Positions 1 through 64,000 of a DNA stretch of 64,000 nt are shown piece by piece. Under the pieces are notes generated by a model. That model was not told the origin of the DNA. It saw nothing but the letters and a program-made list of their open reading frames with translations, and ran no database searches. The position numbers and the translations under genes are program-made. Source of the stretch: Symbiodinium natans (Eukaryota; Sar; Dinophyceae; Suessiales; Symbiodiniaceae); contig CAJNDS010002096.1 of NCBI GenBank assembly GCA_905221605.1, positions 491,001-555,000 of the forward strand, read 5' to 3'. Every line of letters starts with the position of its first letter. The stretch's first letter is position 1.

Positions 1-1950
1 ACGCTGGTTAAGAAGTCTGAAGCAGCAGAGCTCCAGCTGGACGGTCCTGAGAAGACAAAGGGCCGAGTCGCCAGGCCATTTAAAGCTGAGTTAGTTGCCC
101 CATCGGACCATTCACTGTGCACGCACAATCATTCACACCCTGAACTCTACTTACTTGTATAGTAGTCGCACTAAGCCCGTACTCTAGCAGATCCTCGTGC
201 ATGTACTTGTAAGCATGAGGTCTGCATGGCAAGCTTTTCTTGACAGCGAGGAGTGCACAGGCTGCATAGCGCATAGTGGTGGCTTCACTCCTGAGATCTG
301 CTTCCGGGCACTAGGGCAAGGGATACGATTGATCTGAGGTTTGCTTTGCTCCAAGCTGCGAACTATGCCCACAACTCTATGCAGCTGGTCTGCAAGGGAA
401 GGATCAAGGGACCAGCCGGAGTTGGCGAGGTGTGCACAGAAGAAGTCGCAGGGCGAGACACACAAGGGTAAATCTGCCCTTCATGGAATACCAGTGAACT
501 TCATTCCTACTCTTCTTGAGAAGCTCAGCAAGTGCATATGCCCAATAGTCATTTGATGTGCACAGACTTCGGCCATGTCTGGTGGAGCAGAGTATCGCAC
601 CACACGAGGATGGCACAGATTATCCAGCAGTGGAAATACCTGGCACAGTGAGCTTCGTCAAGGAGGCGGGCAGCAGATCCTCCAAAGCAAGGTAACCGAA
701 AATGAGTGGACGCCATCCACGGTGTGAAATTCTCATTCTTACGCGAGCAAAAGCTGTGCAAAAGCTGAAGCTCGGCAGGCTAACAAGCTGCACCTGGTAG
801 CCCCGCAAAATGCCTTCCAGATGCAGCTATGCCAGCTCTTCCATTTGCAGTCTCTTTGAGGCTCTTTTTTGGGTTGAGGGGAACCCATTGAGACTCGACG
901 AAAGGCCATGCAACAAGGCATCGTGGACTTTACTTTTCGATATGAATCCACGGAACAAGTACCCACCTCTGTGCGTCAAGCCCTGTTACGAACACTGAGG
1001 GGTCTGGTCTGGTCTACCTTTTCTCTTTCTACTTTGCTTTCGCTCCCCTCTGCAGAGCGTGTGGCTGCTTGTTTGGCTTTCTCTGTTTTCGACAAGCTTA
1101 GGACAGCAACGTCTACAAGCTGTGCTACCAGGAAGACTTTAGCTGTGCCACTTGGACTGCTTTGAAGGGCAGTTGTCACATCCAGGTCCAGGTCCCTGCG
1201 GTTTGCCTTCGCGAGTAGAACACAGCAGGGGCATTGAGGGGCTGGGTTGGGCCCTTGGGTTGCGCCGGGTGTACGCGGGGGATATAAGGGGTCCCCTTTG
1301 AAGGTCCCATATTACGGGACCTAACTACCCGAAGAAACACACTCTGCAGATGCGAAGGAAGCCATTCGGCAATGAGTCCAAGATAGCCAACGCATGCCAA
1401 GCTCTCTAAGCTCTAGTCTCAACGCATGCCTGTCTAAGCATAACTTCTTTTTCTGGTCTCTGAGACGGCGAGGAGTGGGCGGAGCAGTCCGGTGGCCTCA
1501 AGATCCGTTTTGATCCCCATGTCAAGAGCATCGACCCCACATGCATCGGAGCGAAGCCTGTCTTGCAGTGGGGTCTTTGGAACCTGTAAATGGCACTACA
1601 ATCACTACAAACACAGTAAAACTCTTCAGAGACAAGACAATGTGCTGACGCGAGTCGTGATGGCGAGCTTCACCAGCCACCCAAGTGAGGAACAGGGACG
1701 CCACCATAAAGTTTGAGGGTGCCTGGCCGCGTGACCGAGTTCAATTTGCTCCCAGCTGTGAGGGCATCGTCAAGCCAAAGGCTTCTTGGTGCAAAGACCC
1801 CTCCCTTGATTGGTATGCAGGGATAGGGTTCATGAACAGGGATGCGATGGTTGCCGACGTACATTCGAGGAGGAACTGCCGGGTGAGAACAAGCGAGCAA
1901 TGTGGTACTCAGGCAACGTTTGCCGTTTTGCACTTTGATCAGGATGCCGA
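1..1950. other. no gene recognised
   Basis: Open frames on both strands are all under about 95 codons, overlap each other on opposite strands, and show no domain, signal peptide or exon with convincing AG and GT/GC/GA borders. I see nothing repeated at scale either. Most likely intergenic or intronic. Confidence 0.4.
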
Positions 1951-1956
1951 CACCTG

Positions 1957-2002
1957 TATATATGTATATATATATATATATGTATGCTACCCCCCCCCCC
2001 CC
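1957..2002. repeat. (TA)n microsatellite plus poly-C tract
   Basis: An alternating TATATG/TATA run of about 28 bp is followed within 6 bp by 13 consecutive C. Similar TA runs next to a homopolymer C or G tract occur again near 4.27 kb and 52.75 kb. Confidence 0.9.
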
Positions 2003-2259
2003 GCCCAGAACCCACCGTAAGCAAAGTGCAAGGGGGCGGGGTGTTTCCCCGAAGGCTGCGATATAATAAGTGCCATATCTGGCGGGCCACCCCTTTAAAC
2101 CAATGGGTAAGGGCAGTGTGAGGAAGTTGATTTTGGAACCTCTCCGCCGGGTCGCGCGCAGGAGAAATTCACCAAGCTTGCATCCTAAATAATCTGAACA
2201 CCAAGTTAGCTGAAACCTTCAAGAGTTCCACTAAACATTAAAGAGTTTCCCTGTGTTTA

Positions 2260-3470
2260 TTCGTTTAAGGTTTAGATACAGACCCCATTCCCAAATACTT
2301 GCAAGCGAGAAATGCTTAGGAACAGTAATGCCTCGGGTGCCTGCTGGATGCAACCTTAGTGTTTAGCCCTATTCATGAAAAGCCTCTTTGTTGAAAGTTT
2401 AGGCTTAAACCTATTCCAAAGCCTTACATTTTCCCTCGCCACTAGAGAAATATCACTTAACCCTATTCGTTGACCGTTTAGGCTGACAGCCTGTTCCAAA
2501 ACTTTAGATCTTCCCTGGCTACTAAATATCAGCTAAAGCCCGGACCCTCTTCCCACGTATTCAACGAATACTGTTCAGTAGCATAGCCTCCTTCTTCAAG
2601 GTTTAGGCTGGCGCCTAGTCCAAAACCTTTTGTTTGCCCTCGTCACTAAAGACGTTTCACTAAATGCCCAGACCCTATTCCCTAAAAGACATTTTACTGA
2701 AGCCCAGACCCTTCTCCCATACTTTCAACGAAAATGATTTAGGAATATTCGTGCTTCCTATTCCTGTAATACAAACCCTAAAATTTATTGAAAGTTTAGG
2801 TTGAACTTAGTCCATAACCTTACGTTTCCCTCGCCACTGAAGGCATTTCGCTAAAGCACAGACCCTTGTCCCTAAGCTATAAAGCCCAGACCCTATTCCC
2901 ATACTTTCAACGAATATTGGTGGTCAGGCAGCCTATCTCTTGAAGGTGTAGGCTGAAGCCTAGTCCAAAACCGTATCTTCCCCGCGTCACTAGAGGCATT
3001 TCACTAAAGCCCAGACCCTATTCCCTAAAGAAATTTAACCAAATCCAGACCCTATTCCCATACTCTCAACGGAAATTGTTTACGAAGATTCCTGTAAACC
3101 CGAATAATCATTGAAGATTTAGGCCCTGAAACGTTTCCCTCGCTACTGAAGGCATTCGCTGAAGCCCAGACCCTTTTCCCCTTTGAACGTACATTGTTTA
3201 GGAGTAACCATGCTTCGGTGCCTGCGGGGAGTATCTTTCATGTTTAGGCTTAACTCCTCTCCTGTGAACCCTATTTGTTGAACATTCAGGCTGAAGCCTT
3301 GTCCAAACCTTACACTAAGACCCCATTATTTCAATGATTTTTGTTCAGGAAAAATCATGCTTCGGAGCCTGCGGGGTGTCCCCTTAATGTTTCAGCCCTA
3401 TCTAAAGCTTCGTTCCTGAAGCCTAAATTGTTTAGGGTTTAGAGGTAGGGTTTCGGGTTTAAATTTTGAG
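2260..3470. repeat. degenerate satellite with telomere-like words
   Basis: About 1.2 kb made of diverged copies of a 60-130 bp unit. The recurring words are 'actaaagcccagaccctatt', 'tactttcaacgaa', 'tttaggctgaagcctagtcc' and 'ttccctcgccactgaaggca'. The block ends in a tract close to TTTAGGG (about 3428-3465). Copies differ by many substitutions and indels, so the array is old. No coding signal seen. Confidence 0.75.
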
Positions 3471-3493
3471 GTCCAGGGTTACTCTTGGCAGAC

Positions 3494-3626
3494 CCCTTTT
3501 ATTCAAAACCGTTAATTTCCAAATATACACATCAGAGTTTTCTGGTCTCATGCTTATGTAGGACTTACTGTCAGGTACATTCCCTTTTATTCAAAACCGT
3601 TAATTTCCAAATATACACATCAGAGT
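3494..3626. repeat. 45-bp perfect direct repeat, 88 bp apart
   Basis: The stretch at 3494-3538 recurs without a mismatch at 3582-3626. The 43 bp between them is not repeated, so this is either a truncated tandem duplication of an 88-bp unit or a flanking duplication left by an insertion. Confidence 0.9.
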
Positions 3627-3717
3627 AACAGCGTGGTCGTATCCGTCTAGATTTGACCCCCCCACCAAATTGTGTATAGCTATAAATACGAAATATGAAC
3701 GTATTACTTTGCTATAT

Positions 3718-4215
3718 ATCTTGGTTCCCGGGACCTGGGCCCGTGGGTTTGGGGAGCCAGGCAATTAGCACTCATTAGCACGGCCCTATACCCTGGGAAG
3801 CAAGAATCCCCGCAAGACTTTTTTGGGAGTCTTGGTTCTTGGTTCTTGGTTCCGGCCGTGTTAATTAACACGGGGCCCGTGTTAATTGACACGGCCCCAC
3901 ACCCCTGGGAAGCAAGAATCCCCGCAAGACTTTTTTGGGAGTCTTGGTTCTTGGTTCTTGGTTCCGGCCGTGTGAATTAACACGGGGCCCGTGTTAATTG
4001 ACACGGCCCCACACCCCTTGGGAAGCAAGAATTCCCGCAAGGTTTTTTTGGGATTCTTGGTTCTAGGTTCCGGCCATGTTAATTCACACGGGGCCCGTGT
4101 TAATTAACACGGCCCCACACACCTGGGAAGCAAGCCCCGCAAGATTTTTTGGGAATCTTGGTTCTTGGTTCTTGGTTCCGGCCGTGTTAATTAACATTGG
4201 GCCTGTGTTAATTAA
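3718..4215. repeat. about 110-bp tandem repeat with nested palindrome
   Basis: Four to five copies; unit starts near 3791, 3903, 4015 and 4121. Each unit has a G/T-rich half with a TTGGTTCTTGGTTC run and a palindromic half in which CGTGTTAATTAACACG-type arms sit on either side of GGGGCCC. Copies are 85-95% alike, far younger than the satellite just upstream. Confidence 0.9.
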
Positions 4216-4274
4216 CCCTGTCCCAGGCTGAGAAAACTAAATTATTTGAGGGTGGGTTCTGGGGGCGGGGGGTG

Positions 4275-4335
4275 TCTATATATATATACATACATATACA
4301 TATATATATATATTTATTTACTATACATATGTATG
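4275..4335. repeat. TA/TACA microsatellite
   Basis: TA and TACATA dinucleotide-like run directly after a G-rich tract (4258-4273). Confidence 0.9.
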
Positions 4336-4636
4336 TACATGAGTGTCAATATGTGTAAACGGCAGGCGAAGCTCTCGATGGCCTCAAGCTCTGCTACAAG
4401 CCAGACACATCGGATGCAGCCCCTGAGATGGAACGGAGATGAATGGAGCTGAGTTGCCGAGAGGTACACTCGAGAATACACTTACCAACACAATCCGGTA
4501 ATTCTCGGAATATCAGTAATATCAGTGTGACGATGAATCGTCCTAGTCATTGTGTTCATTCGCTCTGCTTGTTTGGCGGTGGCGGGAGCTGCGCATCAGC
4601 AATTCTGAGGTTTCCGGGTATGTGACAAGCGTCAAG

Positions 4637-5498
4637 GAGCAGGAAGACATCCTGCTCTACATAAAGAAAGTCACCTTCAAGAGTGTTCTCACATCGTGCT
4701 TGGCAGCAAATGGAGTTGACAGTTCAGGCTCAAGATCCTTAAATCCGAGTCGCAACACATCCAAGGTTCAGCCCCAAGACCATCACAAGCAACACGGAGA
4801 ATACGATTTTCCTCTGGGGCAAGTGGCAAGTCTTCGAAGGAAAAGTACAAGTTGGTGGAAAAGTGTGTTTCGCACAAGAGATTACAGGCTGCACACCCTG
4901 CGCAAACCTCAGCATATGTGGACGGACTCTTGGGTGCATCCGACCCATGTCAGCTCTAGCGCCTGAGGTTCCTCTGGCCTGCGGGAAGCCTTCGATATTG
5001 ATGTGGCCGACGAGCTGGTGCCCGGTCCTCTCGGTAAGGTTACGTACCGACCTGACACATGGCAGCATTCAACCTTTTTGTTGACAAAATCAACAGGCAT
5101 CAGCATCTTCATGAGCTCGCCTAGATGCCATATGCAGTGTACTGTGCAGGTCGCATCGCACGCTCGAAACGAGATTCTTTGCTATCAAGCTCCCGAAAGC
5201 TGCCACTGGGTGCGTCAAACTGACCTTGTTCTGCAGGCACGGGAGGACTCACTTAGAAATAGTGCAAGAGGCAGCGCAAAAAGCATTGTGAAGTACAAAG
5301 CTTGGACCATCGTCGAGCTGTTGAAGAACTTCGGCCGTCTACAATTCGTGTCCGCTGTGTTCGAATCATGCGGAACATGTCTGAGCTTGCCCTGGCAGGT
5401 GCTCATGGAGCAAGTGCCGGCGGCAACATCACCCACAACGGTGTCATCAATTTGGCCGAGATTGGCTACGATGAATGCCTTACCTCCGCAATCAGATG
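4637..5498 (+). CDS. candidate multi-exon gene fragment, function unknown
   Basis: Four stretches look like exons. (1) 4637-4714, after AAG and before GT, codes 26 residues starting EQEDILLYIKKVTFK. (2) From 4779, after AAG, in the same phase, codes TITSNTENTIFLWGKWQVF and then EGKVQVGGKVCFAQ; its end is not resolved (about 4880-4900). (3) 4968-5033, between AG and a strong GTAAGG donor, contains LREAFDIDVADELVPGPL. (4) About 5365-5498, before GT, contains GNITHNGVINLAEIGYDECL. The amino-acid make-up is protein-like and the borders fit, but I do not recognise the family. They could belong to more than one gene. The VQVGGKVCFAQ stretch loosely recalls the last strand of hot-dog-fold dehydratases; I do not rely on that. 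Confidence 0.3.
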
Positions 5499-5539
5499 GT
5501 TGGCAAACCATTGTGCAAGCCTGACTTCATCTTGACCTC

Positions 5540-8500
5540 GTCGAGAGTTACTAGCAGTTCAGTAAGATGTGAAGTAGGGCATTCTTTGCACGGCCGATTG
5601 CATGTTTATTCCGGCGCGCATTCGAATCATCTTGGTTGCATTGCATGTACATGGACATGTCTGCTTTGCTCAGAGCTGGCTGCCAGGTTCTGACCTCCAT
5701 AACTTTTGCAGATGCAACTGCAGGTGATAAGGCGCGCCCGTACCACTGCTACTTGTAGAGGGCTCAAAAGTTGGGATTGCAAGAAGGCGCACGGAGTGCA
5801 CGACAAGCGTGACTAAATTCAGCACCAATGCACGAAAGCGGGCGAGGCGTCTCAAAGTTCTGGGACTGCCAGGGAGTGGAATATCAAATGATGCCACGTG
5901 CTAAGAGAGGCAGACCGAGGCCCACGGAGAGTTCCCAAGCAGACCCCGAAGGTGGTGACCTGCACTCCAGAGGAAGGAGAACAATCTACAGTAGCTAGAT
6001 GATTGACATGCTAGTCGCACACACATGGGAAGGACGCCGTTGAAAATGTGAGAAATATTGTGAGAAATACTTCAAGAAACAAAAGACGAAGATGCACATG
6101 GAAATGCGATGTTCCAGGGTGGCAAATCACTGCCTGCTGTGCGGCCGTTGGCTTGTGTCACCCCGTACGTTGCGAAGTGCGGAACTCCGAGATTGAGGCA
6201 CGCTTCGCAAGTAGCAGCTCGAAACTATGTGATGACAGGCGATCTTCATCAACAGCAAGGATTCTCAGACCTGTCACGGTGTGAGGCCGGACAAGGAGGC
6301 CATCTCTCTGCGTTCGGGATGTGCTATAGAGCAACATAGGAGTGTGCTCCAAACGGTCCAGCCTGAACTTTCCCCACGATAGTTTCAATTCTACAAAAAC
6401 GCTTGAACTACGTTTTTGCATTTAGCCACTCAGCCCCACCCTGATTTTTTATGCCCGGAGCCCCAGGTTGGCTTTGGTGAAGCGCACTTCTCCTTCTCCC
6501 AGCTGGGCGTATATCTGCTCTGCTACCGAATCTCGAATCCGCACATAGAAAAAGCCTCGCGCCATCTTTCCTTCGATTAATGGCTGCACGCGCGGCCCTT
6601 TCATCTGCCTCGGCCGGGGGCACACTGGGCTGAGGAGCACAGCACTGACCTCCAGATCCCAGAGAGATTGACCTTCTAAGATGGACCCTCACATCCAAAG
6701 CCTTAAAATGAGCGAAACGCCAGGTTCAGGGCTTCATGGTTTTTTCTGAGTCTAAGACGGCCTTCTTAAGGTCTCCCTTTGGGGGCGGGGGGGGTAGCGG
6801 GCGGCAGTGATGATTCTGATACTCCTTCGGCCCGAGGCCTCAGCGCATTAACACAGGCCTACCGGCCTGCAATTGTGACAAAACCACAGGCCTGGCCAGG
6901 ATGTCATGTTGCAAGAAGCAGGAACATGAGTTCTGGCGAACAGGTCCCCCCTCTCCCCCGGCTAGCAGACACCATGAATTGACCTAATTGACTTGCAAAC
7001 TTCAAGGATCAGCTGGTGCCGCTTGGTCCGCAGCGAACTGATTGTTTGGTCCATTAGCCGGGAGCCGGGGGGCACTAGCCTGATGAGCCCCTAGCCGAAA
7101 CTGCGCCACTCAACAATGGTTGCAACATCTTGCACTAGCCAGAGCATTGAGCAGCCTGCATTAATTCTCAACATCCCAAGGCGCATGACTCTGTTCTCCA
7201 GAGCGGCTTCAACCTCACTGTGAAGACTCCAGGTGTTACAAAAGACATGACACTTATCTGCATGGAGTGTAGCCTCCATCGGAATGATGGGAATTAGGCC
7301 AGATGACATGCCTTCAGCAAGGAGTCGAGCAGCATCTTGTCGCCCCAAGAGCATTCGGAATTGTCTTGACAAAAAAAGGATTCGACCCTTCGAAAGCAAA
7401 GGGGGCAGCCTGGATTGTTCTGCACTGCAGCTGGTGGCTTTGCTGCAGAGGGCATCAGCTGGGGCCGCTGTCCTGCACAGGCATCTTGAACAGCCGTACC
7501 GCTCTTGCTGGATCTCTCAAATGCCCGTCTCAGGTTCCACACTGCTCCATGATGAATTCTGGCTCATGCCAAGCATCCTACATAATTCACAGAGGACCTG
7601 AAGCTGCAAGCAAATGCACCTGCAGTTTGGGCCTTTTGGCTTCGGCTGCTGGTTTCCTGCTCGGAGTCGCGGCCTCCATCCCATGCCACAGTGCTGCGGT
7701 CGTGCCATTCTTGTGCTGGTTTCCCTCTTCACGCATGCTTCGGTGTCACATGCCACGTGCCATCGGCTTACACTCCCCTTCCTGGTGCAACCCTCGACAG
7801 TACGTCATGCGCCGCTCTCACACTGGATAAGTAGGAGTTGGCCAGTGCATGGAGCTCGGCTTTGCATGTGCTGCTTTTCTGGCAGGAGTTGGTTTCAGAT
7901 GCAGTTGGAATGCGGAGTTGAAGCCTCCTGCGTTGCATGGCCGCAGTACATGGCAGCATCGCATAAGAAGTCCTGCAAGCAAAGAAAGCACTGCGTGATG
8001 AACCCAAAATGAGGTGCGACGTGGACAGGGCCACTGCAGGGTCTGCGGACATTTGTGCTGCTGCGCCAGCGGCCAAGAATTTTCAATCGTGGCTTGCTGA
8101 CATTTTTAGATCCCGGCCATACAGTAGTCTCCCCTGAGCTCCCAGGAAGTGTCCAGGAAGACCATCCCTGTGCTGGTGACAGTCGCGAGAATAGCTGTGC
8201 CCTCCAGCTGAAAGCTGCTGGCTGCTGGACATGCACATCCCAGACCAGGATATCGGAGGCTGAGACTAGCTCCAGGCTCTTGTTCACGCATGCTGATGTC
8301 TGGCGAGAAGAGCCAAAGCTGTCCAAATCTATCGTTCACCATGGCACGCGCGCAGCAAAGTGTGCATTGCCACATCTGCGAGATTCTGCGAACCAGAGTG
8401 CCGACAAGTCTGACATTTGCTGACATGCCTGGCTGAGAGCGTAGGTCTCGACCTCTCCTGGGAGAAGCGGCGTGGTCTGCCTCCAAATGCGACATATCAT

Positions 8501-8940
8501 CTGTTACCATGCACACAAGACGGGCTCATCTATTGAACAGGTGTTCTGCTGCTTGTGCTAGAGGCTGCGTCTGCCGTGGCTTCCAAGCAGAAGGTCAAGC
8601 GACAAGAAAAGGTAAGCGAGCCCAGTCAGGCTGTGCACGATCGCATGCTCCTCACTCTTGATGGAGACGTCCAATGCGTAGCAAGAGACGAGACGGAAGC
8701 GCGAATGGTCAGCCGTTGACATGTGGCTTGTGATGAATCTTGGCACTCAGGGACGGGGAAAATTGTCCGCAGCTTACACCATCCAGAGCCGACGACAACA
8801 TGGACCAGGGCAAGTGCTGTTGGTCACTCGGCATGTGCAATGCGAAGCCATTTGGAGATCGAGGTTAGTCGGTGGCGGCTTGATCCTGACCCCACTCCTT
8901 GGCGTTCGGCCAGCAGCCTGAGTCATGAACTTCATGAACC
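5540..8940. other. no gene recognised
   Basis: Open frames on both strands reach 175 codons (7303-7830, + strand) but overlap equally long frames on the other strand and carry no recognisable motif. A G-rich run lies at 6780-6796. Undetected short exons are possible. Confidence 0.3.
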
Positions 8941-8948
8941 TCACCGAG

Positions 8949-9038
8949 ACACCCGGTGCAAGATATCATGCACCAGTTCATCTCTTTACAGTCCGAGGCC
9001 ACTCAGACGATTGGAGCCGAAGCTCAGGGCTTTGCCAG
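8949..9038 (+). CDS. candidate internal exon, unknown product
   Basis: A 90-nt segment between an AG and a GT codes HPVQDIMHQFISLQSEATQ and then TIGAEAQGFA, a helical, polar-rich stretch. The neighbouring frames are broken by stops. It may belong to the same + strand gene as the exons at 10.97-11.99 kb. Family not recognised. Confidence 0.3.
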
Positions 9039-9189
9039 GTCCCAGATGGCATTCTGCTTCTAATGGTCTGTTTATGGTCACTGCATGTCACGCATGGGGT
9101 ATTGTATGGTCATATTCCGAGCCTGTTATCATAGCCTTCAGCTCTGAACTTGGAAGAGCTCCTGTTTTGCAGCAGCATGCAGCACTTTT

Positions 9190-9240
9190 GTAACTTGACG
9201 TAACTTGACGTAGCATGTTGTAACATGTTGTCGCACGTAG
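9190..9240. repeat. short direct repeats (TAACTTGACG, GTAACATGTTGT)
   Basis: TAACTTGACG occurs twice in tandem, followed by diverged GTAGCATGTTGTAACATGTTGT copies. Small local slippage repeat. Confidence 0.7.
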
Positions 9241-10967
9241 GTGGAGCAGCTCGGCAGCTCTTGCATCTTCGACCCAACGGGAGAAGAGTTCCACCTCCAC
9301 GACTCTCGTGCGGACCTTGAACTTGGGATCAGCTTGTGCTGCTTCTTTCACACGGCTCCTTCGTGCCCCATTGTAGCTTAAAGATGTCTGAGATTGAAAA
9401 ACGGCGATTTTGATTTAGCGCTGCAGGCTTTGGCGCTGAGATCTCTGAGCGGAGCTTTGCCAACCCCAAGTCAAACGGGCTGAGAACCTGTGTCACAGAT
9501 TTGATGCACATTAAGAGATGGTGCAGATGAACATGTGTGTGTTTAATACATGTCAGGCTCTATACTCAAATCAGATCAACCGATCACACATGAAAGCCAG
9601 CCTTCTCGAGCTTTGACAGGCAATTCTCCACTGCGAGTGCAAAGTCAAGAATAAGTCAAGATTATCTTCCACAGCCTGGCCGTAGAGGGTGCTCATGAGC
9701 ACAGCGCGAAGTTTAATTGCGCCTACGCACAGGAAGGGAAACATGGTACGTGTATCAGAGCGAGGCTGTGGATACATGCAGCATTTATGAGAACAGATGA
9801 CAAGGCCGCAGGCCTCTCAAGGCTTGGTTTGACTAGATTTTCCTTCTTTTTCCTGAGAGCAGGCGAGATGCCGGCCAGGCCTTGCCCTGCCAAGCAAGAT
9901 AAGTTTGTGAACATCCCACGGCATTGGCGTACGCACTTCCCGATGAGCTGGCAACGCCAGACAGTCATGAGACTGTCTCCGAAGCACGGGATCGAACAAA
10001 ACTTTCATGTTCACAGCAAGTGGAAGTAGTGAGACACATGGCCAGCGGGGACGACCGTCTTTCTGCATCTTTCTGCAACATTCTCGCAATCCATGGCAAT
10101 CCACACTCCAGGTATCAATGGACTCCAACCAGAACTCAAGACTCGCTGGCTCGAAGGCAGATCGCTTGAAAATGCTAGGTGACATGTGTTGACATGGCCC
10201 GCGCAAGAAGTGCATCCTGCGTGCATCTGCAGGAAGCGCCGACGTGTGGCACTCATCAAGAGCCACACATGCGACACTCTGGTCAAGGGCAATTCCAATT
10301 TCCTTCTGACATATTTTCGCACTGCCGTGCGTTGCAGGTTCAAGCATCCAGTCATCGTTTTGACCCAAAGATTTCCTCCGTACCGTCCAGTCCTAGAGTG
10401 TCTACGAAAGAACGAAAGCAGGAATTGGCTGTTGTATCTTCTTCCTTTGTCAAACCGCCTCTTCCTGTGCATCTCTTCCTATGCATCACCGCAGTAGCAA
10501 TGCTGCAATCCCTTGGAGGTATGGAAAGACAAGACGGCTTTACGAGTGTGGGCAATACAGATCCACAGAAACACCAACTGCTCTTAAACTTGAGTGTGCA
10601 GCGACATGCTTGGCATGGTGCGTCTAGTGTTGCTTGTATACGGGATGGTCTAGACAACTTCCTACAGTGGTCGCGACAGACCACCAGATGAAGACTTTGT
10701 GGCATATGTTTCCCGGCTCGTCGCAACTTGTTATATCACCATCGGGCGATTCAGTCTATCTCAGTCTCAGGGCTTTACGCAGACACACACTCACATGAAT
10801 ATTAGTTCCACATAGACACCATCTGAGCAGCAGGTCCGGTTATCCAGCTTATATCCAGCTTGGGCTGAGGCTGTCTGGCATCCCTGACGTGGCGTTGGTG
10901 CTCTGCTCAGCACAAGCATGGTGCAGAAAAGGGCGCCATGGGAACAATGAGAATATCTGCAGTGCAG

Positions 10968-11989
10968 GGCAATCGTTGGGAACTCGTTCAAAAGGGGGAC
11001 TATGAGGAGCAGCACCACAAGATTGAGAAGATCTTGGCTGGTGCTGGCGGAGAGCTCCGCCTGGGTGCAGTCGAGCAACTATTGAACACGCAACTCCACA
11101 AGCAGGCTAGCATGGCGATTGTGTACATGTACATTTCGGGCTGCTTGTGGCAAATTGCCATGCTATCCCTTGCAGGCGCTCACCGGGTTTACCGTCATTG
11201 CGTGGCCCTGCCCATCTTTGAAGCTCGGTTTGGAAGTCCGAGCTGTCAGAGTTTCACATGCGACATATGCGACCTAGTCACCACTTTTCATTTGCCAGGT
11301 CTGCAGATGGGGACCATCTGAAGGATCTTGTGCGGCTCACGTCGAAGCAGGCGTCACCTGCAGAAAGCTTGTCGGAAGTTCATGGTGAATGGTGGGAAAC
11401 TTGTCCTATCTTGTCCTACCGGCACTAATTGCGGATCCTTTCAGAGATTTAGGGATCTGTGTCACAAAGTCAGGTGTGCCAACTTCTTGAAGGACCAAGT
11501 CTGCAGATGGCACACCTGGAGGCCGCTTCTGTAGACAGTTCCCGACAAGGGTGTCGCTAGAAGCCGCTAGAACACTTACAAAGAACAATTACGAGCAGTT
11601 GCCATCTGATCATGGTGTTATGCCAATAGGCGTGCCAAGCTTGCACGTGTTTCACGTGCTATGAAGTGAGGGCTCAAGCTTGGGAGCCATCTTGTGCCTT
11701 CGTGAAGGCGGACCGCTTTTTGGCCTTTGTGAAGTGAACGCTGTCCACATTAAGGTAGACCGGTTTTGCTGCCAGCCCAGGCAAGCGAGCTTTCAGAGTT
11801 TTGGCATTGGATCGGCTACTGTATGTCCTTAACGTACAGGGTCACAAGGAGACGCCTGCACCTATGACAGAACCGGTGAGCGCAAAATTGGATCAACAAT
11901 TGGAAGACAAGTCGGCAGCATCCAGTCGTGTGTCCCACGAAATCCGGTGGCTCATCCCGGCCAAAAACTGGCGCAGGGACAGCGCATAG
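10968..11989 (+). CDS. candidate gene fragment (three exons), unknown product
   Basis: Three segments have exon borders and protein-like coding. 10968-11120 (AG in, GT out, phase 0) includes EEQHHKIEKILAGAGGELRL and GAVEQLLNTQLHKQA. 11299-11384 (AG in, GT out) includes SADGDHLKDLVRLTSKQ and SPAESLSEVHG. 11840-11989 (AG in) includes GHKETPAPMTEPVSAKLDQQ and ends with the stop TAG after KNWRRDSA, as a terminal exon would. The phases of the first two do not join directly, so at least one exon is missing. The composition suggests a helical, charged protein. I do not recognise it. Confidence 0.35.
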
Positions 11990-12724
11990 GGTCACTCCGC
12001 ATGATTTTTGAATTCACGTCATGACTTTGAGCCGAGTTGCACTCTGCCAACATGCTGAAGTAGAGATCTGAGAATAGTATGCGGTGTGCATGCAATGTTC
12101 ACACAATCAAGTGCTTCAAAAAGGAGCATGCCTGTGCACGAAGGGCCCACAATGCCCACAAACTCCACGACACTTCTTGGCACGCCACACAATCTAGCCA
12201 CTGGAGACAGGATTGTTGCGCCGCTGGCGCATGAACCACCGCGAAGCCAAAGACAACAGGGCGCCTCGTTGCTTGCGAGAGCGGCCTTCTGTGGCCTTCT
12301 CCATTCTTCTACATGCCTTCGAAGATGAGGCGGCGTTGTCCAGTGGTATGCCCTCCTCTTGCTCGTTCCAACCTAGGTGGCGCTGCAAGTAGGCGTACTA
12401 AAGAATGCCTTGGAAGGACGTTGGTTCGGTACTTATAGCCCAACCCCAACACTGAAAGCCCTAGAAAGAAATCTCCTCAGGAGCGTGACCATCTCATTTG
12501 CTGTGCGCATACACGCACTGGGAAAGCACGACACACGATCAACAGAGTGGCCTTACCCCGGATCGAACCCTAAGAAGGCCACAAACTTGGGAGTTCGCAC
12601 ACTTGAGACTGCAGTTTCGGCAGCGAGCACATCACACACCACACACAAGTGCGAAACACAGGTTGAATTCGGAAAGGAAACCGTTCTTGATCCGATACCC
12701 TGGGAGCTGACAAAGCATCGCGAC

Positions 12725-12844
12725 CGTATGCCCTCCTTGTCTCGGATCGTGGCCTGCACATTGTCAATCCTTTCTGGATCTTCCTCCTCCAGGGCCGAAT
12801 CCAAAGTAATGGTCTTGCTGCTCCGCATCTTCAGGGCCACCGCG
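12725..12844 (-). CDS. ubiquitin-like domain exon
   Basis: On the - strand, a 120-nt segment after CAG (read at 12847-12845) and before a GT donor (12724-12723) codes VALKMRSSKTITLD, a 4-residue-longer turn, then IDNVQATIRDKEGI. This matches the first half of the ubiquitin fold: K-T-I-T-L-[DE] of strand beta-2 and I-[DE]-N-V-x-A-x-I-x-D-K-E-G-I of helix alpha-1. The usual first Met is absent, and PPDQQRLIF does not follow in frame, so the second half must lie in another exon or be lost. It may be a ubiquitin-like module within a longer protein, or a decaying copy. It is the only convincing - strand coding here. Confidence 0.5.
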
Positions 12845-12849
12845 CTGAC

Positions 12850-15800
12850 GCAACACCAGGGGGCCTCTTTCAGGATGTAGCCGGACGGTATGTCATGGCA
12901 TTCGAGGGTTCTAGCAAATTCTAGAGGCACGTGTCGAACGCAAGGGTTTCGGCCCTTATGCCCTAACGAAAGAATGTAAGTAGAACGGAGGGGGAGAGAG
13001 AAAGAGAAAACAAAAAAAACATCATAAACAAAAAACAAAATGCTGCATGGCTGACACGGTCGGACTTTGCAACAGATCAGTCGACACATGCTTCTTGTGT
13101 TCGAGTGCCAGTCTTCGACTATAGCAATAACCACTCGATAGTCAGTATTGCACCTCCTGGGACGCCCCACGTGCGAGGACATGTACTTTGCACTTGGAGA
13201 CGAAGTCCGCTCCTGATCTCTTTCTAGGCAGTTTTGAGTTTTTTACGCTGGGGACACATCACTGAGGTCTTGCAAGCGGGCTTGGATTTCGACAATGAGG
13301 ACTTTGGTAGCTGGGTGGGCAAACATGGCAGCACATGCAAATTTGCAATGGTTACGGGCTGTTAAAGGGGCTCGGTGCTTCAACATGCAGTCCACCGGAA
13401 CGCTTGGTAATTGGAATTGCTTTTGGCAGAGCATGATGCCTGCAATGAAAAGCACTTTATGCCGCGAGACGGCAAGAACCATTCTGGCATTCTGGCCTGC
13501 GCTATGACGTTGGTGTCTCCACCAGAGTCATCGACCTCTGGAAGTGCAAGATCCCACGAGGGCTTACAGCATTTGCGGTCCTTTTCGGTCTTTTGCAACC
13601 ACGCACGACAGGCTGATCTTGTGCTTGTTCCTCGCTAGCAAAGCGCGTGTTGGGTCAAAGTCTGATGGTGTTGACTGCCAGTACGTGCCGGGACTCAAGA
13701 AAATGAGCGCGGTGAGCACTGGGCTTCCTGGAGGCTACGAAGCCTGAGGCCCTCACGAATGGGAGTTTGTGCGGGGGGTTGACATAACGAACAAAGGTGG
13801 GGGAGCTTGCGGCATTTGGGACTGGACGGGGTCTTCAACGCAAGCCATGGCAACTTTTGGAGGGCGGTGCAGAGGGGCAATTGATGCCTGTAGTTGGCTT
13901 TAAAATGCACTCAACGGTTTCGACTCAGGGGCCCAGAACTTGGGAGCGCTTAAACAAAGTTCCGAGTTCCGGCAGCCAAGTTGTGAAAACAACTATTTGA
14001 GCATGCGTGCGTTTATGATGTATTTAGCAATTTGACTGTTTGAGTTGTTTTACACCGAACGTTTCGCTCTTGGTCGCTGGTTCGTATTGCCAAACAGAAA
14101 TGCAAGGATAAGTTTCGCAACATGTTCGAAGACTTCCTGGCGAAACGAGAGGCTTGGGTGTGGAGAGTTTGCGACTGGCTCCTGCAGATCTTGTTCTTTC
14201 AGGAGGTGAGGATGGGGGCGCAGAGGACTGACTGTAAAAGCAGCCCTATTCTTTCACAGTGATGGCACGCCGAGTTGGCAAATCACCGTTCTTAGAAGTG
14301 AGCCGGGTGCTCAATTGATCTTCGTTTATTGTGTCCGATTTTGGAAAGCCAGCTCCTTGAATCTTGCGGGCGTTGTTGTGTACAATCTTTTTTCTGTTTG
14401 GGCCAAGCAGGACTTGAGGAGACCTTCGGCTTGTCATGTCAGAGATTTAAGGTCACACACACCCCCATTTCCTGAATTGTCAGGACGCGTTTCTGCACAC
14501 GGTCAAGAATTTGTGTTCAGGATCAGCATCAGCATCAAGAAACCTTTTTTTGTGGTCGCGCTGTTGAGTTTTTCAATCTTTAGTGCCATCGGGTTGTGTC
14601 CTTCCGGGCATTTGGAGCGCGTGTGTTTTCAATGCCTCGTGTACTCGAAATGCAGCAATCAATGCACAATTCAGTGCGTTGGGACCATGAAGGCACAATT
14701 CCCCTGGACGTTGAAATGGTATGTACTTGCAGTGCGCGAGGCTTGTACAGACCAATTTTGCTTGGTGTCTAGATATGGGGACCCCCCCCCCGCCCCACCC
14801 CTTTGCCCTCCCAGCTTCGAAATTTGGTGTCATTGTAATGTCATTGTGAATCATTAGACCGACAGGCTCAGATGTCGACCCCAGCTTGTGACACCATTTA
14901 TGCCCGGGGTGGTAATTCCAGCTTCGCTAGCCGCTAGTTAGCTTTGGTGCACTACCTTGCCTTCTCTGGGCCTCTTAGGCCACGCTCGCCGTCCTCGAAA
15001 CTGTCATTATGGACGTCTGTGCGAACTGCGAAACTGCCGTCTGTCATCAGCTTTATGGATGTCCTGGTTCTCCATGTTCATGACTCCATGACTGTCACTT
15101 TTGCACGTCGGTGTTCTCTAACTTGCGAAACCTTCGTCGCTTTTTGGATGTCTGTGTTCACCAAGTGCGACACTGCCGTTGCTTTGTGACTTCTGGCTCA
15201 CATGGTCTCTTACTGTTTGGGGTCTCTGCCGTAAATTTTGTTGGGGTGACGTTAGAATCAGAATGGCCAGGCGGGGTGCACTCGCGCTGCGGAGCAGGTT
15301 TTGCTCGATCCTTGCTCGCATTTGGGATGAAAACCGCGCTCTCGCCTAGGCGAAGACGTGGGCGCACTCGCCATCTTCAAAACTGTCATCCTCGAAACTG
15401 ACATCGCTTTGGCTGTCTGTACTCGCGAACTGCGAAACTGCTGTCGCTTCTGATTGTTTGGGTACTGCGCTGGCGAAATCTTGTTGGTGTGTTCCGTTGT
15501 TCTACACAAATTGTGCGATTATTTGTGATTGAGTAATAGTGCGTTGTGCTATCGAATCACAGCAGCGAACGCGCATTAAGCTTTCACCTGACCATGGACG
15601 CAAAATATGTAGAATGCAGCGACCTTGGCAATGGGTTGGGGCATGCTGGGGGAGCAGGTCGTAATGGTGTGGCAACGAACGAAGCATGTAGCCCTTCTTG
15701 ATATTACACGTTTCGCTGCGGACAGCGTATATGGCTCTGGTGGTTTAGCTTGGTTTGGTTTTGAATTCACTGAGCATGGAGTCCTTGTTGATTCCAGCCA

Positions 15801-18800
15801 AACGTTTTCCAAGCAGATCCTGCCCATTCCCATTCCTCCAGTTTTTTGCATGCGTGGTCCAGGCCTGGTCTTTCGAAGCTTTGGACGTACAAATAAGTTG
15901 TCACAGCGGGGCCGCCCCACCCCATTGTGCTCTACAGCTTCGAGGCCTGAGCAGAATTAGGACGTGGTCACTCGCATGTACATGTCTAAGATTGTAAGTC
16001 GTGAAACGAGTGGGATTGCAGGGGAACTTTTCTCAACTGCCAAATAGCCCTCGAAATTGGGTACAATTGTAAGACGAAACAAAAAAGCGCGGGGACAACG
16101 TGGTCGCTCCTGGCGTTGGATGTTGGCAAAAAAGGCTTTGGAGGCTGGGGGGGGGGGGGGGGAGGGTAGATGTCAATGGAAAGTATAGGTAAGTTTAAAG
16201 TTGTCGAGCGTTTGTGCGTGTATTTTCAACGTTGTGTTTGTGAGGGACTAGAAGGTCTGCAGAAAGCGGCTACACGTGCCTGCACGATGGTGAAACGCGT
16301 GCATCAGTGAGCACGTGGACCATGCCTAATCTTGGACTCATGATTGTGGTTTGCTTAAGTCAGGAACTCCTTCGTGCCATATGTGCCAAGAAGTCGAGCC
16401 TCAAAGAGGAGCTCGGGCTAGTCGCAAGAGTCAAGAGTTGCAGAGTCAATTGAAAAAAGAGATTTGGGGTGCCAGGCGCAGGAAGGACCTTCCGCCCATG
16501 ACACAGTTTGAGCCGGCACCTAAGATCAGTATACATTGATACATCTACAGTCTATCTATTATATGATATATATATATATATGTATGTGTGTGTATGGTTC
16601 AAGCAAGGGTTTGTGGAGACATCGCTGCAGCACACGACGCGCCGATTCATGAAGCCTGCACAGCTGCAGGAAGAATCTTCTGCACGACGTTCAGCGAGTG
16701 CTGAAGGCATGTACCCTAACTACCCTCCAGCTGTTTCAGGATGTTTCAGGTTTTAGGGTTAAAAGCTTCGCAGTCATCTTCTTGTTGGATCCAGGGTTTT
16801 GCATGATATCTTTGAGAGGTTACGCCGTTTACGCGTTTGGGCCTTTTTTGGCACTCATCATCTCCTTTTCGGTGGTTTAGGGTTTCTTGCGTGACACATG
16901 CGATTCAAGCACCGCCCGAATGAAGCACCACCATTACCTCCTAGTGTTCAGGGTGGGCTTTCCACACTCCATCTCTTTTGGAGTTGGCGCTTCTGCGGTC
17001 TAGGCTTGTGCGCGAATCCGTGGTTGACCTTTTTTTGGTGCCAAGACTGAACTGGTTTCCAACCCTGACATGCGTGCTTTTCGTGATTGAGACAGTTTTC
17101 CAACCATGTCCAGAAGCGGAAGAGCCATGGTGCATGGTAGCTTGTTGACTGCCGCGTCGTCATGCTGTGTCCATGATACTGCCTTCCCAGAGAAGCCAGA
17201 TACATGTTTTACTCATGTTCCTGTTGTTCCACCTGTCCCATGCCCTTCCGGTCGTTCATAGGTAGTTGATAGCCTGAACGCCCCCTGAAATATCACCATC
17301 ACTTCGATAGATCCTTCGATCAGTTAAAGGCTGGTCCTGGCCAACGGCTTTCTTCCGGTTCCTTGCTAGATTCTGCTGGAAGTTTCCTTTGCACAATACT
17401 GTGCACTCGGTAAGAGGCTCGGCACGCGAAAGAAAGCTGGGTCCCATTGTCGGCCCCTGAGTGCCAGATACTTGAGGCTTCCGGAAGCCTGCTCACAATG
17501 ATACCCACAAGTCCCACTGGGTGCTGGCGCGTGTGGTGTATGATTCTCATCACAGCAGGCTGTGGCTATTTCATGTATGACCGAATGTCTGCAGGTCGGA
17601 ACTGCTTGAGGATCCGGCTATTCGGAGGCTCCCAGAATTGCAAAGATTGATGCGTGAAACACAACAAAATCGAAACAGCCTTTGCCCATCCTCGGTTTGG
17701 CGTTGTTCGGGTTAAATTCAGCTCGGGTCTCCAGTGGGTCTCCTGAATCCCACAGAGACGCAGAGCATTCGCGGAGTGCCCATTCTATGAAAACTCGGCA
17801 GAGAATCCTGCCGAGCATCCCTGAAGTATCCACCCCCCAGAGAATCCTGTGCTGCGGCATAATCACGCGCAAGTTCCCTGGAATGCCCACCACCAGTTGT
17901 CCATATAGAGTACCCCTGGAGTGCCTCTGTGGTTAATCCAAGTTGATTGCGTATACTGAGAAACAGCCGCAGCAATGATCGAACATGTGCAGGACTGTGG
18001 TCACAGAAGCATGTGGAAGGGTTTGCAAAAAAGCATTCGCTGAACTTCCCACGGAAGTCTAGACGTTTTGCAGAAGTACCACTTGAAGCGTTCGTGATGA
18101 CATTGGATACTATCATATGCTATCACGTTTCGAGAGTGTGGGTTGTTTGGTTGCGACAACAGACGTGAAATCTGCGGAAACTTTGAAGAAGCTGTGAGAA
18201 AACTCTGAATTCTTGCCCAAAATGGTCGGTCTACCCTCGATTCTTCCCCTGCCCTGCTCCTAGACCCACTCCTGTCCACAAATTTTCACTTTCGTCAGGT
18301 CCGCTTGGACCACCAGCGCCTGTTCAATTTATCACAAAATGATTGTGCGGAAGCGGCGGCGGATTCCATGTCCAGACTCGCGGCGAGAGTTTAATTATCT
18401 CTCATGTGATCCCTACAGTGCGTTAGAGTTGGAAGAAGTGTGTGAAATGACATATATCGTTTTTACATGCAGTCTTGCCATGGTGTCACGGGGGTCCCAC
18501 TGTACGAGTAAACGGGTGGACCTTGCGTCCGAGCAGGATATAGCGGTTTCAGACCCCACCTAAGCCTAGTGTCCAAAATGGGTCCATCAGCCAGGTCCCG
18601 TAAGTCGCACCATGTGCAGTTTGCGTCGTTCTTCTCGCCCCGTCCCCCGCTTGCCAAGACGAATGCTGCTCGACATGGAAATATTGAAACGACCTGACGC
18701 TTTACCTGCCACTTTGAAATCTTCCACACCTGCGACAGGAACGAACTGGAAAACGCCTCGCGACACTGTGGGGAAGACACCAAAGAATCATTTGTACAAC

Positions 18801-19369
18801 GTGGTGAAGGTATCAAAACATTGCCAGGAACGTGTCGTAGCATGCCATGGAACAAGGTGAGCCGATACAACTGCTTAAACTTTGCACATAGAGGCCCATG
18901 CATCAGCTCACAATCACTGCGCTGTCCTTGTCCCTGTCTCTGAAACGCCCCCAGTTCATCCTGACAGATATTGTCCATGTGCCAGCTGTGTGCATGTAAC
19001 AGTTAAATTGAATGAACAGGTCGGAGTTTTCAATGGGTAAACCGACAGATACATGCGGCACCACTGCTTTTGCTGATGCATTGGCGAATGATGCAGGGCA
19101 CGATGCAAGCTTCCTCGAGGGTTGGCCTTGTGGGAATGGCTTTCTTTACGGTGCAGCGGTGAAATTACAATGGCCCGAAGCCCAGCTGCTGTAGCGAACT
19201 TGTTTGACAAGCTTGCAGCGGCCTTGTTGTGGACGATGAGCGGCGGATGCCTGTAGCAAAAATAGTCAGTCCAAGGCAGATTTTGCTACTGGTAGTTGAA
19301 CTTGTGAAACCTTGTGAAGCTGAACCCGTTTTTGATTTCATCGCCGCGCGTTCCTGTGAACTCTTTCAG
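12850..19369. other. no gene recognised; minor repeats
   Basis: No exon with convincing borders or motif. Present are a purine-rich run near 12985-13045, a diverged duplicated segment built on 'cgaactgcgaaactgc' (14992-15050 and 15377-15455), a poly-G tract (16147-16161) and a TA/TG microsatellite (about 16546-16597). Open frames reach about 180 codons (14315-14857), with no domain. Confidence 0.3.
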
Positions 19370-19493
19370 CAGCAAACATGTCACAGCAAGAGGCGAAGAG
19401 GATGAAGGAATCAAGCCCGGACTCGACATCTCGGATGAGCTCACAAAGCTCAGAAGGGGTCTTGAAGAAGTGCTATTCCTGAACAAGGAATGA
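19370..19493 (+). CDS. candidate terminal exon, unknown product
   Basis: After the acceptor CTCTTTCAG, one frame runs SKHVTARGEEDEGIKPGLD, then ISDELTKLRRGLEEVLFLNKE, and stops at TGA 19491-19493. The acidic then amphipathic-helical composition and the pyrimidine-rich acceptor suggest a real last exon. No family recognised and no upstream exon found. Confidence 0.3.
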
Positions 19494-22435
19494 AGGAGCG
19501 CACTGGGAGCGCAGTATCAGTGAGTCCTTTTGGGGCATGGACAGAAGGGCTCGGGCAACGAGAGGTACTGCAGAAACGGGCGTGAGGGTTTCAGCAACGT
19601 TCGAGGCATAGGCGGCGCAGGCCTTTGTTGGTGTGGCGCCAGATGATGAGCCAAAAGCATGGCTTTGCACGGACCGGGTGGACTCGAGCAAGCTTGACCG
19701 CCGCTAGGCAGTTCGCAGTGCAAACAGAGGAGACAAACTGTGAACCGGAAAGGTCAATGAGAGGTCGGACATGCTCCTGCAGATGGACACGGTGCCCCGA
19801 ACGATCAGCTTGTGGTGCGTTTGGATGCTTCTATTTGTAAAGTATGTACCATGGACGGTATGGTGCAATTGCTTGGTGCTGTTATTTTATGCAATGAGAG
19901 GCGAGTGGCCCAACAGATGCGCTCCACATGACGTTGGAAGAGCGAAAGCAGGAGGCCAGTGCTGGCATTCGATTTTGAGTCAGCAATTATCCAGTGTCTT
20001 GTGCGTCAGTATTTTGCTACTGGCATACACTGCCACTCGCCCAGTTGTCATTGGCCGTCTTCGAGACGCTTGCAATTTTGCTACGTGGCTGCAGAAGAGC
20101 TGCTGTGTCGCCGTGTCGCCTGTGTTTAAGGCATCGCTTTTCCAGCTCTTGCAATGTCGCGCTGCTGTCGATACAGACACTCTAAGACTCTAAGGCAGCG
20201 CAACTTTCCTGATGGAGGAGGCCTGGGAAGTCATTTTCGAAACGTTGCTACAGCAGTTTACATCAATCACGTGCTGCTTCTTGGACTATTCTTTCAGTTT
20301 TTCATTCACGAGGTCTCAGCCTGGAAGATCTACAGCAGGTTCCTGCAACATGGCCAGCATCGAGTCAATTAGGCGTGTAGGATAGTCCTGCTGAACTCCA
20401 TAACTTATGCAGGCCGCCCTCTGTTTGCCTGAGCTAAGTAAGCTGCTGCGACTTTGAGCTTTTCGAATCAGATTAGGGTTCGCAAGACTAGGTTCGGCTT
20501 GAAAGAGGCTGGAATGCTGGTACTTTCTCTGATGCGCGACGAGGAGGTTCTTTCTTCAGACCCAAATTAGAAGGCACCGTGGCAAGGTCCTTGCAGTGCA
20601 AGTGTTCAAAGATCACCAAGGTGTACTCTGTAGTTGCTTAGTTCCTCCAAGATGTTTACCCCGTGCTGCCAGGAAGGCAATAAAAACAAAATCCCTTCTG
20701 CCCGCCAGTGGCACCTCTCTCGCGGATGCCTGCAAAATCTACGGAGCCAAAACAAGCTGGCGAATCCTAAAGTCGAACTGAGCATCCTTCCGCTGCGCAA
20801 TCGGCAAGAAGTGAATAAACCTCGTCATATTCTGTCACAAAAAAATCAGCAAAACCGGTCGTTTCTTTTTACAGATCGACTAATTTCACTTTTTGAAATC
20901 CCCTCCCCCCCTTGCTGCTCCATCGTTCGAAAAGTCTGGACCTGGTTATACAGAGCTTGCATTGCAAGTCAAAAGCAGAGCCAACTCCTTTGTGCAATAT
21001 CTAATATGTGTAATTTCCTTCAAGTTATCAAATTGTGCTCGCGAATTGGGCTTTGCAATGACAGAGGTGGGGGGGAGTGTAAGAGGGCAACATTCCCTCA
21101 CGCTTGCGCCGTCGTGACAGACGTGTGCTCTGAGGCAGTCGCAAGCTGCCTGGACGCAATGGAGTTTGTTTTGAGTGCCAATGTGTTTGTTGCCACAAAA
21201 ACATCATCCTTCGTCCATCACAACTGCATCCTGCATTTCTCGTTCTCAAGGACTGCAGTTTGGCCGACCGGCCTTGCAGCAGGTGCCGAAGTTCTGAGAG
21301 CCATGGCGAAGTCACAGCAGCCACTTCAGTCAAGCTTCAGCCAAGCTTCAGTTTTGGAAGGCACTGAGCAGAATGAAGACGGTGAAGGCCTTGCAGCTGC
21401 TTCACATTGCTTCACCAGCTGCCTATATTGTTCAGTATTCCAGGGGCTGCCTTTGGCACCAGCAGCCCGGGGGCTAAACCCGAAAACCACATGAGCCCGC
21501 AAGCATCATAAGATGGGGCGAGCGCCATGAGCATCATCAGGGGCTTGCTGGCATTTTGGAATGGGGCAGGAGGTAGGCGGGTCTCGCGCCAGGACCCCCC
21601 AAATGCTAGCATAGCCGGGTCAGCAGCGCTACCGTCGGGGATATCTGGTGGCAGCGTCGTGGCCCCAAGCCGGGCACGAACCCAGTGCAGGGCTTGCGTA
21701 AGCAAAAATGCTGGGACTGTTTGCAGCTATCCTCCAGCGCAGGCTGGCTTTTTGGGGTCCGGGCGCGGGACCCGACAGAGCATCATGAGCACTCTGACCT
21801 TGGGTCGGCGGGGCGATTTCAACATGTTTTGGAAAGGGCGCCGGAAGCTCTCCTTGATGAGTTTATTTTCCGGGTACAGAGCCCACCTCAGAGCACCAGC
21901 GGCCGCACCCGGGGCCGGGAACCGCCCGAAAGGCCGACATGTCAGTCGAGAATAAGTCGCCGTTTGTTTTTTACCTCTCACCGTGTTTGAAGGAAGGTAT
22001 CGAGGTTTAGGGCTTCGGGTTTTACCTTACCATACCTTTCCATGTCTTACCACCGTGGGCTATGAATGGGCGCTGGAGTCCCATTGGTGCGTTGCAGCCA
22101 CAATGCGGGTAGGAGCGGTCCGGTGGAGCAACCACTGTGGAACCCTTATAACTGAAATCTTTCGAGAACATTGTAGACATTGTAGAGTCGCAGGGTGTGA
22201 GAGATGTGATTGCCCGGTCCCACGCAGGCGCAAGCAACAGTGGAGTAATGGCGGATTGGCGTAGGGTATGCGGGCTGGGAAGGGGAACCATTTATCCAAG
22301 CTTAGGGGAGGGCATGGGGAGGAAGAGCCCTTTAAACTTTAAACATTAAATCATGAAACGTTGTAGAGTCCCATTATCACGAAAGCTAGCTCCTTGGAGC
22401 TTGCGAGAAAATCAATAAGTTAAAGGGCTGCGAGG
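19494..22435. other. no gene recognised
   Basis: Contains a 286-codon open frame (20634-21494, +) with no domain and with Cys, Ser and His content typical of a chance frame. Around 21535-21790 a word like GAGCATCATSAG recurs beside GGG-rich stretches, probably an old duplicated repeat. A TTTAGGG-like patch lies near 22005-22020. Confidence 0.3.
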
Positions 22436-23092
22436 GGCCCCCCCCCACCTTGCAGGCTTCTTAATCGTTCATTGGGCTCTGAAAATCCAAGCTCCCTATC
22501 CGCTGACCCAGGCTTCGGCTTTTCATCGATCCAGGGTGCATGAGCAGATATGGGGACATGCTTGCAACCTTCTGCTTCGCAGGGTTGGGCTTGGGCTTGG
22601 GGTCTAGGACTTAGGGTGTCTAGGCTTGCTTCAAGTCAAAAATTTTCAGGGAGCTAAATGAAAGCTGACAGTTCTTTTGTGAGATCCGTGCTTCGACTTG
22701 GTTCCCGTGGCACGACGAGCTGGTCCTCTGATTTGATGCAGATCGAGCCACAGAGCGCAAAACATAGGTGGCCCTCGAAAAGTAGCACCATCACAAAGTC
22801 ACGCCCAACCGCACACACCATTGCAAAGTACTCTCTGTCTTGCCTCTAGCAGCTTTACATGCGCACGTTTCCCTCCCTTGAGGCCCCCCTCCCCCGCCCC
22901 CCTTGCAGGCTTCTTTGGGTTTGTCAGATGCCATCGTTCATTGGACCCTGAAAATCCAAGCTCCCTATCCGACGACCCACGTGCACACTGACAGGGTTGG
23001 GCTTGGGCTTAATTGGGCTTGGGGTCTAGGACTTATAAGGGTGTCTAGGCTTAGTCTAGGCTTGCTTCAAGTCAAGAATTTTCAGGGGGCTC
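22436..23092. repeat. diverged direct duplication, about 210 bp
   Basis: 22436-22655 and 22884-23092 share the same order of blocks: C-rich run, CCTTGCAGGCTTCTT, TCGTTCATTGG, CTGAAAATCCAAGCTCCCTA, GGGTTGGGCTTGGGCTT, GGGGTCTAGGACTTA, GCTTGCTTCAAGTCAA and AATTTTCAGGG. Small insertions separate the copies. Origin unknown; possibly a short interspersed element. Confidence 0.8.
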
Positions 23093-23428
23093 ATTCATCC
23101 CTCGAAAATGCATTGATTGCTTCGCTGTCCGGCGTTTGTCTGGCTTTCGTAACCCCCAGTCTCACGTGTAGCCACACCGAACCTGGCAGGTATGGGGGAT
23201 GGCGGGGAGTTAGCCTATACTTGCCAATTGCATAGGACAACGAGTGTGGGAGCCGTGAGGAAGGTGGTGCGAGTGAATCCCACGGCATGGACTCTGGAGG
23301 AGGGCTGAGAAAGCAGCGCGGGGCAGACACTGAGACCCGTGAGAAAATCCTTTCGAAGAATTGAGATCAATTGAGCATGGATGGCGGGTTATGCGGGTTA
23401 GGGTGGGAAGCGTGGAGCAGCCATTGAT

Positions 23429-23950
23429 GTGGTACAGTCCAAGTATGTGCAAGTACTTGGCCACCGGGAGCGTCTGCAGACAACGAAATTCCAAGCCAAA
23501 GCCTTCACTAGCGTTGCCTGGGGAAGGTCGGCGGATAGCTTCATTCTGACCACCACAGTCTACCAATGCATACACGCGAGCACACTCCAGAGCGCTTGGC
23601 GACAATTTTCCTGGGAGCTTTTCTTTCGGAATTTGTCAGGTGTCTGTTCGAGCAGACGGCCATCAGATGGTCCAACTACGGCCAGCCAGTGCCTTATGTG
23701 CCTAGATGTGCCTAGCGCGATTGTAGAGCCGAGTTCTGTCACCTGGTGGTCGCCAAGATTCGCTGAACCTAGGCCGTCGAGGTTCTTGGCAAGGCAAGAG
23801 GTTGTCAAAAGCTCTCCATGCGCTGCTTTTTGGAATGCCGCCGCTGTTCAACGAGCTTTGAAGCAGGAGGGCATCACTAATGCCAGAACTTCGTTGGTGC
23901 AGGCGCCTCGCCTTGATTTGAATAGTTTATTGCTGGAGTTTATTGACTGA
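23429..23950 (+). CDS. weak coding candidate
   Basis: A 173-codon open frame whose final part (FWNAAAVQRALKQEGITNAR, then LDLNSLLLEFID before TGA) looks protein-like, while the middle does not. There is no start codon in good context and no known domain. It might contain one or two exons of the gene ending near 24.1 kb. Low confidence. Confidence 0.2.
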   Translation: MVQSKYVQVLGHRERLQTTKFQAKAFTSVAWGRSADSFILTTTVYQCIHASTLQSAWRQFSWELFFRNLSGVCSSRRPSDGPTTASQCLMCLDVPSAIVEPSSVTWWSPRFAEPRPSRFLARQEVVKSSPCAAFWNAAAVQRALKQEGITNARTSLVQAPRLDLNSLLLEFID

Positions 23951-23993
23951 CACAGAACGGAAAAGCCACAGCAAACTTCTGCAAATCCTAAAG

Positions 23994-24294
23994 TGCATCC
24001 TTTGTGCACATCGAGGATGCCAAAGAACCGGAGAAGCCAAAGCAGGATAAGCCAACGGCCAAAGAAGCCGCGGCAACGAGCTCACAGCCATCACAGCCAT
24101 CACAGCCAAAGCCCGCAGCTTTGGCTTTGGCTACTAGACCGCACCGCACTCGGCTTCCCAACACGGTAGCATGTCGCCATATGTCGCATCATGCCACATC
24201 ATGTCACGCTACATCGCAGCAATTCGCAGCATGTCTCAAATTCGAGATATCACACTGCCGTTTCGCGTTTCGGCTCAACTCCAGGTTGCCCTGA
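23994..24294 (+). CDS. candidate exon with charged Pro-rich sequence
   Basis: After an AAG acceptor the frame reads ASFVHIEDAKEPEKPKQDKP, then TAKEAAATSSQPSQPSQPKP. This is a charged, Lys/Glu/Pro-rich low-complexity tail with a small SQP repeat. The frame stays open to TGA at 24294, but the last 50 codons overlap a CATCATG-type simple repeat and may be non-coding. No family recognised. Confidence 0.3.
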
Positions 24295-24592
24295 GAAGCC
24301 CTAAACCCTAAGCGCATCCTTGAGCCTTGAACTCCTCAGAGGCTTGGGTGACGCACTTGGAAATTGACATGGAGTGTGTGGCGATGTGTGACGCATTCAA
24401 TAGCAACGTTGAATCAATAAAGAGAGTATAGCATACACAAATTTAGTACATTAAATGTAAAGTATTAGAGCACAGCCTGGACACTGAAAGTTTGAATGAC
24501 CTGAAAGTCTTGAAAGTGCTGAAAGCACCGAAAACTGAAGCTTCGGCTCTGGGAGGCACATGGAAGAGTCACGGGGACCACGGAGGACCATC

Positions 24593-24692
24593 TTGAGCAC
24601 CTTTTGAGCACCTTTTGAGCACCTTTTGAGCACCTTGAGCACCTGTGCATGTCTTGCTCCATGTCTTTGCAGTCTTTGCAGTCTTTGCACTT
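24593..24692. repeat. 13-bp tandem repeat (TTTTGAGCACC) and 9-bp repeat (TCTTTGCAG)
   Basis: Four copies of a CTTTTGAGCAC-type unit (24593-24643) and three copies of TCTTTGCAG/C (about 24664-24690). Confidence 0.9.
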
Positions 24693-25018
24693 TGCCTGAG
24701 CACTTTGCAACTGGGCTTTGCAACTGCGCTGCTCCTTGCAGTTCTTCATTTGCCCTCACTGCGAGGGATTACATCTTCAGCACCACCGACGAGCCCCATG
24801 TAACCAGAAGGTCGCGCCTTACTGAAAAGCTTTGTATGCTGTGTCACAAGTTGTGTTTATTTGTGTTTGCTTCATGTCCTCATTTAGCTTCGAATGTGGG
24901 TCCTGGCTCTGGCTCAGCTTCTGAAGTGCCAGGGCCGAGATTCTAAAGCAGCATCCGGAGATCAAAAGCCAAAAGCTCAGGACGTCGGCCCATGGGCCGG
25001 TATGCTGGCACATGCATA

Positions 25019-25098
25019 CATACGTATATTTTTACAAATATACAGATGCACATATGCATATATGTACGCATGTGTACATATAGTATACATATATAATG
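25019..25098. repeat. TACATA/TATACA microsatellite
   Basis: Degenerate run of ATACAT, ATATGCATA and GTACATATA words upstream of the glutaredoxin gene. Confidence 0.8.
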
Positions 25099-25318
25099 GA
25101 TGCAAAGCAGGTTTGATGGGGCCTGAATGGCGAACCAAGTACATCGTGGCAGCGACTGCGTCGTTCTCAGAGAAAAGATTCCTTTGGACTACAGGGCGTG
25201 TCGCTCTTGTCTTGAAGCACTTGGTAACCTGCATGCAGCACAGATGCGTTTGGCACAGAAAGTGTTATTACGGAATACATCATTCTCATAATATCATATC
25301 GTTATACTCGTCTGAGCC

Positions 25319-28300
25319 ATGGCAAATTTGCCGAGAGCACCCAAGTCACTCAGACTTGTCTGCATTTTTGCTGCCATCGCGGCTTTCTACGTGGGAGCTC
25401 TGTTGCCAAGCTCTGCGTTTGCTTCAAGTGCTCCACAGAAGCTCACCAGGCTACCTCGTCAGCAAACTGCACGTCAAGCAGGATCCGAAGAGACGGCAGT
25501 GGTCGCAGCTGCGGATGCTGCGGCTTCACCACTGCTAGCGCCGCTCAAAGTTGCTAGTCTTGGCATGGGCTTGCTGAAGCCCATTTTCGCTGCTGAAGCC
25601 AGGCTTCAGGCACTAATCTATGACGAGGCAGAAATACGCGCCAAGATTCAGGAAGAAGTAAAGTCTGCCCCTGTCGTGGTCTACAGCTATGGTCTGTCCC
25701 CGTTCTGTACAGAGGCAACAAAGCTCCTAGACTCAGTTGGGGCCCAGTACAAAGAAGTCCAGCTGGCTCCAGAGTGGTTCCTGATGGTTGGGGAGAGCGC
25801 TGCCAAGCGTGCAGAGCTGGGGGCCATGTATGGTCGAGGCTCGCCCGCCAAAGTTGCAACGCAGCAACGCAGCAAGGGTGAGTAAGAGATGCACTTCAGA
25901 GTCGGTTGCATCACTAAGGAACGAGTATGCCGCATATCTTTGTCGGCGGTGAGAGCATTGGCGGCTTGATGGAAGGACATGTCTTTGGTACAGTTGTTGC
26001 TAACGCAGTGGGCAATGTATGGCGAGGTCACGCGAGGTCAACCGAAAACAGTGGGATTATCGATCGCGACGTCCCCTGAAAACAAGTCAGACCTGACCTT
26101 AATTCGTGTGGGGCCAGAGAGAGGGATGAGTAGATATTCCCTCAATTGCTGCGTCAAGAACGCCTTACTTCAATGGCCATCACGAACAAACTTCGTGCTC
26201 TCTCCTCTCGGTTTAAGGCACTGCCCCCAAAACCTCCCTACTTCAATGAAGTCGGTCTTGTTCTCCTCCTTGAGGGCTGCAAGCAGACACACCGCTTAAA
26301 AACGCCCTTCTTCAGTGAAGCTTCTTTTCTCCTGTAGGGTTGAAGGGAACCAATCCGCCGCAGATGGGAGGATTCGAGCCAAGGACCGTGAGATCAGAGA
26401 CAGAAAGGTTTTGAGCCCAGGCCCCCAAGGGGTTCTAGAAAGTCGGAGGGCCTTGAAGCCCTTCATCTCCTGATGAAGTAAAGGGGAGCTTTGGGGGAGC
26501 CCACAAACGCACTAGTTCAATGAATCTGCCCCTTCTTTCCTCCTTTAGGGCGGCAAGGATGCAGGGTTTTGAGGCCTTCGTAAGAGCCGTCTGTTTTGTG
26601 ATTTATGTTTTTCCGTCGTTTTTTGTTTTTTCTCTCTATCCATCTCTTTCGCTCTCGCTCTCTCTCTCTCTCTCTCCGCCTCTCTTCCTTTCTTTGTTTC
26701 ATCATTATTTTCGTTCATTCTTTCTTCTTCTTGTTTTTCCCCACATCTTTGTGTGGGGTTCTTACTTTTTGGGCTGTCCCGCCTCCTCCCTCCTCCTCCT
26801 CCTCCCTCCTCCTCCCTCCTCCTCCTCCTCCCTCCTCCTCCTCCCTCCTCCTGACTGACCATGACTCGCCAACGCACCACACCTGACTGACACCCACACC
26901 ATGACCGACCATGACTGCACCACACCTGACTGACTGACACACACACACACACCATGACTGACCATGACTCGCCAACGCACCACACACCATACACACACCA
27001 TGACTGACCACACCACACACCACACAGACACCATGACTGACCATGACTCACCAACGCACCACATGACTCGCCAACGCACCACACACCATGTTACCACGCT
27101 ATGCACCAACGCGCCAGACACCATGACTGACACAGACACCATGACTCACACCATTCACAATGCGCCATCTTACCACGCCAGGCGCGACACAGGTGTCGTT
27201 TGTGCTGGCAGGCGCAGCATTTAGGGGCCTGGACCGGTAACTCGCGCACCTCGGGGCCGCGCGAAACGTTGGCAGGCGCGACACAGGTGTCGTTTGTGCT
27301 GGCAGGTGCAACATTTAGGGGCCCTGGACGGGTGCCGCGCGCCTGCCTTCGGGAACGTTGGCAGGCGCGACACAGGTGTCGTTTGTGCTGGCAGGCGCAG
27401 CATTTATCAGGGGCAAACCGATCAGGACGGCGTATGGGGGCGGATGGCACACAGCCTTCGGCAAAGGCCGTCGAACCCCCCTAGCCTTCGTCGAAACCCT
27501 TGGCCTTCGTCGAACCCCCCTCCCGGCCCTTGTGGCCTTCGTCGAACCTCCGGCCTTCATTTAGCCTTCGTCGAACCCTCGCGTTTTTTTTCGGGCTTTG
27601 TCTTGGCCTTTTGTATCGGCCTTCGTCAAACCCCCTCCCCCTTCGTCGAACCTCTCGGCCTTCGTCGAACCTTCGCCCGGCCCCCCGGCCTTCGTCGAAC
27701 TTCGCCTCGGCCCGTTGGTGTCCCGAGTCTTCGTCGAAGTTTGCCGGCCATCCTGCTCTTCGGCCATCCTGATGTGTTTTCCCCTTAATTTAGGGGCCTG
27801 GGACGGGTGCCACGCGCACCTTCGGGAACGTTGGCAGGCGCGACATTTAGGGGCCCTGGACCTGTGAAACGTTGGCAGGCGCGACACAGGTGTCGTTTGT
27901 GGCAGCATTTAGGGGCCCTGGACCGGTGCCGCGCGCGCCTTCGTGGAACATTGGCAGGCACGACACAGGTGTCGTTTGTGTACCCAGACGAAGCTGACCA
28001 CTGGCATCCGTGCTACAATAATATTGTAGCACGGGTGCCAGTGGTCAATCTCCGACTCGTGTGGAGAAGCGAAAGAAGCTGCGATTTGCCACTAACACTT
28101 TTGCATCCTGCACCCATCAAGCTTGCGTACCGCGCCAGGATTACAGAGTGATGAGAGAACACTCATTGCACATTGCAACATTTCTCAGGCGCGACCCAGG
28201 TGTCCCTTGTGCTGGCAGGCGCAGCGTGTCGGGGTCCTGGACCGGCGGCCGGCGCCTTGTAGATGAGACTCAGACTCGGCTTCAAACTTCCCTTTTTGCC

Positions 28301-29378
28301 TGCGATAAGTGTACCGTGACAGGTCTCCCCATCTCGCTCACGACACGGTGGATCTCTGCCGTGACAAGTGCAAAAGATCTCGCTGAAAATCCGCTTGCCG
28401 GTGTGACAAACGAACCCGAAACTCTTCAATGCTCTCAAGCCCGAAGCTGTCGCCCTGAATCCCACACCTGCGCGCTACTACAACAGCGGCCGAAGAACAC
28501 AACTCACACTCACTCTCTCATTCACTCAGACTCACGCAATCACTCACTTACGCACTCACTCACACTCAGCACTCGCTCGCTAACTCGCTCACTCTCTCAC
28601 CCTCTCACTCACATTCACTTATACAGTCTTTGCGAATAGATAACTTTGCATGTGGGGGTTATCCGGTCCTTGAATTGGTCTCTCTCGCTCTCACACTCTC
28701 TTCGTCCTCGCTCCCTCCCCTCCCCCTCCCTCGCCTCCCTCCCCTCCCTCCCCTCCCGCCCCTCCCTCCCCTCCATCCCCCTCCCCCTCCCCTCTCCCTC
28801 CCCTACCCTCTCCCTCCACCTCCCTACCTCCCTCCACCTCCCTCCACCTCCCTCCACCTCCCTACCTCCCTACCTCCCTCCACCTGCCTCCACCTCCCTC
28901 CACCTCCCTCCACCTCCCTCCACCTCCCTCCACCTCCCCGCCTCCCTGCCTCCCCACCTCCCTACCTCCCTACCTCCCTACCTCCCTACCTCCCTACCTC
29001 CCTACCTCCCTACCTCCCTACCTCCCTACCTCCCTACCTCCCTACCTCCCTACCTCCCAACCTGCCTTCCCTGCCTCCCTCCTCCCTCCCGCCCCCTCCT
29101 TCCCTCCTTCCCACCTCCCTCAGCAAAGCAGAGCAAACGTCCCGACGTGACCTCTGATATTTGCGAATTTGGCAATGCGACCCGACGCGACCTGTAATTT
29201 GCTGTCAAGCCGGCAGCTTTGTGCAGGACCTGGCCTGGTTCCACTTTACGAATCAGGTGAGCTCATGACCAAGTTACGGGCTGCAGGTGCTCTTCCCAGC
29301 CAGGACATGAAGCATAATTGTGTCTCGCCATCAGGGGGCTCTCGTGATGATGCTGATGCATTGGCACAAGAACGTTGA
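25319..29378 (+). CDS. plastid-type glutaredoxin-like protein, three exons
   Basis: Proposed exons 25319-25835, 25919-25975 and 29227-29378 give a 241-residue protein in frame throughout. The N-terminus has a hydrophobic segment (about residues 12-35, LRLVCIFAAIAAFYVGALL) followed by FASSAP and an Ala/Ser/Arg-rich stretch, as in the two-part plastid presequences of dinoflagellates. The glutaredoxin fold follows: VVVYSYGLSPFCTEATKLL (beta-1 and active-site helix), EWFLMVG, then across intron 1 RTSMPHIFVGGESIGG (the cis-Pro TxP loop and GG glutathione-binding turn), and in exon 3 LVPLYESGELMTKLRAAGAL (C-terminal helix). The active site is SPFC: the usual N-terminal, catalytic Cys is Ser. Both introns fit best as GA...AG (25836-25918 and 25976-29226). 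For intron 1 a GT...AG junction (donor near 25879, same acceptor) also stays in frame and would insert PAKVATQQRSKG. Function in glutathione-linked redox or iron-sulfur handling is inferred. Confidence 0.85.
26643..26851. repeat. polypyrimidine tract: (CT)n then (TCC)n
   Basis: CT run at about 26643-26696 and TCC/CTCC run at about 26781-26851, both inside glutaredoxin intron 2. The long Gly/Arg/Glu-rich - strand frames over it are artefacts of the repeat. Confidence 0.9.
26858..27165. repeat. minisatellite of CCATGACTGACCA / CACCACAC words
   Basis: About 300 bp of irregular copies of 'accatgactgaccatgactc' and 'gccaacgcaccacac'. In intron 2 of the glutaredoxin gene. No coding sense. Confidence 0.85.
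27452..27740. repeat. CCTTCGTCGAACC minisatellite
   Basis: At least twelve imperfect copies of CCTTCGTCGAACC with variable C/G-rich spacers, embedded in the 90-bp repeat array. Confidence 0.9.
27995..28047. repeat. 53-bp near-perfect palindrome
   Basis: Two 25-nt arms (27995-28019 and 28023-28047) are reverse complements with one mismatch, which in RNA is a G-U pair, around a 3-nt loop AAT. The left arm starts TGACCACTGGCATCCGTGCT. It is single-copy in the window, adjoins the last full copy of the 90-bp repeat, and lies inside glutaredoxin intron 2, so it would fold as a strong hairpin in the pre-mRNA. Confidence 0.9.
28500..29110. repeat. CACTCA run and long CCTCCCTA/CCTCCA minisatellite
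   Basis: A CACTCAC-type run (28500-28620) is followed, after about 70 bp, by about 400 bp of CCTCCCTA and CCTCCACCTC units (28700-29110). The 175- and 183-codon Pro/Ser-rich frames across it follow from the repeat and are not genes. Intron 2 of the glutaredoxin gene. Confidence 0.95.
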
Positions 29379-29816
29379 CTCCAAACAGTCTTGAACGTCG
29401 TGTACCTTGCTTGAGCGTGTCAAAGCCATCATAAGTCAGGGTGAAGCATGTTTTGCAGGAAGCCGAACCCCAAACCTTCGACTGAAACCCGAAACTAAAC
29501 CTTGAGCCCGCCTGTGCGAGAGCGAGCGGTGAAAGTGTTGGGACAAGTTATCAGTCTGCAAGCCATGTGCACTCCTAAACACTCAACCCTCGAACCTGAA
29601 CCCCAAGCCAAATTAAACTAGCATCCTACCAAGAGGTTTTAGAGTCTCGGCTGGCTACAGTACTGAATAAGCAGCAACGAGTGACCAGTGATGGTGCTCA
29701 ACATGACCACCAGCCCTTCAAGTCTCAAGCCTAGACGGCCTGGGAGTTTCGACGGGGGGCCATCCAGATCAGCAAGGGTGGACCGTCACACACCGTAACC
29801 CCTTTCAAAGAGGTGG

Positions 29817-29831
29817 GGGGGGGGGGGGGGG
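29817..29831. repeat. poly-G tract
   Basis: Fifteen-base G run between the glutaredoxin and desaturase genes. Confidence 0.9.
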
Positions 29832-30350
29832 AGCTGCACATTATCGCTCGCTACAGAGGCCCCACCGTTTTGCTGATTGTGTCGCTCCCGTCCGGTTGGG
29901 CACTTCAGTTAAGGGCACTTCTCGAGAGTCCTTCGGTCCATTCACGTTGAACCTGAGATTCAGGAAACCACATGGCAGCTAGCAGAATCTATCCTCTTTG
30001 ACATTCCTCGGCTCTTCAACTTCAGAGTCTCACTGAATGCTCAGCCTGAAGCCTGGCCAGGATCCCATCTCTTCGTTCTTTGGATCGCTCCGGTGATGTC
30101 CCATGACGACCATGATGCAGACTATGCGGCGACATCGCCGAACCTAACGAAGGGCGCAGAGGAATGCAGCATACTTGGACCACACCCCACCTTTCAATTT
30201 TCGGTGACTTATGATTTTCGCACGTCTTCAAGACTGTCCACAAAAAGGCGATTGCCTGATTAATGAGAGACTGCTTGACCAGTCGCTGTTGGAAAAGGTT
30301 GCTGAAGCTTTGCTGAGTATTTGTGTTCCTTGCTCATCTTGCTCTGCAAG

Positions 30351-33300
30351 TCTGGGCTGGACTCCAAGCATCTCGTCCAGGTGCTCTTTCAGATCTTTAT
30401 GGCGTGGTCGGAGCCTCTGAAGTTCTTGGACGGTCGGCGGTAGCCATGGAGACGCAGATTCTTTTGGAGGTTAAGACTGACTAAGGCTGACACTTGAGTG
30501 GAGGCTTCCCTCATTGCTTCTGGCACTTTACGTGCCGATCGCAGATGCTGCCCCTGTGGGCCCCGTCGTTTGTCAGGAGGTCAACAGGCATCTGCATGGA
30601 ATTGTTGAGGTGGTCGGTGCGACAGCGAACCACTCCCTCTTCCTTGCAATCCACGAGTTGGTTCTTCGGCAACAGTTGTGACAGCGAACTCAACGTTTAC
30701 CCTAGTTGTAACAATTGGGTACCGAATGTTTGTGAGCTGCTTAATGTGCTGAGGCTCACAACCTCGGGGCTACCACGTGCTCTAGCTCAGACTGTGGACG
30801 TGAGACCTACCACTCGATCTTCATCATGACGTGCCCAAGGACTTGGGGGAACAAGCTTATATCGCTTTTGGCCAACTTGCCAATAGCCGTACCCTCAGTA
30901 TCACTCACAATCACTCACAGTTGCCCTGTGGTGAAAAGGGTTTTCGACACCAGAAGGAGCATTAGACACTTGCCCTCGGAAAAGTGCATGTGTGTGTGTT
31001 GCCATCTAATGGTCGTTCATTCGGCTCGAAGCAGGCTCGAACGTGAGCGCCGCTTGTGGTCGCAAACACAATGACGTCTCATCATACCATCAGCCATCAC
31101 GGCGGAATCCCGATTGACCATGAACCCTTCTGCTGCATGCGGGAAAGCTTGAAAACCGAAAAGGGGTGGTACAGCATGGCCGTCAAATCTCCACGGAAAT
31201 ATTCAACCCAAAAGCAAAGAAGAAAAGCAAACGGCATGAGGTCATGAGTGTACGCACATGCTAGTGTTAGCAAACAGGAGGAGTGCGAAATCGGTATACA
31301 GAAAAATGCGCCTGAAATCGCGGCTTGCCAAAACGTCAAACATTCCTGCATCAAGATAGTCCGCTCTTACTTTACATTAGCTTGCCTTGATTCATCAGAA
31401 TCTGAATCATTGAAGGGATGTGATGCGCAAGCGGAGAAATTCCTCGATGAATCCAGCGTTCGAAGCCGAGCAGCGCCGTTTGGTGTGTACCCACACCTCC
31501 ATAACATCAAGCAACCTTCAAAGCCAGCTCGCACAACACAGCTTGAACTTGGACGTTCCACGTTTGCATGCTCAGTGCTGAGCACGTTGCAACATGAGGA
31601 ACCCCATGTTTCCCCCATGAAGTTGCAACGTTAGAAACCGTTAGAAACCGTTAGAATAGGTTCATGTTCTTAGCCTTGACTGACAGATGATGACAGATGT
31701 CTAGGCCATCCCATACGCCATCAACTTCAAGCCGTGGCGGCCTCGGCTTTTGCCTGGAACGGTTCAGCACAGCACTACAAAGGTGATCAAAGGTGACAAA
31801 GCCTTCGTAGTCAGACCCAAGCTTTGAGGTATCACATGGAGAGCTGCTGACCTGTTTTCCGTGAATAAATTCCTGTCATCTCAATAATCGTATCGAACGC
31901 TCATACAGTTACAGCGTACTGAATCATGGTGCGAAGTTTTTTTGTGGCAGCCACAAAACATTCATCAAAAGATGCTAGATATCTATAAAGTGTATCATCG
32001 TTCTCTGCCAGGCACCACCGATACCAGGGCCAGGACGGAGTGGACACAGACGTCCCAACCCGCTTGGAAGGGCGTCTTGGTGTGTGGACAAAATGTACGT
32101 GGTCTCTAACAATATTTTTTAGACTCGAGTCTACTGCAGCCAGTCTACGTGCTCAGACTTGCAAAGCCAAGGTGGTTTTTGACCGACACCTCTACCTGCT
32201 ACCTGGACCGCACCTGCCGCAAGGCCAGGCACAAAATGTGTGTGTGAGAGAGAGTGAGCGAAGGTGTTTACATGTCGACTCAGAGAACTGACGGGCTTGA
32301 CGAAAAGTTCTCAAAAGCCAAGTGCCTTCGTTCATCATGTGCAAGACAAGTCGCGCAATGCAAAAAGATCGAAAAGTCCAGAGAGGCCGTAGCTGAACCA
32401 GCCGAATCAGTCCCAGCAGGCTGTGTTCATGTTCTTGCAGATCTTCTTCTATGCGTGCTGCACACAGTACAACGGCAGAATGTGGCAAAGTGTGGCAGCA
32501 TCCATCAGCAGCTATCTACTGACATCAAGCACAGCAAGTGGCAGAGGCTTCGACCGACCTTCGTAAAGCCATCTCTTGTTGCAGCCGACGATGCGCACTT
32601 AGGGCCTGTGTTTGGCAGACTGGCTTTGCTGCGCCTTCAATACATGTTGCCGATTATCCAAGGCTTGGATGATTGTAAATTACATCGTGCAGTTTTCGCG
32701 TGCCCCTCACTTTCCTGAAGAAGCCATTCGTGCATATTGCACGTGGTGCGCAGTCTGAGAGTGGTCATGTGCATGCTGCCGATGTTGTCGTCTGGTACCC
32801 CTTTCAAGGTTCGACGGCTTGATGGTGTACCTGTTCGGTCCGAAGGCTCGATCCCGAACATCCCAAAACATAATACTGGGCGATGTGCGGCATAAGTGTA
32901 GGCAAGGATCCGAGCATTTTCGCATATTTGTGCTTTGCTTCATGGGCCCTGGGCGTCTTCCGAGCATCCGAGTGCAGAGACCAAGGTCATGGTCTGGTTT
33001 CTAGGATCCTCTTTCCTTGCCGGATCGCCGGAGCCTTACAATTGCCTTGTACCGACAGGATGGCTGTAGTACATTGGAACCACGACGAAACCAAGAAGCC
33101 ATTCCAGCAGAGGGTTCTAATTTTAACGCTACGCGACCCGCCTCGGCCCGGCCCAGCGCATCCGCGTGAGCATGGTGATTCCGCAGCGCCCAAGTCGCTG
33201 GACCCCAAGCAATAAGGGTTGGGTTTAGGGTTTAGGGTTCCGGGTTTATGGTTTATTAACAATGGTTTATGGTTTGGGGTTTAGGGTTCAGGGTTAGTTA

Positions 33301-36300
33301 AGGGTTGAGGGCTTAGGGCTCAAGGTTCACGGTTTGGGGTTTGCCAAACCCTGGGTCGGGGCGGCGGGAGGGGGGGCCAGAGGGAGGGCGGGGGGCAGGG
33401 GGGGGGGGGGGGGGGGGGGGGGGGGTGGCAGGTGGGGCAGGTTTTGACAACCTATACCTTCGGCCCGAGACCTCAACGGATCAGGAGCGAGGGCCACCAC
33501 CAATCACTAGCATCAGCAGCGACTCTTTATCAAAGGGGGCACAGCATAGATGGCATAGACAGCGTAGATTGTTCACGCGTTGCAGTGAGGGGCCACCCGG
33601 GTGCAGGCTGCATCTCAATGATCCCTTTGTGGTCCCTGCATGGTCCAGGGCTTTCCCCAGCACCCAAGGGCCAGGCTGGAACCAGACCAGCTGTATTATT
33701 TATGTTCGGTGCGCGTTTGTTGATGCGCTTTGACACGAAACCCATGAAGCGACCCTGCACGAGCACCATCGTATGCATTGCGTTGCCTTGTAGCAGGGCC
33801 AGCAGCCCATGGCCACAAGCTGCAACTGCTTAAGGGAGCCCCCTCCTCTAGGAATGCTCAGGGACGCTTTAAAGCTTGCTGACAGACGAGAGGAGTCTTG
33901 GAAATTCTTAGAGGTCCTGCGAAAGCCTCGCACAAACACGAGGAGACAACGATATGGCCCTACACCTGGACTCTTGCCATGTAAAGCCTTTCCTCAGTTC
34001 TCTGTGCCTCCCCAATGCTGAACAAAAAATTGAACACGGTCAGGTACTATCAGAAGGCTAGATAGTTCCTAGGCGCTCGCAGAGCCGGGGTGCAACAATA
34101 TTGCAAGCAACTGCATCTCATGGTAGATCCTTGGATACTCCGCAGTACGTGGTCCTTTTCAGATGTATTGAGGATTCATCCGACAGCCGGCCATTTCATT
34201 GCCGAGCACTACGTGATGGATGGTATTCCCCTTGTCAGAAGAGCATTTGTTGTCATAGTGGCACCTTAGACGGTTTGCAAAGTAGGTCAAGCACGACATG
34301 AGCTGACAGGTTTCACGGAGACGTATTCCTACTACGGGCCCTTGAACCTGTTGACTTACAATGCGCTGCCCTCGGTGGACAGGTCCTTGGGTGGTTTTGA
34401 AGTGTGCCTTAGGGCTGTCGCCGCAATTGCAGGTTGGCTACCACAACGAGCACCACGACTTCCCGAACGTGGCGTGGGGCAACCTCCCAAAGGCGCCTCC
34501 ACCAAGCCTCCGGAGTTATCCAGTACTGCCATTATGTGGAGAGATGTGGAGGGACTGTAGCGACTGGAACGGCTAAAGCATCTTTTGGAAAGAGTTTGCT
34601 TTCGCGCTTTCTTCACGAGAGCGCCTGGCAATCTATGAACTTCTGAACGAGATGCATGCACTGCACCATCTACAGGTAGTGACTCAGAACTCGACAAAGC
34701 TTCAACCGATAAGTGGCCTGTCAGTGTGCTCTGATCTATCTGATTTTTGCTTCAACCTTTTGGTTAGGTGAACACAGGCTGAACAGGATTCATCTGCAGA
34801 ATTTAGCCAAATGAAGCGCGGGGGCATCCTGTCGAATTTGATTCAGGACCCGAGCATCAAAGGGAGCCTCATTTACGGTTGGGCGATTTCACTCGGACTG
34901 GCATCTTATAGCATGAAACATAGTGAAGCACTAATTTTTGCAAAGTCTGTACAGGCCATCGATGAACGTCTATGTGACACCCTCAGGCTTGAGGCGAAGT
35001 CTTGGCATGACGTTGGAGTTGCCAGCGCAAGCGCTCACCAAAGGGTCCACTTCGACTGCTGGCCGCTGCTGGCCTCACCCCCTTGTGAAGGTTTCCTCCA
35101 GTTTGTGTCATAGAGGGTGAACAAGCAAGGCCTCGTGTGTGCCAGAGTCTGGTAGGTAAAACGGGCAAGACTTCGTCCCACAGTTTTCCTTTTTCAAGTT
35201 CACGACCAAAAACCCTTCTCAAATTTAGGCTAAAATGAGGAGCTTATGAAGGGCCGCAGGCAATACAATCAATACTAAGAGCCCACGATTTTTTTGCGAA
35301 GTCATGAACCCCGAGGCTGCGATGAAAAACCATGAAAAACCCAAATCTCTGAACTTGGCACATTCGAAAGCTTGTGCACAAACATGCATTTTGCATCAAC
35401 CGTCCGCAGGCTCCTTGAGTCCGGAAAATTTGTGAGCCAAGCCCATTGCTGCGCCGTGATCCGCTATTCAGGATTAGTAGACGCCCAAGGGCCCATCTCA
35501 ACCACGTAACATCAAGGGCTTTTGGACTGGCTTCAGTACTATTTAATGGATTCGTGAAACGAGCGCGCAAAAACCCTTACGAGTTAGTACTGTCAGTGGG
35601 GCTTTTCGCACCTCCGTTGATAATTCCCAAGCTGTTGGCAAGGAATGCATGCAAGGCACAGATGCATGCGAAGTTGGTTCTTTAACTTCAAGGCAAAGGA
35701 TGCGTTGCAAAATGTTCGTGCAAAATCAATTCAGTGTTCTTGCAAGAAAACAAGGCAAAAGCGCAAGCCCAAAACGCAAGGTTACTTAGCAACAGATTGT
35801 GCAAGCTACCCTCCACAGGCCGCGCTGGACAGCCAGCCGAAGGGAAAACAGATGGGAGAAGGCTGGTTGGCCACAACAGCACTGAAACCTCGTGAGCACT
35901 TTGCGCACATTTTCCTGCCGACGCCAACAATCGAGACGTGTCGGAATTCACTTTCCAATGGAAGTCGTCCAGCTTGGTCAGTCATATATACAAATCAGTC
36001 TGAAAAGTCATCTATTGCCCAGCTTGCTACCAGTAAAAGTCTTAAGATCAAGCGGCAGGGCACATGGGCTCATGCCAGTTGTCAAAGGACTGTAACTGAT
36101 GGCGAAATTCGCAGCGCTGAAATGTTGTTGCTGTTGAGTTTTGGAGTGCTTGGTGCTTTGTGTCTTGATCCCTGCTTGGTGCCCCTTTGTTGGTTGCGTC
36201 TTCAGCGGCTCTAACAACAGTATAGCCGTATATAACTTTGAACCATGGGCTCAGGTACGAGACATGGCCCCAGAATTTTACGACGATTTACCCAGATGCA

Positions 36301-36569
36301 ATTCTTGGTTGCCTTCTCAGAAACAATATCTGGAGACTGGCCTGCCATGTGCTTCGGCCAAGCTGCTCCCATGTTCTTGCGCGTTAACAAGAGACCCGAT
36401 GCCGCGTGCGAGGTTCGGCACGCTGCTCAGATACATCTTTGATGACACCATCTCACCGTACAGTCGTGTCAAAAGAAGTGCCAAAAAGAAAGCGCCAGCG
36501 ACTCAATTGCCGATGCTCTTCGGTAGCAGGCTTGCAAGATGGCCGAAGTTGAAACCCATTGACAAGTGA
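30351..36569 (+). CDS. sphingolipid delta-4 desaturase (DEGS family)
   Basis: Membrane di-iron enzyme that makes the 4,5 double bond of (dihydro)ceramide in the ER. Exon calls: 30351-about 30428, 30545-30571, 30610-30660, 30754-30776, 30840-30897, 30939-30958, 32012-about 32087, 32420-32454, 32547-about 32575, 34173-34222, 34310-34362, 34433-34492, 36255-36307 and 36413-36569 (stop TGA). Joined text follows the family in order: NHSLFLAIHELAHN (His box 1), ANLPIAVP, HQKEHHRYQG (box 2), DGVDTDVPTRLEG, FYALRPTFVKP, IHPTAGHFIAEHY, TETYSYYGPLNLLTYN, VGYHNEHHDFPN (box 3), VRDMAPEFYDDLPRCNSW and DDTISPYSRVKR. Donors are GT, GC (30959, 34363, 34493) or possibly GA; acceptors are all AG. Missing: the N-terminus, a piece after LEG, and the region between FVKP and IHP. 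The tail after RVKR is Lys-rich and longer than in animals. Gene identity is firm; the outer exons and the 38- and 41-nt introns are less sure. Confidence 0.9.
33205..33330. repeat. interstitial TTTAGGG-like tract
   Basis: Degenerate GGGTTTAGGG/GGGTTCAGGG/GGTTTATGG units over about 120 bp, in the unresolved part of the desaturase gene. The heptamer matches the plant-type telomere repeat reported for dinoflagellates (established knowledge). Confidence 0.85.
33363..33426. repeat. G-rich tract with 28-nt G run
   Basis: G-rich stretch ending in an uninterrupted run of about 28 G. Likely to form G-quadruplexes and to be error-prone in sequencing. Confidence 0.9.
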
Positions 36570-39500
36570 CTTCATGCGACTTTGCAGGTGAGATGCTTCG
36601 CTGCTTCACCACGGCCTCTCCTTCATTGAGAGCACACCATGTCACAGGTGAAAGACATTGAAAGACATTGTAAGGTGTCACAAAATTATGCTAACAGCTG
36701 CTAACAAGCATAGTAGGCCTTTCCCGTATCTGCAACTGATTGCCTCCTAATGGGCAACCTTAGGCCAAAGAGGTTGTCCGTAGTCTCCGCTTGTCGGTCT
36801 GCATTATTCTGCATTGCCTGATAAGGATAAGCTTTCATCAGCGCAACGTGAAAGCAAGGCATACTTGTGTTGACCGGGTTCGCCCGAGTAGCCTTCGTCT
36901 GGTGCCACTTGTACGACAGCGGCTGGTACCTACCCACGGGCCCTGCCAGCACGGCTGCCACGACAACAAATGTTGTCACAGACTTTGCATGCATACTGTC
37001 TCAGGCCAGCTCGGAAAAATGAAGTTCCTTTGCTACAGTTGCACAGCTGGATAGAAGTGAATTCGCAGCGGTTCGGTCATTGTTCAGATTCGGCGTGAGA
37101 AAGACTGCTTCATTAATCCTGAGCTGAGCCGGCTGGCGCGCATTCTTCGTGGAAAGCGCGAGGCTGTGTGCCAACTGATTTTCCATCTGCCCACTTGAGT
37201 TTGGAACGCCAAGCGCGGCAGACGCGAGCATCGTGGTTCACCTCTGATTTTCTTCAGCAGCTGGCTTCAGACACCTCTCGATTCATTATCTATTGAGACC
37301 AGGGCTCGATGGTCTAAATATGTCTAAATAGCTGCCCTTCTCTGAATCCTTGGCTGCCTGCCGTCGTTCAAAGACTGGTCATCAGCAATGTGTGGAAAAA
37401 TAGGCAAGCAGCTTTTTGAACAATGGTGTGGGGTGGTTGCGGGTCAGATTGCAGATTATCTCAGAGCTACGGGTTTCAAGGGTTGTTGGCTGACGTTCAC
37501 TTGCAGAGCACGTGACACATGGTCGTTGCAAGCTAAATGGCTGCGCTGGAATGTGCTGGATCCATAATTGAATCCGGCCGGCTTTAACGGATTCTCGCAC
37601 ATGCTTCATGAGTTACCAGGCAGGACACTTTCCTCATGTTCGAAAGTGACTGCTCATGGTCTCAGCACGTCTGGAGGTCAGTTTATTCACGACCAGCTGT
37701 CTCTGCATCCGGAGCAACCTGTGACGGTTGTAAACTATCAACAAGCTATCAGGTCCGCACCTTCCCTGGCTCGGCAGCCGGTCACGCAAGGCAGGTCATT
37801 TCTGGTGTCAACATTGTTGCCGACTGCCTAGCAATGCCTAGCATGGACAGTACATCAAGTACCATGGTCGAAAGAAATGCAACCGACCAAGCAAGAAAAG
37901 GAGGCAAAAAGGATGGCAAGGAAGTGAGCAAACATGACAACAGAACACTGCGATACATTAAGTCATCAAGCGAAGCAGAGGGGATCAACGATCACGAAAG
38001 ATGGAAGTTCCTACACCTAAACAGAAACACGGCAGTAAGAATTGAAAAAAGTGGGCAGGAGGCTTGACAAGCGAAGCAAGAGGCAGCTGTTGAAGAGCTG
38101 GGCACAAACAGTTAGCAGGCGTCTACCTTGCCGATGGTCAACATCCCAGAGAAGACAAGAGAACAACTCTATAGGAAATTCATGGATATCCTGAGGCCCC
38201 TTAATTGCTGAATAAAGCATAGTGCCCAGCATCCGTGCACGCTCGCGGCACCAGCCTGCCGAAGGATTCTGTCGCATGTAACATGCAGCATCTGGTGGGT
38301 CTCTTGTTCACCTTGCTGGTTTCATACAGCATGAGACGACACAATGCTTCATCTGCCAGTTGCAAATTGACACATGGTCAAGACTGCATTCGTCCACAGG
38401 CCATCCAGTACAACTGCCAGACCGCCTGCCGGCGACAGCCCGGGCCCATTGTATCCCATTGTGCACCACAGAGCGTGCAGCACTCATGGATGTTTAGACG
38501 CCTGCGGAGGTTGCCGAGTCAGGCATCTAGCAGTCAAGTGAGAAATTAAAACCATTATCACAACTCGCAGACAAGTATATAACATGACCTTCCCCCCTCC
38601 CGCCATGATCTTCGCCTTGTGGTTTCAATCCCTTTTTCGGATGTGACAGAAGTGTTTCACACTGCAACTCCCGATGTAAAAGATGTTTCCTGCTCAGCAT
38701 GTTCAGTCATTTATGGGAACCGAGGCGAAGACCGGTCAAACACAAGAACAAACAGGGCAGATTCATACTCTTTGGACGAAGCCTGTGACGGGCACTTGAA
38801 TGCTTCAGCAGGTCTAGTAGCTCGGGCAAACCTGCATGCAACACAAAATGAGCTTCGTTTCCTGGAGCGGCGGAGCGGTTTGAAGTGGCCACGTCTAAAG
38901 AGATGCGAAATGCTTGTGCTCGAATCTCACAGCACGAAAGATGCGTGTAAGATTCGAGCACGAAGAGTGACGTGTCGGGTCTGATGAAAGCTGGTTGAGG
39001 TCAAAAGGTGGGTCCGGCCTTCACTTTCGCTTTGGAAGTCAGATTCCGACACAGATATGCGGCAGGTAAGCCTTCCTGAAGCCAGCAAGCCGTGACATCA
39101 CACTTCACTGGGTGTGGGTTGTAGCGCAGGGCCTCATTAACTCATGGTGCTTTCCTTTTATTTCGGTTAGTGCCGGTGCGGCCGTTCGTTTGCTTGATGG
39201 TGGAAGAGTGCCCCAACTGAGGAGGATGTACCGCCTTAAGAAGCAGTCAAGGAGCTGGTGCAGCTAGCAGCCCAGGTGACTGCTGCCAAAATAGCTTGGG
39301 GAACTGCCGGCGGTCAAGGAAATCTGATGAAAGTTAGACAGGAATCCGAATTTTTAGGAGTTCCAGCAATGCTGTAAACATGCTAAAGTAGCAAAAATGA
39401 CAAGCAGTTAAATAGTAAAAGAGGACAATCCTGGCTCAACCTGCACAGATCGGTTTTCGAGATGCAAACTGCATATTGTCGCGGAATCCTAGTGAAATTG

Positions 39501-42500
39501 AAGACGACCCAAGGAATCGCAAAAAAGAGCGCGCATGTTGCATGCCGAGGGGTCGGAAACCCTTTCGAGAATGAAAGAGAAAACATGAATCCTTACAGGA
39601 GGCTCCCGAAGTGCATGGCTCCGTGCCGCGCGCATATCGAAAATCTACCTGTGCAGGTTGAGCCAGGTTGCACTGTTCTGCTAAAAATCTTAAGTCTTAC
39701 GGGTTTCTGGATTCTATTTAACTTAAAACAAGGTTTCCTCGACCCCCCCGCTTTGCATCTCGAAAACGCAACACTGCATGTCGAACGCCGCCATCCCCAA
39801 GTCACAGACACGTCACAGACACGCCACCCTCCGCCACGGGATCCAGGCCAAGGCAATGTCCTCCCTTTTCCAACGCACGGCCATGTTGCCAGAATACTGC
39901 ATGGCATGCTTACAATCGACGTACCTCAATTTCGTCGTCAGTGCACTAGCGGCTCTAGCGTTAAGAAAACCCTTGCAATAGAGCCACACGCTGGCTGCCT
40001 CACTGGGACTTCTCAAGTAGGCCTGGCACTGGCAGAACTTTAAATGTTCAATCTGTCCCAGTCCAAAAAGACTCGGAATTTCCCATTTCCCAAACCCCAA
40101 TTTCCAAACCCTGAGCCGATAAGAGGACAATTCGAGCGTCTCGACATGTCTTAGCAAACCGAAGGTTGTGAAGTATGTCTCACAGCCTGGAGGAGGGTTC
40201 CAAACCGCCAACCCGAAACCAACACGCATGTCTCAGACCACCAAACCACAAACTCCAAACCCCCAAAAACCCCGAACCTCACTCACATCACCACGCGGGA
40301 GGAGTGGGGTGGGAGCCTGCCTGTCAAGGTCAGGAAAACTTGCTTTGGGCCTTCGTTGTACTTGCTAGCATGGTCTAGCTAGTCGGCCCGGCTTTATGAC
40401 GTCCATGAAGTTCGTGTCTGACTGGAGCTACTGAGGTTGAAGGCTGGAGAAGGGTGCAGGATCAATTCTTCAAAGGCGAATGCAGTGCAACTTTCGTGTG
40501 TACTAGCAGCCCTAGCGGCCCTAGCATCTTCTTTGGCCCATGGTTGCAACTATTGGAGGTTGGCCACCCTTGCCAGATGGTTGGATACGCGTGATATCAC
40601 GGTCGACTGGGAAGGCGATGTTGTTTACGTGCACTTGACATTCACTAATGAGGGGCGCAATCAATGGGGCCTGGCTATCAGGTTTTCTTTGTCGACCAAA
40701 ATGGAGGTGGAGTTGGGCAGATGGAGCTTCCACGGGACACTCAAGATTGAAATGCTGCAGCGGCTTCAATAGGGCAATTCCGCTTTAAAGGTTTGGCATA
40801 CACAAGCTGGTTTTTGACGAACTAGCTGACATGTGTGTGTGACAAACGAGCTAGACTCGGACAGACTGCAAGGCTCTTGCATGCTATTATCCGAGATCTC
40901 GGTGAGAGTCGTTGTGAGTGCGCAGGAGACGGCATCCAGCCTGCCCGATGCAGCAACTCCCAGATTGGGTTCAGGTTGAGGATCGCCGCAAGGAGACTGC
41001 AAGTACTCTGAACGAACAGACACAGGGGTTTGACCATCTTGAGACCCTGCCAGCGTGGTGCATCAAAGACAATTCCGAGGCTTCCGCAACATTCGCGCTT
41101 AACATTTGTTTGCGAAACTGGTTGGCCAATGGCCCATACCTGTTGGACAAGGAAAGTGCGTCTCCACTGAGCTTCCTACACTCATGTCGGGCTGAGTTTG
41201 AGGGAACTTGCGCTGTTACATGTTGTTCGGTTCACGCTGCTGTGTCGGAATCGCATCGATCTGAAGCTTGAAACGTGCCCCCTCCTTGAATCCCTGGGTG
41301 CCCCCCCCCTTGATGTTGATTGGTGGACGTGCCTCCTAACCGACCAACGTACAACATGTCCAATTACCTTGCTACCATCAGAGTGGCCGTGAAAACAAGT
41401 CATGCTAGCTCGCGAGCAAATTTGATTCCAATCTTGACACGGGTCAGGCCAGCGTTGCAGTTCTCTCCAGTTGTAGACTTGGGGGAAACGGCAGGGTTCG
41501 ACGGCAATTTTACCTGTGCGAAGCAGCTGGGGCCTGCATTGCTGTTGTTCTGGAAGCTTTTGCACATACACCAGAATGGAATTCGCTGGAGCAAACCTTC
41601 GATGATCTTTCCGGCTGTGCCCCTTTGGTTTTGATGCATTAAGAATACAATGCGAAACATCAACAGAACCAGCATCTGTTCACAGCAACTTGTGTGTATT
41701 GCTTAAGACATTTTCTATTGGTTGGCAATATTGAGAGGCTGGGCCACTTTCTACACAAGAATACGGGTGTTGTAATTTGGGAGAACACCCATCTAGTTGT
41801 GTGCTACAGCTAAGGCGGAAAACTGTAGCCGCTACATGTTCAAGACGGGGGAAGTCATTACTCCATACGCAGTGGACGCCTACAGCTACTCGCTCAATCG
41901 GTCATACCAGTTTGGAAAGAATGTTGTGTTGGCAACCTGTATTGGGCCTTCCTTCGGGAGGCAGACGTTATCAGCGGGATCGCTCCCGCTGTTGGTACCA
42001 TCCGTGCTTGGTTGCTTTGGCTGCTCGAAATTTTCTTCTTTGTGGCTGTACCTGTTCTCGTTTTCTGCCAATGTCATTGGTACAGAGCCCAAATATTTTG
42101 GGTGCTAAGCCGGTAGTGATCTGTCCTTGAGCAAACAAGCAAACCTCGTCGGGCAGGCTGCTTGTGTTTTCAGAAAAAGACGACCCCCCGGAGGGCTTGA
42201 AAATCACAGAAGCAGCCTTGGAGACGTGTGATGTTTGCCTGCCGCGCCCGAGGAGCTCCTCGTCCAATACACCCAGGTGCACGGCAAAAGCTCCAGAGAC
42301 TGGGAACACCTGCTTGTAGCAATCCGCGAGCGTTTCGTCCATCAGTACAAGCAGCACTGGAGAATAGGGGCTTGCCATGATTTGCATCTCGACTTCCGCA
42401 ACAAACCAAGCAGCCCAAGCCGTTGCCGATGGGCCAAAGCTTGCCTTTCAGCGCGTAAACGCCGTGAAAGACCACCAAGAGCTTGTGCAGCTTCTGAGTC

Positions 42501-43153
42501 AAAATCGCATGCCGTCCTCATCCCTTGCGTTTTGAGTTTTTGCAAAGAGGTGGACCAGGTACTTTGTGGCAGTTTCCACCATGCACTTGTGCGAAATATT
42601 TGGTGTTGCATGATTTACAAGGGGATAAGGGGGTTGCGATTAGGGTACTGTAATCTCCCCAGAAAGCAGCCTTCAGCTTTGGCGGGTTTGTGTGACTGTT
42701 TCGTTTCTTTGCGGCTAGAGTCGGCTAGAGTGCGAGGGTTGGGGGGTCAAGCGGTCAAAAGAGTTACTCTGCGTCTCTGTGTTCGTTTCCGGCACAGTAA
42801 ACGCGTGCTGCGACACAGCCTGCCAGCCTGCCAGTCGAAATAATGTACTCTTGTCGGCATGGTCGAGTTGACCATGCGTATCCGTGCGTAGAAGGCTTTC
42901 CTTGCTAGAGCATAGACTGGCATAGACATGCAGATCAGCGGTGCAGGGTGGACTCCACCTCCCTGTGCTCGTGTGCGTCAGCCCGTTCATGAGCAACCTA
43001 GCACAGGTCATGAAGTGCCGGCTTCCATGCTAAGGCGGAATGGTTGCACACTATCTTCGTTTAGCCCGTTTCATGCCACAGGTCACTATTGCCGTGTTTT
43101 CTTCCCGCAGGCTCGAAGACCATGGCAGAATGTTCCCCTCTTGACCTGTAGCC
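36570..43153. other. no gene assigned; several weak coding patches
   Basis: Patches with protein-like text but no recognised family: about 40590-40680 (+), reading DITVDWEGDVVYVHLTFTNE; about 41815-41960 (+), reading EVITPYAVDAYSYSLNRSYQ then FGKNVVLATCIGPSFG; and about 41085-41160 (+). They may be exons of one + strand gene upstream of the transporter. The rest holds short overlapping frames on both strands and nothing repeated at scale. Confidence 0.3.
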
Positions 43154-43860
43154 ATGCTATCGCCTTGGAGCGTGCTATTCGGGGTAGTCTTCCAGCATGC
43201 GCTGGCCTCAACAGTGCACTGCAACGCCAGTGATGCCAGTCTTGCTGTGGCTGAGAGCATGGAGTGCACGGACTCCTGGCGACGCAGTGCTGATGGAGAC
43301 AACGTCCTTGCCGTGGAGCTTTTACAAACCCACATCAGTTTCTCCAGCAAGGTCTCCGAGGTCTCCGTCCAACTGCCGTCACCACAGATTCTTCGCCTAG
43401 CAGGCGGCAGTGTGTCTTTGGTATGTTTCCTTTTGCTTCTAAATCTTGGCCAAGTAGACACGCTGGTGAGTGCGGCTATTTTCTTAGATCTGTTCATGAC
43501 AACGATCCTTACCCCAGTGGCGCCGACGCTTACGCCAAGCTACCAACTTATTGCACTGCTCACGAGCTCCAAGAACGTCGTCACTTGCCTGATCGCACCC
43601 TTCGCTGGCCGTTTCATCGATGGAAATGAAGCGAAATCCATGCAGCTTGGGATGCTGTGCGCGATGCTATGCACTCTAGGCTTAGCAGTCGAAACTCGGT
43701 CGAAGGAGAGGTTGCATCAGGCTTGGAAACGTGATGAAAGCGACGAACTTTCAACTCTCTGGATATGACCCAGTGCAGAACTGCTGCGTGCTTTGCCCTT
43801 TCCAAGGTGAAGAACTACTGGTTCTGGCTAGCAATACGCTGTATCAGTGGATGCTCCACA
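43154..43860 (+). CDS. major facilitator transporter, vesicular amine transporter-like (5' exons)
   Basis: Exon 1 is 43154-43687 from ATG; exon 2 is 43807-43860, joined in phase 0 over a 119-nt GT...AG intron. The N-terminus is a signal-peptide-like segment (MLSPWSVLFGVVFQHALAS) and a Cys-bearing loop. TM1 follows at about residues 83-110 (SAAIFLDLFMTTILTPVAPT). Next is ALLTSSKNVVTCLIAPFAGR with FIDGNEAKSMQLGMLCAMLC, which matches TM2, the A-loop (G-R-x-x-D-x motif position) and TM3 of DHA1/SLC18-type carriers. Exon 2 (NYWFWLAIRCISGCST) gives TM4 with the R-x-x-x-G pattern. Exons for TM5-12 were not found; they must lie downstream or the gene is broken. Substrate unknown: resemblance to monoamine and acetylcholine vesicle antiporters does not fix it. 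Confidence 0.65.
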
Positions 43861-46800
43861 GTGCCGTGGCTTTCAAATTAGGCCTGGATCATGCAGGCGG
43901 TCTTTTTGAAGATGTGCTCCTTGAAACTCGCATTGATGAAGCCCTGGTTGCAACTGCGGACACACACACACAACATGATGGACCTCAAATGAGGACGGAA
44001 CGCCATCCAGCCCGCTTTAATATAAATGGGCGGTTGTCTTGAAGCACATTTTCTGGTGCCATGTTTGCTTGTGGAGGGGATGGGGGGGGGGGGGGGCTGA
44101 TTTGCCTTTCTGACGGCGTTGCTGCTTTGGGGATAGGGTTTTTCCGTCCATGTAGCAAGGACAGCGCCCTCCTGGTCTTGTGGGACAGTGCAGAGCCGAC
44201 GTGGTTGGTAGTAGGTAGCGTTGGCCAAGGTGTCAAGTTGCAAAGCTGCCGTGATAAGGCAGCTATCGTCTGGGGCGGCTTTGCCCTTTGCAACCAACTG
44301 CATGCAGATGAGGTGCGAGGGGGCACAGGAGGACATACTAGTAGACTTTCAGCCTGGGCGTGAACCATCTGCCAACACAGGTCCCGCAAGATCCTTAAAC
44401 AAGCGCTTAAGGTTTCTACTTTAAAGATTCTCTAAGCACTTTCAGAGGCAATCTTCGCCCTGGACCCTGGGCCAGGCTCAAGCTCGCACCCAGGCGATGT
44501 CCATGGCAACGGCCGGCCTCTACGCGGGGGCCGCTTTGGCAGGGAAGGGGTCCGAAGGGCGATAATAAGAACTGGATTGTGAGGGTTGTGCAAACAAAAA
44601 GTGTTTTTTGTTGGGGGCGGGGGGGGAGGTCCCTATTATAGCATCTTCGTTTTGCCGCTAACCCCCCCCCATTTCATGGGTGTGCACATTTATGTTCCAC
44701 ATTGTTCCACTAATCAACTGGTTAGGCGCAAGGGCGCAAGGGTCATTGGAGGACCATTGCGGGGACATACCTGCATGCCGTCAGAATATGTCAGACTGCT
44801 TCATGCAAGCATCGCCCAGCTTGTCGAACATGTCCTTAATTAGGAGCAGCCCGGTAGCAAAAGGCATGTGGCCTGTAGGAATGTTCAATGTGAAAGAGCT
44901 CTTTGTGACTCGGCAGCTAGCTGTGTAGCCCACATCAAACATGGCATGTTCTATCCATGCTTTAGGCAGCAAGCAGGCGATCTGGGGTACAACCAGAGCC
45001 TATAGGTTGGGTATGGTTGGGTAACAAGATATTTTAAAGAAGACTACGTCAACATATGAAACAATCCTCCTCAGGGCTCCTATACTTACAACTACCCTGT
45101 TTGTATTGTTAGTGGTTTCTGTTGTATCTCCCGGAACAGCCTCAGGTTGTCCTTGGCCCACAGGCCCTGATGCTTTTTCAGGGTATAGTAGGGTGCCTTT
45201 TCAACAAGACCGCGCAGCTTCGTCAAGCCCGGTCTTGCCATCCTTCACCAGGGCTTCAAGGGCGTGGACCTTATTGGAGAACCCGGAGAGGGGTTGAAGG
45301 GACGGAGTCCTTTTTCCAGACATTTCGATGCAGAGGTAAAGATGGCTGCTACGCTGCGCATTCTTGTTCTTTGAGGTGTCCCTTCAGCTTGGTGCTCTGC
45401 GGAGCCTTGATTCCATACACTTAAGGCTCCCAGAGATACGAAGATGGGGTAAAGGTCACGAGTTGCCCTCGGTAGGTGCCCCAAGGGTTCGCAAAGCACT
45501 TTCTTCCCTTGAAGTCTGGTACTCCGAACAGACTCCTTTTAAGTTCTGCAGGTGGTTGGTATCACCTCCTCAGTTCCTCTCAGTCGGGCGGAGGGGGTTC
45601 TGATTAACAGCAGGGTTTCGGGTTAGCAAGGGTGAATAAAAGGGTTTTTTTGCATCCATCGCCAGGCTGGCGGTTGCTTCGTGGATGACACACGCCCCTT
45701 ATTCATTTTCCTCATGGCTGCGCAGATGTGCAACTTAGAGAATCCAGCAGACCAGTTTATCATCCGATCCTACAACACTCTCTAAGTATCCGTAAGTTGG
45801 TGCAACCATATTTCACTTGTTCTATTAAGTCCCAAGGTGATGCACGGCATGGTAACAGGTTCCACAGCAGATGCCAAAAAGAGCACCGAAACATCGAAGC
45901 ATCGACGCTGTTTTTTCATGACTAGGTCGGTTTCCCTAAGCTATATGCACTACAATGGGGGGCCCCTTAAAGAGGGACCATCATTTAGCAGATTCCCCAC
46001 ACAGATGAACAATTAAGTATAGTAAGCGTCATGCGGAGCAGAGCCTCAGTTTTTGCACTCCCCGGCTCTCTGAGTAGAGATTCATGTGGGGTTACGAGAA
46101 CAAGGGACCCTGATTATCGACCCCATACTGGAAACCCCCATTTGTGCATGTTTGTTTTTAGTTTCGTTTTTGTATCATTTCAGCACTCCTTGTTCTACAG
46201 TCTACGCGGCGATGGCTGAGTCATGTGTCCTAAGAGAGTTTCCGAATCCTTACCAAAAGCATGCTAAGCCTTTAAAACCCATAAACCCTGAAGCCCCTGA
46301 ATCGCTCAACCCATCCAAGGTATGTACTACATGATGCGCAACCGGCTTCCAAGTTTACAACGGCCACCGGCGCTCAAAGAGACAGAAGAGGCACCACCTC
46401 AGATGTCTGAAGATCTTGCTGCTGGGCGATGCTAGCGTCTCCTGAAATTATGGGTCCTTTTTGGCACCCTACCTAGACCAGGGATCGACACCTTCTGCAG
46501 CCTGATGCTGCAGGACCCAAGGTGTCAAGCTTCGCCTTCATGTCCATGGGGTCAACCCTGCTTCACAACGCAGAAACGAAAAGCTCTTGGTACTTTCTCG
46601 GTGGAGTTTCTCGACGTCGTACTGTTGTGAACAACTGCATGCTTCCGCTTTGCCCCACTTTTTGCAGCATGTGGCCAGCATGTGCAGAGGAAGCAAAGCT
46701 CAAACCCCCTGGCACGAGTAACAGCAGCCGCAAGGAAGAATGGCTTGCAGCCAAGAATCCGCAGGGAGCATTCTTAGCCGAGCAACTGTCTATTGATGCT

Positions 46801-47213
46801 GCACACTACACGATGGGCCGTGGATTGCACCAGGAATGCCTCTAGGAACTAGTCCTTGGCACTGCACATGCGGGCTCTGCTTCAGTGCCCGAATCAAAAA
46901 GGGTTGCAGTTACAGTGTATATATATATATATACACTACATACTACTGTGATCAACTGTTGTGGAGTTGCAGCCTGGTTTACCCACCCGTGGTCACGAGC
47001 GGCGTGTGCTTGTGCAAACCATTCTTACTGTAAATTGTGGAGCAACATTTATTTTGACCCATTCTTGGCAGGCGACAGTTGGTATGCTGCAGTTAATCAT
47101 GGACCCGGATGCGCTTTGGTGTTGACTTGGAAGTATTCGAAGCATTTCGGAGCCTGTCCGATACCCTGACCCTCAACCCTAAACCGTAATGATATTGCAC
47201 GCATCACCCACAG
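43861..47213. other. unassigned; weak coding patches
   Basis: Poly-G at about 44082-44096, a C run near 44663, and a TA microsatellite at 46917-46935. Two + strand stretches look protein-like: about 46677-46815 (LKPPGTSNSSRKEEWLAAKN, then PQGAFLAEQLSIDAAHYTMG) and about 47068-47150 (GDSWYAAVNHGPGCALVLTW). They may be exons of the gene that ends at 47666. No family recognised. Confidence 0.3.
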
Positions 47214-47666
47214 GCGCATGGGCAGTCACAACAAAGCACTACTGTACTTCCAGGTACGCAATCCAATTGTTGCTTTGTTTCTGGCTCTGGCCTTCATTGC
47301 AGCACTGGGCTCCACGGCCTTTGAGTACATGGTCCGCTTGGGGTATGACCAGACAAAGCAGAACCTGACGTGGCTGTTGACTTCCGTTCCTGCTATCCTC
47401 TTTGCGTATTTCGTTCACCTACAGCACATTTTCCTTTTGTTCAACCGGATGCAAAGCTTGGAGCGGGAGCTGGAAGTAAGATTTATAACCTATTCTCTTA
47501 ACAATTGTGAGCCGCTGTGCAGCCAAAAAGCCTAAACTCCACATTGGCTCGCATCCAGGTATCTCGTTCCAATGCTTCGGTCACTATTGGAAGGGCACAC
47601 TTTGCAGATCGTGGCGATGTTTCTTTGTGGCGGCAGCGCTCCATGGATGCGTTTAGAGCCCTTTAG
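47214..47666 (+). CDS. 3' exons of a two-helix membrane protein, unknown family
   Basis: Exon 47214-47475 has a clean AG acceptor and GTAAG donor; exon 47559-47666 follows after an 83-nt GT...AG intron in phase 0 and ends in TAG. The product segment has a hydrophobic helix (NPIVALFLALAFIAALGS), a polar loop (MVRLGYDQTKQNLT), a second helix (WLLTSVPAILFAYFVHLQHI then FLLF), a short charged helix (NRMQSLERELE) and a soluble tail (VSRSNASVTIGRAHFADRGD, then VSLWRQRSMDAFRAL). Exon structure is convincing; function unknown. Upstream exons are not identified. Confidence 0.55.
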
Positions 47667-50600
47667 GGTTTGGGCTGGGGGTTTGGTGAGGTAGTAGTCT
47701 TCAGCCAAAGTGAGACGAGTAGCCCCCCCCCCCCCATAAGATCCCACAAGTGCGAACTTTCCACTTTGGCTTTCATACCACGGCATTTGGCCTTGAAGTA
47801 GTTTTGCTTTAACAAATGTGTTCCACACGGATTCGTAGAACAAGAACTCAAGCCTGTTCCTGATACTCTCAGGGACTGCGGGGAAGTCGCTCTGTTAGTC
47901 GTATATGGCTTGAACAGATTCCTGCGCATTCCACTGTTTAGGAGTTGATCAAGTCGTTCTTTTTGTGGAGAGTTGGGCCATGAGTCACACAACGGAAAAG
48001 TCCACCAACCTGGGAAGGCAATAGCTTTGATGTCAGATATCTTGGCGGTTATCAGGTTCACACACACGCACATATATATATATATATATATGTATATGTA
48101 TATATATATATATTGTGTAAAATGCTCGTTTGTTTATCTCTCTATCTCCCCTATTTCATTTCAACGAGCGCGCATATCATGAAGAGGTCTTGATGGGTTG
48201 CTCCAAAATATTGAACCAAAAAGCAGCCGTGGGAAATTCAATCAAGGGCCCTTGTATTTGCGGTCACTTGAAGGCTTGATGCATGGCAGCAACCAGGGTT
48301 ACAAGCAGGAAAGTGACGAGGAAAACTCTTTCAGGAATGCACGCCAAAACCTCCAAAACCTACTCGCCTCCCTAGTCTCAAAGTCCAAGGAGCCTCCCCC
48401 CATTCCAAAAAAGCTAAGGCTTTGCTAAGTTTCCCTTCAGACTACATCTCCCCTCACACGCTCGCTCTCACACTGCTTGGTGCGAGTGTCGCAGCTGGTG
48501 CCTTGGATGTTGACCTGGGATGAACTTTTCATGTAGGGTTTAGGGATGAGGGGGAACAACTTGATAAATGTGTAGTTCCCAGTTGGATAGCTGCAAGTTA
48601 TAGCACCACCGCATTTCTACACCCCCCCCCCCCCCCTCCGGAATTCGTAGTGGCAGCATGCGTGACTATGCAAGAGCCAGCAGATGCCAGCAGGAAACTA
48701 CCAAACTGGAAAGATCAGGTTTTCCTCAGCCTACGAGTGCTCGCCTAGGTACCGAGCAAGAACGTTTGAATTTCGGGCTAGATGGGTCGTTCAGAGCACA
48801 GGTGAGTAGATGAAATCTATTGCAAATCTGTTTAAGGAATTGTGGATGGAAATACGCCAGCGATGTTGGCAGATCGGAGTCAGGAGAAGTACGGCGGGAC
48901 AACTCCTCAGTTGCTTCTTGTTCGAAGTCACAGCCCACGGCACTCAGAAGATCCGTGCAGTCAGCGTGGGCATCAGGGACTGCATCAGCATGATTCGTGG
49001 ACACAAAAACAAGCGCAGTGAGACGCCTGGAGTATGGTGGTAGTTCGGAATGCGACAGCTCCCAGTTCCTATCAAGGGTTCAAGGTTCAATCAAACGCTT
49101 GGAAATTCTGGCATGTACAATGCTTGATGGCCCTGGAAAAGTCCTACAGGTTATAGCTGGCGATCCCTGAGTAGCCACGTTAAGGATTGTGTCCAGGGAA
49201 TGGCACAGGCTCACGACTGCAGGAGTTCTTGAATGACCTGCTGAGGAGAAGTTCAACCCACAGCAATCATCGCACAAGCAGTGTTCACGCTTGCGATCTG
49301 TACTCTTAAAGGGGAGAGGGCCTTGGACAATGGCGTGTTTGATTCCTGTTTTCATGGTGGATCATGCTCATGGGGGGGGTGGCGGGGCCTGCAAGGGGGA
49401 AGCACCTCCCACGCTTCAAGTCGAACCGTCAGCCGCATGGACTCTTCTGAGGCCCTTCAAAAGGGCTACCCTTTGTCATTCAGAATGAACGGTTGCCTAG
49501 AACTGAGAAATATATAAGACCTACCTAGGACCTACTCGGAGTAGAATGAACAGGGTACCCTTCTTTTGGGGTGGAAGACCCATATGCTGGCAGCATGGAG
49601 ACCGAGAGGGCCACATGTTGCGGCATACCACATACCCGCACCCCCCTTTCTACCTTCCGCGAGAGGGGGCCATTTCCTTTAAGCTTGTGGTTAAAACTTA
49701 TGGCCATGGACGGCACCCATGGAAGCCCTAAACTCCCAGAACTCCCCGAAAGCCCTTCACGAAGGACGGGTCAGGTATTCGTCCTTTCCAATGTTGCGGA
49801 CCAAGCCGCTTTTATGCGACTTAAGGTTTAGGGTCAAGTGAGTAGGCAGTGAAATCAGTACTCGTTTCTCCGTTATGGCCCGATACCATTCAAATCCAAG
49901 AAGGATCCCAGTCTGCACAAAGGGAGCCATGATCCAAAACATTCCTCAAGTGCAGAGTCCCATGCAAGTGAGCCCCCCGACAAAAGACAACCAACCGAAA
50001 TTATGTAAGCAAGGGATACTGCGAGACCCTGGTAAGGCTCGTTCTTCTGTGCAGAATTTCCGGGGGCTTTATATGGGGGCATTGTGCAAAAATATGTGCC
50101 CGTTTAGTACCTTGAAATTATAAATTATACGGATTATACCGTTTCAAACCCGACAGAGCCTTCAATTCAGAGCAGCACTCAAGTAGATACACCTCTGAGG
50201 ATCCTTTGCAAGCTCTAAAACACCCCTCTTCCTTTTAACCAAACTGTAGTCCTTGCCAACTTCTGCTCACATGGTCTTAGGGCCTTAGAGCCCAAGGATT
50301 AGTTAGGGTTTAGGGTTCAGGGTTTAGGTGGGGGCTCCCAGTACGCAGCGTATCTCTGCCGTGATCCCGTTGCCTAGGCCGCCTTCATCCTTGGTCCGGC
50401 AGCGGGCAGCATCATCTGCCAGCACGTCACGTGGTTTCAGGATCTGGGTTGGGTCAGGCTGACATGGGGAAGCGGTGCCTGAAAAGGGTGAAGAGTGGTG
50501 AAGACCTGTTCCTTGTGAGAAGCAAGCTCTGTGCGTTCTCTTCTCTTTTGCCATTGCAGTCGGGGTTGTGAAGCCCGTGCCTAACCCGGGCTCCCTCACG

Positions 50601-52182
50601 CGCACGTATGCTTGCTTTCCCCACCTGCGTGCGTTCCTTCACTTGCCGTGCTGTCCTGAAGCTTTCGCTATGTGCTACACTGGCGCCCTTTATTGTCGTG
50701 CACCTCTGGGGGGGTCACGGTTATATGCGCTGGTAATCGTACCTGGTAGCCACACCTGCGACTTCATGGGCCCAACTGCTCCTGTTGTTCGTGTTTCGGG
50801 CTATCCAGGGGTTGACCTCGAGAACCGTATGGTATCAGGCGTGCTGCGCATATCGGCGCCGCCAGGCTTGAGGTACTTGTACAGGGTTCTTCTCCCAAAG
50901 GTGGTACTTTTCTTGTTGATTACAAATCACAGAGTGCGTTTCTCTGTGCTCCAGTTTTTGTGGCCACTGCCTTGGGAACATTAATGCGTTGGGATTGGCC
51001 TTATCCTGGAGGGCGTGGCGGTGGGGGGGGGGTTGGTGAACCCGCCGGGCCAGTGCAAATGGCACTTCGGTTGGCGAACTGTAAATCTCTGCCGATGCAA
51101 ATGTGGACCCTCAGGTCAGTTTTGGATTGATGTGCCAAAGCTTTGGCGGCTGCATGCTGCTCTATGCCTTTCTTTTGACCGTGTCTGGGCACAGCTTGGC
51201 TTAGCAGAAGTTTCATTGCTCTGCAAATCCTAGGACGAACAAAAGGATAATCTCTTTCCTCCACCATGGTGCTGCAAAGGTGTCCACATATATGGAGCAC
51301 GAGGTCGAGCCCTCGAAATTTGGGAAGCACTCCAGCAGCGGCAAGCATGTGTGGAAAGACCCTAGGCCTTCAAAGCTGCAGGTGCTGCATTCTACTGGTT
51401 CATGGTATTGAATCTCAGTAGACCTCCTGGGCTCCCTTCAAGTGGAGTTCCTTTGCAACCCTTTACCCGGTTACCCCAAATCTTTGGGACTGTGCACACA
51501 GCAGTTTATGCTGGGCTTGTGAATAAGGAGAGGGCCCTAAACCCTAAACTAGGACCCCAGAGTAGGCCCTTATTCCCTTGTTTAAGGCTTAGGTTCCCTT
51601 TTGAACCACAAAGGGTGCCCTTTCTTCAGCCTAAACCCCAAAATCGCCCTAAACCCTATACCCCAAACCCTCACCGAAAGCAGTACTTCGGGGTTATGCA
51701 GGAATCAAATAGAACAGAGTGAACCTTGGACTAGCGAGTCCCGAAGAAAAACCGCAAACCCGTAGCCTGAGGACTGGGGCGCCGCAACACGGTGCTTGCA
51801 ACACAGAGGGGACGTGAAGGATGGCATCGGCTGCATGGGCATTCCTATCCACTTGTCCCTGGGCTACTGTCAATTTGCCTCCTGATTACCTTTCTTTGCA
51901 CCCCAGAAAAGTTGGTGTCCTCACTCTTACATGGGGGGGTCGCCAATGGCCAAGATACCCAACAAACCGGACTTGGATCTGGGAAACCCGCCCCACATGT
52001 TGTCTCTTTCTATGCCAAAGCCTAAAGCATCAAGATTCCGCGGATTGTCCAGCTTGGGTCCAAAATGCTGCACGACACTTGTGGCCCTTAGGGTTTAGGG
52101 TTTAGGGCTTAAGAGATCGTCTTCCCCTTCAGAGTTGGTTGTTTCATGTTGTTTCGCTTGTTGTAAGGTTTTCCTGCCTCAG
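47667..52182. other. no gene assigned; simple repeats
   Basis: Holds poly-C runs (47723-47735, 48621-48636), a TA/TG microsatellite (48061-48114), and degenerate TTTAGGG or CCCTAAA patches near 48535, 50300-50325, 51536-51680 and 52089-52110. A + strand frame at 50568-50984 and a - strand frame at 48726-49004 look mildly protein-like but show no motif. Part may be intron of the gene whose last exon is at 52183. Confidence 0.3.
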
Positions 52183-52398
52183 TGCACTGATGCAGTCAAG
52201 CCTCAGGCTGTGCATCGGGGGTCCATAGACGGGGCCACGGCTTTTGCTCCAGCCAGACCCAGGTCACAAGCTTTCCGCTACCAAGCACCGGGCATGCCAT
52301 ACTCCGAGGGAGCCATCTATGGACGCTTTGACCACCCAACGAGGCAGGCGTTGAGGAAGCACTTTCCGATCCTAGGCATTCAGCGTCCACCGATGTAG
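52183..52398 (+). CDS. terminal exon of an unknown gene
   Basis: After the acceptor TTTTCCTGCCTCAG one frame codes 71 residues, including TDAVKPQAVHRGSIDGATAF, YQAPGMPYSEGAIYGRFDHP and TRQALRKHFPILGIQRPPM, and stops at TAG. The Pro/Arg/Tyr-rich text and a TAAATAAAG sequence 50 bp after the stop (52447-52455) support a 3' end. Family not recognised. Confidence 0.5.
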   Translation, partial: CTDAVKPQAVHRGSIDGATAFAPARPRSQAFRYQAPGMPYSEGAIYGRFDHPTRQALRKHFPILGIQRPPM

Positions 52399-52544
52399 CC
52401 TTCCCTGACGCATCTGCAGTTGACTCAGTTGACAGATTTGAAAGCGTAAATAAAGACCCTTACAGCTTGACAATGCTTGACAACAAGCGGTGCAAAGAAA
52501 CGTAGCCATCAGAAGTTTCAGCATGCCTCCAAGACCGTCGATAT

Positions 52545-52785
52545 GCATACATACATACATACATACATTCATACATACATTCATACATTCATACATTCCT
52601 ACATTCCTACATTCCTACACTCATACATTCATACATTCATACATTCATACATTCATACATTCATACTTTCATACTTTCATACATTCATACATTCATACAT
52701 TCATACATTCATACATTCATACATTCATACATTCATACATATCTGTATATATGTATATGTATATATATATATTTATTTATTTAGC
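52545..52785. repeat. ACATTCAT microsatellite grading into TA repeat
   Basis: (ATAC)n, then about 200 bp of ATACATTC units, then TATG/TA and TTTA repeats, closed by runs of T and G (52790-52809). Long + strand frames rich in Tyr/Ile/His/Thr here come from the repeat. Confidence 0.95.
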
Positions 52786-53103
52786 TATTTTTTTTTTGGG
52801 GGGGGGGGAGGCGGGCTTCTAGGGTCAGCAATGGTCAGCAGAAACCTTGAAGCCACACCCTAACCGTTAACCCCCCCCTTGAGGCCCTGGGCGACAGGAA
52901 AAAAGAAAAGGGAGCCTGCAGGTTTTGGGGCCCTCGAGGGCACAGAGCCGTTTTTTCAGGGGCCTACCAGAGGCCTACCAGCCTCGGCGAATGCCATGAA
53001 CCAAGCTGAGGTTTTCGGGCTGGATGCGTAGCTGGGAGACAGGTGTCGTACGTGCAGTTGCTCAGTTTCGATAATGATCAGAACATCCTGTTGATTCCTG
53101 CAG

Positions 53104-53211
53104 ATTGCGAGGCGGAAGCTGGAGCAGTGCCACCAGTCCTTGGAGATGACATCTCAGGCTTTGGCCTTCAGCACCTACGAGGCCTCAGAGCTGGGAAGAA
53201 AGGGAGAAGAG
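53104..53211 (+). CDS. candidate exon, coiled-coil-like
   Basis: After GATTCCTGCAG the frame reads IARRKLEQCHQSLEMTSQAL, then AFSTYEASELGRKGEE, a helix-forming charged stretch, before running into the 11-bp tandem repeat. It could be a downstream exon of a host gene interrupted by the retroelement region, or an isolated exon. The 3' border is not resolved. Confidence 0.35.
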
Positions 53212-53252
53212 ACTGGAACAGGACTGGAACAGGACTGGAACAGGACTGGAAG
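53211..53252. repeat. GGACTGGAACA tandem repeat
   Basis: Four copies of an 11-bp unit directly at the end of the exon candidate. Confidence 0.9.
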
Positions 53253-53493
53253 GAGAGGCGATGGAGTCACGCTAGTACCAAGTAGGGTTCAAGGTTTCAC
53301 GGTTTCAGGGCATTGGCAATGCAAGACCGATCCTGGCAGCTCTGCGAGCTGGGCGGGCTCTTTTTCTTGTTTCCTTCCGAGTTTGCTGTTTTGAATGTTT
53401 GGGACTCCGATTTCTTTGCGCGACTTTGCGCAAGCACTCTCCTTACGCGCCACAGCGGCCACAGCGTTAGAATGTTTTCCTTAGGACTCTGAT

Positions 53494-54364
<871 letters not shown>

Positions 54365-54672
54365 AGCCGCCACGGATCAGACGGCCGGGCACTTGCATCC
54401 TGGTAAACCGGGCTTTGGGCGCAACTGCTGTCCTAGAGGTTCAACCAGTCCTCAGGGAAACGTAACAGCTTGTGCCTTACTGTGAGCCATGGTGAGCCGC
54501 GTTATTTGTGCTGTCTGATCTGCCGGGTCCCAATTCCCGGGCCTCCTGAGCTCAGACATTGCAGTCAGCCATTCAGGAGGTAGGCGAGAGGTGTTTCCAC
54601 TGCTCCGCGAGGTGGAAGGAGTACTCACGAAAAGCTATCTCAGTATCGCTCGGCGTGGGGAAAAACTAGCGG

Positions 54673-57600
54673 ATGGCGGTACCTTCTGAGCACCCCAACA
54701 ATTTTCGGAGCATTCGTAAAGTTGCATTCAGGAGAGCTTGCACGTTAGTTTCACGCACCCAACAAAGCATTTCTTATAGGCGAGGCATCTTGACACCTGA
54801 ATATGTTGCACGGAGTGGATTGAATCCCCCTGCCCAACCTGCAGAAGGGGGCTCCACACAGCAGACGCCTGCACCTAAGCGCACAATGCCAAGATCCAGA
54901 GGGGGAGCAATGGCTAAGCCACTCCGAGTACTCACCTGGAACGCAGGGCACTTAGGACAACAGCAGTGGGCCGAACTTCGCACGTGGCTTCGCACGGCAG
55001 CAGACAAATATGATGTTATTGCCCTGCAGGAGACACACTGGCAGGAAACCACCGAATTTGAGGTGGAGGGCTGGCACTGTGTTAGCTCTGCCAGCAAAGG
55101 ACAGGCGAAGGCCACCCGGGCTAAGAAAAAGCCAAATCCGAGCACAGAAGGAACGGGACTGGCACTGCCAGACGCCCAATCTCATGCCCTGCATGATGAC
55201 AAGCGAGCAGATGGAGTGATGGTCCTGACTGCCCCGCACATTCCAAAAGACACGGTCAGATGGAAAGAGCATCAGAAGGGACGTGTCCTCGAGATAGTCT
55301 TCCAGTGGAAGGGAGCTCGAGCACACGTTGTGACAGTATACCAGCACGTATGGTCGACCTCAAAAACTGCACAGAAAAACAGAGAAGACAGATCCACCAC
55401 CCTCGCTGCTCTGTCCCGTGCCATCCGAGGTACACCGCAGAGAGACACCCTGATAGTGCTGGGCGACTTCAACTCGACCTTGCAGTCGAGCCCAGGAGCG
55501 GTTGGCTTGTGCACTCCAGGACCTCCTCCACATCGAAAGACCGAAGACGAATACTTTCAACGGCTGGTTCAGGGACATGGATTAGTTGCGCTGAACACCT
55601 GGTCTTCAGGGAAAGGATTTACTTTCCGCACAGCCACAACGCAATCTCAATTGGATTACATCCTAGTCCCGAAGACTATCTCCCGAAGTGATGCTAAGAA
55701 GAGCAAGCCAATCGACAATTTTCCGCTCGGGAAATGGAAGAAGGGTGGCCATCTCCCCGAGGAAGCACAAATACGCCCAATGAGGCACTGGCAGCTCCCC
55801 CCTCCCCCCCCTCCCCCCCCGCCCTATGACAAGCATGCTCTTGAACATGCAGTGCGTTACAATCATCCTAAGGCACAAGAAATGAAGGAGTGGGTCGCTG
55901 ACCAACTTCAGCAGCTGACTCCTCCGGACATGAATGAGGTCAATGACATCCTCATACGTGCTTCAGAGAGGTACTTTCCGCGTGCCCCTAAACCTTCAGC
56001 TCCCCCGCTGAACGCCATGCACAGGGCAACTCAAAGAATGTGGTCGCGTCTGTCTGCACTGGACGAAGACTTAAGAAGCCACTCCCTGACACAGGCAGAC
56101 CACGAGGTGTTGGTCAATGACCTGGCGACTTGGCATAAGCAAGCAGTATTATTGGCAAAGAAGCAACGAGTAGCTGACTTCACAAAGGAGGTGGATCACG
56201 CAGCCAATACGGGAGATTCCTACTTAAGCCACAAAACCCTGAAAACTCTTCGACCCTGGCAACCACAGCCGAAAACACAGTTGGTTAACCAGGACGGATA
56301 CTTGATGGCAGCCGAGGAGGAACTCCTGCTGATGACAGATCATGCTAAGGCAGTGTTCCAGAGGCATGACAGGTTAGATGTGCTGGTGAATACACTGCCA
56401 CACCTGCAAGCTCCAGCATTGGCCAAGCACATCTGTTCCATACGGCCGCACAAAGCAGTACCCGAAGGTTCAGCTTCGGCAGCAGCGTGGAAACTGTGCT
56501 CAGCCTCGACAGGAGACGTGCTCCAGCAATACTGCCAGGCACAGAGCCTCAAAGCTGAGCACTGCTCAGTGGATTCCTCAGTGACACTTTCAGCACCGCT
56601 GAAAGATACTGACCTCTGCTTTATTCCCAAGCCGAATAAGCCACCAAACAAGCCCACTAATCTCCGCCCACTAGGCATTATACGACCAGATGGCAAAGGA
56701 TTGGCAGGAGCATGCAGGGATCTGCTAGCTCCCTACACGTCTAGCTACCTAAAGCCAGTGCCTCAGTTTGCCTATCAGCCTAGGAGAGGGCTTTCGGATG
56801 CCCTGTCCAGAGTCTCGCAACACACGCGCGAAGTCAGGCATGCCTGCGCACAAGCCAGACTCAGCAGACACAGCCAGCATGCAGGCCATGCCAAGCCAGA
56901 ACTAGTAGGGGGCATTTGCTTTGCACTGGACCTTTCTCAAGCATTCGACATGGTGCGACGACAGGACCTCATGGACACCCTGCAGGAGGCCAATGTCCCA
57001 ATCGCGGTGCAGAACTTAGTAGCGTCTTTGCACACAGACAGTCGCTATAAAGTCAGATCTCAGCAACGGACAAGTGAAGTAGAATCGACTACAGGAATCA
57101 AACAAGGATGTAAGCTCGCCCCCACTCTCTTCTCGATGCTCACAGGCAAGCTCTTTAAGGAACTATCTACAGTTGTGGGCAAAGAAAGGATGCAGCAATC
57201 CCTCACAGGCTATGCAGATGACATGACGATCCACCACCCCATCAATAATTGGGAAGACCTGCTAAAGGCTCACCAAATGATAGCAGAGTTGCTCCGCATT
57301 GTTCGAAAGTACGGCTTTAAGGTGAACCCAGAGAAGTGCCACCTGATGGTAAAACTCATAGGTACTGCCTCCTCCAGAGCACACAAACTCTTCAGCCGAG
57401 TTCACAAAGATGCACGAGGCAACAAGCATCGGTTATGGAGAATAGGTAGCACGAAAGCCCAGGAGTCATTTCCACAATCTCACTCTTTTGAGTACCTAGG
57501 TGCGTACGTCTCTTACGGCAATCAGGAAAAACTGAGCCTCGCACATCGCCTGCAAGAAGGCAACGCCAAACTTCAACAAGTTCGCAGATATGTTCACAAC

Positions 57601-59726
57601 AGGAGACACTCGGGGCCAAAGAGCAGACTCAAGATTTGGTTCTCCACAGTCTGGGCCACTGTCTCAGCAGGCCTTGTAGACATAGGCCTTACGGCAGATA
57701 CTGCTAAACAGCTGCGAGGATGGTTTGCCAGAAAAATTAGGGCAGTCCTGAACAGACCGGTCCATCTCACAGGAACATCCACCGAGCGCCTATTCGAGGA
57801 GTTCTCGCTCAAAGACCCAGTGCAGATCCTGCGAGACAGACAAGCGAACCGAGTCACATCCCTACAAGGACGGATCTGGCAGGCAGGGCAACCCCAGTCT
57901 GCACTGCAGAAGGAAGCGACTGAGTCACTGACTCACAAAGACATGTCGTCCCCAGATTCAGACGTGTCGTTAACAGCCCAGGCACTCCAGTATGCTGAAA
58001 TGGTGCTGCATGAATATGATGCACTGCTGACTGCGTCGAAAGCAACGGCAGAAGAACCGACTCACAAATGCCGGTTATGCTCCTTCAGCTCTAACTCAGA
58101 GCAAGGCTTAAAGATCCACGAGGTCAAAAAGCACCGAGAGCAGCTGGACAGATATGTGCCCAAATCATTCCTGCCAGAACACTCAAAAAACGGCCTCCCA
58201 ACCTGTGCAGCGTGCTCAAAAGATTTTGCACTGTGGAAAGGCCTTAAAGATCATCTTCTATCAGGGGCCTGCCCCAATCCAGACGCCCTGCGAGACTTAG
58301 ACGCCCGAACCCTTGAACTCCAAACCCAACAAGGCGCAATAGAGGTGATGCATGCCTGGTCTAAGGCATACCTAGAGGGCACGAAAGACACACATACGGT
58401 CACTCAGCTCGCCAGGCAGCATGACTCCAGGCACTTCGTGCAACACTGTGTGCTCTGCGGTTTCTGGACTCCTGATCATACCAAGGTGAAGTCCACATTC
58501 ACCAGGAGCACCGCAAGGCTTGGGACGCCCTGCACACCGAAACGGCTGTGCAGTGCCGGAAACTCGGGACCGAAATCTTTAAGGGCAGCTCTTGCCCATA
58601 CTGCAGGAAGCCAGTCACTGACAGGCGCAAACACCCAGAACAATGCGGCGTGCTCTTTCAGATCATCATGGGCGATTCATTCCTCCATCAACACAGAACA
58701 ACGACAGGACCGATCCAAGCCTTCTTCACCAAAGCTGCATCACGCCCTAAACCGAAGCAGAAACAACACCAGCAGCAGTGCACAACCCCGTCTACACCTA
58801 AGAAGCCAACAGGGCAGCTCCAAACCCCTCTCTCCTTCTCATCTAACCGTTCTGACTCGTCACAACCAGTGAGCGGCTCTTCTTTCTCTCATGCCCACCC
58901 AATTCCCTCATCTTCCTCTCCCCTCCCCTCCTCTCCTCCTGCCGCTCTCTCAGTCCTTTCACGGCTCCAGCTGAAGAATACCTCTAACTACTGCTATGTT
59001 AACGCCACAATTTTATCGCTGCTGTCGACCTCTATTATTGATCCGAACCTGCGCTCCCTACAAGCTCTCCACACCCTGCTGATAGGCCCGGAAGGCACAG
59101 CAGGTCCTTCCGCCCTCAACGTAGTAAACTCATTCCAGCTCAGGAACTTGCTGCCACGATGGCGCTTCGATGGCACACAACAGGACTCAGCGGAGTTCCT
59201 ACAGTGCTTACTCACAGCAGCCTCGGACAGCCCTCTCACACGCAGATGGGCCACAGTCGACCCAGCATCGGGAAGGCTGGCTGATGAGGGAGGCCCCATC
59301 GTAATGCTGCTACAACATTCAACTAGCAGCACGCTGCAGTCCTTGATAGATGCCTGGTCAGTAACCCCTCCTGACTCCGCACTGATGGGGCAGCAGACGC
59401 ACGCCATCCTTGCAGTAGCCAGATTCACAGGGGCAGGTAAGAACCACCACCCAGTCACTGCTATTAATGGAGATCTCACAATCCCAGTGTTACAGGGCGG
59501 AGTTATTAGCAGAGAGCACGCTTTTGTTCAGTCTTGTATTTTCCACATAGGACCCTCCCCACACAGTGGCCACTACCGCACTATATGGAGGTCATCGCCC
59601 ACCTCGCCCTGGCAGTCGACCGATGACCAGCGCAGCTCTCAGCGAGCTACGGAATCAGACCAGCGGCAAGTAAGACACGGATCTTACCTCTTCTTTCTTA
59701 CCTTTCGAGCGGAAGTACCTGCATGA
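54673..59726 (+). CDS. endonuclease - reverse transcriptase - zinc finger - USP protease polyprotein (one frame change)
   Basis: Start ATG 54673. The AP-like endonuclease spans residues about 83-360: TWN (88-90), LQET with E120, GDFN (264-267) and SQLDYI (325-330). The usual SDH near its end reads GGHLP (358-362). A Pro run (375-384) follows. RT spans about 640-950: LRPLGI (664-669), FALDLSQAFD (750-759), GIKQGCKLAP (808-817), YADD (847-850), GFKVNPEKC (881-889) and FEYLGAYV (939-946). Zinc fingers: C1133/C1136/H1149/H1154, C1178/C1181/H1194/C1200, and C1259/C1262 whose His pair lies one frame back. The frame moves by -1 near 58485-58493 and stays open to TGA at 59726. There a C2HC finger (CPYC...HPEQC), a Ser/Pro-rich linker and a USP domain follow: NTSNYCYVNA with the nucleophile Cys at 58992, QQDSAEF at 59178-59198, and SGHY with the His at 59571. 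About 1,680 residues in total. Confidence 0.85.
58476..58510 (+). other. frame change inside the third zinc finger
   Basis: In the upstream frame CVLCGFWTPDHTKVK is read; one base back, VHIHQEHRKAWDAL is read. Joined with a -1 shift near 58490 they give C-x2-C-x12-H-x4-H, so the finger is whole only after the shift. The downstream frame is closed by TGA at 58473-58475, so the change must lie after it. It may be programmed, a mutation in this copy, or a sequencing indel; no classic X-XXY-YYZ slippery heptamer is seen. Confidence 0.7.
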
Positions 59727-59764
59727 GTAACGCTTTAGTGGCCGAATTGCGCCAACAGAAGTGA

Positions 59765-59832
59765 GGAGTCGTAAGAACTCCCCACCTCTCTTGAAGAGTC
59801 GTAAGCACTCTTTGCTAGAGCCGTAAGAGCTC
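59765..59832 (+). promoter_or_regulatory. three tandem hairpins with common CGTAAGM loop
   Basis: Hairpin 1: 59765-59781, stem GGAGT/ACTCC, loop CGTAAGA. Hairpin 2: 59794-59812, stem AAGAGT/ACTCTT, loop CGTAAGC, extendable by two wobble pairs. Hairpin 3: 59818-59832, stem GAGC/GCTC, loop CGTAAGA. The 7-nt loops are the same but for one base, while the stems differ on both sides so that pairing is kept. The array starts 38 nt after the polyprotein stop and ends 110 nt before the next ATG. The word CCGTAAGAGC of hairpin 3 recurs at 63663-63672, after the kinase ORF. Role unknown: RNA binding, reinitiation or packaging are all possible. Confidence 0.7.
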
Positions 59833-59942
59833 CAAACCACTGGAGCGATGCAGCAGCCTCGGCTTTGCACTGCAGCCAGAGCCTCTCAAACAACTAGAAC
59901 AACAGACTCAGCTAGAACACAGAGAGCCCGGAGAGCGTCGGC

Positions 59943-60587
59943 ATGCTTAGTCAAGACCGTCGGGATGAGCGTCAAGCTGAGAAGCGAGCACGGACATTTG
60001 GGGCGGAACAGCTACCTCGCACAGATGAAGGAGGAGAAATCCATCCACTTTCACCGACAGATCTCACCCGAGGCTTCCTGATTCATGAGGATCAGATAAG
60101 CAGACTGATGCACCAAAGCACGCTGGTGATCAAGATGACAGCCTCAGCACCACTAGCGTCTAAGCTACTCGAAGCAACAGCGCAGTGGAGGCGAGAGCAT
60201 ACCCGAGGCAGGCCACATCCTAAGGGGCCAATCTATGTGACAGTGGCCCACCAGCTACTGTCAGAACTGCAGGAGTCACAGATGCCAAACGGTGTCAACC
60301 AGAATGCCTGGTCAACATTTATGGACGTCCTCTCTGACCTGACCAAGAAGGCACTACCGAACCCCATTCTCGAACAAGAGCTGGTGCACTGTTCAGCTAG
60401 GCTGACAGCAAGAAAAACAGATGTTCTAATAGAATTTCAGCCCCACCTCATGGGCACGCTGCAGAAGCATGCCAGCATCTACGTGAGCGCCATGCAGCTT
60501 CAAGGCGGCGAACTCCTCGGCCGGCGACCGCCCGGAACTCTCTCGCGGAAGGCCAGAGGCTTGCCGATCACGTCTGAGCAAGGATGA
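59943..60587 (+). CDS. 214-aa ORF of the element, unknown function
   Basis: ATG-started ORF, N-terminus strongly charged (DRRDERQAEKRARTFGAEQL), then a region of mixed helices and strands (about residues 50-190: STLVIKMTASAPLASKLLEA, PIYVTVAHQLLSELQES, ARLTARKTDVLIEFQPHL) and a basic Arg/Gly tail (GRRPPGTLSRKARG). No family recognised. The acidic-basic balance and basic tail would fit a nucleic-acid-binding or structural protein, which is inference only. Its TGA overlaps the ATG of the next ORF. Confidence 0.6.
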   Translation: MLSQDRRDERQAEKRARTFGAEQLPRTDEGGEIHPLSPTDLTRGFLIHEDQISRLMHQSTLVIKMTASAPLASKLLEATAQWRREHTRGRPHPKGPIYVTVAHQLLSELQESQMPNGVNQNAWSTFMDVLSDLTKKALPNPILEQELVHCSARLTARKTDVLIEFQPHLMGTLQKHASIYVSAMQLQGGELLGRRPPGTLSRKARGLPITSEQG

Positions 60588-60907
60588 GCCACCCCGACAC
60601 AGAAGATCCAGCACCCTCTCAGTCTGACACTGTCAGAGCTACCATGGGACACTGTCCCAGCACGCTGCTTAAAGCACTGCTTGTTGCTCAGCTAAGGCTC
60701 CGGCAAGGCCGAAGCTTCTGGCACTGCCAGAGACTAGCAGCCATTTTTTCAGCCCTTCTTTCCACTTTTAATTCTTTCAACAGACCCAAAGCAATAGCGC
60801 GGACATCACAAAATCCCTTTGAGTGTGCACTATGGGCGTCTGTTTGTGATTCTGGCAAGCTGGCAATACAGAACCCGCTTCATGTGCAGCATGGTTATTG
60901 CAGTTAA
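60584..60907 (+). CDS. 107-aa ORF overlapping the stop of the previous ORF
   Basis: Begins at ATG 60584, sharing ATGA with the TGA at 60585-60587. The N-terminus is MSHPDTEDPAPSQSDTVRAT; then a hydrophobic-amphipathic stretch (STLLKALLVAQLRLRQGRSF). The later part overlaps the next ORF in another frame. No domain. The stop-start overlap is the main reason to take it as real; composition alone does not prove coding. Confidence 0.35.
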   Translation: MSHPDTEDPAPSQSDTVRATMGHCPSTLLKALLVAQLRLRQGRSFWHCQRLAAIFSALLSTFNSFNRPKAIARTSQNPFECALWASVCDSGKLAIQNPLHVQHGYCS

Positions 60908-61397
60908 GGGCCATGCCCCATTCCTTGAGTTCGCCACCGGAAGAGACAGTGTGGATGCAGCCACTTCTCTCCCAGTCCTCTCTCCTCTTCCTTCTTCTCT
61001 CCTGCTCTCCTGCTCCCCTTCGCTTGTTTGCACAGACTCCAGCTGCCCGAGCACAAGGCTCAAACTGCTGCTAGGCACAGCCCGGTATACCCTGCCAACG
61101 CTACAACGTGTCATGCCCTTCATTGTGGACGACAACCAATTCCCTCCGGAAAAGTACGAGTACTACTTGCGCCTCTTTCATCAGAACGTTGCAGCTCACA
61201 AACGAGAAGCTGAGCAAGCAGCTAAGCAAGCCACTTCCAGCCTGGAAAGCGTCGACGACAAGCAATCCAGCTCCACAAAGACCAAGTCGACATCGGACGC
61301 CACTGGCCCCCAGCTGACACGCCCGACACGGAAGCCGCCTTCTCCTCCGAAAGCGCGGTCCAAGCAGCAGCCGACAACGCACTGGCGACCGAAATAA
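60882..61397 (+). CDS. about 171-aa ORF with coiled-coil and basic tail, unknown
   Basis: First ATG in frame is at 60882, though the frame is open from further upstream. A Ser/Leu-rich N-terminal part (about 60 residues) is followed by LLLGTARYTLPTLQRVMPFI and VDDNQFPPEKYEYYLRLFHQ, a charged helix (NVAAHKREAEQAAKQATS), and a Lys/Ser/Pro/Arg-rich tail (RPTRKPPSPPKARSKQQP) ending at TAA. The layout of a helix plus basic disordered tail resembles retroelement RNA-binding ORF1-type proteins, but no motif proves it. Confidence 0.5.
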   Translation: MCSMVIAVKGHAPFLEFATGRDSVDAATSLPVLSPLPSSLLLSCSPSLVCTDSSCPSTRLKLLLGTARYTLPTLQRVMPFIVDDNQFPPEKYEYYLRLFHQNVAAHKREAEQAAKQATSSLESVDDKQSSSTKTKSTSDATGPQLTRPTRKPPSPPKARSKQQPTTHWRPK

Positions 61398-61728
61398 GCA
61401 ATTGACAAGTGAGAGTCGCGGCACTGCCGAGCTCGCTAACACACACTGTGTGAGGCACCGGAGCGTTCCTCTTTAATTTGGCTCACGCAGCAAGACCGAG
61501 GCAACTGATTTTCAAGCCTGGCACATTTCGAAGAAAACGAGTCAAAAAGAGAGCGAGAGAACACTGACCCATGATCTTAGTAAGACATTGCTGTCACTCA
61601 CCTCTGCCTCCTACCTTTCTTTCTCTCTCCTCTTTCTACTTCTCTCCTGCGATTACTGTGGCAGATCATGTTCAAAAGTTCGGTCACAGCGGCAGGCACA
61701 TTCCTCTTCAGCTCTTGTGCAGCCAGCA

Positions 61729-63486
61729 ATGGCCATGGCGGGAGCTGAGCAACGCAGCAAACAATTCCAGCTGCACGAGGACATGCTGGGCAGGATCACT
61801 GCCCTGCACAAAAGCTCCATCGCCAGGGCACTTACGGAGCCTATGGGCCAGCAAATTGGCCATGGCAACAGTGCGTTCGTGACCACGCTGGCCTACCCGA
61901 CCCCGGAGGGACATCGACTGGTCGTCAAGCGTGCAAAACAGAATCGGGAGGCCGAGATGCAAAAAGAAATTCACCGCCTACGGCGTCTCCCGACGATCCC
62001 CCTCTTTCAGACCATCCTGCACACTGAAATCGGCGCTGCGGTCATGCTCACATTGTACACAGTTGAGGAAGGCATCAAGCAGCACCTCTACCGGAAAAAA
62101 GCCCGAGCAGGATCGACAACCACCTTGCAGACTATCCCCAGCACTGCTGAGGGGGACAAGGATGAGGCACCAGGACACTGTCCTCCTGCCCGAATCCCCT
62201 TTTCAGCATGGAATGAAGACGGCACTCCGGTATACCTGCCAAACCCACTCCAGGCGGAGGAGCATCAATGGTACGACAAAATGGACCAGAGGCACATGAA
62301 AGAGCTCTTCGACACCATCGCTGAGGACATGCAGTGCGCCCTCTCAGTGCTACACCAGCACGGCATCATCCATGCGGACATTCACCTGGGCAACATCATG
62401 TCGTCGCAGTCACTAAGCCACACCAGCCCACAGTGGGTCCTCATTGACTTGGGCGACAATGCGGCAGAGGCCCTTTACTCAATACAGGAAGGGTACGGGG
62501 CGCAAGTCAGAGGAGGAGACCTTCACCGGCCGCCAAGGGTGGACAAGTCGCAATACCACACGGGCAACGGCGACCTCTACCGCCTCTCGCTGACGCTCAG
62601 CAAGCAAATCTTCCCGCTTCTCCTCCACTACACTACAGGTCCAGTGGCTACCATGGGAGCCGACATACCCACGGGAGCGATCTCCAGTGAAACTGCTGAT
62701 GACATGCGACGGTGGGTTACCCAGGCAAAGGCGGAGACACCCCCGGCACACCCCACCTCCATGTGGCCATCGGGATCCTGGCTGAAAAGCGCTAAGAATC
62801 TCATGCTGGTCCTCAAGGTCAGCCTGTGGGACAAGGACGGCAACCCGGTCACCTCAACGCTTACGATCCAACCCCCCATGACAGACGCTGAACGTACTCC
62901 CCAGGAGTGCCTCAGAAGCAATTTCTACGGCAATGCCAACGGCAGGATGGTAGAGGAGGCTCAGTCTTCCAAGAACAAGGGCACGGGCAGCTGGGAGCGC
63001 ACGGCTATTTCCGCCAGATGGACCCTCATGTGTGACCTGAAGACAACCGGCAAGTCCTACCTGAAGGTCAACCAGACAGTCTACCCGTACAAAATGTACG
63101 GGAACAGCAACGGCCGCCTTGTGTTGGAAACGGGCCCACCACCAGCAACGACGGCCAGCCCGGTGCCCTCCAATACAGGAGGACAGAAGAGGGTTAGAGA
63201 CGCTCCAGCCCAATTCGACTACGAGCACTTGTTGATGTCAAGAGGACAAGGCATCTGGGCTGATCCTCCTCCTCCACCGGCGGACGCGAGCGCCAGCTCA
63301 CCTCCAGCGCCAGGCACACCAGAACTTGAGCTTCCACCTCTTCCACTACTACCGACGCACACCGGCTCCATGATGATGAGCAACGCCGACATGGTCATCC
63401 TCAGCACCTGGCTGGCGGCGCTGCCACCTGAACAGCGTCGCATTCTGCAATGGGCGGTGTTCGCCTACTCGCAGGTGTCGCGCTGA
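61729..63486 (+). CDS. protein-kinase-like protein of the element (non-RD)
   Basis: First in-frame ATG is 61729 (MAMAGAEQ), giving 585 residues; the open frame before it has no ATG. Kinase signs in order: Gly-loop-like GHGNSAFV (61858-61881), VVKRAK with the ATP-site Lys at 61927, a helix-C-like EAEMQKEIHRLRRL, a long insert (about 62095-62290), then HADIHLGNI with the catalytic Asp at 62377 and Asn at 62392. IDLGD has the Mg-binding Asp at 62446 (DLG for DFG), and GDLYRLSLTL sits at the F-helix position. HAD for HRD makes it non-RD. HxDIHxGNI recalls atypical and aminoglycoside-type kinases as much as classical ones. The C-terminal half is novel, with a duplicated YGN[AS]NGR[ML]V motif (62930-62953 and 63101-63122), followed by a Pro-rich linker and a helical end. 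Substrate unknown. Confidence 0.7.
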   Translation: MAMAGAEQRSKQFQLHEDMLGRITALHKSSIARALTEPMGQQIGHGNSAFVTTLAYPTPEGHRLVVKRAKQNREAEMQKEIHRLRRLPTIPLFQTILHTEIGAAVMLTLYTVEEGIKQHLYRKKARAGSTTTLQTIPSTAEGDKDEAPGHCPPARIPFSAWNEDGTPVYLPNPLQAEEHQWYDKMDQRHMKELFDTIAEDMQCALSVLHQHGIIHADIHLGNIMSSQSLSHTSPQWVLIDLGDNAAEALYSIQEGYGAQVRGGDLHRPPRVDKSQYHTGNGDLYRLSLTLSKQIFPLLLHYTTGPVATMGADIPTGAISSETADDMRRWVTQAKAETPPAHPTSMWPSGSWLKSAKNLMLVLKVSLWDKDGNPVTSTLTIQPPMTDAERTPQECLRSNFYGNANGRMVEEAQSSKNKGTGSWERTAISARWTLMCDLKTTGKSYLKVNQTVYPYKMYGNSNGRLVLETGPPPATTASPVPSNTGGQKRVRDAPAQFDYEHLLMSRGQGIWADPPPPPADASASSPPAPGTPELELPPLPLLPTHTGSMMMSNADMVILSTWLAALPPEQRRILQWAVFAYSQVSR

Positions 63487-63614
63487 GCAACTCCCAAATT
63501 CGTTCGCGCAGGAAAGGGCAAGCACTGCTTAGCCGTTCACGGGACACTGTCCAGACCAAAGTACAGACTGCACTGCAGCAGTACATCAAGTACCTGTACA
63601 GACCAGACAGCTGA
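63478..63614 (+). CDS. possible short out-of-frame extension after the kinase ORF
   Basis: A second frame overlapping the kinase stop reads LSNSQIRSRRKGQALLSRSR, then DTVQTKVQTALQQYIKYLYR and a TGA. It is basic and helical and looks less random than its surroundings. It could be a frameshifted C-terminus or chance. Confidence 0.25.
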
Positions 63615-63970
63615 CCTACCAAGCCGCTGACACAGCTCACGAATCTCACCTTTCACCTTTTCCCGTAAGAGCATTCATTCCTGCCAACCACGGCAGCACC
63701 GGAAGCTAATACTTCAAGGATGCGAAAAAATATTCCCCACAGCCGCTGAGCCACAACTGACCAGCTGCCCAGCTCTCCCCCTGCAGGGCCACAAGCTTGC
63801 TGCGGACACCCTGCGTGGAGCACATCATAGCCCTCCAGCTCAAAGCACTTACGACTAGCTCACATCTCATTTAAGCAACTCTTTGCAACTAATTCACGTA
63901 GCGGCACTGCTTCTCCCATAGGATCGCTCTGGACAGAGACAGACTGAGACAGAGCCTAGCCCGCCCAGCC
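63487..63970 (+). other. inter-ORF spacer of the element
   Basis: No long ORF beyond the short one above. Contains CCGTAAGAGC at 63663-63672, identical to part of hairpin 3, but without flanking complementary arms. Confidence 0.4.
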
Positions 63971-64000
63971 ATGGCAGCCGCGCCAAGGGCCCCGTCACCA
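63971..64000 (+). CDS. possible start of a further ORF, cut by the window end
   Basis: ATG at 63971 in good context (GCCATGG) opens MAAAPRAPSP and remains open to the end. Ten codons only, so support is positional: it repeats the spacing seen between earlier ORFs. Confidence 0.3.
   Translation, partial: MAAAPRAPSP

Follow-up and report, generated by a model that had tools for sequence, protein, structure and literature searches.

A LINE-type retrotransposon of Symbiodinium natans with a predicted C19 ubiquitin-specific protease joined to its polymerase

Introduction

LINEs are normally lean elements, with one or two open reading frames (ORFs) in 4-8 kb. The Dualen/RandI LINEs of green algae encode an OTU-type protease and two endonucleases, and microsatellite-targeted LINEs were reportedly described by Kojima and Fujiwara in 2004. 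No kinase-like ORF is known in Dualen/RandI, and neither a ubiquitin-specific protease (USP) nor a kinase is known in the microsatellite-targeted LINEs. Ulp1 proteases belong to the C48 family. According to a section of PMC4640811, the NeSL and Utopia-1_TSP LINEs carry a Ulp1-like cysteine protease, and a passage of PMC2836005 describes a Trichomonas vaginalis protein, XP_001314237.1, as a Transposase_11 protein that also has a Peptidase C19 domain; the names Dualen and RandI also occur in a portion of PMC3747384. In the literature searched, no C19 protease was found in a LINE; a Ulp1 protease in NeSL/Utopia and a C19 domain on a DNA transposase have already been published.

In this study, we analyzed a window of 64,000 nucleotides of the Symbiodinium natans assembly (contig CAJNDS010002096.1, positions 491,001 to 555,000), in which an initial annotation had proposed the fusion of a C19 deubiquitinase to a LINE-type polymerase. 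All coding features, the leader, and the acceptor-like tracts described below lie on the + strand.

Results

Polymerase part of ORF1

The first part of ORF1 (54673..58490, in an open frame continuing to 58872) had been annotated with endonuclease, reverse transcriptase (RT), and zinc-finger motifs. The Pfam search of 54670-58872 recovered an APE-type endonuclease domain (PF03372, Exo_endo_phos; 54931..55692; E 2.1e-14) and an RT domain (PF00078, RVT_1; 56623..57504; E 2.7e-27) with YADD at 57211. Inspection by eye showed three fingers of the C2H2 type (58069..58530), with starts at 58069, 58204, and 58447; their Pfam matches were weak (E 0.03 and 0.7). A phmmer search against PDB listed seven sequences, including R2 protein, LINE-1 ORF2p, and one "RNA-directed DNA polymerase" entry; together with the RVT_1 match, this indicates an RT of the LINE/R2 type. 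No long terminal repeats were detected when the two terminal 3-kb segments of C358, a copy with both ends, and the terminal 2.5 kb of copy L019 were each compared by blastn (E<=1e-3). With an RT, an endonuclease, dispersed copies, and no such repeats, the element is, as judged from its sequence, a non-LTR retrotransposon (LINE).

USP domain

The downstream frame (58476..59726), which is fused to ORF1 in copy L009, encodes a C2HC finger, a serine-rich linker, and a USP (peptidase C19) domain (58911..59723). As the initial annotation had read them, the C2HC finger (CPYC...HPEQC, by eye) and the USP boxes are intact in the window: NTSNYCY at 58977, QQD at 59178, GHYR at 59568, and TDDQ at 59619. 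We take NTSNYCY to contain the oxyanion Asn and the catalytic Cys, GHYR the His, and TDDQ the Asp. The proposed HMM check of 58476-59726 gave a match to Pfam UCH (PF00443) with an E-value of 1e-6 and 29 bits, above the cut-off of 23.9. Since all seven aligned USP relatives also matched UCH at E<=1 (best 8.2e-20), and since a profile of these relatives matched 80 PDB sequences (E<=0.01), every one of the 60 listed being a USP, the UCH match of the window is not due to chance. The single window sequence found no USP in PDB by phmmer. Against the same cut-off of 23.9, the UCH score was 63.5 bits for L023 and 18.7 bits for the whole L009 protein, and no UCH match was listed for the L027 stretch.

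N23, C28, H221, D238, and D239 were invariant in the seven aligned sequences. The catalytic residues were also kept in 19 of 19 rows of a larger alignment, which omits the broken USP copies L017 and L018 and from whose translations N stretches were taken out. By profile and by its intact catalytic residues, the window domain is a USP/C19 protease, for which a deubiquitinase function is predicted. When viral contigs were scanned with the USP, the RT, and the USP alignment, no relative was found.

Joining of RT and USP

In the window copy, RT and USP lie in different frames, the change falling within the last C2H2 finger, which would suit a host USP gene lying by chance next to a LINE copy. In L009, however, a single open frame of 1689 aa runs from the RT through the USP, and one gap separates the window from all eight other copies compared at the frame change; thus, the frame break is private to the window copy. 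For the same reason, programmed frameshifting as the normal state was rejected. The proposed fusion was found again in four further lineages (L022, L023, L025/L027, and L032), so that RT and USP share one frame in five RT lineages of the same 759-Mb assembly, down to approximately 25% identity. Across these lineages, Cys, Gln-x-Asp, His, and Asp do not vary. As to whether RT and USP are always joined, a USP-domain match lay directly downstream in 17 of the 19 RT copies whose match reached the end of the RT query (the scored sets comprised 39 of the 1584 candidates for the RT and 100 of the 952 for the USP). Of the other two copies, C2026 keeps the finger and linker alone, after which a deletion extends into the kinase ORF, and C118 is decayed, with finger-linker remnants. 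Within these sets, the pattern that would speak against the fusion, RT copies devoid of the USP alongside a USP encoded as a host gene, did not appear. The RT and USP trees agreed at their supported forks. Given the adjacent domains, the single frames, and a selection on the USP that resembles that on the RT, the chance-neighbor explanation has a negligible probability, and the L009 frame rejects it in this genome.

In family 3a, the ORF1 frame is open through the overlapping ORF2, and none of 2000 synonymous shuffles of ORF2 kept it open. The window copy and most of the group 1 copies analyzed contain frameshifts, stops, or gaps. No match was found between the C808 fragment and C358.

Selection on the coding parts

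The proposed dN/dS check gave values of approximately 0.1 for the USP in the better-populated comparisons; between L019 and L022, the USP value was 0.097 vs. 0.080 for the RT. Between the window and C358 (group 1), dN/dS was 0.11 for the USP, 0.12 for ORF1, 0.30 for the linker, and 0.24 for the kinase, and 1.64 and 0.72 for two spacers; one spacer comparison was as low as 0.43. Higher values for the USP (0.50 in L025-L027, 0.43 in L019-L020, and 0.34 in L015) and the RT (0.48 in L012-L014) were mostly based on few differences. These values suggest that, where measurable, the USP is under purifying selection.

The serine-rich linker was the least constrained coding part (dN/dS 0.29-0.57), the uninformative ORF3 aside. 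A linker between the fingers and the USP is what a processing protease cutting the polyprotein might use, and cysteine proteases often mature polyproteins. However, C19 enzymes cut after ubiquitin C-termini, no ubiquitin-like domain was listed in ORF1 by Pfam, and the low constraint on the linker also argues against a processing role. We consider such a role very unlikely, and it looks the least likely of the functional ideas for the USP.

Extent, ends, and target of the element

The element extends beyond the previously described 54673..59726, reaching a kinase-like gene and passing the end of the window. In C358, whose own frames are partly broken, the unit spans 14.9 kb, is bordered on both sides by (TAG)n arrays, and encodes ORF1, ORF2, ORF3, kinase-like ORF4, ORF5, and ORF6, followed by a conserved 3' end adjoining (TAG)n. 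The window appears to hold the 5' two thirds of the element. Its 5' untranslated leader (54366..54672) is abutted by a triplet microsatellite (53495..54365; TTA, then TTG/TGT type). The first 308 nt of C358 matched fully in L009, L012, L013, L015, and L022, and in two pieces in L019. The 5' junction was located in eight of the 12 copies searched, and all eight abut a triplet microsatellite (seven of the TAG type; the window of the TTG type). TAG repeats also follow all four 3' ends that were read. In the 3' UTR, a hairpin showed double changes at three of its ten pairs, in a comparison of five distinct sequences among seven occurrences (the repeats L020 = L019a and L026 = L027 were not entered). 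Rfam gave nothing in 54300-64000 of the window; on L019, L030, L036, and L022, it gave nine matches, all below the gathering score, eight of them in the flank part of L036 and one (E 0.69) inside the L022 element.

The kinase and later ORFs could instead form a cluster of host genes, dispersed through segmental duplication or a single 3' transduction event, and the downstream group 1 ORFs were indeed unmatched in the group 2 copies L019-L022 within the stretch compared. Against this, the 5' flanks of six of the eight copies showed no mutual similarity, and the 8.5-kb group 2 element matched the 3' end and much of the 5' leader of the 14.9-kb unit. Furthermore, two kinase copies that lack the RT are 5'-truncated insertions abutting (TAG)n; therefore, the kinase lies inside the reverse-transcribed unit. 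The kinase also adjoins the diverged copies C499 (RT and USP) and C2047 (USP alone seen), at 42-64% identity. A host cluster is accordingly a highly improbable source of these ORFs, and its segmental duplication is rejected on the flanks, the shared ends, and the truncated kinase copies. An old transduction later retained by selection is compatible with the data. No TAG array was seen at the RT-less copy of C2069, and one RT-less copy (L041) begins mid-element, with no such array within the 3 kb examined.

Downstream ORFs

ORF2 (59943..60587; approximately 214 aa) had no Pfam match and a dN/dS of 0.10-0.25 in eight comparisons; no relation was found between the group 1 ORF2 and that of family 4. 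ORF3 (61113..61397; 94 aa from an in-frame ATG) had no convincing family match, and its dN/dS of 0.10-1.53 is based on 3 to 9 differences and is hence uninformative. ORF4 (61729..63486) contains VVKRAK, HADIHLGN, and IDLGD; it scored 26.5 bits with Pkinase, under the Pfam cut-off of 31.7, and phmmer found ULK1 at 9e-4. VKRAK, HADxHxGNIM, and IDLGD are present in both the window and the C499 ORF4; in C2047, the Lys segment is visible and the alignment breaks before HxD. With a dN/dS of 0.15-0.24 in eight comparisons, ORF4 appears to be a kinase-like gene under purifying selection. ORF5 starts at 63971..64000, leaves the window, and continues in L029; in C358 it is a 1067-aa frame. Its Pfam match to Gly_transf_sug was below the cut-off (E 0.11), it had no PDB or NCBIfam match, and a DxD-like motif was seen by eye alone.

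An acceptor-like pyrimidine tract with AG lies at 60740..60785, and further such tracts lie upstream of the later ORFs (approximately 60962-61036 and 61610-61665); they were picked out by eye with no control, and their function is presumptive. Since DinoSL-like 12-mers occurred once, in the upstream flank of L016, the proposal of trans-splicing draws on these tracts.

Discussion

Taken together, we think it fairly probable that the locus is a long non-LTR retrotransposon, targeted to (TAG)n and probably polycistronic, with a polymerase-tethered USP predicted to act in cis. The 5'-truncated copies indicate that the unit is reverse transcribed as one RNA, beginning at the 3' end. The downstream ORFs may be expressed from the pyrimidine-AG acceptor sites via dinoflagellate trans-splicing. 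The RT would recognize the 3' UTR hairpin, and the endonuclease would nick (TAG)n, followed by target-primed reverse transcription. Through its tether to the polymerase, the USP would work at the ribonucleoprotein of the element and at the site of insertion, where it could remove ubiquitin from the polymerase and avoid its proteasomal loss, and possibly also deubiquitinate repair or chromatin proteins at the nick. With its USP and kinase-like gene, the element may interfere with host protein-tagging systems for its own copying.

Alternatively, the main substrates of the USP might be host proteins at a distance from the polymerase, such as histones, PCNA, or a silencing factor, with the USP being part of the polyprotein for nuclear delivery only. 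Chromatin and repair proteins are common substrates of USPs, and the kinase-like ORF hints at wider host manipulation. A proposal published in PMC2836005 also ties transposon-borne ubiquitin/SUMO proteases to repair. However, in each of the five lineages examined the USP stays attached to the RT, which favors action in cis, and we regard a mainly host-directed USP as rather unlikely.

More tentatively, and with somewhat less than even confidence, the giant-LINE lineage (approximately 15 kb) could be a multi-gene selfish element equipped with a polymerase deubiquitinase, a kinase-like protein, and perhaps a protein resembling a glycosyltransferase; these would be expressed as a trans-spliced polycistron, and a single RNA would serve for copying into (TAG)n. 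If so, the element would act on the ubiquitin and phosphate signaling of its host in the manner of large viruses. A 14.9-kb LINE with a kinase-like gene apparently under selection bears on the carrying capacity of LINEs and on the origin of the large LINE content of dinoflagellate genomes. That a C19 domain is conserved at the polymerase C-terminus in at least five lineages, with purifying selection wherever this was measurable, suggests that LINE copying may be controlled through ubiquitin. This would extend to another enzyme family the idea, put forward in a passage of PMC2836005, that ubiquitin/SUMO proteases of mobile elements serve transposition.

Among known systems, Dualen/RandI are likewise protist LINEs with a deubiquitinase-like cysteine protease, but theirs is of the OTU type and accompanied by two endonucleases, whereas here it is a C19 enzyme. 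The insertion into simple repeats resembles that of the microsatellite-targeted LINEs, the target here being (TAG)n. As in the T. vaginalis protein XP_001314237.1, as presented in the passage of PMC2836005, a C19 deubiquitinase is joined to an enzyme of a protist mobile element; there the enzyme is a DNA transposase, whereas here it belongs to a retrotransposon. NeSL and Utopia-1_TSP similarly have a ubiquitin/SUMO-type cysteine protease within the LINE polymerase protein, and several of their relatives are target-specific, including the (TG)n-specific Togen families, as given in the section of PMC4640811. In that account, NeSL/Utopia combine an N-terminal Ulp1 with a restriction-like endonuclease, whereas the present element combines a C-terminal C19 USP with an APE-type endonuclease and extra ORFs.

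Fusion of the RT and the USP

The initial annotation had described an endonuclease/RT/finger frame joined to a C2HC finger and ubiquitin-specific protease (USP, peptidase C19) boxes, and both frames were present in the window, at 54670-58872 and 58476-59726. Pfam analysis detected RVT_1 (2.7e-27) and Exo_endo_phos (2.1e-14) in the former and UCH (1e-6, exceeding the cut-off) in the latter. The catalytic boxes were unbroken as claimed (Cys box, QQD, and GHYR), and the Asp likewise. The frame shift in the window copy falls within the last finger of ORF1, where one gap separates it from all eight other copies compared. In L009, a copy from the same assembly, the endonuclease, RT, fingers, and USP formed one 1689-aa frame without stops.

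The assembly (759,417,921 bases, 2543 contigs) was searched with the USP frame, giving at least 104 matches (100 of 952 candidates scored), after which 20 stretches of ~10 kb each were retrieved. The RT region gave at least 48 matches (39 of 1584 candidates scored). The query end was reached in 19 copies, and a USP-domain match lay directly 3' of the RT in 17 of them. In the copy on contig C2026, only the finger and linker were matched and the kinase match started at once, indicating that the USP had been deleted. The C118 copy was decayed, with finger-linker remnants left, and the RT match of the C2345 copy ended early and continued into other sequence.

Lineages carrying the fusion

The window-like copies (group 1) had USPs ~90-97% alike, and group 2 showed identities of ~63-76% for RT and ~56-68% for USP. 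Three further lineages, with RT identity of ~25-38%, were found: family 3a (L023, L024, and L028), family 3b (L025-L027), and family 4 (L032 and L035, with a third place on C336 seen in the search only). A single open frame spanned RT and USP in families 3a, 3b, and 4 and in the group 2 copies L020-L022, some frames containing N upstream; the endonuclease of L022 was in a different frame from RT-USP. The oxyanion Asn, the catalytic Cys, the Gln, Asp, and His, and the final Asp pair were invariant in seven aligned USP sequences, all of which matched UCH at E<=1. Their profile found 80 PDB sequences at E<=0.01, and all of the 60 listed were USPs. As counter-evidence, the whole L009 protein scored under the UCH cut-off, and Pfam listed no UCH match for the L027 stretch. 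Where forks were supported, the RT and USP trees were concordant; both carried long-branch warnings, and the USP tree did not place L032 firmly. USP matches of distant families were also paired on one strand, ~6.27 kb apart on C669, C2192, and C2002 and ~10.5 kb apart on C1764 and C1046, this regular spacing suggesting tandem elements.

Extent, ends, and target of the element

The element is far longer than the stretch initially annotated (54673..59726). From ~54.5 kb to the window end, A exceeded T and C exceeded G, the bias being weak in one step near 60.5-61 kb and, for G/C, in the first steps. ORF1 was followed by ORF2, ORF3, ORF4 (kinase-like), ORF5 (1067 aa in the C358 copy), and ORF6. 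Across the ten group 1 loci that were retrieved, the order was constant, with ORF2 and ORF3 in all ten and the kinase in nine. Both ends were seen in the C358 copy, in which a (TAG)n array extends to 677 and the unit to ~15,589, followed by (TAG)n again, for a total of 14.9 kb; its ORF1 and kinase frames were interrupted. The first 308 nt of C358 were matched in full in group 2 copy L022 (83%) and in two pieces in L019 (86% and 83%), and the last 355 nt matched L019-L021 at 75%. The L019 element measured ~8.5 kb between its arrays. Its group 2 3' region contained 255-nt repeats, 98% alike, at L019:7895-8149 and 8393-8647 (oriented), and a related piece lay near 14.07 kb in C358.

The 5' junction was located in eight of the 12 copies searched, and a triplet microsatellite adjoined all eight. 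Mutual comparison of the flanks of six junction copies (436-600 bases) revealed no similarity, and comparing the first and last parts of the C358 unit and of L019 disclosed no long terminal repeats. TAG repeats followed all four 3' ends read, being short in L020. Elsewhere in the window, a 112-bp tandem repeat of four copies was present at 3779-4213, and a frame at 43145-43768 with hydrophobic, transporter-like segments (by eye) is possibly a host exon.

As a candidate for 3' recognition, a 3' UTR hairpin was common to groups 1, 2, and 3b, with seven occurrences (L036:411-448, twice in L019, and in L020, L021, L026, and L027) and five distinct sequences. All ten pairs formed in each of the five, and both sides were changed at three pairs in this small sample. 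The observed covariation score was reached in 5 of 500 shuffles, and the number of two-sided-change pairs in 25 of 500. Stringent-type LINEs are described as using 3' structures of this kind (PMC3747384).

The kinase-like ORF4

The ORF4 search, with all 65 candidates scored, gave matches on 24 contigs. On 17 of these, C1841 included, the RT or USP frame was also matched on the strand of the kinase, no more than ~20 kb away. The USP was on the opposite strand on C2235, the contig ended at the kinase on C808, and the kinase matches on C320 and C2211 were partial and weaker. The RT-less copies on C2059 and C402 started mid-element at (TAG)n, as do 5'-truncated LINE insertions; that on C2069 also started mid-element, without a TAG array. 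In the C1841 copy (about 50-66 kb), ~16 kb of other sequence, perhaps a nested insertion, separated the USP from the kinase, and the stretch just past ORF3 differed from other copies. Kinase copies of 42-64% identity lay beside diverged elements on C499 (RT and USP) and C2047 (USP), which suggests that the kinase was not recently acquired. The Pfam kinase score of ORF4 was under the cut-off, and the designation as kinase-like rests on motifs.

Selection on the ORFs

The initial annotation had proposed dN/dS as a check on the fusion. Between the group 2 copies L019 and L022, the value was 0.097 for the USP vs 0.080 for the RT. The remaining USP pairs gave 0.06-0.50, the high values on few differences; saturation affected two USP pairs between groups 1 and 2 as well as two RT pairs. 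Between the window copy and C358 (group 1), dN/dS was 0.12 for ORF1, 0.11 for the USP, 0.30 for the linker, 0.20 for ORF2, 0.22 for ORF3, 0.24 for the kinase, 0.16 for ORF5, and 1.64 and 0.72 for the spacers. Over all group 1 comparisons, the ranges were 0.08-0.34 for the USP, 0.29-0.57 for the linker, 0.10-0.25 for ORF2, 0.15-0.24 for the kinase, 0.43-1.81 for the spacers, and, on tiny counts, 0.10-1.53 for ORF3. By these values of groups 1 and 2, the USP is under constraint like that on the RT, and the linker under looser constraint.

Further, unusual support came from family 3a, in which a 395-aa ORF2 (L023:4938-6122), related to the ORF2 of family 4 (27%, E 2.9e-13), overlaps the ORF1 frame between the fingers and the USP. 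In the overlap, 26 of the 34 differences between L023 and L028 were at third codon positions of ORF2. The ORF1 frame is open there, yet it was open in none of 2000 synonymous shuffles of ORF2 (mean 9.6 stops); conversely, when ORF1 codons were shuffled, the ORF2 frame was open in 140 of 2000 cases. The L024 comparison, with 8 differences only, showed no trend. Both frames of the L023 overlap appear constrained, and this may be a case of gene overlap within a LINE.

Proposed mechanism and relation to known elements

The architecture, target, both ends, truncation, and selection are established here at the sequence level, and we propose the following mechanism. The element would insert into (TAG)n by target-primed reverse transcription and would be expressed polycistronically through candidate acceptor-like tracts, and the putative deubiquitinase may act on site, at the particle and the nick of the element itself. 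The initial annotation had also considered that the USP processes the polyprotein. C19 enzymes cut after ubiquitin, Pfam listed no ubiquitin-like domain in ORF1, and the linker between the fingers and the USP is loosely constrained; processing is therefore disfavoured.

Proteases are known in other mobile elements. Dualen carries OTU. No C19 in a LINE was found in the open-access literature searched, and this is therefore not proof of novelty. In PMC2836005, Ginger is reported to carry Ulp1 or OTU, Mutator Ulp1, Helitron OTU, and a Trichomonas transposase Peptidase C19, and the ubiquitin pathway is proposed to function in transposition. Nematode NeSL families and Utopia-1_TSP are described as carrying an N-terminal Ulp1-like protease (PMC4640811), whereas the protease of the window LINE is a C19 USP and is C-terminal.
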